From the NCBI RefSeq assembly GCF_020532825.1, contig NZ_MQTS01000069.1, positions 1 through 37,123 of the forward strand: a stretch of 37,123 nucleotides of DNA. The letters are read 5' to 3'. Position numbers and translations under genes: made by a program. Positions 1 through 37,123 of this stretch are shown one piece after another (positions within the stretch are counted from its first letter, which is position 1; each line of letters starts with the position of its first letter). The notes under the pieces were generated by a model. The model saw only the letters and a list, made by a program, of their open reading frames with translations. It searched no databases and was not told the origin of the DNA. The stretch comes from Arthrobacter sp. SO3. Its GTDB lineage: Bacteria > Actinomycetota > Actinomycetes > Actinomycetales > Micrococcaceae.

Positions 1-55
1 GGCGGGCACCGTATCCCCTCGCATGGGCTGGGGGCGGGCACCATATCCCCTCGCA
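1..55. repeat. two-copy 23-bp direct repeat
   Basis: A 23-base unit beginning GGCGGGCACC and ending CCCCTCGCA occurs at 1-23 and again at 33-55, with one mismatch (G to A at the 11th base) and a 32-base period. It lies upstream of the small gene at 110. It may continue leftwards beyond the window edge. Function unknown. Confidence 0.6.
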
Positions 56-109
56 GCGCGTCATGTTCCACCCCGAACCGCACATCGAGAAGGAAGGCGG
101 CATCCTCAG

Positions 110-325
110 ATGCACATTAAGGACCATTGGGACCGTCTGGACCCTGCCACGCGGAAGTGGCTCATTGACAACCCCGGCTGCCAGATCCTTCCCAGGACCA
201 TCACCGCAGTTGTCGCTAAGACGGCGGGCGAGGACATTGCCAGCGGGCAGCACGGCGAGACGGTCCTGTCCCAGGAGGACCATGAGTTCATCCGTTCGAA
301 GGCGACCGAAGTTTCAAACGTCTGA
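110..325 (+). CDS. small hypothetical protein, 71 aa
   Basis: A short acidic-basic soluble protein beginning MHIKDHWDRLDPATRKWLID, with no signal peptide, membrane segment or motif I recognise. The start at 110 is chosen because an AAGGAAGG Shine-Dalgarno-like stretch lies about 12 bases upstream; the frame stays open further left, but that part reads like non-coding sequence. The composition (balanced charged residues, helical pattern) looks like a real protein rather than a shadow. It converges on the monooxygenase-hydrolase gene, with its stop about 40 bases from that gene's end. Function unknown. Confidence 0.6.
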   Translation: MHIKDHWDRLDPATRKWLIDNPGCQILPRTITAVVAKTAGEDIASGQHGETVLSQEDHEFIRSKATEVSNV

Positions 326-364
326 ACCACCCAGTCATCGTGGAGTGACACGAAGGGCACACCT

Positions 365-2779
365 CTATGCCAGGGGTGCGCCTGCCGCGTGGCGGCCCGC
401 CATGACTCGGGACAGAAACTCCTCCACAACCGCGGCGAACTCATCAGGCCGTTCGATCTGCGGCATGTGCCCCGTCTTCGAGAAGACGTGCGACTCGGCG
501 CGGGGCAGCGCCGCGGTCGCCGACTCGAGGTGGCTGAACGGGAGGATGTGGTCGTGGTCGCCCCAGACCACCAGCGTCGGAATGTCCAACTGCGCCAGGG
601 CCCCCACGAGGGACGTCCGCCATTCGGCCCTGATGCCGGCGATGGTTCCAAGGTCGCGGGCGATGTCGAGGACCGTCTGGCGGTGCGCCGCCCGCTGCGA
701 CAAAGCGAAAGCATGCTCAACCCGGGCGTCTGTCACCAGCGCTTTGTCGTAGAAGATCGACTGGACCGTGCGGCGGGAAGCCCTCTCGTCGGGACGCAAA
801 AGCAGTTCCCCGAGCGGTCGGACCGTGAGCAGGCGCAGCACCAGTGCAACCTCTGTGCCGAATCCGGCGCTGTCGGCAAGAACGAGGGCTGAGACGCGGT
901 GCTGATGGTCGGCAGCGAACTTCATGGCGAGGGCGCCCCCGAGGGAATTGCCGATCACGGGTAGCGGCTCGTGCACCCCGAGGGCGTCGAGGAAGGCGGG
1001 CAGGGCGCCGGCGAGCCTCGCCAGCGTCGCCGGCCCGGGGACCCCCTCGGAGTAGGCGAAGCCGGGCAGGTCCACGCTGTACACGGTGTGGCGTGCCGCG
1101 AGCCGCTGGTGCTGTTCGCTCCAGTCATCGAGGCTCTGGCCGATGCCGTGCAGCAGAAGCACCGGGTCCCCTGCACCGGTCTTCCGATAGCGCAAGCGGG
1201 TGCCCGCGGCGGTGATGTATCCAGTTCCGGGGAGCATGAGGGGATCCTGGGGCGCCGGGGTTCTCCGTCCCGGCGCAGCCACCTGTTGCCCGCGCCGGCC
1301 GAAACGAACATGGTCCGTCAGTCTGCCGGCCCTGAGCAGGGCGAAGTCGCGCACATAGTTCTGGTGCAGACGCCATGGCGAGCCGGTGCCCTGCCGGGGA
1401 AGATCTGCGGCGTCGCGAAGAATGTAACCGGCCATCAGGTCGATCAGGGACGTCAGCTCAGCGTTTGCGACGTCGGCGGGCGCCTTGGGCGCAACCCATT
1501 GCAGGTTCCGGCGGTCGAGGTACGTCAGCAGCCTGCAGATATAGCCTGCGACCAGATCCGCTTTTAGTGTCCAGGAGGCGTTGGTGTAACCGACGGTGAG
1601 CGCGAAATTGGGAACGCCGTCGAGCATCATGCCCTTGTAGGTCAGGGTGTTGCCCACGTCCACGCGCTCGCCGTCGACGGTGAGGGTGATGCCGCCAATG
1701 ACGAGCAGGTTCAGTCCTGTCGCCGTGACAATCACGTCGGCCGGGATCGATCCCCCCGAAACCAGGTCAATGCCGTCCGGGGTGATCCGCGAGATCGTGT
1801 CGGTCACGATGTCGGCAGTGCCTGCGCTGATGGCGCGGTAGAGGTCGCCGTTGGGGATCGCGCAGAGCCGCTGGTCCCATGGCTCATAGGACGGGGCCAG
1901 GTGCGTGTCCACCGCAAAGCCCGCCGGCAGCTTGGCGAGGGCTGACTTGCGGAGGATTGCCTTCATCGTCTCCGGCCGGCGCCGGCTGAGCTGGTACGTC
2001 AGCATGGAAAAGAGAATGTTCTTGGCCCGTACGACGTCGTAGGCCAGTTGCGCGGGCAGCTTGCCCCGGAGCCGGTCGGCCAGGTGGTCCCGGGACGGCA
2101 CGGGGGCGATGTAGGTGGGGGAGCGCTGCAGCATGGTGACCTTGGCGGCCGACTTCGCCATCGACGGCACGAGCGTCACCGCGGTGGCGCCGCTGCCAAT
2201 GATCACCACCTGCTTGCCGTCGTACTCGAGATCAGCGGGCCAGTGCTGCGGGTGCACGATCGATCCGGCGAAGGTATCGGCGCCCTCGATGGCCGGACTA
2301 AAGCCTTCGTCATAGCGGTAATAGCCCGAGCAGACCGACAGGAACGAGCAGGTGAACGTGACCGTTTCAGTGCTCGACGCCGGACCGTCGTGCCGGTATT
2401 CGCCGCCGGACGTGCGGACGGCCATGACCGTCCACAGCGCGGTTTCGCTGGACCACTCGGCCGAGACCACCCGGTGGTTCAGCCGGATCCGGGATGCGAG
2501 GCCCTCATCCGCCACCGTCGCCTCGATGTAGTCGCGGATCGAATCGCCATCGGCGATGGCCTTGGCGCCGGCCCAGGGCCTGAAGGAGTAGCCGAGCGTG
2601 TACATGTCGCTGTCGGAGCGGATGCCCGGGTATCTGAAAAGATCCCAGGTGCCTCCCACCGCACCGCGCGACTCAAGAATCGTGAAGGTCTTTCCGGGTA
2701 CGTCGCGTTTCAACCGGCTCGCGAAACCTATGCCGCTCAGCCCGGCTCCGACAACTAACACATCCACGTGTTCTCTCAT
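365..2779 (-). CDS. ethA: EthA-like Baeyer-Villiger monooxygenase fused to an alpha/beta hydrolase
   Basis: This 804-residue protein joins two enzymes. Residues 1 to about 500 form a class B flavoprotein monooxygenase: FAD site VVGAGLSG near residues 9-16, the Baeyer-Villiger fingerprint FxGxxxHxxxW starting at residue 170, and an NADPH site IIGSGATA near 195. The sequence closely resembles mycobacterial EthA (GGTWDLFRYPGIRSDSDMYT block, NPWDQRLC-type block). After a Pro/Gln-rich linker, residues about 515-804 are an alpha/beta hydrolase with LLLHG oxyanion strand, nucleophile S612 in GNSLGG, acid D741 or D743, and H771. EthA itself is about 490 residues, so the hydrolase is an addition. Predicted role: insert oxygen into a ketone and cleave the resulting ester. 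It is divergent from an EthR-like repressor. The symbol rests on the N-terminal half only. Confidence 0.9.
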   Translation of the reverse strand: MREHVDVLVVGAGLSGIGFASRLKRDVPGKTFTILESRGAVGGTWDLFRYPGIRSDSDMYTLGYSFRPWAGAKAIADGDSIRDYIEATVADEGLASRIRLNHRVVSAEWSSETALWTVMAVRTSGGEYRHDGPASSTETVTFTCSFLSVCSGYYRYDEGFSPAIEGADTFAGSIVHPQHWPADLEYDGKQVVIIGSGATAVTLVPSMAKSAAKVTMLQRSPTYIAPVPSRDHLADRLRGKLPAQLAYDVVRAKNILFSMLTYQLSRRRPETMKAILRKSALAKLPAGFAVDTHLAPSYEPWDQRLCAIPNGDLYRAISAGTADIVTDTISRITPDGIDLVSGGSIPADVIVTATGLNLLVIGGITLTVDGERVDVGNTLTYKGMMLDGVPNFALTVGYTNASWTLKADLVAGYICRLLTYLDRRNLQWVAPKAPADVANAELTSLIDLMAGYILRDAADLPRQGTGSPWRLHQNYVRDFALLRAGRLTDHVRFGRRGQQVAAPGRRTPAPQDPLMLPGTGYITAAGTRLRYRKTGAGDPVLLLHGIGQSLDDWSEQHQRLAARHTVYSVDLPGFAYSEGVPGPATLARLAGALPAFLDALGVHEPLPVIGNSLGGALAMKFAADHQHRVSALVLADSAGFGTEVALVLRLLTVRPLGELLLRPDERASRRTVQSIFYDKALVTDARVEHAFALSQRAAHRQTVLDIARDLGTIAGIRAEWRTSLVGALAQLDIPTLVVWGDHDHILPFSHLESATAALPRAESHVFSKTGHMPQIERPDEFAAVVEEFLSRVMAGRHAAGAPLA

Positions 2780-2848
2780 GAAGCCAAACTATCGACTTAA
2801 AGTTGACAGAGTCAACACGGTGTTGAAAACGCGGGATAGGATGGGCGC
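2780..2848. promoter_or_regulatory. ethA/ethR divergent promoter and probable EthR operator
   Basis: The 69-base spacer contains overlapping palindromes: GTTGACAGAGTCAAC (2802-2816, 6-bp arms) and TCAACACGGTGTTGA (2812-2826, 7-bp arms around one base). Three half-sites therefore share sequence, as expected for cooperative TetR dimers; mycobacterial ethA/ethR is controlled from a similar short spacer. On the minus strand TTGACT, 17 bases and ATAGTT suggest an ethA promoter whose start would fall close to the ATG, so the transcript may be leaderless. TAGGAT at 2837-2842, seven bases before the ethR ATG, is a candidate -10 for the other direction. Confidence 0.65.
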
Positions 2849-3481
2849 ATGGTTCAACGAGGAAGACGTACCGCAAAGGTCTCGGGGGATGAGCGCCAGG
2901 ACGCAATCCTGGTCACAGCCGAGGCGCTCCTCGGCGGGCGCGCCTTCGACGACATCTCGATCGAGGATCTGGCCCGTGGCGCCGGGATCTCGCGCCCCAC
3001 CTTCTACTTCTACTTCTCGTCCAAAGACGAGGTGCTGCTGGCCCTTCTGGACCGTGTCATCACCGAGGTGGAACACCGGGTGGGCGAGCTGCCGCGGGAT
3101 TTCGAAAGCGATCCCGCCGGAGCGTGGACTCGTTCTATAGCCATGTTCGTCGAGGTGTTCACGTCCCACCGGGGCGTCGCCACCGCGGCGATCGCGGCGA
3201 AAGCCCGCAATGATGAGGTGCGGGCCCTCTGGTCCAAGTCGATGCAGTCCTGGGCCGACTTCTCGACCGAGGTTATCCAGTCTGAGCAAGCTAGAGGAGC
3301 CGCGCCCGGCGGCATCGACGCCCACGACCTCGCAGTCAGCCTCAACCTGATGAACGAGCGGGTCATCACCGCGGTCCTCAACCAGGAGAGTCCCGCCATC
3401 GCGGAGTCCCGCGCGTTGGCCGTGTTATCAACCATCTGGATCCGCAGTATCTACGGTTCCGTCAACCCCGGCCGCCCGTAA
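2849..3481 (+). CDS. ethR: EthR-like TetR family repressor
   Basis: A 210-residue TetR regulator. The N-terminus RGRRTAKVSGDERQDAIL and the helix-turn-helix around residues 38-60 (IEDLARGAGISRPTFYFYF, SSKDEV) match the EthR pattern, and the C-terminal ligand domain keeps the LNLMNER block and terminal WIRSIYG typical of EthR. Divergent from the EthA-like gene, it most likely represses that gene and itself through the palindromes in the 69-base spacer. The 3-hydroxyacyl-CoA dehydrogenase gene follows 26 bases downstream on the same strand, so the two may be cotranscribed. The inducing ligand cannot be read from sequence; in mycobacteria EthR binds hydrophobic ketone-like molecules. Confidence 0.9.
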   Translation: MVQRGRRTAKVSGDERQDAILVTAEALLGGRAFDDISIEDLARGAGISRPTFYFYFSSKDEVLLALLDRVITEVEHRVGELPRDFESDPAGAWTRSIAMFVEVFTSHRGVATAAIAAKARNDEVRALWSKSMQSWADFSTEVIQSEQARGAAPGGIDAHDLAVSLNLMNERVITAVLNQESPAIAESRALAVLSTIWIRSIYGSVNPGRP

Positions 3482-3507
3482 CCCCCACGTCAAAAGGAAC
3501 ACCTCGA

Positions 3508-4365
3508 ATGCCCGAAATCAAGACGCTGACCGTGCTCGGTACCGGAGTGCTCGGATCGCAGATCGCCTACCAGGCCGCCTTCCACGGATTCGCCGTTACG
3601 GCCTATGACCTCGACGACGAAGCCCTCGAAAAGGCCCGGGCCCGCTTCGCGCACCTCGCCGGCATCTATCGGGCGCAGAAGGTTGCCGGCGTCGAGGAGG
3701 GCCAAGCCGAGGCAGCCCTTGCCAACCTCCGCCTCACCGCTGACCTCGGGACCGCCGTCGCCAACGCAGACCTCGTGATCGAGGCAGTTCCCGAACGGAT
3801 CGAGCTTAAGCGGGACCTTTACCGCAAGATAGCGGATCTCGCCCCCGCGAAGACCATCTTCGCCACGAACTCCTCAACGCTGCTGCCCAGCGACCTCAAA
3901 GATTTCACCGGCCGCCCCGACCACTTCCTGGCCATCCATTACGCCAACAACATCTGGGTGCAAAACATCGCCGAGGTGATGGGGACCGCCGAAACCGATC
4001 CGGCGGTGTTCGACGCCGTCGTCGACTTCGCCCGGAACAGCGGGCTGGAGCCGATCGAGATCAAAAAGGAGAAAGCCGGCTACGTCCTGAACTCGCTTCT
4101 GGTCCCTCTCCTGAACGCGGCCGCCGGCCTGCTGCTGCAGGGCATAGCCAGCCCGGAAACGATCGACAAAACCTGGCGCATTGCCACCGGAGCGCCGAGC
4201 GGACCGTTCCAGATCTACGACGTCGTTGGACTGGGAACCGCGTACAACATCGCCGCGTCCTCCCCGGACGCCGGGTCGCAGGCGTTCGCCAAGTACCTGA
4301 AGGACAACTACATCGACAAGGGCAAACTCGGCATCTCCACGGGCGAAGGCTTCTACACCTACTGA
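3508..4365 (+). CDS. 3-hydroxyacyl-CoA dehydrogenase
   Basis: A 285-residue NAD-dependent 3-hydroxyacyl-CoA dehydrogenase. It opens with the Rossmann fingerprint VLGTGVLGSQIA (residues 8-19), has an acidic NAD-ribose position at YDLDD, then the family blocks ADLVIEAVPE, FATNSSTLLPS (catalytic Ser region), the catalytic His in AIHYANNIW, and YVLNSLLVPLLNAA (catalytic Asn). It ends with the helical 3HCDH C-terminal domain and GEGFYTY. An AAAAGGAA ribosome site precedes the ATG. It lies 26 bases after ethR. Because the divergent enzyme can generate acids from ketones, a beta-oxidation enzyme here makes pathway sense, though the cotranscription is inferred. Confidence 0.88.
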   Translation: MPEIKTLTVLGTGVLGSQIAYQAAFHGFAVTAYDLDDEALEKARARFAHLAGIYRAQKVAGVEEGQAEAALANLRLTADLGTAVANADLVIEAVPERIELKRDLYRKIADLAPAKTIFATNSSTLLPSDLKDFTGRPDHFLAIHYANNIWVQNIAEVMGTAETDPAVFDAVVDFARNSGLEPIEIKKEKAGYVLNSLLVPLLNAAAGLLLQGIASPETIDKTWRIATGAPSGPFQIYDVVGLGTAYNIAASSPDAGSQAFAKYLKDNYIDKGKLGISTGEGFYTY

Positions 4366-4397
4366 GTCCGCCCGGCGACTCCCCGCGGCGCCGCACC

Positions 4398-6560
4398 TCA
4401 CGGAGCCGGCGGTGCAGGCTTGGTCATGGACTCGGGCGGTGGAGCGAATGGCGCGGCCGGGTAGAGCCCGGCGACCTCGAGCATGTAGTTCGCCCACTGC
4501 GGGCCGGCGAGCATGTAGCCGTCAATGTTCTTGTAGAACTTGCCGTTGATGGTGACGTTCTGGCCCGGCCGTTTCTGGCCTTCCAGCGTGTCCCCGAAGA
4601 AGGACGCGGTAGCAAGGCCGCTGGTGTAGCCGACCACCCAGGTGGCGCCGTTGGTGTTGGAAGTGCCGGTCTTGGCTGCGGCCGGGACCTGATTCTGGAC
4701 CTTGGGTTCGATGTAGATTCCGGACCCCTTTTTCAGCACGTCCTGAAGCACAGAGTTCACGCCGCGGGCCACCTCGGGCTTGACCGCGCTGCGGCAGTCG
4801 CTGGTCTCGGCCGGAAGCTTCCGTCCTGACGCGTCGGTCACGTCCGCGATGGCGATTGGGGCACAATACTTGCCCTCAGCGGCGAACGTCGCAAATGCAT
4901 TGGCCAGGTGGAGCGGCGCCACACCAATGGCGCCCAGCAGGTTGCCCAGCTGGTGCATGTTCACCGGGGCGTTGTCCACGCCGCTGTGAAGGCCCACGGC
5001 ATCCACCATTCTCTGGATGCCGCAGAAGTCCAGTTCTGCGGCCTCAGCGAAGGTCGCCGTGTTGATGGAGTTGTAGAGCCCGTAATTGACGGGCATCTTG
5101 CGGTAGTAGCCCTCGTCGTTGTTCTGGAGATCGTCCGTGGCGCCGAGGGACTTTTGGGCCGTGTCGTAGGCTCCCAGGACCTTTCCACAGCTGGACTTCC
5201 ATGGGAAGTCCAGGGGATAAGTCCGCCGGCCGGCGTCCACCTCGGCGACCATGGACTTGCCTTCGTTGAGCCATTCCGCGAAGGTGAACGGCTTCATCGT
5301 GGACCCCGGCTGGAAGCCGCCGGCGCCGTTCAGATCGTTGCCACTGGCGTCCTTGGCGTCCACATTGAAGTTCAGCTGGGTGTCGAACTTCCCGGGTTCG
5401 GGAAGAAACACGGTGTTTTGCGCCATCGCCAGGATCTTCCCCGTGCCCGGCCCGATAGAGACCAGCGAGGCGCCCCACTTGTCCGGGTTGGCCCCGGCGG
5501 TGGCGTCGACCTGCGCCTGCGCGGCCGCCTGCAGCCGGCTGTCCAGCGTGGTGGTGATGGTCAGGCCCCCGCGGTACAGCTTTTTCTCGCGATCAGGGGC
5601 GTCGACGCCGTACGCCGGGTTGTTGAGGATCAGATGCGAAACGTAGTCGCAAAAGTACGGTGCCATGTCAGCCGCAGAGCACCCCTGCTTTGCGGGCGTG
5701 ATCTTCAGATCGACACCGCTGGCGACGGCGGCGTCATGATCGGCTTGGAGGATCTTCCCCTCGCTGAGCATTTTGTCCAGGACCTGGTCACGTCGCTTGA
5801 TGGAGTTTTCCGGATGGGCGGTGGGATCGTAAAAGCTGGGGCTGTTGACCAGACCGGCGAGCAGTGCGGCCTGCGGCAGGGTGAGGTCCTTTGCGGAGGT
5901 ACTGAAGAAATGCCGGGCTGCGGCCTCAATGCCATACGCGTCCCGGTTGAAGAACACGATATTGAGATAGCCCTCCAGGATCTGGTCCTTGGAGTACTTC
6001 TTTTCCAGCTCGAGGGCGAGCTTCATCTCCCGCACTTTGTCGCCGATGCTTTTCTGCCCGCTGAGGACCACCTGATCGCCCCTGTCCGCCGACACCAGGG
6101 ACTCATTGACCACGTTCGTTACGTACTGCTGGGTCAGCGTGGATGCGCCTTGTCTGCTGCCGCCGGTCAGGTTGGCGGTGAGCGCCCGGAGAATCCCCAG
6201 CGGGTCGACACCGGCGTGCTTGTAGAAACGGCTGTCCTCGATGGCGACAATCGCGTCCCTGATGTAGGGGGACATCTGGTCCAGCGGGATCTTCACGCGG
6301 TTCTCCGCGAAGAAGGTGGCGATCGGCTTCCCGTCCGCGCTCAGCACCTTGGTTGACTGCGACGGCGGATCAACCACCAGCTCAGCGGGGAGGTTGTTGA
6401 AGAAGATGATTGACCTGCTGACGGCAACGCCGGCGGCAGCGACCCCAGGGGCCGCGAGGCTGGCGACCAGAACGCCGCAGATCACGCTCAGTGTTAAGAA
6501 TCCGAGGACCCTCCAAAGGGCCGCGGCCAGACGAGATCCGACTCGTTTCTTCGGCGCCAT
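4398..6560 (-). CDS. class A penicillin-binding protein (copy 1)
   Basis: A bifunctional peptidoglycan synthase of 720 residues. After a cytoplasmic basic start, one membrane helix covers about residues 18-47. The GT51 glycosyltransferase domain has the catalytic glutamate in AIEDSRFYKH (E108) and RQGASTLTQQ (136-145). The transpeptidase domain has S420-T-M-K, S498-I-N and K630-T-G-T. There is no PASTA domain; the tail is Pro-rich. The ATG at 6560 is preferred over one 18 codons earlier because it gives the same N-terminus as the paralogue at 29142-31307. The two proteins are very similar throughout and share a 110-bp identical DNA tract. It converges with the dehydrogenase gene, 32 bases away. 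Confidence 0.93.
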   Translation of the reverse strand: MAPKKRVGSRLAAALWRVLGFLTLSVICGVLVASLAAPGVAAAGVAVSRSIIFFNNLPAELVVDPPSQSTKVLSADGKPIATFFAENRVKIPLDQMSPYIRDAIVAIEDSRFYKHAGVDPLGILRALTANLTGGSRQGASTLTQQYVTNVVNESLVSADRGDQVVLSGQKSIGDKVREMKLALELEKKYSKDQILEGYLNIVFFNRDAYGIEAAARHFFSTSAKDLTLPQAALLAGLVNSPSFYDPTAHPENSIKRRDQVLDKMLSEGKILQADHDAAVASGVDLKITPAKQGCSAADMAPYFCDYVSHLILNNPAYGVDAPDREKKLYRGGLTITTTLDSRLQAAAQAQVDATAGANPDKWGASLVSIGPGTGKILAMAQNTVFLPEPGKFDTQLNFNVDAKDASGNDLNGAGGFQPGSTMKPFTFAEWLNEGKSMVAEVDAGRRTYPLDFPWKSSCGKVLGAYDTAQKSLGATDDLQNNDEGYYRKMPVNYGLYNSINTATFAEAAELDFCGIQRMVDAVGLHSGVDNAPVNMHQLGNLLGAIGVAPLHLANAFATFAAEGKYCAPIAIADVTDASGRKLPAETSDCRSAVKPEVARGVNSVLQDVLKKGSGIYIEPKVQNQVPAAAKTGTSNTNGATWVVGYTSGLATASFFGDTLEGQKRPGQNVTINGKFYKNIDGYMLAGPQWANYMLEVAGLYPAAPFAPPPESMTKPAPPAP
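5470..5579. repeat. 110-bp tract identical to 30226-30335
   Basis: Within the PBP copy 1 gene, bases 5470-5579 are identical, base for base by eye, to 30226-30335 in PBP copy 2, in the same orientation. Flanking sequence is also highly similar but carries scattered differences. This looks like recent gene conversion or unequal retention after duplication, and it forms a direct repeat 24.8 kb apart. Confidence 0.8.
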
Positions 6561-6685
6561 GTTTAACCAGCTATCGCGCTCAAAATGTGTGATCAGAATA
6601 CGCCGGAACGGCACCGAAGGGCCAGCGGGTGAAGGGCTCGGGAGGGCACCCTCGGCGCGATGACAAGGCCCCGCCGGACAGTGCC

Positions 6686-7915
6686 CTACCTGTCAGCCAG
6701 GTACGACAGCGCGGCAAGTACGTGGGCTTGAACACCCACGGACAGGCTCGGGTCCATCACGGGGGCGAATAGGGGGGAGTGGTTCGCCGGAATGTCCTGT
6801 GCCAGCGTTCCACCGCCAGCCGCTGCCCGGTACGCCTCGGCGTCGGCTCCGCCGATGAGCCAAAAGGTGTAAGGCACGCCGAAGGCTTCCGGAATGCGGC
6901 TGAAGTCCTCGGAAGCCGTCTGCCGCTCCGCCTGGTGCACCGCGTCCGGACCGAAGTGGGCGGTGAACGCGGTCCGCACCCGCGCCGTCACGGCCGCGTC
7001 GTTGCTGGTGAGCGGGAACTGGTTGTAGTACTCGAAATCAGGGTCGCGGGGAGCACCGGCGGCGGAGCACTCGCCCCTGACGATCCGCTCGATCGCGGCG
7101 AGCACGCTGGCCCGGACCTGGTTGTCATAGGTGCGGATGTTCAACAGCAGGGTGGCACGGTCCGGAATGATGTTCGACGTCGTCCCCGCGTGCAGCGCGC
7201 CAACGGTGACGACGGCGAACTCGCCCGGTTTTACCTCCCGGGCCACGATTGACTGCAGCCGGAGCACGATCGAGGCCGCCAACACCACCGGGTCCACGGA
7301 CATGTGTGGCATTGAGCCGTGCGCGCCCTTCCCATACACAGTGATTTTGAGTGAATCCCCAGCCGAGAGGACCGGTCCTTCCGTCGTGGCGACCGTCCCC
7401 GCCGGCAGCGGCATCACGTGCTGGGCGAGGGCGACGTCGGGATGCGGCACTTTGGTGACGAGGCCGTCGTCGATCATTGCCTGGGACCCGGCACCGATCT
7501 CCTCGGCCGGCTGGAACAGCGCGATGTACGTTCCGGTCCAGGCGCCGCGTCCGTCCGCCATCAGCTTGGCGGCGCCGAGCAGCGCACTGACGTGCAGGTC
7601 GTGCCCGCAGGCGTGCATGACCCCGTTCACCGTCGACGCGTAGGGCAACCCCGTAGCTTCCGTAACGGGAAGCGCGTCCATGTCGGCGCGGGCGAGGACA
7701 GTGGGGCCATCTCCGTTTTCGAGCACACCGACGACGCCGGTGCCTCCAAGGCGGCTCACCGAATAGCCGAACGCGGCGAGCTTGCCCTCGACGGTCTTTG
7801 ACGTCCGGTGCTCTTCGAGGCTCAACTCGGGGTGCCGGTGCAAGTCGGTGTACGTTTCGCGGATCCAGCCGAGTTCGGAATCCAGGGCGGCCAAGACTGT
7901 GTCGGAACTGCTCAT
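6686..7915 (-). CDS. M20 family amidohydrolase/peptidase
   Basis: A 409-residue M20D-type metallohydrolase, the family of hippurate hydrolases, IAA-amino-acid hydrolases and related N-acyl amino acid amidohydrolases. Metal-binding and catalytic blocks are visible: DLHRHPELSLEEH at the start, ARADMDALPV, MHACGHDLH (Cys and His ligands), QPAEE (catalytic and metal Glu pair), LAQHVMPLPAG and a terminal NHSPLF His. The dimerisation domain lies in the middle (GKGAHGSMPH, DPVVLAASIV). It is cytosolic, with no signal peptide. The start at 7915 (MSSSDTV) fits the family better than an ATG 11 codons upstream. Substrate unknown. Confidence 0.9.
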   Translation of the reverse strand: MSSSDTVLAALDSELGWIRETYTDLHRHPELSLEEHRTSKTVEGKLAAFGYSVSRLGGTGVVGVLENGDGPTVLARADMDALPVTEATGLPYASTVNGVMHACGHDLHVSALLGAAKLMADGRGAWTGTYIALFQPAEEIGAGSQAMIDDGLVTKVPHPDVALAQHVMPLPAGTVATTEGPVLSAGDSLKITVYGKGAHGSMPHMSVDPVVLAASIVLRLQSIVAREVKPGEFAVVTVGALHAGTTSNIIPDRATLLLNIRTYDNQVRASVLAAIERIVRGECSAAGAPRDPDFEYYNQFPLTSNDAAVTARVRTAFTAHFGPDAVHQAERQTASEDFSRIPEAFGVPYTFWLIGGADAEAYRAAAGGGTLAQDIPANHSPLFAPVMDPSLSVGVQAHVLAALSYLADR

Positions 7916-8016
7916 GCGCGTCTCACTCTCGGAGGTCCGAAGCGCCACGGCAGTGCGGGCGCAGCTGGCAGAACCAGCTTAGACCCGGTCAGCGCCGAGC
8001 ACGTCGACGCGCGATG

Positions 8017-8034
8017 CGCACCCGTCCGGGTGCG
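8017..8034. other. perfect 8-bp stem hairpin in intergenic region
   Basis: CGCACCCG-TC-CGGGTGCG forms a perfect 8-bp stem in the spacer between the divergent M20 and lipoprotein genes. There is no T-run. It may be an RNA hairpin or a protein-binding palindrome; no assignment is possible. Confidence 0.4.
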
Positions 8035-8080
8035 TCACCCCGGCCGGGGCATCGTGGGTGATGAGGACGTCAACTAATGC

Positions 8081-8109
8081 TTCGCATCGGAGGCCCCGCG
8101 GGCTAGCAT
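8081..8109 (+). promoter_or_regulatory. candidate promoter of the META-domain lipoprotein gene
   Basis: TTCGCA at 8081-8086, a 17-base spacer and TAGCAT at 8104-8109 fit a sigma-70-like promoter. The -10 lies six bases before the ATG at 8116, so transcription would start at or next to the start codon and the message would be leaderless, which is common in actinobacteria. Confidence 0.4.
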
Positions 8110-8115
8110 GGCGGC

Positions 8116-8493
8116 ATGAGTCGATTGCGTCGAAGCGGTCTTCTGGTTGTTGCCACGCTGGTTGCTGGCGTTGGGATAGCGACACTCACGGGGTGCTCTG
8201 GTCCGGCAGTAACATCCTTCGCGGGCGGTTGGGGGCAGACCGGCAGTGGTCAGCCCAATCTCACGATCACCGATGACGGTTCCTTCCAAGGAACAGACGG
8301 CTGCAATCGTTTGACGGGCAAGGGATCGATTTCGGGCGATGTCTTCGGCTTCGGCCCCATCGCATCCACGTCCATGGCGTGCAGCGATGTCGATACGTGG
8401 CTATCGCATGCGGACACCGCCAAAGTGGATGGGAGTGTGCTGGTCGTTTACGAGAGGGGTGGCGCCAAAATCGGAACGCTGCCCAAGCAGTGA
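8116..8493 (+). CDS. META/HslJ-like domain lipoprotein
   Basis: A 125-residue secreted lipoprotein. The N-terminus has basic residues, a hydrophobic stretch and the lipobox LTGC at about residues 24-27, so the mature protein would be anchored by a lipidated Cys. The mature part contains GTDGCNRLTGKG, the conserved core of META/HslJ domains (a cysteine and asparagine in a beta-hairpin), followed by GPIASTSMAC, the usual second block. HslJ-type proteins are linked to heat, novobiocin or envelope stress; the exact role is not known. No clear Shine-Dalgarno is present, in keeping with a leaderless start. Confidence 0.8.
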   Translation: MSRLRRSGLLVVATLVAGVGIATLTGCSGPAVTSFAGGWGQTGSGQPNLTITDDGSFQGTDGCNRLTGKGSISGDVFGFGPIASTSMACSDVDTWLSHADTAKVDGSVLVVYERGGAKIGTLPKQ

Positions 8494-8514
8494 CGGAAGG
8501 AAGCCGCCACGCGG

Positions 8515-9372
8515 TCAGTCCTGGCGGTCGGGATCGTCGGAGTCCATGACAGTGACGTCCAGGGGCATGCGGTTGGCGCGGCGGAGGCGACCGGCCAGCA
8601 CGTTGCGCACCCCGCGGGTCACCAAAGTGGTCTTGCTCAGAAACTTGAACTCGGCGGCGTCGGAGGTGACGAGGTCAACGAGGGGGCGGGCGGCGTCGTC
8701 AGGGGTCTGCCCCCATAATCCGACGACGACCTGCAGTCCGCCCAGTCGGTGCTCGTACCCGCGTTGGGACGTGACGTGCCCCAGCATGTCCGTCACCACC
8801 AGGCCCGGGTTCATCCCGTGCACCCGGACGCCGGTGCCTTTGGTCTCCAGCCGCAACGTCTCGGTGAACTGGCGGACCCAGCGCTTGCTCGACGCATACG
8901 CGTTCTGCAGCGCCACCGGCCCGTGGTCGCCCTGGCCGTAGACGTTGACGAGGTCCCCGTGGCCTTGGCCGAGGAACACCGGCAGCGCAACCCTCGACCC
9001 GTGGAACGTGCCGAGGATGTTCGTGCGCACCACCCGCGTGAAGTCGTCGACCGGCGTGGACGCCGTGGGCCCGAAGACACCGGAGGTCCCGGCGTTGTTG
9101 ACCCAGATGTCGAGCGTGCCGCGGCTCAGGGCCTCGTCGCGCAGGGCCTCGACATCGGCCAGTTCACCGGTGTCGCAGCGACGTCCGGACACCTCGATCC
9201 CTTCCGCATGCAGCCGCTCGACGGCGGCCGCGACGTCGACGTCCGACCTCGACGCCAGCACCACCGCCGCGCCCTGATGCCCCAGCAGTCGGGCCATGGC
9301 AAACCCCAGACCGCGCGTTGAGCCAGTCACCACTGCCACGCGTCCGCGGAGGACGTCTTGTTGCGAACCCAT
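8515..9372 (-). CDS. short-chain dehydrogenase/reductase
   Basis: A 285-residue classical SDR. It shows VTGSTRGLG (cofactor loop, about residues 15-23), ASRSD after beta-2 (suggesting NADPH), WVNNAG, and the catalytic YASSK with a preceding region that reads VNVYGQGDHG where the catalytic Ser would be expected; the Ser position is therefore less canonical. GMNPGLVVTDM follows, as usual. The ATG at 9372 (MGSQQDVLRG) has GAGAGAA upstream; the frame continues left but that part is low-complexity and not SDR-like. The C-terminal 40 residues (LAGRLRRANR onwards) are a basic extension. Substrate unknown. Confidence 0.85.
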   Translation of the reverse strand: MGSQQDVLRGRVAVVTGSTRGLGFAMARLLGHQGAAVVLASRSDVDVAAAVERLHAEGIEVSGRRCDTGELADVEALRDEALSRGTLDIWVNNAGTSGVFGPTASTPVDDFTRVVRTNILGTFHGSRVALPVFLGQGHGDLVNVYGQGDHGPVALQNAYASSKRWVRQFTETLRLETKGTGVRVHGMNPGLVVTDMLGHVTSQRGYEHRLGGLQVVVGLWGQTPDDAARPLVDLVTSDAAEFKFLSKTTLVTRGVRNVLAGRLRRANRMPLDVTVMDSDDPDRQD

Positions 9373-9639
9373 GGTTCTCTCATACGCGAAGCGGCCCCGG
9401 AGAGCAAGAGCCCAAGTGTGGGTATAGTTCAGGGGTGCCGGCGGACCCGGCGGCTGCCCGCGCGTGAACCGGCGCCGTCTACCGGCCGCCAACCTCCGCG
9501 TTCTCCGGCGTGGCTGCGCCCGTTGCCGCCGGGGTGGTGGCTGCCGCAGTGGGATCAGCGCGGACATGACTTCGACGGCGTCATCGTTGGACAGCCCGTT
9601 GTCATGGCAAAGTGATCGCCAGGTCCAGAAGGAAACCGC

Positions 9640-10395
9640 GTGGCTGAGGCGGCAGCGCCATCGCACCCCGGAAGCCGGGGTCTCCCGTCGCCGCCATGGG
9701 CGGTACCGTCATCGGGCTGCATGCGGTGGGCTGGGGCGTGCTGGTGTTCAGCGTTGTTCCGCAGAACCTGCACATCAGCTCCAAGCAGGTCTTCGGCGTG
9801 GGGATCGGGGCGGGCGCGTATCTGCTGGGCATGAGCGCGAAGCCCTGGGATTCGTTGGCACGGCCGTCTCAGGAGTTTCCTCTATATCCTGGCGGCACTG
9901 AGCGTGGTCGTCCTTCTCCGCGCCGTGACGGAACCACGCGGGGTCCGCGACGGACACGCAGCGGATCCTGCGGGCGGTTCCCCCACCGGCGTGATGGTCC
10001 GAATCCTTCGGCCGGTCATGCAGAGCATCACGCGGCCCTGGCAGATGTACGTAGTGGGGATGCTTTTCGGCCTGGGCTTCGACACCGCCACGGAGGTGAC
10101 CCTGCTTGTCGTGGCGGTGGGCGCGGCGACAACGGCGCTTCCCTGGTACGCCATTCTCATGCTGCCAACGCTTTTCACCGCCGGAATGTGTCTATTGGAC
10201 ACCTCGGACGGGTGGTTCATGAGTTTCGCCTACGGCAGGGCGTTCTCCAGACCGGACCGAAGGCCCAAGTACAACGTCGTACTAACGGGACTCTCAGCGG
10301 CCGTCGCCCTGACCATTGGGACCGTGGAAGTGATGTCGCTGACGACGGCCGGCAGCGCCGCTGCCGGCCCGTGCTGCTACTTCCAGGCCCTGACG
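9640..10395 (+). pseudogene. decayed NiCoT-family nickel/cobalt transporter
   Basis: Remnant of a HoxN/NixA-type permease. It starts at GTG 9640 with AGAAGGA upstream (VAEAAAPSHP), then a single-base shift near 9665 moves the frame to RKPGSPVAAMGGTVIGLHAV, which continues through VPQNLHISSKQVFGVGIGAGAYLLGM to about 9835. The next expected segment, with the metal-binding HxxxxDH helix, is missing. Homology resumes in another frame at about 9862 (GRLRSFLYILAAL) and runs through WQMYVVGMLFGLGFDTATEV, AGMCLLDTSDG and FMSFAYGRAFS to GTVEVMSL. The C-terminus is also cut, running into the 3' end of the GH16 gene. A frameshift, a large internal deletion and a lost tail make it non-functional. Confidence 0.8.
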
Positions 10396-11165
10396 TAGTC
10401 GACCTTTACTATGGAGGTTTTCCCGTACGCGGTGCTGGTGTCGGCTTTGCCGACATTCAGGACGAGGTATTGCGGGGCGTTGCCGTCGTCGGTGCGGAAG
10501 GACTTCACCTTGACGCCGTCCACGTAGACCTCAGAAACGTTGTCCTTACGCCACAGCCCGTAGGTGTGGAACTGGCCGCCCCAATAGCCCGGAATTGCTC
10601 CCTGGGGGTGACTTCCGGAGCCTGAGTGGTAGTTGGACGTCAAATTTCCGTTGATCACCTCGGCAATATCGTTCTCGCCCGTTTCCGGCCAGGATTGCCC
10701 CGTGGTCCACCAGGAAGGAAAGTTGTGGAGCACCTTTCCCTTGCCGGGGAAGGAGATGCGGGCCTCCACGTAGCCGGTCCGAAACTCATAGCCGATCTTG
10801 GCGGAGTCTTTCGGGTTTGAAGAGACGAGGGCGCCGGTGCCGGAGTTCGAGAGTTTCAGCGATAGGTGCCCGCCGCCGACGGAGACGTTTTTGGGGTCGG
10901 TCTTGACCTGGTTCGCTCGGCTGCCGCCGAACCAGGAGCGGGACCACTTGTTCCTGTCGAGGGTGGTTCCGTTGAACTCATCATCGAAGGTCTGGGTCCA
11001 CGCGCCCGGGACTCCCAGGGGCATCTCTGCGGACTGGGTCGAGGCAGGTCGGGCAGCAGCAATGGCGGCTGAGTCAACGTCGGCGGCGACGGCGCCGAGG
11101 GCCGCTGTAAGGGACAGCGCGGCCGCCATCGCCGCAGCGGCAAACAACGTGGTGAGTCTCTTCAT
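10377..11165 (-). CDS. secreted GH16 glycoside hydrolase (beta-glucanase/laminarinase-like)
   Basis: A 262-residue extracellular enzyme. Residues 1-28 are a signal peptide (MKRLTTLF, alanine-rich core, GAVAAD). The catalytic domain starts at WTQTFDDEFNG (about 56-66), a typical GH16 opening. The active-site signature ExDxxE is E164-N-D-I-A-E169, with D166 between nucleophile and acid/base; FHTYGLWR and VDYVRAWK are further family blocks. GH16 enzymes hydrolyse beta-1,3 or beta-1,3-1,4 glucans, agar or related polymers; the fine specificity is not visible. It overlaps the dead transporter's 3' end by about 20 bases. Confidence 0.88.
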   Translation of the reverse strand: MKRLTTLFAAAAMAAALSLTAALGAVAADVDSAAIAAARPASTQSAEMPLGVPGAWTQTFDDEFNGTTLDRNKWSRSWFGGSRANQVKTDPKNVSVGGGHLSLKLSNSGTGALVSSNPKDSAKIGYEFRTGYVEARISFPGKGKVLHNFPSWWTTGQSWPETGENDIAEVINGNLTSNYHSGSGSHPQGAIPGYWGGQFHTYGLWRKDNVSEVYVDGVKVKSFRTDDGNAPQYLVLNVGKADTSTAYGKTSIVKVDYVRAWK

Positions 11166-11181
11166 GGCTTACTCCCGGAGA

Positions 11182-11952
11182 TCATCGAAACAGTGTGATG
11201 CCGGTCAGTTCAGCGAGTTCATCCAGGAGCCGGTCCTGGAAGCCGGGGTCGAACGCTGCAGGGGCAGGGGGGTGCCGCTTCCGGTGGTGCCAGTACCCGC
11301 CGCTGGTGAGGGCGGCGGGATCGTGGCTGGTGGCCAGCCATGTCTGCGTCAGGTATCCCAGTTCCAGGTCGTCGGGCGCGCCGGGGCCGCCCATTTTGGT
11401 GGGGACCCAGCCCGGGTCGACGGCGTTGCTCAGCACGGCAGGCCAGCGGCGCGCGACAGCAAGGGCGAGGGCGGTGATGTACAGCTTGCTCTCGGAGTAC
11501 GCCCGGCCGGCGTTCCAGCGCCGCTCGGTCCAGTCGATGTCCTCCAGTGAGGCGCCGCCGCTTCGGTGCAGGCCGCTGCTGAGGTAGATCAGGCGGTCCG
11601 GCCGGCCGATCAGGGCCGTGAGCAGGTACGGCGCCAAGGTGTTTACGGCCAGTGTCCGGGCTTGCCCCTCGGGCGTGGTTCCCCGTGCGGGCTCCAGGTA
11701 CCTGCCGGCGTTGTGAATGATGGCGTCCATCCGGCCGATGCTGTTCACCTGGTCGGCCAGCGACCGGGTTTCCGCCGAGCTGCTGAGATCGCCGACGACG
11801 ACGCGGGCCGCCTGTGCAGCCAGGGCGCCGAGGTCGTTGGCGCGCCGCGGCGTTCGGGCGTGCAGAACGACATCATGGCCCCCACGGAGAAGGGTACGTG
11901 CCGCGGCCAGGCCCAGCCCGTCGGCGGAGCCGGTGATCAAGATGCGTGCCAC
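11182..11952 (-). CDS. short-chain dehydrogenase/reductase
   Basis: A 256-residue SDR starting at a GTG (VARILITGSADGLGLAAA) with GAGGGGAAG upstream. The cofactor loop TGSADGLG lies at residues 7-14, HARTPRR after beta-2 suggests NADPH, IIHNAG follows, and the catalytic set is YLSSG with Y-S-E-S-K. The C-terminal region (NAVDPGWVPTKMGG) is standard, and the protein resembles retinol dehydrogenase-like bacterial SDRs. A 35-codon reading frame with a strong ribosome site ends 12 bases upstream. Substrate unknown. Confidence 0.85.
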   Translation of the reverse strand: MARILITGSADGLGLAAARTLLRGGHDVVLHARTPRRANDLGALAAQAARVVVGDLSSSAETRSLADQVNSIGRMDAIIHNAGRYLEPARGTTPEGQARTLAVNTLAPYLLTALIGRPDRLIYLSSGLHRSGGASLEDIDWTERRWNAGRAYSESKLYITALALAVARRWPAVLSNAVDPGWVPTKMGGPGAPDDLELGYLTQTWLATSHDPAALTSGGYWHHRKRHPPAPAAFDPGFQDRLLDELAELTGITLFR

Positions 11953-11964
11953 GAAATCTTCCCC

Positions 11965-12072
11965 TCATCGTGGAAAATTACGGAACAGGGCCCGGAAGAG
12001 CGCATGGGGGACTCCTGCGGCGAGGCCTCCCAGTCCTCGTCCAATGATCACTGCGCCTGCTCGCTCCACCAT
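11965..12072 (-). CDS. possible small protein, 35 aa, upstream of the SDR
   Basis: ATG at 12072 is preceded by AAGGAG with a five-base gap, one of the best ribosome sites in the window. It encodes a small basic, Gly-rich hydrophobic peptide beginning MVERAGAVIIGRGLGGLAAG and ending RALFRNFPR. The stop lies 12 bases before the SDR GTG start, so the two would be cotranscribed. It could be a genuine small membrane-active protein, a leader peptide, or the truncated start of a lost gene. No family recognised. Confidence 0.4.
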   Translation of the reverse strand: MVERAGAVIIGRGLGGLAAGVPHALFRALFRNFPR

Positions 12073-12224
12073 GCCAGCTCCTTAGGACGGATTCATCCAT
12101 TCAACGGAGGATCAGCTGAACTCAACAGGGCCAAAGGTCTTGGGATCCGGGCCCACCTGGGAGGCCGCAGTGGAGCCGGGTCGGATGCCGGGCTGATCTT
12201 CTCTGTGCCGCACGCCAAGGATTT

Positions 12225-12338
12225 CTACGGCATCGCCGGGCGGTCGCCCTCGCGCAGCCAGTCGTCGAAGAACGCGTCAAGGTGCTGGCCTGAGAGTAAT
12301 TTTCCGAAGTCATCTGCATGGGCATCCGCAAAAGTACG
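12225..12338 (-). pseudogene. C-terminal scrap of an M1-type metallopeptidase
   Basis: A 37-codon stretch ending at a stop at 12225 reads FADAHADDFGKLLSGQ then HLDAFFDDWLREGDRPAMP. This pattern (D-F-x-K/A-L-x-x-x-S-G-x-x-L-x-x-F-F-x-x-W-L-x-x-x-x-x-P-x-x-P) is how actinobacterial M1 aminopeptidases end. The catalytic HEXXH part is absent and the frame upstream does not read as protein. Interpreted as a remnant; the assignment rests on the tail motif only. Confidence 0.4.
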
Positions 12339-12483
12339 GGGTTGTGCAGCCGGCTCTGAACACTTGGTTGTTCGAACCCGCGTGCACAACCTGGCGTTTT
12401 GCATCGAAGTCGTCTGCACAGAACGCTTGCGGCTGGAGCGTTGACGCTTCGCTGGGGGTTCGACGAAAATTCACGCTGAGCGG

Positions 12484-13071
12484 TCAGGCGGGGTCGCCTG
12501 CGCACTTGATGGCTCGGTAAACGGTTGAACGCGTTACCGGGAAGAGTTCGACAAGTTCCACGGTCGTGTGCTTCCCTGCACGGTGAACGGAGACCAGGTG
12601 TGTTTCCTGTTTTTCCGAGTGCTTGAGTTGCTTCCCCCTCAGGCGGCCCTTCGCCTGGGCGACCGCCATGCCCTTCCTGGTTCGGGCGCGGATCAGGTCG
12701 GCTTCGAGTTCCGTGACCATGGCCAGGACGTTAAAGAGGAGCCGGCCTAAGGGATCGGTCGGGTCGTGGACGGACTCGCCGAGCTCAGCTTGACCTCGCA
12801 GCGGGTGAGTTAGTCAACGATGTCCTTTGCATCGCGCAGCGACCGGGCCAGACGGTCGGGTTTGGTCACGACCAGGGTGTCCCCGGCCAGGCAGGCGGCC
12901 AGCGCTTCCCTAAGTCCCGTCCGGGCTCGGCTGGCGCCGGTGAGGCCCTGATGTGTGAACGTCTTCCCCGGGGTCACCTCAAGGCCCAAGGGAAACTAGG
13001 GCGTTCTTCTGGGCGGTGAGGTATTGGTCGTTCGTGGATACGCGGGCGTATCCGATCAGGAGTCCGACCAT
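12484..13071 (-). pseudogene. decayed serine recombinase (Tn3-resolvase/invertase type)
   Basis: Starts at ATG 13071 with MVGLLIGYARVSTNDQYLTA; the active serine is in ARVST. After LVSLG near 12980 a frameshift leads to LEVTPGKTFTHQGLTG, then LREALAACLAGDTLVVTKPD, RLARSLRDAKDIVD and an in-frame stop. A further shift in the low-quality stretch around 12780 restores VHDPTDPLGRLLFNVLAMVT, ELEADLIRARTRKGMAVAQA, KGRLRGKQ and the C-terminal helix-turn-helix TTVELVELFPVTRSTVYRAI. All domains of a roughly 190-residue resolvase are present, but at least two frameshifts and one stop make it inactive. It marks a former mobile element. Confidence 0.85.
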
Positions 13072-13121
13072 GGACTTGAATGTAGCGTATAGCCTCCGCG
13101 GGATTCTGTTGATCGAAGCAA

Positions 13122-13138
13122 CACCTTCTTTCAAGGTG
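13122..13138 (+). promoter_or_regulatory. hairpin covering the ribosome site of the transposase-like ORF
   Basis: CACCTT-CTTTC-AAGGTG forms a 6-bp stem whose right arm is the AAGGTGG Shine-Dalgarno of the reading frame starting at 13146. Insertion sequences often occlude transposase translation in this way. The functional meaning is inferred. Confidence 0.35.
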
Positions 13139-13145
13139 GTTCGAC

Positions 13146-13340
13146 ATGTATCTCAGCTCCTCGTCAGCAGCAGGCATCCGGTTTCTTGCCTCGGTAAAGC
13201 ACGGGCATGGTCTCAAACCGTCCGCCCGACATGCTGGCATCGATAAAGAGGTCGGCTACCGCTGGCTGCGCGAGGAATACTTGCGCCTGCGTCGCAACGG
13301 CAAGACTCCGAGCGAGACGACAGCTGATCGGAGCGGACGG
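13146..13340 (+). pseudogene. N-terminal fragment of a transposase-like helix-turn-helix protein
   Basis: ATG at 13146 with AAGGTGG upstream gives MYLSSSSAAGIRFLASVKHG, then LKPSARHAGIDKEVGYRWLR, EEYLRLRRNGKTPSETT. The pattern (short linker, helix-turn-helix with ARxAGIDKxxGYRWL) resembles the N-terminus of actinobacterial IS transposases of the IS30-like kind. After about residue 60 the sequence stops looking like protein, and the DDE catalytic domain is absent. It lies next to the dead recombinase, which supports a mobile-element origin. Family placement is tentative. Confidence 0.45.
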
Positions 13341-13384
13341 CCATCGCCCTATGGAATGAGTGCTTCTTCGTCGGAAAGTCTGGC

Positions 13385-13540
13385 TGGCCAGGTCTGCCTG
13401 GCTGACTTCCCTGATCGCTGCACGACCTTGATGCCGCGGGTCGGGCCCCGCTGCAGTGGAAAACGGTCCTGCACCGCCAGAACCCTTCCTTGTCGCTGAG
13501 GATTTCCAGGCTCATGTCCCCGCAGCCGGGGAACCGACAA
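13385..13540 (-). pseudogene. C-terminal scrap of a succinate dehydrogenase iron-sulfur subunit (sdhB)
   Basis: Reverse-strand sequence from about 13540 reads SLEILSDKEGFWRCRTVFHC, matching LQILNDKEGVWRCRTVFNC of the intact sdhB at 23168-23950. A shift just after SGA then gives TRGIKVVQ, matching PRGIKVTQ, and a second shift at the glutamine would give AIREVSQA, matching AIAEVKQA. Only about 45 residues around the [3Fe-4S] site survive and the reading frame is broken twice. DNA similarity to the intact copy is clear but not recent-identical, so it is an old or independently acquired copy. Confidence 0.75.
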
Positions 13541-13581
13541 GACGCCTTACCATGCGGATCCAGGCTCCTGGCGTCCTTGCG

Positions 13582-15330
13582 TCATCGGCCGGGATCCGGG
13601 TCTCGGACATCTTTTTGTCCGATGGCCGCAGCGCCTAGAACGTCCGCTGCGGCCGAGTGGACCGTCTCGTGCGAGCGGATCCGGAGTTCCGGATGGTGCA
13701 GGTCCAGGGCCGGGCGTTCCGAGCGGATGCGCGGCAGGGAGGTGAAGTTGTGCCGTGGTGGCGGGCAGGACGTGGCCCACTCCAGGGATCCGCCGAAGCC
13801 CCACGGGTCATCGACTTCGACCCTTGTGCCGCTGCGCCAGGTGATGTAGACGTTCCAGAAGAACGGGATCATGGACGCGCCCAGGAGAAAGGATCCGATA
13901 GTGGAGAACTGGTTCATCCATTGGAAGTTGTCCTGGGGCAGGTAGTCCGCGTAGCGGCGGGGCATGCCGCTGACTCCCAGCCAGTGCTGGATCAGGAATG
14001 TGGCATGGAAGCCCAGGAAGAGCATCCAGAAGTGGATCTGGCCGAGCCGCTCGTTGAGCATCCTACCGGTCCACTTCGGCCACCAGAAGTAGAATCCGGC
14101 GAACATCGCAAAGACGACTGTACCGAAGACGACGTAGTGGAAATGGGCGACGACGAAGTAGGTGTCGGTGACATGGAAGTCCAGGGGCGGTGAGGCCAGA
14201 ATGATGCCGGTCAGACCCCCGAAGAGGAAGGTCGCCAGGAAACCAATGCTCCAAAGCATGGGTGTTTCGAAGGTGAGCGAACCACCCCACATGGTCCCAA
14301 TCCAGTTGAAGAACTTCACCCCAGTTGGCACGGCGATCAGCATGGACATGAAGGAGAAAAACGGTAGCAGGACCGAGCCTGTGGCGTACATGTGGTGGGC
14401 CCACACCGTCACAGACAGGGATGCAATGGCGATTGTCGCATAGACCAGGCCCTTGTAAGCAAATATAGGTTTGCGGCTGAAGACCGGGAAGATTTCCGTA
14501 ACGATGCCGAAGAACGGCAGCGCGATGATGTAAACCTCCGGGTGGCCGAAGAACCAGAACAGGTGCTGCCACAGAATAGGACCCCCGTTGGAAGCGTCGA
14601 AGATATGGGCGCCGAAGCGGCGGTCCGCACCGAGGGCCAGCAGGGCCGCGGCGAGCGGTGGGAATGCCATCAGGACCATTATCGCGGTGATCAAGGTGTT
14701 CCAGGTGAAGATCGGCATACGCCACATCGTCATGCCCGGAGCACGCATACAGATAATCGTGGTGATGAAGTTGACCGAACCGAGAATGGTTCCGAACCCG
14801 GACAGCGCCAAACCGAAAACCCACAGGTCACCACCGATGCCGGGAGAATATGTCGTGTCAGACAGCGGGGAGTAGGCCGTCCACCCAAAAGAGGCGGCGC
14901 CCTGCGGAGTGATATAACCAGAGACGGCGATCGTGCTGCCGAACAGGAAAAACCAGAACGCCAAGGCATTCAGACGCGGAAAGGCCACGTCCGGGGCTCC
15001 GATCTGTAGGGGCATGATGACATTGGCAAAGCCGGCGAAGAGCGGCGTAGCAAACATCAGCAGCATGATCGTGCCGTGCATGGTGAACAGCTGGTTGTAC
15101 TGTTCCTTGGTCTGCAGGATCTGCATTCCCGGCTCGAAGAGTTCGGCGCGCATCAGCAACGCCATCACCCCACCCAGACAGAAAAAAGTGAACGAGGTGA
15201 TCAGGTACATATACCCGATGGTCTTGTGGTCCGTGGAGGTAATCCAGTTGACGACGATGCGCCCTTTTGAACCCGGCACGACCCCCACCGGCCGCACGCC
15301 GGTTTCAGTAGCGCTATAACTGACTGTCAT
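13582..15330 (-). CDS. ctaD: cytochrome c oxidase subunit I (solitary copy)
   Basis: A 582-residue haem-copper oxidase subunit I with about 12 membrane helices, the catalytic core of cytochrome c oxidase in the cytoplasmic membrane. Visible ligands and channels: haem a His in FTMHGTIM, CuB His-Tyr pair in FFGHPEVYI, two His in WAHHMY, K-channel lysine in PTGVKFFNW, and the paired haem His in VVAHFHYVV. The ATG at 15330 has GGGGGTTGG upstream. No ctaC, ctaE or ctaF lies nearby, so it is an isolated paralogue. The last 45 residues after DLHHPE ([10 protein letters not shown] onwards) do not look like the usual tail and may result from a frameshift. The start codon overlaps the stop of an upstream truncated frame (ATGA). 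Confidence 0.93.
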
Positions 15331-15632
15331 GGCCAACCCCCATGATCGGATGCTTGACGGCCGGCGCCGTCTGGCCCGACCCCGTTCACACTCTGCGGGT
15401 ATGCGGTTTTTTCAGGGTAGCCCTTCTCCGGTTCGCGTGGAAGGTCGCTGGAAAGAACGGGATCCCAGGAAGGAACGGGTTCCGTCGGTGCGGTATTTAC
15501 CAGCACCGGTGACGCCCGCTGCGGTGGCCCCGAAAAGCTCCCGCCGCCCAGAACAGCCAGGGCGGCAGCCAGCAGGGCTCGAACGGAAACGGTCCCAGCG
15601 ACAACAACGACTAGCTCGCTCCCCGGGGCCGA
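15327..15632 (-). pseudogene. 5'-truncated frame with one membrane helix, overlapping the ctaD start
   Basis: An open frame ends in TGA at 15327-15329, sharing ATGA with the ctaD start. Its first recognisable part is a hydrophobic segment (LVVVVAGTVSVRALLAAALAVL) followed by a Pro-rich polar tail (PVLVNTAPTEPVPSWDPVL onwards). It looks like a membrane-anchored protein whose tail was translationally coupled to ctaD, but no start codon fits: the frame runs rightwards into the antisense of the ferredoxin-reductase fragment. The truncation point (about 15630) coincides with the start of that fragment, suggesting one recombination junction. Family not recognised. Confidence 0.4.
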
Positions 15633-15960
15633 CCAAACAGGGCAAGCGATCTTTGCGTTCTCCTCCAATAAGCGGCCCGAGGACGCCGCCTTCGTGGACG
15701 AGCTGAAACGCCTGGACGGGTCCAAAGCCAACGTTACCTTCATTGCCACCATGACCGAACCCGAAAATTCGCACCAGCCCTGGGACGGAGAAACCGGGTT
15801 CTTCGATCAGGACAAGATCACCAAATACGTCGGGGATCTGCGCACTCTGATCTACTACCTTTGCGGCCCGGCCGGCCTGGTCAAAGCCATGCGCAGCCTC
15901 CTCACCGGTGCGGGCGTGGACGACGACGACATCCGCACGGAGGAGTTCACCGGATACTGA
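15631..15960 (+). pseudogene. C-terminal fragment of an FAD/NAD(P) ferredoxin-reductase-like protein
   Basis: From about 15631 the frame DQTGQAIFAFSSNKRPEDAAF to the stop matches the last 109 residues of the intact reductase at 24203-24925: SNKRPEDAAF, ATMTEPENS, YYLCGPAG and the identical ending GVDDDDIRTEEFTGY. The FAD-binding domain and the GGIGITP motif are missing. The start at an internal ATG 15694 would make only 88 residues of NAD-domain tail, so it is almost certainly non-functional. DNA 3' of the stop also resembles the intact locus, including the tail of a convergent gene. Confidence 0.85.
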
Positions 15961-16001
15961 AATGCAACGAAAGTTACCTGCCCGGCGAAATGTGCGTAGG
16001 T

Positions 16002-16060
16002 TTAGTAGCCAATCTCCTTTATCAGTTGTGCAAAATGATCCAGACTATGTCGGACCGCAT
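16002..16060 (-). pseudogene. tail fragment of a convergent gene, matching 25056-25238
   Basis: The reverse strand ends RHSLDHFAQLIKEIGY-stop. The equivalent place downstream of the intact reductase ends APDHFEQVLKDLGCYT-stop. Both follow the reductase 3' end on the opposite strand, so the two loci share a reductase/unknown-gene convergent pair. Only some 20 codons remain here. The family is not recognised. Confidence 0.45.
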
Positions 16061-16081
16061 TCTCGTCCTTGGGAGAAGTTC

Positions 16082-16537
16082 TCAGGTATGTCCGGCGCGC
16101 AGATGGCTCAGAACCAGGCCGACGGGGATACTGACGGCCAATACAAGGTAGAAGGCCCGAAGGAGTGCGACCGCGATTGGCCGTTGGGCGTGGCGTGTTC
16201 CGGCGCCGGCGAGCACCAGCCCGGCCACCAGCAGGAGGCCGCCGGCATCGGTGATGACTGGGATGGCAGCGAGTGCGCCGGCGACGACCAGGGCGTTGCC
16301 GATGTTCCAGGACCCGAACAGCATCCACTGCTGTGCCGGTCGGAGCGGTGCGGCGCCGAGGGTCAGGCGCTGGTTGCTGATGGCACATTGGGCCACGCCA
16401 CAGACGAGCACCAGATAGGCGGCAAGCCAGCTGCCGCGGTCGAAGTGCAAGGGGCCGGCGACGGCGGCGACAAGGCCGCCGAGAACGATGAAGCCAACGC
16501 CGGCTGCGTAACCGACTCGTTCGGGGACCCCGTTCAT
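16082..16537 (-). CDS. small integral membrane protein, coupled to the DUF2249 gene
   Basis: A 151-residue protein with about five hydrophobic helices (VGYAAGVGFIVLGGLVAAVA; WLAAYLVLVCGVAQCAI; WNIGNALVVAGALAAIPVI; GLLLVAGLVLAGAG; ALLRAFYLVLAVSIPVGLVL). Its ATG at 16537 overlaps the TGA of the upstream cupin/hemerythrin/DUF2249 gene as ATGA, so translation is very likely coupled. Family not recognised; the strict coupling suggests it works with the DUF2249 protein, perhaps as a membrane partner in NO or oxygen handling. That role is inferred from context. Confidence 0.72.
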   Translation of the reverse strand: MNGVPERVGYAAGVGFIVLGGLVAAVAGPLHFDRGSWLAAYLVLVCGVAQCAISNQRLTLGAAPLRPAQQWMLFGSWNIGNALVVAGALAAIPVITDAGGLLLVAGLVLAGAGTRHAQRPIAVALLRAFYLVLAVSIPVGLVLSHLRAGHT

Positions 16538-17730
16538 GTCAGCGACGCGGCCGAGAATTGGAGCCGCCAAGCTTCCGGACCACGGTCGAGGTAGCTGACA
16601 GTAAAGCGTCCCGGGGTCCGCTCCTCTACCTGGGCCAGGAGCGGGAGGGGATCGTGGGGTGCGACCAGAATCAGTCCCTCGCCGGCGCCGACCCCGTCGA
16701 GGGCACCAAAGACGGTGGCGTGCCGGATCGCGTGCGGGACGTTCCGGACATCCAGTTCCACGTATGCGGGTTCGTCGACGATGCCGCATTCGCAATGTGT
16801 GGCGCCCTTGGAAGCCGGGGCGCCGTCGTCGACCATTAGCGATTCGATGTCCGACCAGAGCGAACCGAGGGACAGTCCGCCTGTCCGGGCCAGGACCGGG
16901 AGGGCGTGGTCCGCGAAGAACCTTAGGTGCTGGCCGAGGTGCATACGCAGCTCCACGGCCACGCTGGCAACTTCAACATGACCGCGGAGGTTGGCCAGGC
17001 GCCAGATGATACCGGTGACGAGTTCGCGTTCTGTGCGGAGCCGGTGGGCGAGGTCGGCATCGATCCGGCTTAGGGCCGGATCGATTACCTCCTGTTCTGC
17101 CTCGAGCAGTGCGCCCAGCGTGTCGCGGGACCAGCCAAGCAGCGTTGCAAATGCCTGCCGCATCCGCTCCTCGTCGCCGGCAGCTGCCGCGTCGAGGAGT
17201 TGCGTTGTGTAAGTGGCAGCGCTCCCCGTGAGCTCTGCGTGCCTTGCGATTACGCGTTCGACGGCATCCGAATCCGGTCGGGTGGAGGCCAGCACCACGT
17301 TCGACCGTCGTGCCGGCTCCGGCGTCGAGGCGGCAGCGGGAGCGTCGACTGTCGCGGGGCTGTCCAGCCTGTGCGCGCGGGTGGTGGCTGGTGCACGTTC
17401 GCAGATGGTGAGCATCAGGTGCGCGGGCGTTAACGCTTCGACCGAATGCGGCTGGCCCGCATCGAGGTGGATGATTGCGCCGGTGGGCAGATCAACCCGT
17501 TCGCCGCCGACGTCGAGGGCTGCATGGCCGCTCAGCACCTGCAGAAGGATCGGCGCGGTGGCGGTGTGCTCTCTCATCACCGCGCCCTCGTCGATGGTGA
17601 GGCGGACAACGCCGGCTCCCGCCCCTTTGAAGACTCGAGTGGATCTTACCGCCCCGGCGTCGACCGGAAGTGCAGCCAGCAGAGCTTCGGCGTTAGCGGC
17701 GATCAGAGTGTGGTTTCCCGCAGTCATCAT
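16534..17730 (-). CDS. cupin / hemerythrin-like / DUF2249 fusion protein
   Basis: A 398-residue three-part cytosolic protein. Residues about 35-110 form a cupin (MREHTATAPILLQVLSGHAA, LDAGQPHSVEAL). Residues about 150-290 are all-helical with spaced His/Glu (ARHAELTGS, LEAEQEVIDP, GHVEVASVAVELRMHLGQHL) and look like a hemerythrin-type HHE bundle, although the ligand set cannot be proven. A CECG motif precedes the C-terminal DUF2249 domain (ELDVRNVPHAIRHATVFGAL to the end). DUF2249 proteins often occur with NO reductases, hemerythrins and Fe-S assembly. GGAGG precedes two adjacent ATG codons. It is divergent from a truncated haemoglobin and coupled to a membrane protein, suggesting a diatomic-gas or nitrosative-stress role. 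Confidence 0.8.
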   Translation of the reverse strand: MMTAGNHTLIAANAEALLAALPVDAGAVRSTRVFKGAGAGVVRLTIDEGAVMREHTATAPILLQVLSGHAALDVGGERVDLPTGAIIHLDAGQPHSVEALTPAHLMLTICERAPATTRAHRLDSPATVDAPAAASTPEPARRSNVVLASTRPDSDAVERVIARHAELTGSAATYTTQLLDAAAAGDEERMRQAFATLLGWSRDTLGALLEAEQEVIDPALSRIDADLAHRLRTERELVTGIIWRLANLRGHVEVASVAVELRMHLGQHLRFFADHALPVLARTGGLSLGSLWSDIESLMVDDGAPASKGATHCECGIVDEPAYVELDVRNVPHAIRHATVFGALDGVGAGEGLILVAPHDPLPLLAQVEERTPGRFTVSYLDRGPEAWRLQFSAASLT

Positions 17731-17798
17731 TCATCCTCCGTGGTCTCGAATGTGCTTTAAAAGTAACACCATCATTTTTATTCGATTACACTGGTTCC
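17731..17798. promoter_or_regulatory. divergent AT-rich control region of the haemoglobin/DUF2249 module
   Basis: This 68-base spacer is far richer in A and T than its surroundings. TACACT at 17787-17792 is a candidate -10 for the haemoglobin gene, six bases before the ATG, implying a leaderless message. AGTAA (17762-17766) and TTACACT (17786-17792) form an imperfect inverted repeat and may be the operator of the regulator encoded at 18229-18918. Confidence 0.45.
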
Positions 17799-18245
17799 AT
17801 GAACGGAGACCTGAAGGACCGGTCCGATGTCGCCCTGCTGGTAGAAGAGTTCTACCGACGCGCCTTTGCCGACCCGCTGATCGGGCCTATTTTCACCCAT
17901 ATAGCCAAGATGGATCTCGTCCGTCATCTGCCGATCATGTGCGACTTCTGGGAGACCGTGCTGTTCAGCGCCGGCCTCTATCGGCGTAACGCCCTGCAGA
18001 TGCATCTGGTGCTTAACGCCCGTTTTCCGTTGCAGCAGGAACACTTCGAGCGGTGGCTCACCTTGTGGGCTGCGAACGTCGACGAGCACTTTGCGGGGGA
18101 GAAGGCCGACCTCGCCAAGATCCAGGCCACGCGCATTGCCGGGTCCATCCACCGGCGGCTTGAAGGCCGTTCCGGCAGCGATTTCGAGACCCTGAAGCCG
18201 CGCAGGGCCCGCGAGGAGGAATCGGCGGATGCCCGCGGGATCTGA
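17799..18245 (+). CDS. group III truncated haemoglobin
   Basis: A 148-residue 2-over-2 globin of the TrHb3 class. Features include DVALLVEEFYRRAFADPLIGPIF (A to B helices), a CDFWETVLFSAGLY block, the proximal haem ligand H69 in LQMHLVLNARF, and EHFERWLTLW with the conserved Trp. Group III globins bind O2, NO or CO and are linked to microaerobic or NO stress. The last 25 residues are charged and overlap the next gene. The HTH regulator ATG (18229) lies 17 bases inside this gene, so the two form an operon. Divergent from the cupin/HHE/DUF2249 gene. Confidence 0.9.
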   Translation: MNGDLKDRSDVALLVEEFYRRAFADPLIGPIFTHIAKMDLVRHLPIMCDFWETVLFSAGLYRRNALQMHLVLNARFPLQQEHFERWLTLWAANVDEHFAGEKADLAKIQATRIAGSIHRRLEGRSGSDFETLKPRRAREEESADARGI

Positions 18246-18918
18246 AGCGGCGCCACACGCCGGACGTTCCGCGCCGGGCAGCGCCCTGAGGGACGAGAAC
18301 TACCATTCCGCGTTGGCATCGCACACGCGGCGGCGTGTCCTCGACGCCGTGGCCGGTTCGTCCGGTCCCCTGGAGGCGCAGGCCATCGCCAGCGTGCTGG
18401 AACTGCACGTTTCCACGGTCCGGTTCCACCTGGACCTACTTGAGGAGGCGCGGCTCGTCCAGCGCGAATCCGGCGGGGACAGGCGCCGCGGCCGCCCGCG
18501 TGTGCTGTATACGGCCGTCCTCGAGGCCGAACGCGATGAGGGTTCACGGGAGCAGCTGATCGAGGTGCTCGCCGGAGCCCTCGCACGCAGCGACGCGGAC
18601 CAGGGACGGAGCAGTGCCATTAACGCCGGCCGTGACTGGGCACGCGGGCTCCTAGCCGAACGCTCCGACTCCGTCGATCGACGGAGCGTGCTCCTTGAGG
18701 TCCTTGACGGGCTCGGCTTCGACCCATCGCCGGACGGCGATGCCATCGAGTTGCGGTGGTGCCCGTTCCGCCATGCCGCGAGGCGGCACCCGCAGGTTGT
18801 CTGCTCGGTCCACCTCGGACTCGTGCAACAGTTACTCGGCGGCGACGGCGACGCGCCGCCGGACGTGCATCTGCTCCCTTTTGTTCAACCAAGTCTATGC
18901 GTCATCACCCTGCCCTGA
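18229..18918 (+). CDS. HTH transcriptional regulator with SufR-like cysteine pattern
   Basis: A 229-residue regulator. Residues about 25-95 form a winged helix-turn-helix (HTRRRVLDAV, EAQAIASVLELHVSTVRFHL, wing with RRRGRPRVLY) as in DeoR/ArsR-like and SufR-type proteins. The C-terminal effector domain holds C178 (RWCPFRHAA), C192 (VVCSVHLGL) and C224 (PSLCVI). Spacing of about 14 and 32 residues resembles the cysteines that hold the [4Fe-4S] cluster in SufR, so cluster-based sensing of NO, O2 or iron is plausible but unproven. It overlaps the haemoglobin gene by 17 bases and probably regulates the divergent module. Confidence 0.82.
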   Translation: MPAGSEAAPHAGRSAPGSALRDENYHSALASHTRRRVLDAVAGSSGPLEAQAIASVLELHVSTVRFHLDLLEEARLVQRESGGDRRRGRPRVLYTAVLEAERDEGSREQLIEVLAGALARSDADQGRSSAINAGRDWARGLLAERSDSVDRRSVLLEVLDGLGFDPSPDGDAIELRWCPFRHAARRHPQVVCSVHLGLVQQLLGGDGDAPPDVHLLPFVQPSLCVITLP

Positions 18919-19380
18919 ACCATTACACCGGTACCGAACCGATTGCTGTTTAGCTCCGGACTTAGATCGATCGCGGTGACGGGGCCGTCCTGTCCTTCGA
19001 CTTTTAGCGGACGACTACACCCGAGGCAAGGCGCTGTGCAGCAAAGAAAGAGCGGGTGACAACTCGGAGGTCTCGGCTACCAGGTCGCCCTCGAACACCT
19101 GCAGGGGACCGGATAGGGGGCCGATACCCCGCGCCGGTGAACCGATTGGCCCGGCCGCACCCCGGCCCATATCACCTTCATTTTCGCGTCAGGCCTGGAA
19201 CGCGCTGGCTGGGGCGCGGGCGCAGGCCTGCTGAGCGGTCCGGTGCATCCTCATGGTGATGTGGCTCCTGCAGGGATCGGGAGAGCATAATGTCACCGAG
19301 GACGAAGACCCACAGGGTTTTTCGCCGCTTCGGGCGTCACTTTTCCACGGAAGGTATCAGTGCCGTGCGGCAAGTCAGCG
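18919..19380. other. 462-base stretch with no recognisable gene
   Basis: I looked in all frames and saw only short low-complexity reading frames without family motifs. There is no tRNA-like fold. A promoter for the DUF488 gene must lie here if that gene is transcribed on its own, but no convincing -35/-10 pair stood out. Confidence 0.5.
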
Positions 19381-19393
19381 AGGAGGCTGGGGA

Positions 19394-19756
19394 ATGTCGA
19401 CTACAACGGATGTTCAGGTGCGCCGGGTCTATGATGCGACCAGGGACGACGACGGCATGCGGGTTCTGGTGGACCACATCTGGCCCCGCGGGATGACCAA
19501 GGCCAAGGCGGCACTGGACGAGTGGTGCAAAGACGTCTCCCCGTCAACGGAGCTGCGCAAATGGTACGGCCACGACCCTGCCAAGTTCGACGAGTTTGCC
19601 AAGCGCTACAAGGCCGAGCTTAAAGACCCCGCCCGGGCGCAGGCGCTTGAGCATCTGCGCGAACTCGCCAAGGGCCAACGGCTGACGTTGCTGACGGCAA
19701 CCAAAGCCGCCGACATCAGTGAGGCCCATGTCCTGGCCGACCTGATCGGACGGTAG
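19394..19756 (+). CDS. DUF488 family protein
   Basis: A 120-residue DUF488 protein. Typical features are VQVRRVYD at the start, the block VLVDHIWPRGMTK, LDEWCKDVSPSTELRKWYGH (with conserved Asp/Trp/Lys) and the ending LTLLTATKAADISEAHVLADL. An AGGAGG ribosome site eight bases before the ATG at 19394 fixes the start. The family (YeaO-like) is small, cytosolic and of uncertain biochemical role. It stands alone between the haemoglobin operon and a broken universal stress protein gene. Confidence 0.88.
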   Translation: MSTTTDVQVRRVYDATRDDDGMRVLVDHIWPRGMTKAKAALDEWCKDVSPSTELRKWYGHDPAKFDEFAKRYKAELKDPARAQALEHLRELAKGQRLTLLTATKAADISEAHVLADLIGR

Positions 19757-19809
19757 CCACCTTGCGTCCGGCGCACCCCAGGAGAAGGACTTCCGGAAGG
19801 AACCGATCC

Positions 19810-20058
19810 ATGACTGGGAACGGCACAACCACTGACGCGGCCGGAGCTGATCCCGACCAGGCGGTGAGCAACACGCATGGCGCGAGGATCGTGGAAGGGG
19901 TGGACGGATCCGACGAATCCCGGGCCGCACTGCATTGGGCCGTTCCAGCAGCGCGGCTCCACGGCTTCGGTCTCCATCCGCCGACCAGGAAGACACGGAG
20001 TGAGAGTACGTATGGGAACCTTCGCGGTTGCCGCCGGTTTCTTTGCTCGCGGCGATGA
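19810..20058 (+). pseudogene. truncated universal stress protein
   Basis: ATG at 19810 gives MTGNGTTTDAAGADPDQAVS, then ARIVEGVDGSDESRAALHWA and ARLHGFGL, the standard first strand and helix of a universal stress protein (compare RIVVGVDGSDES). After about residue 55 the sequence becomes unrelated (PPTRKTRSES onwards), and the ATP-binding GxxGxxxxxxxxxG(S/T) motif is never reached. It is a 5' fragment. GGAAGGAACC lies at the ribosome-site position. The intact USP at 35293 is a different protein. Confidence 0.65.
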
Positions 20059-20356
20059 GTCCAGCACATCGATGGTCCGTTACCCAAGGCGTGTTTTCGT
20101 GCCGAAACCCGGGGTCGGGTGCTCCTGACCTCCGTACGGACGGGGCAGAGGTTCTCCCGTCCCGCAGGTACCGCCCGGCCAGGGCCCGCAGCTCAGACCC
20201 GGCCCCAACAAGACGTGGTGCCGGGCGGCGCCGTATGAGGGCGGTGACGAGCGCGCGGATCAGTGGGGTTGGCACCGTGGCCGATGACATCGACCCCGGG
20301 GTTACCCGACGTCCACAGAAGTGTTTCTGCGGGTCGAACCACTGCATGCCGGCTCG
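20059..20356. other. 298-base stretch without a supported gene
   Basis: No intact gene. On the reverse strand, VPTPLIRALVTALIRRRPAP followed by LRALAGRYL is faintly like the C-terminal tail of an SDR, but the match is too weak to annotate. It ends at the strong hairpin at 20357-20389. Confidence 0.4.
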
Positions 20357-20389
20357 GGCCCAGTCCGCTGGACCCCAGCGGACTGGGCC
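20357..20389. terminator. perfect 15-bp stem hairpin, probable bidirectional terminator
   Basis: GGCCCAGTCCGCTGG, a three-base ACC loop and the exact reverse complement form a 15-bp perfect stem. It lies 68 bases beyond the stop of the molybdopterin oxidoreductase gene (reading leftwards) and downstream of the DUF488/USP-fragment side (reading rightwards). There is no T-run, but such I-shaped hairpins terminate transcription in actinobacteria. Confidence 0.6.
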
Positions 20390-20457
20390 GCCGCGTTCTT
20401 TACCTAGCCCGCTCGTCATGGGAGGTTCCGGGATTTCGTCGGGTGTGGGGCGTGATG

Positions 20458-22254
20458 CTAGATGGATTGGCGGTAGCCGAAGAATTCGTGGTCGTTGTTG
20501 TACCCGCCTTCGCCGCCGCCGATGTGGGAGAAGTCCTTGACGAATTCGATGCCTTTGATCCATTTGACGAGTTTGAAGCCGAGCTGGACCTCGTTGCGCA
20601 GACGCAGCGGTGCGCCGTGTCCGTAGGGCAGCGGCGCGTTGTTCATGTCGTAGGCGAGCATGGTGAGGTGGTAGCTCATCTGTTCGATCGGCTGCGCGTC
20701 ATAGTAGATGCCGCCGTCGGATCCTTCGGCGAAGGAGTAGAAGATCACCCACTTCGCCTCCGGGTCCGGCTGCACCAGGTCGATGATGGTTTGCATGGAG
20801 ACGCCGCCCCATTTGGCGACGCCTGACCAGCCCTGGATGCAGAAGTGCTGGGTGATCTGCTCATGGTGGGCCAGTCCGTGAAGCTGGGCCAGGTCGAGTT
20901 CCACCGGGTTCTTTACGAGGCCGGAGACCCGGAGGCGGTAGTCGGCGAAGCCTGTGGCCAGAAGCGTTTTGTATTCGGTGGATTCGGGGTACTTGCCGTT
21001 GTGCCACATATACGGGGAAATGTCTTTTTCGGTGTACCGTCCGGGTTTGGAATCGAGGTGCTCGAACAGCCGTTGCGCCGGTCCGATGAGCGCAAACCCG
21101 ATCCGCTGGACCATCCGCGGATGCCGGTAGGTGAGCGGGGTGACGCCCACCCAGATCACGATCATTATGGCCAGGGATGCGGCGAAGACCCAGAACCCGT
21201 ACCAGTCCCCGGAGTTGCGGCCCGCATACATGTAGTTGAAGTTCCGCAGTGCCTCTGTCGCGACGACGAGGGAGACGTGCATCACGATGAACAGCACGAA
21301 CCAGACCAGGACCAGGAAATGCAGCGACCGGGCGACCTGGATGCTGAAGACCCTGCTGATCCGCCTGAATTTTGTGGACAGCGCCGGGGACATGCCCAGC
21401 CCGGTGATGAACGCCAGCGGCGCGGCGATAAAGACCGTGATGAAGTAGGCGAGGACCTGGAGACTGTTGTAGGCCACCCAACTGTCGTCGGTTGGCCAGT
21501 TCAGGGAGGCGTACTGGATGGACATCGAGAGGGCATTGGGGATGACGTCCCAATTGGTGGGCACCAGGCGGAGCCACTGCCCCGTGGTGAAGATGAGAAG
21601 GTAAAAGATCAGGCCATTGAGCAGCCAGAGCGTGTCCATACCCAGGTGCCACCAGCGTGCCAGTCCGATTGAGTGCCGCCGGCCCGGCAGGCCCACGCCG
21701 TCGGGGAGGGTGATGGAGTCCTGCTTGGCCGTGTACAGCGGGTCTGCCGGTACCGGCGTCTGCATCCGGAACCATTCCTTGCCCGGGGTTGAGTGCCGGG
21801 TCCAGTACAGCCTCGGATGATCGGCAAGGATGGCTAGCCCTGCCCGGATGATGGGGACCAGGAGCACCATGTTGAAGAAATGCTGCCACCCGATCCAGGC
21901 AGGGAACCCCGCCCGGGCTTCGGCTCCGGGCGGAACAACCCGGCCCGGATATTCCCTGATGAACTCCGCCACGGCGGGGACACCACGAAGTCCCTTGGCG
22001 AGGGCCACGGCAGTGATCAGCAGCACGAAGCCGATCGGCAGCAACCACAGCAGGTTAAACCATTTGCTGTTCCCTATGCGCACCCGCGGCGCCACCCCGT
22101 ATTGCGCAGGAGCGGACCCGGCCCAGGAGTCATCGACGACGGCGTTCGCTTCCGTTGAGAGCTCCTCCCGGAAGCTGGCCGGCGTCCGCGGGCCCGTGGC
22201 GGAGACAGCGGACCGGGAACCGTCCGGGTTGTCCAGATTATAGTCACGTGCCAC
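20458..22254 (-). CDS. membrane cytochrome b fused to a sulfite-oxidase-like molybdopterin oxidoreductase
   Basis: A 598-residue fusion. After a soluble N-terminus of about 60 residues, residues roughly 65-380 hold five or so membrane helices with His residues suited to b-type haem (GWQHFFNMVLLV, RWWHLGMDTLWLL, ARSLHFLVLVWF, FIVMHVSLV), like the cytochrome b of hydrogenases or formate dehydrogenases. Residues about 395-570 form the oxidoreductase molybdopterin domain (ADYRLRVSGLVKNPVELDL), with C472 in HFCIQGWSGVAKWGGV as the probable Mo ligand, and HGAPLRLRNEVQLGFKLVKW. The start is GTG with GAAGG upstream. The domain lies at the membrane and could reduce or oxidise small S/N oxides. Divergent from sdhC; substrate unknown. 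Confidence 0.88.
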   Translation of the reverse strand: MARDYNLDNPDGSRSAVSATGPRTPASFREELSTEANAVVDDSWAGSAPAQYGVAPRVRIGNSKWFNLLWLLPIGFVLLITAVALAKGLRGVPAVAEFIREYPGRVVPPGAEARAGFPAWIGWQHFFNMVLLVPIIRAGLAILADHPRLYWTRHSTPGKEWFRMQTPVPADPLYTAKQDSITLPDGVGLPGRRHSIGLARWWHLGMDTLWLLNGLIFYLLIFTTGQWLRLVPTNWDVIPNALSMSIQYASLNWPTDDSWVAYNSLQVLAYFITVFIAAPLAFITGLGMSPALSTKFRRISRVFSIQVARSLHFLVLVWFVLFIVMHVSLVVATEALRNFNYMYAGRNSGDWYGFWVFAASLAIMIVIWVGVTPLTYRHPRMVQRIGFALIGPAQRLFEHLDSKPGRYTEKDISPYMWHNGKYPESTEYKTLLATGFADYRLRVSGLVKNPVELDLAQLHGLAHHEQITQHFCIQGWSGVAKWGGVSMQTIIDLVQPDPEAKWVIFYSFAEGSDGGIYYDAQPIEQMSYHLTMLAYDMNNAPLPYGHGAPLRLRNEVQLGFKLVKWIKGIEFVKDFSHIGGGEGGYNNDHEFFGYRQSI

Positions 22255-22635
22255 GATGTACCTTCGATCGGTGATGCCCGTGCGGCTTCCGGGGATGCCT
22301 GATCCCTGATCCCCAGATTACGCTTCCGCGATGGACAGGCAACGGGAGATCTGGGATGACGGGCGCAAGGTCCCTCAGCGCGGGCCGAGGGGCTGCTGAC
22401 TATCTACGCGGCGGTATGGGCACTGGGCCGTCCGTGGTCGGTTTCGTTCGTCTTCGCTAATGTCCGGCTGTCGTGGATACCCGGGCGCCGGTGTCCGGTC
22501 CGGGATCGATGGCCCGATATACTGCCCCACGTCTTTCCGTCCATGCGGGCGAGCCGGCCCCGATCATCACCTTTGTCTGCTGCGTCATTATCCCCTCGAT
22601 CACCGGCAATCCCATGGCGGGCTGCGCCCGGCGGG
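22255..22635. other. 381-base stretch upstream of sdhC without a gene
   Basis: This is the spacer between the divergent molybdopterin oxidoreductase and sdhC genes. No protein-like frame with family motifs was seen. A short tandem repeat of CTGATCC lies near 22302. It presumably carries the oxidoreductase promoter, which I could not place. Confidence 0.45.
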
Positions 22636-22663
22636 TTGACCTTTCCCCAAGCGGTCGTAGACT
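22636..22663 (+). promoter_or_regulatory. probable sdhC promoter
   Basis: TTGACC at 22636-22641, a 16-base spacer and TAGACT at 22658-22663 form the clearest sigma-70-like promoter in the window. It would leave a leader of about 60 bases before the sdhC GTG at 22732. Confidence 0.6.
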
Positions 22664-22731
22664 CACAGGTGAGTCCGCCGTCCGACTATGTACGTCCTTG
22701 GGTCGCCGGCGCACGGAGCGAGGAGGGGCCG

Positions 22732-23112
22732 GTGTCAAAGACTGCATCCTGGACTCTTTACCGCGGGCAACAGGGACAGTGGGCGTGGGTCGCCCACCGG
22801 ATTACCGGCGTTGCTATTTTCTTCTTCCTCCTCGTGCATGTCCTGGATACTTCCATGGTCCGGGTATCGCCCGAGGCCTATAACGCCGTCATAGGCACCT
22901 ACAAGAACCCGGTCATGGGCATAGGGGAGGCCGGCCTGGTCGCGGCCGTGGTCTTCCATGCGTTCGGCGGTGTGCGGATAATCCTCATCGATTTCTGGAA
23001 GAAGGGCCCCAAGTATCATGTCCAAATGCTTTGGGTTGCCCTCGGACTGTGGGCAGTGGTGATGATCCCCTTCCTTTTCATCCACCTTTCCCATGTTTTC
23101 GGCGGCCACTAA
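22732..23112 (+). CDS. sdhC: succinate dehydrogenase cytochrome b subunit
   Basis: A 126-residue membrane anchor with three helices. The pattern TLYRGQQGQWAWVAHRITGV, FFFLLVHVLDTSMVRVSPEA and VVFHAFGGVRIILIDFWKKG is typical of actinobacterial SdhC, including His residues that bind haem b and the Ser/Arg of the quinone site. The GTG start at 22732 has AGGAGGGG just upstream. Normally sdhD and sdhA follow; here sdhB begins only 55 bases after the stop, so the anchor partner and flavoprotein are missing from this locus. It may be an orphan copy whose product depends on subunits encoded elsewhere. Confidence 0.92.
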   Translation: MSKTASWTLYRGQQGQWAWVAHRITGVAIFFFLLVHVLDTSMVRVSPEAYNAVIGTYKNPVMGIGEAGLVAAVVFHAFGGVRIILIDFWKKGPKYHVQMLWVALGLWAVVMIPFLFIHLSHVFGGH

Positions 23113-23167
23113 TAATGTCCGCCATCATGGGAGACCGGAAGAGCCCCAACAGGGAGCGCAGGAGTCC

Positions 23168-23950
23168 ATGAGCAGCCCCCAGGCCACCGAACCCGCCTCG
23201 AAAATAGATCTGCCGCACTCTGTTGGAGGGGGAGAGATCCCCACCTTCGAAGTCACCCTGCGGATCCGCCGCTACAACCCGGAAGTCTCCGACGAGGCCC
23301 GCTGGGAAGACTATTCGCTGACCATGCACGGCACGGACCGGGTCCTGGATGCGCTGCACAAGATCAAATGGGAAATTGACGGCTCGCTGTCCTTCCGGCG
23401 TTCCTGCGCCCACGGGGTGTGCGGTTCCGATGCCATGCGGATCAACGGCCGCAACCGCCTGGCCTGCAAGGTTTTGCTCAAGGACCTCAACCTGGACAAA
23501 CCGGTGACCATTGAGGCCATCAAGGGCCTGCCGGTGGAGAAGGACCTGATTGTGGACATGGAACCGTTCTTCCAGTCCTACCGTGAGATCATGCCGTACT
23601 TCATCGGTGCCGGCCACGAGCCGACGAAGGAGCGCCTGCAGTCCCCCGAAGAGCGTGAACGTTTCGATGACACCACCAAGTGCATTCTGTGTGCCGCGTG
23701 TACGGGCTCGTGCCCGGTCTTCTGGACCGACGGACAATACTTCGGTCCCGCGGCGATCGTGAACGCCCACCGCTTCATCTTCGACTCCCGGGACGACGCC
23801 GGCGACTTGCGCCTTCAGATCCTTAACGACAAGGAAGGTGTCTGGCGGTGCCGCACCGTCTTTAATTGCACGGAGGCTTGCCCGCGTGGCATAAAGGTCA
23901 CGCAGGCCATCGCCGAGGTCAAACAAGCCATCCTCTCCCGGCGGATATGA
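23168..23950 (+). CDS. sdhB: succinate dehydrogenase iron-sulfur subunit
   Basis: A 260-residue three-cluster subunit that carries electrons from the flavoprotein to quinone. The [2Fe-2S] cysteines lie in RRSCAHGVCGSDAM and LACK, the [4Fe-4S] set in CILCAACTGSCP, and the [3Fe-4S] set in CRTVFNCTEACPRGI. GCAGGAG precedes the ATG. All ligands are present, so the protein looks functional. There is no sdhA within the window. A broken second copy of the [3Fe-4S] region lies at 13385-13540. An 18-codon frame (23115-23171) starting just after sdhC ends in TGA overlapping this ATG and may be a deletion scar. Confidence 0.93.
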   Translation: MSSPQATEPASKIDLPHSVGGGEIPTFEVTLRIRRYNPEVSDEARWEDYSLTMHGTDRVLDALHKIKWEIDGSLSFRRSCAHGVCGSDAMRINGRNRLACKVLLKDLNLDKPVTIEAIKGLPVEKDLIVDMEPFFQSYREIMPYFIGAGHEPTKERLQSPEERERFDDTTKCILCAACTGSCPVFWTDGQYFGPAAIVNAHRFIFDSRDDAGDLRLQILNDKEGVWRCRTVFNCTEACPRGIKVTQAIAEVKQAILSRRI

Positions 23951-23958
23951 CGCTCCGG

Positions 23959-23996
23959 CGCCGGGTGGCACCCGGCGGCGCCGACCGCCGGCGGTC
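23959..23996 (+). terminator. tandem hairpins after sdhB
   Basis: CGCCGGGT-GGC-ACCCGGCG (23959-23977) is a perfect 8-bp stem with three-base loop, nine bases after the sdhB stop. It is followed by GACCGCCGGCGGTC (23983-23996), a perfect 14-base palindrome. This is likely the end of the sdhCB transcript, leaving the reductase gene under its own promoter. Confidence 0.6.
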
Positions 23997-24202
23997 CGCG
24001 TCAGCCGGCCAGGAGCTGACGCAGGACTACTGGATCGGCGGCTACGTGTACCCCGGCCCACTCGCTCTTTTGGGGCCGGGCAGTGAGCCTGGTCCGCACC
24101 CCGGTTCTCGCCGGTCACCGTGAGGTAGCGCCCACTGCCGTCCTGGCAGGCACCGTCAGCAGACATATGCATAAGGCACGATCACAGGAAAGGGGTTCCA
24201 CC

Positions 24203-24925
24203 ATGTCACTGCCAAGAACCAGGCTGGTCAAGAAGGAAGCAGCAGCCGAAGAAACAATGCTGTTTCAGTTTGAAAAGCCCGCGGGCTTTACGTACAAGGC
24301 CGGCCAATTCGCGGACTACACCCTGATCGACCCAGCGGAGACCGATGCGGAGGGAAACACCCGCGGATTCTCCATGTCCAGCGCCCCCTACGAACCCAAC
24401 CTGATGTGCACGACCCGCATGCGCGACACGGCATTCAAGCGTGTTCTCAAGGACATGCCGATTGGGACCGAGGTGGAGCTGGACGCCCCCTACGGATCCT
24501 TTACCCTGCACAACAAGGTCGCCAGGCCCGCGGTCTTTCTGACCGGCGGAATCGGAATCACACCCGTGCGCAGCATCACCCTGCAATCGGTCCATGACAA
24601 GACGGGGCACAGGATTATTGTGTTCTACTCCAACAAACGTCCGGAGGACGCGGCCTTCCTGGACGAACTGGGCCGCGTCGCCGGGGCACAGGCCAACGTC
24701 ACCGTCGTGGCCACCATGACCGAGCCCGAAAATTCGCGGCAGGCCTGGGCCGGGGAAACCGGGTTCATCGACAAAGACATGATAGCCAGGTACGTCGAGG
24801 ACCTGACCGTGCCGATCTACTATCTCTGCGGTCCTGCCGGCATGGTCACCGCCATGCGTAGTCTCCTCAACGGGGCCGGCGTCGACGACGATGACATCCG
24901 CACGGAGGAGTTCACCGGCTACTAA
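24203..24925 (+). CDS. FAD-dependent ferredoxin--NAD(P) reductase-like protein
   Basis: A 240-residue flavoprotein reductase. The FAD domain has the R-x-Y/F-S-x-x-S signature as RGFSMSSAPYE (about residues 54-64). The NAD(P) domain has LTGGIGITPVRS (about 113-124), VFYSNKRPEDAAF and YYLCGPAGMV near the C-terminus. It lacks an iron-sulfur domain, so it must pass electrons to a separate partner. AGGAAAGGGG upstream fixes the ATG at 24203. It follows sdhB by 252 bases, beyond a terminator. The nearby cytochrome b/molybdopterin oxidoreductase is a possible partner, but this is only context. A truncated copy lies at 15631-15960. Confidence 0.88.
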   Translation: MSLPRTRLVKKEAAAEETMLFQFEKPAGFTYKAGQFADYTLIDPAETDAEGNTRGFSMSSAPYEPNLMCTTRMRDTAFKRVLKDMPIGTEVELDAPYGSFTLHNKVARPAVFLTGGIGITPVRSITLQSVHDKTGHRIIVFYSNKRPEDAAFLDELGRVAGAQANVTVVATMTEPENSRQAWAGETGFIDKDMIARYVEDLTVPIYYLCGPAGMVTAMRSLLNGAGVDDDDIRTEEFTGY

Positions 24926-25055
24926 AAGCCGGCTGGCCGGAGGCGGCCGTCAAGCACTGAACGGGGCTGCTGCTGCGGGCCGGGGTAGGCGACGGCCACG
25001 CGGAGGCCCTCCGGGCCCCGGCCCTAGTGAACGTCACCTCCCCGCCGGTATGCGT

Positions 25056-25238
25056 TTAGGTGTAGCAGCCAAGGTCCTTGAGCACCTGCTCGAAATGATC
25101 CGGCGCCGCCGCACTGTCGGTGGCCCACATCAGGTGGTGCTCGGCGATACCGCCCGTCGGGTGCCCTTGTCGGCTGCCGGTGGCCACCAGGTAGATCTGG
25201 AAGCCGTCCAGGGCCAGAAGCAGCGCCCCGTTGCCTTG
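25056..25238 (-). pseudogene. C-terminal fragment of an unrecognised protein, convergent with the reductase
   Basis: The reverse strand reads NGALLLALDGFQIYLVATGS, PTGGIAEHHLMWATDSAAAP and DHFEQVLKDLGCYT-stop, a 60-residue protein-like tail. No start codon fits; the frame breaks near 25240, exactly where the neighbouring plus-strand gene begins without its family's N-terminus. The last residues match a shorter scrap at 16002-16060, also convergent with a reductase 3' end. Family unknown. Confidence 0.45.
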
Positions 25239-25243
25239 GCGGC

Positions 25244-25747
25244 ATGCCGCTGCCTCAGCTGCACCAGGTGATCCAGGCGCTGTTCGGCTGGTTCGACTAC
25301 CACCTGCACGAGTTCCGCACCGGGGGATTCCGCGGACCCGCGTATGCGCCGGTGGACCTGGACGGCGACAGCGACTTCTACGGCGATGCTTCCCTTGACG
25401 AATCGAAGGTGACCGTCGGCGAGCTGCTGCCGGCCGCGGGCAGCACCATGAGCTACACGTACGACTTTGGCGACAACTGGGTGTTCGCCATCAAGGCGGA
25501 GAAAATTCTGCCGGCCGACGACGGCGGCGGGCAGCTGCCGCGGTGCACAGCCGGGCGCGGCGCGGCGCCGGCGGAGGACAGCGGCGGCACGTGGGGCTGG
25601 GCGAACGTTGTCGAGGCAGTGAACGATCCCAGCCACGAAGAGCACCAGAAATATCGGGAGTGGCTGGGAATGCTGCCGGGCGAAACGCTTGATCCCAAGG
25701 CCTTTTACCTGGACGAGGCCAACGAGGACCTGGCTGACCTCTTCTGA
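25244..25747 (+). CDS. pRiA4b ORF-3-like family protein, probably missing its N-terminus
   Basis: A 167-residue protein of the plasmid pRiA4b ORF-3 / IS1096 TnpR-like family. Family blocks are clear: LPQLHQVIQALFGWFDYHLHEF, MSYTYDFGDNWVFAIKAEKI, PRCTAGRGAAPAEDSGGTWG and EHQKYREWLG. Full-length members start with about 20 further residues, usually with a P-x-x-W-R-R motif just before the LPLPQLHQ block; that part is absent and the upstream sequence does not encode it. The ATG at 25244 has no good ribosome site. It is probably a 5'-truncated gene at a recombination junction with the fragment ending at 25238. Confidence 0.7.
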   Translation: MPLPQLHQVIQALFGWFDYHLHEFRTGGFRGPAYAPVDLDGDSDFYGDASLDESKVTVGELLPAAGSTMSYTYDFGDNWVFAIKAEKILPADDGGGQLPRCTAGRGAAPAEDSGGTWGWANVVEAVNDPSHEEHQKYREWLGMLPGETLDPKAFYLDEANEDLADLF

Positions 25748-25905
25748 CAACTGCGGCGCGCTCATTAAGCCTCAACCTCCCGCGACGGAGACGGTGCTCC
25801 AGGGCCTCAGACCCTCTACATTGAAGTTCATGATGACTTACCGATTCGCTGCCTGTAGCGCGTCCACGGACGCCCCATCCGGCCGGTGCCGCGGAGCGCT
25901 GTTCG

Positions 25906-27225
25906 GTGATTCCGCCTGACAGCACCGTCCCGCCGGCGGCCGGGAGGGAGCCCGGGGCTCCGCCGCCCCGGCGCGCAGCTGATCTGCTGCGCGCGTTGCG
26001 GGTGCGGAACTTCGCACTCTTTTGGACGGGCCAGCTCATCTCCGGCACCGGCACGTGGATGCAGATGGTGGCGATGGCCTGGCTTGTGCTGGACATCAGC
26101 GGGTCCGCTGCTGTCCTGGGCCTGGTGACCACCATGCAGTTCCTGCCGCTGCTGATGTTCGTGCTGCCGGCAGGAGTCCTGGCCGATCGTCTCCCCAAGC
26201 GGCGAATAATGCTGGCGGCCCAGGCGCTCGCTACGGTGCAGGCGCTCTTGCTGGGCTTTCTGGCGCTGTCCGGCTCCCCGCAAATCTGGCAGCTGGCCCT
26301 CCTGGCATTCACCCTCGGGGTGTCGAACGCGTTCAACAATCCTGCCCAGCAGGCGTTTGTCCCCGAGATGGTGGGCCCCACGCTGGTGCCCGATGCCGTG
26401 GCGATGAACAGTGTGCAGTTCAACTCCGGCCGGATGATCGGGTTTGCCCTCGGCGGCTTGGTGGTGGCGCATTTTTCGGCCGCAGCCGTATTTTTCATCA
26501 ACGCGGCCAGCTTTACCGCGGCACTTGGCGCCTTACTTGCGCTCCGCAGCGGCGAGCTTCGCGTCTCCCGGGTCAGGCCCGCCCGTCACGGCGCCCTGCG
26601 GGAGGGCCTCCGTTATGTCACTCATACTCCCGCTGTGCTATTTGTCCTCGGGGCACTGGCCGTCGTCGGTACTTTCGGCTACAACTGGCCAGTCGCAGCG
26701 CCGCTGCTGGCGCGCGATGTGCTGAATGTGGAGTCCGTCGGCTTCGGCGCGCTGATGTCGGCGTTCGGTGCCGGGTCACTTGTCGCCGGCGTCGGCCTGG
26801 TGGTCATCGGCGGCAGCAACGACCGCCGGATGATCACCTCGGGCGGGGCTCTTGCGCTGATATTGATCCTCCTCGGCATCTCACGGTCCTACCCGGTGAG
26901 TCTTGGGCTCATGGTGCTGGCCGGACTCAGCGGCACGGTGTTCACCACCACAGTCAACACCCGGCTCCAGGGGCTCGCGCCGGACCGGTTGCGCGGCCGG
27001 GTCATGAGCCTGTTTGTGCTCCTGCTCGCCGGCACGACCCCGTTCGGCTCGGCCCTGCTGGGCTTCGGTGCGGAGGCCTTCGGCGTCTCGGCCACCATCA
27101 TCGGATTCGGTGTCATCACCTTGGCGGGGCTGGCCGGACTGCTCGTCCTTCGCGCCCGGAAAGACCGCGCTGTCCCTCGCGGCGCCGTTCCAGCTCGACG
27201 ACGTCGCGGGCGAAGGAGAACATGA
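25906..27225 (+). CDS. MFS transporter (DHA3-like exporter)
   Basis: A 439-residue major facilitator with about 12 membrane helices, resembling the DHA3/MFS_3 exporters of drugs or siderophores. Features include LRVRNFALFWTGQLISGTGT, MQMVAMAWLVLDISGSAAVL, the loop motif GVLADRLPKRRIML between helices 2 and 3, and FNNPAQQAFVPEMVG. The start is a GTG at 25906, with a first stretch rich in Pro; an internal start nearer ALRVRNF is possible. Its 3' end overlaps the convergent phosphatidyltransferase gene by 110 bases, and the last 20 residues are basic and low-complexity. Substrate unknown. Confidence 0.88.
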   Translation: MIPPDSTVPPAAGREPGAPPPRRAADLLRALRVRNFALFWTGQLISGTGTWMQMVAMAWLVLDISGSAAVLGLVTTMQFLPLLMFVLPAGVLADRLPKRRIMLAAQALATVQALLLGFLALSGSPQIWQLALLAFTLGVSNAFNNPAQQAFVPEMVGPTLVPDAVAMNSVQFNSGRMIGFALGGLVVAHFSAAAVFFINAASFTAALGALLALRSGELRVSRVRPARHGALREGLRYVTHTPAVLFVLGALAVVGTFGYNWPVAAPLLARDVLNVESVGFGALMSAFGAGSLVAGVGLVVIGGSNDRRMITSGGALALILILLGISRSYPVSLGLMVLAGLSGTVFTTTVNTRLQGLAPDRLRGRVMSLFVLLLAGTTPFGSALLGFGAEAFGVSATIIGFGVITLAGLAGLLVLRARKDRAVPRGAVPARRRRGRRRT

Positions 27226-27880
27226 GCAGCGGAAATGCTACTGCCGGCGCCGCACACGCAAGAACCGGGGGAATGCCCGGCGTCAAGGCAAGGAGCAGCG
27301 CGAACGGCTGGAAGGCCCCGATCGCCTTGCGCGCCTTGCTCGAAGGAACCGGCGCGCGAAGGTGGGGGCGAAAGCGGCCGGCGGCCACAAAAACGTAGTA
27401 CAGGGCTCCGATGCCGAGGGTCCAGGGCCCGATAGCAGCCGCGGCTGCGGCGGACAGAACAAGCACCAAAGCGGCGTCGGTCGCGGTATCAAGTCGGGCT
27501 CCCGCCGCGGACGCAGTTCCGGTGCGCCGGGCGACAGCACCGTCGACGGCGTCGAGCAGGAAAGCAGCGGCCCCCATGACGACAAGGAGCGGGTCGTGGG
27601 GGGAACCCGTGAACAACACCGGTACGGCCAACACGGCGCAAAGGGACACCAGGACGGCCCGCAGCAGCGTGACCCGGTCTGCGGGCGTCGAGTAGCGGGG
27701 ATGGCGCCGCAAGAGGGAGGCGGCGGGCCCTCCGATGACCACGGCGCCGGCGCCCAGGCCGACGGACAGAAGACCGAGCCCGGGGGAGTGCACCGCGGCG
27801 AGCCAGCTGCCCGCGACAGCGTACGCTGCAACAGCGGCTATCGCGTCGGCCGATGCGTGCTCCGCGGTCCTGCTTTTCAT
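27116..27880 (-). CDS. CDP-alcohol phosphatidyltransferase family protein
   Basis: A 254-residue membrane enzyme that transfers a phosphatidyl group from CDP-diacylglycerol, or a related headgroup transfer, to an alcohol. The family signature D-x2-D-G-x2-A-R-x8-G-x3-D-x3-D is complete as DAVDGAVARRTGTASAAGAR and LDTATD, all four Asp present. About six hydrophobic segments surround it. The ATG at 27880 (MKSRTAEH) has GAGGTGG upstream and is preferred over one six codons earlier. The basic tail (ERRREGQRGL onwards) is encoded in the 110-base overlap with the MFS gene. Acceptor alcohol unknown. Confidence 0.85.
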   Translation of the reverse strand: MKSRTAEHASADAIAAVAAYAVAGSWLAAVHSPGLGLLSVGLGAGAVVIGGPAASLLRRHPRYSTPADRVTLLRAVLVSLCAVLAVPVLFTGSPHDPLLVVMGAAAFLLDAVDGAVARRTGTASAAGARLDTATDAALVLVLSAAAAAAIGPWTLGIGALYYVFVAAGRFRPHLRAPVPSSKARKAIGAFQPFALLLALTPGIPPVLACAAPAVAFPLLMFSFARDVVELERRREGQRGLSGREGRAVRPAPPR

Positions 27881-27935
27881 GAGCCACCTCGCCCACATGC
27901 TAGCAACAGCATCCTGGCCCGACTACCATCCCGTC

Positions 27936-28163
27936 ATGAACGCGAAACTCTGTGCCTACCTCAGCTACCGGGATGCACCAGCCGCACTGGAATGGGTGGA
28001 GCGGGTCGGGTTCAACGTGGTCCGCCGCCAAGGCGGGCCCTCAGGCCAGGCAGTTGTGACGGCCCCTCCGCCACGTTGCAGAGCACGTCTGCAACATGGC
28101 GTTGTCCGGCAACGCGGTAACAAACAGCGGGATCGGAGACGAAGCCACGATTTCCCACCGTGA
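27936..28163 (+). pseudogene. truncated VOC/glyoxalase-like protein
   Basis: ATG at 27936 gives MNAKLCAYLSYRDAPAALEW then VERVGFNVVRRQGGPSGQAV, the first beta-alpha-beta unit of a VOC-family (glyoxalase/bleomycin resistance-like) protein. After that the reading frame becomes unrelated, Arg-rich sequence and no metal-ligand strands follow. The gene seems to have lost its 3' part by deletion. It is divergent from the phosphatidyltransferase gene. Confidence 0.6.
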
Positions 28164-28190
28164 TCGGGCGCATCCGTGTCAGGATCAGGT

Positions 28191-29126
28191 ATGCCCCGCC
28201 TCATGCTGCTCGACACCGCGTCGCTGTACTTTCGAGCCTTCTACGGCGTGCCCGACACGATCCGCCGCGCCGACGGCACGCCCGTGAATGCCGTTCGAGG
28301 GCTGCTCGACATGATCGCGCGGCTCACTGCCGACTATGACGCGACGCATCTGGTTGCCTGCTGGGACGACGATTGGCGGCCGCAGTGGCGCGTTGACCTG
28401 ATCCCGAGCTACAAGTCGCACCGGGTCGCCGAGGTGGTCGCGGGTGCCCCTGACCTGGAGGTGGTGCCGGACGCGCTTGAGGCCCAGATTCCGATGATCC
28501 GCCGGGTGCTCGGCCTCGCCGGCATCGCCGTCGTGGGGGCTGCCGGACATGAGGCCGACGACGTCGTCGGCACCTACGCCAGCCACGCAGGGCTTCCCGT
28601 GGATGTGGTGACCGGCGACCGCGACCTCTTCCAGGTCATCGACGACACACGCGACGTACGGGTGATCTACACCGCGCGTGGCATGAAGAACCTCGAAGTC
28701 CTGACCGACGCGGTGGTCGTCGGAAAATACCGTGTGCTGCCCGGGCAGTACGCCGACTACGCGACCCTCCGCGGCGACACCTCCGACGGCCTGCCGGGCG
28801 TCTCCGGCATCGGCGAGAAGACCGCCGCGTCGCTGCTCGGGGAGTACGGCACGCTCGACGGGCTGCTCGCGGCGGCCACGGATTCGGGAAGCGGGCTGTC
28901 GGCCTCCGTCCGGTCGAAGCTCGCCGCGGCCGCTGACTACCTGGCAGTCGCGCCAGCCGTCGTGAAAGTCGTGCGCGACCTTGAGCTGCCGACGCTGGAG
29001 CAGGCCGGCGCGCAACTGCACCCCGCCGTCGGGGATCCCCGGGCCGAACTCGAGCGTCTGGCCACCGAATGGAACCTCGGCGGCTCGGTCAGACGGCTCC
29101 TCGACGCGCTGGACCTGCGCCACTGA
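28191..29126 (+). CDS. 5'-3' exonuclease (PolI N-terminal/FEN-like)
   Basis: A 311-residue protein homologous to the 5' nuclease domain of DNA polymerase I but without the polymerase. Family blocks: LMLLDTASLYFRAFYG (first metal Asp), VACWDDDWRPQWR, IPSYKSHR, the acidic HEADDVVGT, VVTGDRDLFQVI and GDTSDGLPGVSGIGEKTA (helix-hairpin-helix plus metal Asp). It acts on flaps or RNA primers in replication and repair. The ATG at 28191 has AGGATCAGG upstream; a GTG five codons earlier is an alternative. It converges with PBP copy 2 at 15 bases. Confidence 0.92.
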   Translation: MPRLMLLDTASLYFRAFYGVPDTIRRADGTPVNAVRGLLDMIARLTADYDATHLVACWDDDWRPQWRVDLIPSYKSHRVAEVVAGAPDLEVVPDALEAQIPMIRRVLGLAGIAVVGAAGHEADDVVGTYASHAGLPVDVVTGDRDLFQVIDDTRDVRVIYTARGMKNLEVLTDAVVVGKYRVLPGQYADYATLRGDTSDGLPGVSGIGEKTAASLLGEYGTLDGLLAAATDSGSGLSASVRSKLAAAADYLAVAPAVVKVVRDLELPTLEQAGAQLHPAVGDPRAELERLATEWNLGGSVRRLLDALDLRH

Positions 29127-29141
29127 GGGGGAGCGCCCCGG

Positions 29142-31307
29142 TCAGTCCTCTTCATCATTGGATCGGTCGGGCTTCTTGGTCATGGACTCGGGCGGCGGCG
29201 GAAACGCCTCGGCGGGGTAGAGCCCGGCGACCTCGAGCATGTAGTTCGCCCACTGCGGGCCGGCGAGCATGTAGCCGTCGATGCTGTTGTAGAACTTGCC
29301 GTTGACGGTGATGTTCTGTCCGGGGCGTTTTTGGCCGTCCAGGGCGTCGCCGAAGAAGGAGGCGGTGGCCAGGCCGCTGGTGTAGCCGACCACCCAGGTG
29401 GCGCCGTTGGTGTTGGAGGTTCCGGTTTTGGCCGCCACCGGGTACTGGCTTTGGACCTTGGGTTTGATGTAGACGCCGGACCCCTTCTTCAGCACGTCCT
29501 GAAGCACGGAGGTGACGCCGCGGGCAACGTTGGGCTTGATGGCATCACGGCAGGACTTGGTTTCGGCCGGAAGCTGCTGTCCCGCCGCATCGGTCACTTC
29601 CACAAGGGCGACGGGCTCGCAGTACTTGCCGTCATTGGCGAACGTGGCAAATGCATTAGCCAAAACGAGCGGCGCCACACCAATCGCTCCCAGCAGGTTG
29701 CCCAGTTGATGCATGTTCACCGGGGCGTTGTCCAGGCCGCTGTGGATTCCTGTCTTGTCCACCATTTTCTGGATGCCGCAGAAATCCAGTTGCGCGGCCT
29801 CCGCGAAAGTGGCGGTGTTGATGGAGTTATAAACCCCGTAGTCGACGCGCATGCGGCGGTAGTACCCGGCGTCGTTGTTCTGCAGATCATCGGCCGCTCC
29901 GAGGGCCCGCTGCTTCGTGTCGTAGGCCCCGAGGACTTTGCCGCAGCTGGATTTCCAGCGGAAACCAAGCGGATAGGACCGGCGGGAGGCATCCACCTGG
30001 TCGGCCAGGGACTTGCCCTCCTGGAGCCACTCCGCCAGGGTGAACGGTTTCATGGTTGACCCGGGCTGGAACCCGCCGGCGCCGTTCAGGTCATTGCCCT
30101 TGGCGTCCTTGGAATCCACGTTGAAGTTCAGTTGGGTGTCGAACTTCCCGGGTTCGGGGAGGAACACGGTGTTTTGCGCCATCGCCAGAATTTTCCCCGT
30201 GCCCGGCCCGATGGAGACCAGCGACGCGCCCCACTTGTCCGGGTTGGCCCCGGCGGTGGCGTCGACCTGCGCCTGCGCGGCCGCCTGCAGCCGGCTGTCC
30301 AGCGTGGTGGTGATGGTCAGGCCCCCGCGGTACAGTTTCTTCACACGCGCGGGAAGGTCGACGCCGTAGGCCGGGTTGTTGAGGATCAGGTGCGAAACGT
30401 AGTCGCAAAAGTACGGTGCCATGTCAGCGTCGGCGCACCCCTGCCTCCCCGGGGTGATGTTCAGGTCCACCCCGGTGGCGGCGGCGGCGTCGTGGTCCGC
30501 CTGGGAGATCCGGCCGATGCTGAGCATGGCATCCAGGACGTGATTGCGTCGCTGGATGGCGTTGTCGGGATAGATGGCGGGGTTGTAGAAGCTGGGGCTT
30601 TTCACGAGGCCGGCGAGCAGGGCCGCCTGCGGCAGGGTCAGGCTCTTGGCTGTGGTGCTGAAGAAGTAGCGCGACGCGGCTTCAATGCCGTAGGCGTCCC
30701 GGCTGAAGAAGACGATGTTGAGGTAGCCCTCCAGGATCTGGTCCTTGGAGTACTTCTTTTCCAGTTCGATCGCGAGCCGCATTTCGCGCACCTTGTCGCC
30801 GATGCTCTTCTGCCCGTTGAGGACGATCTGATCGCCCTTGTCCGCGGACACCAGGGACTCGTTGAGAACGTTGGTGACGTACTGCTGGGTGAGGGTTGAG
30901 GCGCCCTGCCTGCTTCCACCGGTCAGGTTGGACGCCAGGGCCCGAAGAATCCCCTGCGGGTCGACGCCGGCGTGCTCGTAAAATCGGCGGTCCTCGACGG
31001 CGACAATCGCGTCCTTGATGTAGGGAGACATCTGGTCCAGCCCGACCTTCACCCGGTTCTCCGCGTAGAAAGTGGCGATCGTCTTCCCGTCCGCGGTCAG
31101 GACCTTCGTGGATTGCGACGGCGAATCGACCGTCAGTTCCGAGGGGAGGTTGTTGAAGTACGTGGCCGATGCCTTAAGGGCAACGCCGGCCCCGGCCAGG
31201 GCGGGGACCACGAGGCTGGCCGCGAGGACACCGCAGACCGCGCTCACGGTGAAGTAGCCGACGACCCTCGGGCAGGCCGCGGAAAGCTTCGAACCGGGTC
31301 GTGACAT
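29142..31307 (-). CDS. class A penicillin-binding protein (copy 2)
   Basis: A 721-residue bifunctional peptidoglycan synthase, paralogous to the one at 4398-6560. A single N-terminal membrane helix precedes the GT51 domain (AVEDRRFYEHAGVDPQGI, SRQGASTLTQQ) and a transpeptidase domain with S417-T-M-K, S495-I-N and K627-T-G-T, followed by a charged tail KKPDRSNDEED. The two copies agree nearly throughout, differing mostly at the N-terminal helix, around GRQGC and in the tail. DNA from 30226 to 30335 is identical to 5470-5579. It is divergent from the gamma-glutamyltransferase gene. Both copies have intact active sites. Confidence 0.93.
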   Translation of the reverse strand: MSRPGSKLSAACPRVVGYFTVSAVCGVLAASLVVPALAGAGVALKASATYFNNLPSELTVDSPSQSTKVLTADGKTIATFYAENRVKVGLDQMSPYIKDAIVAVEDRRFYEHAGVDPQGILRALASNLTGGSRQGASTLTQQYVTNVLNESLVSADKGDQIVLNGQKSIGDKVREMRLAIELEKKYSKDQILEGYLNIVFFSRDAYGIEAASRYFFSTTAKSLTLPQAALLAGLVKSPSFYNPAIYPDNAIQRRNHVLDAMLSIGRISQADHDAAAATGVDLNITPGRQGCADADMAPYFCDYVSHLILNNPAYGVDLPARVKKLYRGGLTITTTLDSRLQAAAQAQVDATAGANPDKWGASLVSIGPGTGKILAMAQNTVFLPEPGKFDTQLNFNVDSKDAKGNDLNGAGGFQPGSTMKPFTLAEWLQEGKSLADQVDASRRSYPLGFRWKSSCGKVLGAYDTKQRALGAADDLQNNDAGYYRRMRVDYGVYNSINTATFAEAAQLDFCGIQKMVDKTGIHSGLDNAPVNMHQLGNLLGAIGVAPLVLANAFATFANDGKYCEPVALVEVTDAAGQQLPAETKSCRDAIKPNVARGVTSVLQDVLKKGSGVYIKPKVQSQYPVAAKTGTSNTNGATWVVGYTSGLATASFFGDALDGQKRPGQNITVNGKFYNSIDGYMLAGPQWANYMLEVAGLYPAEAFPPPPESMTKKPDRSNDEED
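30226..30335. repeat. 110-bp tract identical to 5470-5579
   Basis: Partner of the identical tract in PBP copy 1; same orientation. It encodes the region between the glycosyltransferase and transpeptidase domains (LYRGGLTITTTLDSRL and following residues), which does not by itself require nucleotide identity. Confidence 0.8.
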
Positions 31308-31397
31308 GTCCCGACCCTAGGGGCGTTCCCCCGGAGGGCACCTCATCCGAAACGGATGGTCCGGCCGCCAACACCAGCAATGTGCTGCGGGGAAGTG

Positions 31398-31440
31398 TTG
31401 AGTGTCGCACCACCGCGTAGTAGCGTGACAAACACTGTCA
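31398..31440 (+). promoter_or_regulatory. candidate gamma-glutamyltransferase promoter with palindrome
   Basis: TTGAGT (31398-31403), 17 bases and TAGCGT (31421-31426) form a plausible promoter. TGACA-AACAC-TGTCA (31426-31440), a 5-bp inverted repeat, overlaps the -10 and the expected start point and could be an operator. Confidence 0.45.
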
Positions 31441-31469
31441 ACACGCATCACATGGACTCGGGAGCGATC

Positions 31470-33302
31470 ATGGCATTTATGACGCGTGGGCTGGTGGCCG
31501 TCACCGCGGCGCTGGCCCTGAGCGTGACGGGCGGCGCCGTCGCCGGCCCCGCGTTCGCCGATCCGCGGGAGACGGTCAAGGACTCGACCGCCACCGGGTA
31601 TGGCGGCGCCGTGAGCACCGTGGACCCGGAGGCATCAGCGGCGGCGATCGAGGTCCTCCGCAAGGGCGGCAACGCGGCGGACGCCGCCGTCGCCGCAGCC
31701 GCGACCCTCGGCGTGACCGAGCCGTACAGCTCCGGGATCGGCGGCGGAGGCTACTTCGTGTTCTACGACGCGAAGGCCGGCGAGGTCGGCACCATCGACG
31801 GCCGCGAGAGGGCACCGGCCGGAATGCCGCAGGACGCGTTCATCGACCCGGCGACCGGCCAGCCCTTCCGCTTCACGCCCGAGCTCGTCACGAGCGGCGT
31901 GTCCGTTGGCGTCCCCGGCACTCCGGCCACGTGGGAGCGTGCTCTGGACCGCTGGGGGACCGTCAGCCTCGGCGATGCGCTCAAGCCGGCCATCAAGGTG
32001 GCGACCCGAGGCTTCGTGGTCGACGACACGTTCCGCCAGCAGACCCTCGACAACAAGCTCCGCTTCGGGGCGTTCACCTCGACCAGCAACCTCTTCCTTC
32101 CGGGCGGCGACGCCCCCGCCGTCGGCAGTGTCTTCCAGAACCACGAGCTCGCCGAGACCTACCGGCTCCTCGCGAAGGAGGGCACCAGCGGTTTCTACGG
32201 CGGCCCGCTCGCAGCGGAGATCGCGGCCACTGTCCAGGCCCCGCCCAAAACGGCCGGCACACAGCTGCCCGTCCCCGTCGGGCACCTGACGACGGCGGAC
32301 CTCGCCGCCTACCGTCCCCTGGACCAGGCGCCCATGCACGTGGACTACCGCGGCCTGGACGTCTATGGCATGGCGCCGTCCAGCAGCGGCGGCACCACAG
32401 CCGGCGAGGCGCTGAACATCCTGGACTCGTTCAACCTTTCCGGGATGCCCACGCCCGGCGCCCTGCATCATTACCTCGAGGCGAGTGCGCTGGCGTTCGC
32501 GGACCGCGGCAAGTACGTAGGCGACCCGGCGTTTGGCGACGTCCCCACCGCTGCGCTTACTGACCCGCTGTTCGGCAAGGAGCGCGCCTGCCGGATTGAC
32601 CCGCTGCAGGCGGCTGCCAAGCCCGTCCTGCCGGGGGACGTGTCCGCGTACGACGGCGTGTGCCCGGCGGGCGCCGCGTCCGCCGCCGACGAGAAGGATA
32701 CCGAAAACATCTCAACGACCAACCTGACGGTCGCGGACAAGTGGGGAAACGTCGCTGAATACACGCTCACCATCGAGCAGACCGGCGGGTCCGGCATCGT
32801 GGTCCCGGACCGCGGCTTCCTGCTCAACAACGAGCTGACCGACTTCTCCACCGTCTACAACGCGGCGGACCCGAACCGGATCGAACCGGGGAAACGCCCG
32901 CGCTCGTCCATGTCGCCGACCATCATCCTCAAGGAGGGCACGCCGTTCCTCGCGCTCGGCTCGCCCGGCGGATCGACTATCATCACCACCGTCCTGCAGA
33001 CGATCCTGAACCGGGTGGACCTGGGCATGACCATCTCGGAGGCCATCGCAGCGCCGCGTGCCTCGCAGCGGAACACGGCCAAGGTCACGGCGGAGCCGGA
33101 GTTCATTGCGGCGTACGGGAGCCAGCTGACGCCGTACGGCCATCAGTTCACACCGTCGGGTGACGCGTTCACCTCGGCAGCAGAGATCGGTGCCGCAACC
33201 GCCATCGAGTTCCTGCCCGGCGGTGGCATGGTCGCCGCGGCCGAACCCGTAAGGCGCGGGGGCGGATCCGCGATGGTCCTGAACCCGTCGGCGAAAGGAT
33301 GA
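31470..33302 (+). CDS. ggt: gamma-glutamyltransferase
   Basis: A 610-residue secreted Ntn-hydrolase that cleaves and transfers gamma-glutamyl groups from glutathione-like compounds. Residues 1-31 are a signal peptide (LVAVTAALALSVTGGAVAG, then PAFADP). The large-subunit part shows GGNAADAAVAAAATLGV and SSGIGGGGYFVFYD. Self-cleavage should occur before T416 in ENISTTNLTVADKWGN, where Asn replaces the His seen after the Thr pair in the Escherichia coli enzyme. PRSSMSPTI and GSPGGSTIITTVLQ complete the active site. The ATG at 31470 has GGGAG upstream. Actinobacteria such as this use mycothiol, so the in vivo substrate is uncertain. Confidence 0.9.
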   Translation: MAFMTRGLVAVTAALALSVTGGAVAGPAFADPRETVKDSTATGYGGAVSTVDPEASAAAIEVLRKGGNAADAAVAAAATLGVTEPYSSGIGGGGYFVFYDAKAGEVGTIDGRERAPAGMPQDAFIDPATGQPFRFTPELVTSGVSVGVPGTPATWERALDRWGTVSLGDALKPAIKVATRGFVVDDTFRQQTLDNKLRFGAFTSTSNLFLPGGDAPAVGSVFQNHELAETYRLLAKEGTSGFYGGPLAAEIAATVQAPPKTAGTQLPVPVGHLTTADLAAYRPLDQAPMHVDYRGLDVYGMAPSSSGGTTAGEALNILDSFNLSGMPTPGALHHYLEASALAFADRGKYVGDPAFGDVPTAALTDPLFGKERACRIDPLQAAAKPVLPGDVSAYDGVCPAGAASAADEKDTENISTTNLTVADKWGNVAEYTLTIEQTGGSGIVVPDRGFLLNNELTDFSTVYNAADPNRIEPGKRPRSSMSPTIILKEGTPFLALGSPGGSTIITTVLQTILNRVDLGMTISEAIAAPRASQRNTAKVTAEPEFIAAYGSQLTPYGHQFTPSGDAFTSAAEIGAATAIEFLPGGGMVAAAEPVRRGGGSAMVLNPSAKG

Positions 33303-33419
33303 AAAGTGGCGGGGGGCGTCATGCGCCGGGATCCCCAAAGCCGGCGGAGCGCCCTATCTCGTGGTGCTGCATCCATGCAAGCATGGGGGCTCACCGAAAA
33401 CGCACTGTGAGGGGACTCG

Positions 33420-33932
33420 ATGAAATCCAACGAACTGCTGCTCGACGCCTTCGTCCGAATCCGGGAGACCGTCGCCGCCACGCTTGACGGGGTCGATGGC
33501 GATGCCCTGGTCCGCCGGCCCTCAGGAAACGGAAACTCGATTGCGTGGCTGATCTGGCACCTCAGCCGGGTGGAGGACGCCCAGCTCGCCTCCGCCGCCG
33601 GCCTGAAACAGGTGTGGACCTCTCAGGGGTTCGCGGGACGCTTCGGTCTGCCGCTGCCGGAACGCGACACCGGCTATGGCCATTCGACCGGGCAGGTGGA
33701 CTCGGTGAAGGCCCCTCCGGAGCTGTTGCTCGAATACTATGACGCTGTGCACCGGCAGACCGCGGAGTTCCTGGGTCTCCTCGGCGATGTGGATTTCGAC
33801 CGCATAGTCGACACCCGCTGGGACCCGCCCGTCACGCTCGGGGTGCGGCTGGTCAGCACTATCGCCGATTGTCTCCAGCACGTGGGGCAGGCCGCGTATG
33901 CCAAAGGCCTGAAGCCGGCCCCCGCACGCTAG
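33420..33932 (+). CDS. DinB/mycothiol-dependent transferase-like protein
   Basis: A 170-residue four-helix protein of the DinB superfamily (DUF664-like). The block NSIAWLIWHLSRVEDAQLAS carries the first metal His (WHLSR), and LVSTIADCLQHVGQAAYAKG carries the last (QHVGQ); a third His is expected near YYDAVHRQ. This arrangement matches metal-binding DinB proteins that act as thiol (mycothiol or bacillithiol) transferases. GAGGGGAC precedes the ATG. It follows the gamma-glutamyltransferase by 117 bases on the same strand. Substrate unknown. Confidence 0.82.
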   Translation: MKSNELLLDAFVRIRETVAATLDGVDGDALVRRPSGNGNSIAWLIWHLSRVEDAQLASAAGLKQVWTSQGFAGRFGLPLPERDTGYGHSTGQVDSVKAPPELLLEYYDAVHRQTAEFLGLLGDVDFDRIVDTRWDPPVTLGVRLVSTIADCLQHVGQAAYAKGLKPAPAR

Positions 33933-33940
33933 CCCGCGCG

Positions 33941-34486
33941 CTAGGACGGGTGGGTGGCCGTAGTGCCGGGATCGGCGTCAATGGCCGCGGCAACCAACCG
34001 GTCGAAACTCACCGTCCCGTTCTCCGGGGGCACCACGGTGAATACCGCGAGCCACCTGTTGGGCGCATCCTTCTCCAGCGTGGCAATCCGTTCCACATGC
34101 AGGGTCAACCCGGGCACCCCGCCAACGAGGAGCGGCCGCCGCTCGCCGCTCTTGATCATGCGCTGGAATTCCTTGAACGACAGCTGGTCGCCGGGAGTGT
34201 TGGTCACCTCGGCGACGGTATCGTTAACTTTTTTGGTCAGCCCGCGCATGAATTTCCGCCGGCCCGAGCGGGCGGGAAAAGTGAGCAGGGCCGCGAAGAA
34301 GACTGTGAATAGGACCACGGCTCCCAAACTCCTGAGGCCGGGTACGAAAATCATCAGGATCAGGCAGAGGATCACACCGACGATACTGAACAGAACGAAC
34401 TTGATCACCGGATGTTCGCCCGGCGTCTTGGACCAGCGGACCAGGACCACGGTGTGTTTGCCTGGCTGATCGAGGGAATTTCCCAT
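33941..34486 (-). CDS. hypothetical membrane protein, second gene of a two-gene unit
   Basis: A 181-residue protein with two adjacent hydrophobic helices at about residues 28-68 (IKFVLFSIVGVILCLILMIF and LGAVVLFTVFFAALLTF), a basic stretch (RSGRRKFMRGLTKK) and a soluble C-terminal domain of about 100 residues. No family recognised. Its ATG lies two bases after the stop of the coiled-coil gene at 34489-35046, so the two are surely cotranscribed and perhaps form a complex. It converges on the DinB-like gene eight bases away. Confidence 0.7.
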   Translation of the reverse strand: MGNSLDQPGKHTVVLVRWSKTPGEHPVIKFVLFSIVGVILCLILMIFVPGLRSLGAVVLFTVFFAALLTFPARSGRRKFMRGLTKKVNDTVAEVTNTPGDQLSFKEFQRMIKSGERRPLLVGGVPGLTLHVERIATLEKDAPNRWLAVFTVVPPENGTVSFDRLVAAAIDADPGTTATHPS

Positions 34487-34488
34487 GA

Positions 34489-35046
34489 CTAGTACCCCTT
34501 TACTTCCATGAGCGCTTCGGCCAGGATGACGGCTTCGCGTGCTTCCCTGAGATCGCTCAGCAGGCCCATGTCAGCGAGGGCTGGAGCGGCCATGGTTGAG
34601 CCGGCGAGTGCAGAAAAGATGCTGCCCAGCTTTTCGCGGTCCCGTGACAACATCCGGGACGAATTCAGTTTGACCCTGCTTGCTTCCAGCTCCAGCAATG
34701 ACTGGTGGATTGCCGCGAGACGACGGTGCATCACAGACAGCTTTTCCGTGATGCGCTGGGTACGCCCCGCGAGCATGGACTGCATCTTCCCTGCCACATC
34801 GTGGAGCTCGCTCAGTGCGGCGTGGGTGTGCAGCGAACAGGGCTGCTGGGCGAGCTGCTCGCCTACGTCGAGTCGACGGCGTTCCCATTCCCGCACTGCG
34901 GATTGGTAAGGTCCCAGGAGCAACGAGACGGCTGCCAGCGCCTTGTCCAACGAGGCCGCCCGCGTGCTCAGGTTCGTTGTCGCGGCGTCCAATCTCGCCA
35001 GGAATTCGTCGTAATTGTCATGAGCCGGGGTGCCGTTGGTCTTCAT
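34489..35046 (-). CDS. hypothetical alpha-helical (coiled-coil-like) protein
   Basis: A 185-residue, almost wholly helical protein with heptad-like spacing (LDAATTNLSTRAASLDKALA; MLAGRTQRITEKLSVMHRRL; LAAIHQSLLELEASRVKL). No membrane helix or signal. The ATG at 35046 (MKTNGTPAHD) has GGGAAG upstream; the frame stays open rightwards but that stretch is not protein-like. The stop is two bases from the start of the membrane protein gene. No family recognised; a scaffold for the membrane partner is one possibility, by inference only. Confidence 0.7.
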   Translation of the reverse strand: MKTNGTPAHDNYDEFLARLDAATTNLSTRAASLDKALAAVSLLLGPYQSAVREWERRRLDVGEQLAQQPCSLHTHAALSELHDVAGKMQSMLAGRTQRITEKLSVMHRRLAAIHQSLLELEASRVKLNSSRMLSRDREKLGSIFSALAGSTMAAPALADMGLLSDLREAREAVILAEALMEVKGY

Positions 35047-35229
35047 CGGCTTCCCGCAAGCCGTGCCGCCGCGCCGCCGCGGCAGTCCCGCCCGGGACGG
35101 CGCGATCTGCCTCGCCGGTATGTGACCCCAACTCTCATGGCTAGAGAATAGAGGCTCCGGGCACGTTGTCATAGGGTCCGCCCTTTGCCCGGTCCTGAAG
35201 CCCGCAGCGGGCACCGCATCCGGCGGACC

Positions 35230-35259
35230 TTGACACTGACTTTTGCGGACACAGAGACT
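35230..35259 (+). promoter_or_regulatory. candidate promoter of the universal stress protein gene
   Basis: TTGACA at 35230-35235, an 18-base spacer and GAGACT at 35254-35259. The -35 matches consensus exactly, the -10 is weak, so activation by an additional factor is possible. Confidence 0.4.
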
Positions 35260-35292
35260 GAAAAGGTCCAGGCAGCTCACCGAGGCTAGGGA

Positions 35293-35763
35293 ATGGAAGA
35301 GAAGATGACCGGTACAGGTTCGTTCGTGATTGTGGTTGGTTTTGACGGTTCCGAGAGTTCTCAAAATGCCCTGCAGTGGGCCGTGGACGAGGCGAAACAG
35401 CGCAACGGCCAGCTTCGTCTCATCACGGCCTGGAGCAAACCGGCGCTTGCCTGGTATCCGGCCCTGCTGGAAACGGCCGTCGGCGAAATCGTGACAGAGG
35501 ACTCCCCGGAAAAAGCAGCAGAGACGTTCCAGGCTGCGGCCCTGAAGACCGCTGAAGATGCGGGGGTGGCCGCCACCGGTCAAGTCGTCCACAATGACTC
35601 GGCGGCGTCTGCACTTCTCGAGGCCGCCAAGTCCGCGGACCTCGTTGTAGTTGGCTCCCGCGGCCACGGCGGTTTTCCCGGCCTGCACCTGGGCTCGGTT
35701 CCGGCCCAGGTCATCGGCCATGCACCCTGCCCGGTCCTCGTCGTCCGGCCCAAGGCCACTTAG
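35293..35763 (+). CDS. universal stress protein
   Basis: A single-domain UspA-family protein of 156 residues. It starts with the beta strand FVIVVGFDGSESSQNALQWA and has the ATP-binding signature G-x2-G-x9-G-S as GSRGHGGFPGLHLGS near residues 129-143, followed by VIGHAPCPVLVVRP. The intact motif suggests an ATP-binding type. GAGG lies seven bases before ATG 35293; an internal ATG at 35305 with GGAAG upstream is an alternative. The unit lies divergent from the coiled-coil gene. Such proteins support survival in stationary phase, hypoxia or redox stress. Confidence 0.92.
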   Translation: MEEKMTGTGSFVIVVGFDGSESSQNALQWAVDEAKQRNGQLRLITAWSKPALAWYPALLETAVGEIVTEDSPEKAAETFQAAALKTAEDAGVAATGQVVHNDSAASALLEAAKSADLVVVGSRGHGGFPGLHLGSVPAQVIGHAPCPVLVVRPKAT

Positions 35764-35986
35764 GGTGTGAAAGCCCAGCCTGGCCCGGTCTTTATCGGCG
35801 CCTTTTCGATCAGCGCTCCCGACGTTCCTGCGGGGGCATTGCGGGAACCGTTGTAAGGGCAAGGGGGACGGCCTACCATGTGGCCACAGCCCCACGCCGG
35901 GGACCAACTCCGGGACCTGCCCTCAAGGGGCTCCGGGCACACCTTCGGATGCCCGGGTCCTGGACATCACGGGACGGTAAGAGACC

Positions 35987-36307
35987 ATGGCCAAATATCT
36001 GTTCGAAGCGACCTACGTGGGTGAGGGCATCAAAGGCCTCATGCGCGAAGGGGGCACCAAGCGCCGTGAAGCGCTTGTCGAAGCCCTCAAATCTGTCGGA
36101 GGCTCACTGGAATGCTTCTACTATGCCTTCGGCAAAACCGACGTACTGGGGGTCTTCGACGTTCCGGGCCCGGCCGACGCCGCAGCCCTTTCCCTCATGA
36201 TCAATTCGACCGGCTCCGTGAACGTTCGTCTGAAACCGCTCATGACTCCGGAAGATCTTGACCAGGCGGCTAAGAAGACACCGTCCTACCGGGCCCCCGG
36301 GCAGTAA
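35987..36307 (+). CDS. GYD domain-containing protein
   Basis: A 106-residue protein of the GYD family, small dimeric ferredoxin-like folds of unknown function. The family pattern YLFEATYVGEGIKGLMREGG, ALKSVGGSLECFYYAFGKTD and VLGVFDVPGPADAAALSLMI is complete; the name motif GYD reads GKTD here. AGAGACC precedes the ATG. It is separated from the universal stress protein gene by 223 bases with no other gene. Confidence 0.82.
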   Translation: MAKYLFEATYVGEGIKGLMREGGTKRREALVEALKSVGGSLECFYYAFGKTDVLGVFDVPGPADAAALSLMINSTGSVNVRLKPLMTPEDLDQAAKKTPSYRAPGQ

Positions 36308-36321
36308 ATCTCCGACAGGGG

Positions 36322-36510
36322 CTAGCCGGCGTCGTCCGGGGTGCTGTCCAGCTCCCCGAACCGGCTGAGCTGCAGGAGGGTCGCGTCGCTGTCGCCGTCG
36401 GGCACGGCGTCGCCGTGCCGGTGGATGATCTTCCACTCGCCGTCCTCGCGCCGGAAAATCGTTGTGACCGGCATAACGGCTGCCAGGAATTCGTTGTGGC
36501 TGTCCACGGT
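36322..36510 (-). pseudogene. C-terminal fragment of a SnoaL/DUF4440-like (NTF2 fold) protein
   Basis: The reverse strand reads NEFLAAVMPVTTIFRREDGE then WKIIHRHGDAVPDGDSDATL and stops at 36322. This T-x-x-F-R-R-x-D-G-x-W-K-I-x-H-R-H ending is typical of SnoaL-like proteins. The first two thirds of the domain are not found; upstream, the frame shifts. An incomplete gene, probably dead. Confidence 0.6.
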
Positions 36511-36606
36511 CTTTCCTTCGTGCGAGCTCCCGGAACCAATTATCGGATCCCAAAAATGCCGCCGCAAGATGGCGTGGGACCGTCCGAAGCGGGGTGCAAG
36601 GAATAG

Positions 36607-36810
36607 GCAAACATTCGCTCCACTCTTCAGCGGATCCTCGGCGTCAACCCGCTGAGCGAGGACAGCCGGCCTTGGTACAAGGGTGCTTTGGACCGGGCAC
36701 GACGGCGTCGGGCAGCCTGGGTGCTGGGCTTGCCGGCCGCCGGACTCCTGTTGATGACCGCCGGCGGACCGCTGGGGCCGGCAATACTTCATGCGCTGAC
36801 CGGCCGCTGA
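36607..36810 (+). pseudogene. tail of a small membrane protein
   Basis: An open frame without a normal start codon reads QRILGVNPLSEDSRPWYKGA, LDRARRRRAAWVLGLPAAGL, LLMTAGGPLGPAILHALTGR and stops. It has a basic patch followed by a hydrophobic segment, a clear membrane-protein tail. An in-frame stop lies just before 36607. It is either the 3' end of a lost gene or a small protein from a non-standard start (for example TTG near 36670). No family recognised. Confidence 0.35.
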
Positions 36811-36916
36811 ACTACAGAACCGTCAGCCGCGCCGAGGCGGTGAGCGTGCGACGGCCGATGCCAGCGGCAGAACTGCATGGCTACTTCCCGCGAAATCTTG
36901 AAGCATGTGCACGGAA

Positions 36917-37123
36917 TCATGCAGCAAGCGCATCGGCGGGCCGCGCGCATTTTGCGGCTTTTAAGTGATGCAGGAGTTCACGACGCTCGGGGGAGAGGAC
37001 CCGGGAGTTCCGCACCGAAGGAGCCTCAACAGGTTCCGACCCCGGCAGTGGTGGTGCGGTGGATTGGTAGGTGTGTCCGGTGGGGGTGGTGATGTCGAGG
37101 GTGTGTCGGGGTCCGGGGCGTGG
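36917..37123 (-). CDS. C-terminal part of a DUF222/HNH endonuclease-like protein, cut by the window edge
   Basis: The reverse strand from the right edge is open for 68 codons: PRPGPRHTLDITTPTGHTYQ, STAPPLPGSEPVEAPSVRNS, then VLSPERRELLHHLKAAKC and a stop at 36917. The phrase ITTPTGHTYQSTAPPLP is how many Micrococcaceae DUF222-HNH proteins end (a W-x-x-x-x-PTGHTY-x-x-x-PP pattern after the HNH motif). The HNH motif itself would lie outside the window. These proteins occur in many copies per genome. Confidence 0.6.
   Translation of the reverse strand, partial: PRPGPRHTLDITTPTGHTYQSTAPPLPGSEPVEAPSVRNSRVLSPERRELLHHLKAAKCARPADALAA

Follow-up and report, generated by a model that had tools for sequence, protein, structure and literature searches.

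An sdhC-sdhB pair without sdhD and sdhA in Arthrobacter sp. SO3 and extra copies of the iron-sulfur subunit SdhB in the Micrococcaceae

In Arthrobacter sp. SO3, a second sdhC gene is directly followed by a second sdhB gene, and sdhD and sdhA are absent from this site. The pair was found in a stretch of 37,123 nucleotides (contig NZ_MQTS01000069.1, here called the window). It may represent a maintained partial copy of an sdh operon, whose products would join SdhA and SdhD of the main operon in a hybrid or repaired complex II when nitric oxide is present or oxygen is scarce; we estimate the probability of this reading at slightly below one half. It is supported by the two intact genes, a complete operon elsewhere in the genome, purifying selection, the occurrence in three species, a locus with a second aconitase gene and the recurrence, in other genera, of extra SdhB copies that lack sdhA. 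The genes and the signals of the pair are located as follows.

22636..22663, + strand: sigma-70-like site, TTGACC and TAGACT spaced by 16 bases, 9 of 12 positions matching
22732..23112, + strand: orphan sdhC, 126 amino acids, GTG start, TAA stop at 23110-23112
23113..23167, + strand: gap of 55 bases between sdhC and sdhB
23168..23950, + strand: orphan sdhB, 260 amino acids, ATG start at 23168, stop ending at 23950

The same pair, with sdhB directly after sdhC, is present in two related genomes, G046 and G141. Both proteins of the window score above the curated cut-offs of their families. Orphan SdhC is assigned to the cytochrome b556 subunits by Pfam Sdh_cyt, NCBIfam TIGR02970 and the alignment to chain C of 6LUM. 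Orphan SdhB is assigned to the SdhB proteins by its 2Fe-2S and 4Fe-4S type domains (Pfam Fer2_3 and Fer4), the subfamily model NF004616 of NCBIfam and its cysteines: it has all ten ligand-type cysteines shared without exception by 42 other SdhB rows. The three orphan SdhBs retain 138 of the 141 residues invariant in these 42 rows. With queries for SdhA and SdhD, no significant match was obtained in the window or in the loci of G046 and G141 (best E 0.049), and with sdhD and sdhA absent, the window locus does not represent a complete complex II operon (sdhCDAB). Thus, sequence, family models and queries confirm the original prediction, which described an sdhC gene and an sdhB gene 55 bases apart without sdhD and sdhA in the window, and the family models and the ten cysteines bear out its statement that the motifs of both genes are intact. 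It also assigned the pair its own promoter and ribosome sites. Shine-Dalgarno-like motifs can be read at 22720-22726 (GAGGAGG, sdhC) and 23160-23164 (AGGAG, sdhB); the promoter stands as a consensus match only. The site at 22636-22663 is one of two sigma-70-like sites found in the scan, with 0.6 expected. Both of its hexamers are the same in the three species.

Within the genus, an SdhC match at E 1e-62 or better to the orphan protein occurs in 3 of 206 genomes, namely those carrying the pair. The orphan SdhC is 98% (G046) and 96% (G141) identical to that of the window, the orphan SdhB 97% in both. A complete sdhCDAB operon lies on contig C243 of the same genome, and its products are divergent from the pair (SdhC about 71%, SdhB 84% identical). 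A plasmid search with the region of the pair gave no record covering 80%; the best matches comprised only the neighbouring oxidoreductase. The unannotated StoSoilB13 plasmid was considered as a carrier of the orphan pair and rejected, as it has sdhC (in two frames), sdhD, sdhA and sdhB.

The pair appears not to be derived from the operon of its own genus. Orphan SdhC shares 77-79% of its residues with its closest counterparts in other genera, compared with about 71% with the operon of its own genus. A tree of 42 SdhC rows unites the three orphans (100/99) and separates them from the operon clade of the genus (97/99). In a tree of 54 SdhB rows, their group also includes the extra copies of G200, G144 and G476 (96/85) and again lies outside the genus's own operons (99/92); the bootstrap of this tree is unsettled and two rows, the G476 extra copy and G154, are long. 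SdhB identity alone was discarded as a guide to origin, because it reaches 83-86% to operons of the own genus and up to 86% to others, and it is the trees that discriminate. In the gap between the two genes, the ATG at 23115-23117 reads M-S-A, and the SdhD of the genus's operons starts with MSAT. This MSA-like start hints, without proving it, at a deletion reaching from early sdhD almost to the start of sdhB, of which the ATG would be a possible scar. Of the two options in the original prediction, an orphan copy created by deletion, whose subunits would exchange with the main complex, fits best and is retained in part. It agrees with the complete operon elsewhere, with purifying selection and with the sdhA tails found before four other extra sdhB genes, but the deletion is not a recent one from the own operon, because SdhC is nearer to other genera, both trees exclude the pair from the genus's operons and three species share it.

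Across the family, an SdhB match at E 1e-80 was found in 391 of 395 genomes, and ten genomes, including that of the window, have two matches. Together with G046 and G141, this gives 12 extra copies. Two of the genomes are uncertain: G299 has 7% contamination, and G476 (91% complete, 4%) carries an additional, partial third SdhB. Intact sdhA is present in none of the 12 extra-copy loci; the main loci examined have it. Surveys of the order (149 genomes, 93 matched) and the class (148 genomes, 59 matched) revealed a second SdhB only in the genome of the window; at their threshold of E 1e-80 distant copies would escape, and some family genomes were among the draws. On the SdhB tree, the label "extra copy" needs five changes, all forced by well-supported branches. 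The placements are the group of six mentioned above, G395 among the operons of its own genus, G423, G213 with G349, and G255 with G299. We read them as five separate origins, although such changes can be gains or losses. Four copies are preceded by the end of an SdhA, comprising the last 48 (G395), 23 (G213), 18 (G349) and 34 (G423) residues, which points to partial copying or a deletion within sdhA as their source. No sdhA tail was found in L221, L225, L236, L237, L245 or the window. The extra SdhBs differ at 0 to 7 of the 141 columns invariant in 42 other rows and retain all ten cysteines. Positions 180 and 181, located between the cluster cysteines, are altered in 7 of 12 extra copies belonging to three origins. 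Residue 180 of 6LUM is a threonine, so this position varies in the wider family.

Both genes of the pair are under purifying selection. Pairwise dN/dS values by the Nei-Gojobori method (own script) range from 0.043 to 0.081 for orphan SdhC and from 0.095 to 0.118 for orphan SdhB, three pairs each, and no stop, frameshift or relaxed selection was detected in the pair in these comparisons. The original prediction named relaxed selection on both genes as the result that would speak against it; the observed range of 0.04-0.12 points to maintained selection instead. For the main operon, SdhC gave 0-0.045 (three pairs) and SdhB 0.033, the latter from a single pair, since the main sdhB of G141 reads in two frames and was excluded. 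Orphan SdhB is somewhat less constrained than the main copy, with a dN/dS about three times as high as this one-pair value. In G141, the main sdhB (L049) and the cluster aconitase (L047) each read in two frames, possibly due to sequencing errors.

Nitric oxide attacks Fe-S clusters and haems. If the pair is a spare set, sdhD and sdhA would have been lost by deletion from a partial operon copy, and the pair would be induced by nitric oxide or hypoxia. Under these conditions the Fe-S clusters and the haem of complex II would be damaged, and the spare subunits could exchange into the enzyme, leading to a hybrid or repaired complex. The nearly full conservation of the SdhB surfaces and the lack of an SdhA-like partner speak for binding of the orphan proteins to the housekeeping SdhA (and SdhD), with which they would most likely assemble.

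The neighbours of the other extra sdhB genes are the following.

G395: oxidoreductase, aconitase, FdxA, CRP-type regulator, sdhB, cytochrome oxidase I
G213: flavohaemoglobin, winged-helix regulator, FdxA, sdhB, Rieske protein
G349: DevS-like kinase, response regulator, universal stress protein, Hsp20, sdhB, flavohaemoglobin
G423: universal stress protein and Rieske protein only
G255 and G299 (L225 and L245): nitrate reductase genes and SelO, with FdxA in G255
G476: hemerythrin
G200: no marker; YdeP-type molybdopterin oxidoreductase adjoining
G144: no marker; GCS2 protein and cupredoxin nearby

The extra sdhB of G395 branches with the operon of its own genus and sits in the same type of cluster as the pair. 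Using seven nitric-oxide/nitrate/oxygen markers and three Fe-S markers (E 1e-8), which were picked after the loci had been seen, we detected markers in 10 of 12 extra-copy loci (nitric oxide, nitrate or oxygen in 8, Fe-S in 6), a contrast inflated by this choice. The same markers, chosen post hoc, were absent from all 12 main loci and from all 40 evenly placed loci; because they were taken from the extra-copy loci, the difference of 10/12 to 0/52 is overstated. Outside the marker sets, a universal stress protein occurs in three of the 40 evenly placed loci and a weak match to the oxidoreductase in one. Shared homologues, with sdhB excluded, were also counted independently of any marker choice. 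At 30% identity, a shared homologue was present in 8 of the 47 pairs of extra-copy loci that differ in origin and genus, compared with 39 of 619 among the other pairs and 24 of 374 among the mixed ones; at 40% identity the numbers are 6, 16 and 13. Genus-matched resampling gave P 0.033 (30%) and 0.0012 (40%) by pairs and P 0.067 (30%) and 0.025 (40%) by origins, with the L239 locus undercounted because its oxidoreductase was missed by the ORF caller. The association with stress-related neighbours is moderate, not overwhelming.

Regulatory sites were sought in 14 upstream stretches. None scored above 95% of the background for the DosR site, an FNR site was not found, and two CRP-like scores at P 0.043 correspond to the chance expectation among 14 stretches. 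A DevS/DosT-like sensor kinase lies near the extra sdhB in one of 12 loci (G349). Against a role in stress stand the missing DosR and FNR sites, the loss of the aconitase from the genome of the window (G000) and the unmarked loci of G200 and G144. These two loci would also fit an alternative isoform or an extra dose of SdhC and SdhB that has no connection with nitric oxide or oxygen. It would assemble with SdhA and SdhD of the main operon and could serve, for instance, another quinone or growth phase. Selection and intact motifs agree with such an isoform equally well. However, neighbours recur between extra copies of different origin more often than in other loci, and we regard this explanation as rather unlikely.

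Two other relatives have the same aconitase-oxidoreductase junction. In Paenarthrobacter sp. DKR-5 a frameshifted sdhB end of about 350 bases (93% identical) is left, and in A. terricola a scrap of 64 bases (77%, E about 1e-7). The pair is thus eroded in the one and nearly gone in the other, which indicates that it is dispensable. The window itself contains a third, decayed piece of sdhB (13379-13523, - strand; 28 matched residues, 67-75% identical), located just downstream of a cytochrome oxidase subunit I gene and 9 kb from the pair. These sdhB fragments and the disappearance of the neighbouring aconitase from the genome of the window would be expected if the pair were a functionless remnant, caught in three species before its loss. 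Against such a remnant speak dN/dS values of 0.04-0.12 in three species and genes free of stops and frameshifts in all three comparisons, and we judge it to be unlikely.

The window also encodes cytochrome oxidase subunit I, and around the pair the following genes were identified.

16534..17730, - strand: cupin and DUF2249 protein
17799..18245, + strand: group III truncated haemoglobin-like protein (2ig3, E 2.6e-7), without Pfam match
18229..18918, + strand: winged-helix regulator, 37% identical to the one beside the G213 extra sdhB
19253..19756, + strand: DUF488 protein, retained beside the oxidoreductase in three genomes
20458..22254, - strand: membrane molybdopterin oxidoreductase with sulfite-oxidase-type domain, divergent from the pair and adjoining it in 3 of 3 genomes
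24001..24027, - strand: second aconitase gene, reduced to its final 27 bases, the rest being lost from the genome of the window

In G046 and G141 the second aconitase gene is convergent with sdhB. The genome of the window has one aconitase, 64% identical to this second (cluster) aconitase. Among 48 loci found with the oxidoreductase, an aconitase lies within 1 kb in seven. The two genes adjoin in a conserved gene set in Brevibacterium aurantiacum, Arthrobacter sp. H5 and H20, Georgenia subflava and a Citricoccus MAG (L113, L114, L115, L132, L154); the locus of Georgenia subflava also has a cytochrome oxidase gene. Past the rearrangement point, an FNR-type flavin reductase is encoded (24083-24925, + strand), with a G141 homologue of 82% identity. 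An NnrS-like label, guessed for the protein at 16082-16795, was dropped, as Pfam and NCBIfam give no family. Two similar long reading frames (4398-6614 and 29142-31307, both - strand) resemble penicillin-binding-protein-type transglycosylases by eye.

An electron-transfer module of two subunits for another dehydrogenase was offered as the second option of the original prediction. Candidate partners are the molybdopterin oxidoreductase, which adjoins the pair in all three genomes and has a homologue with a b561-like match below the Pfam cut-off, and the FNR-type reductase at 24203-24925. However, the oxidoreductase is found without sdhC-sdhB elsewhere (for example in G133 and in loci of the oxidoreductase survey). 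In G141, some 9 kb separate the homologue of the reductase from sdhB, and the G046 locus yielded no copy of it. Moreover, SdhB retains nearly all residues invariant in its family, and an SdhA-like flavoprotein is absent from the three loci. The option gained no positive support and is quite improbable. A loss of sdhD and sdhA by assembly, conceivable for contig C215 of a 248-contig assembly, is practically out of the question, because G046 and G141, each a single-contig genome, carry the same junction and all three assemblies would need a shared error.

Mycobacterial-type succinate dehydrogenase 2 (6LUM) is the best PDB match and nearest solved relative of both subunits (SdhB E 3.3e-108, SdhC E 4.1e-46); unlike this complete complex, the window locus lacks sdhA and sdhD. 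Extra whole sdhCDAB operons are likewise second sets of succinate dehydrogenase genes, as on a plasmid of Tsukamurella tyrosinosolvens, but that plasmid is annotated with all four subunits. For Pseudomonas pseudoalcaligenes grown on cyanide, isoenzymes of aconitase, fumarase and malate-quinone oxidoreductase are named in the title of a study (Igeno 2011, cited in PMC12294151). The second aconitase and the terminal-oxidase gene near the pair resemble such stress sets of the tricarboxylic acid cycle, but those isoenzymes are whole enzymes and here single subunits of complex II are concerned. Mycobacteria possess DosR-type regulons for nitric oxide, carbon monoxide and hypoxia (PMC10034137). The G349 extra sdhB, alone among the 12 copies in having a DevS-like kinase nearby, next to a response regulator, a universal stress protein and Hsp20, may recall such regulons; in contrast to them, a DosR site is absent upstream of every extra copy tested. 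In a literature search for extra sdhB copies or paralogues in nitrosative stress, the pattern was not described, as far as titles and the openings of abstracts tell.

The subunits of complex II are normally encoded together and assembled as a unit. Tentatively, and with more doubt than belief, it may be proposed that Micrococcaceae have repeatedly and independently kept a free-standing Fe-S subunit, here together with SdhC, through partial copying that truncates sdhA, as a stress-induced spare that takes the place of the damaged Fe-S subunit under nitric oxide or hypoxia and reuses the housekeeping flavoprotein, the parallel changes at positions 180 and 181 being a form of tuning to that state. 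If this is true, the repeated retention of the Fe-S subunit alone, often near nitric-oxide, nitrate or Fe-S genes, would suggest that bacteria replace individual vulnerable subunits within a respiratory complex.
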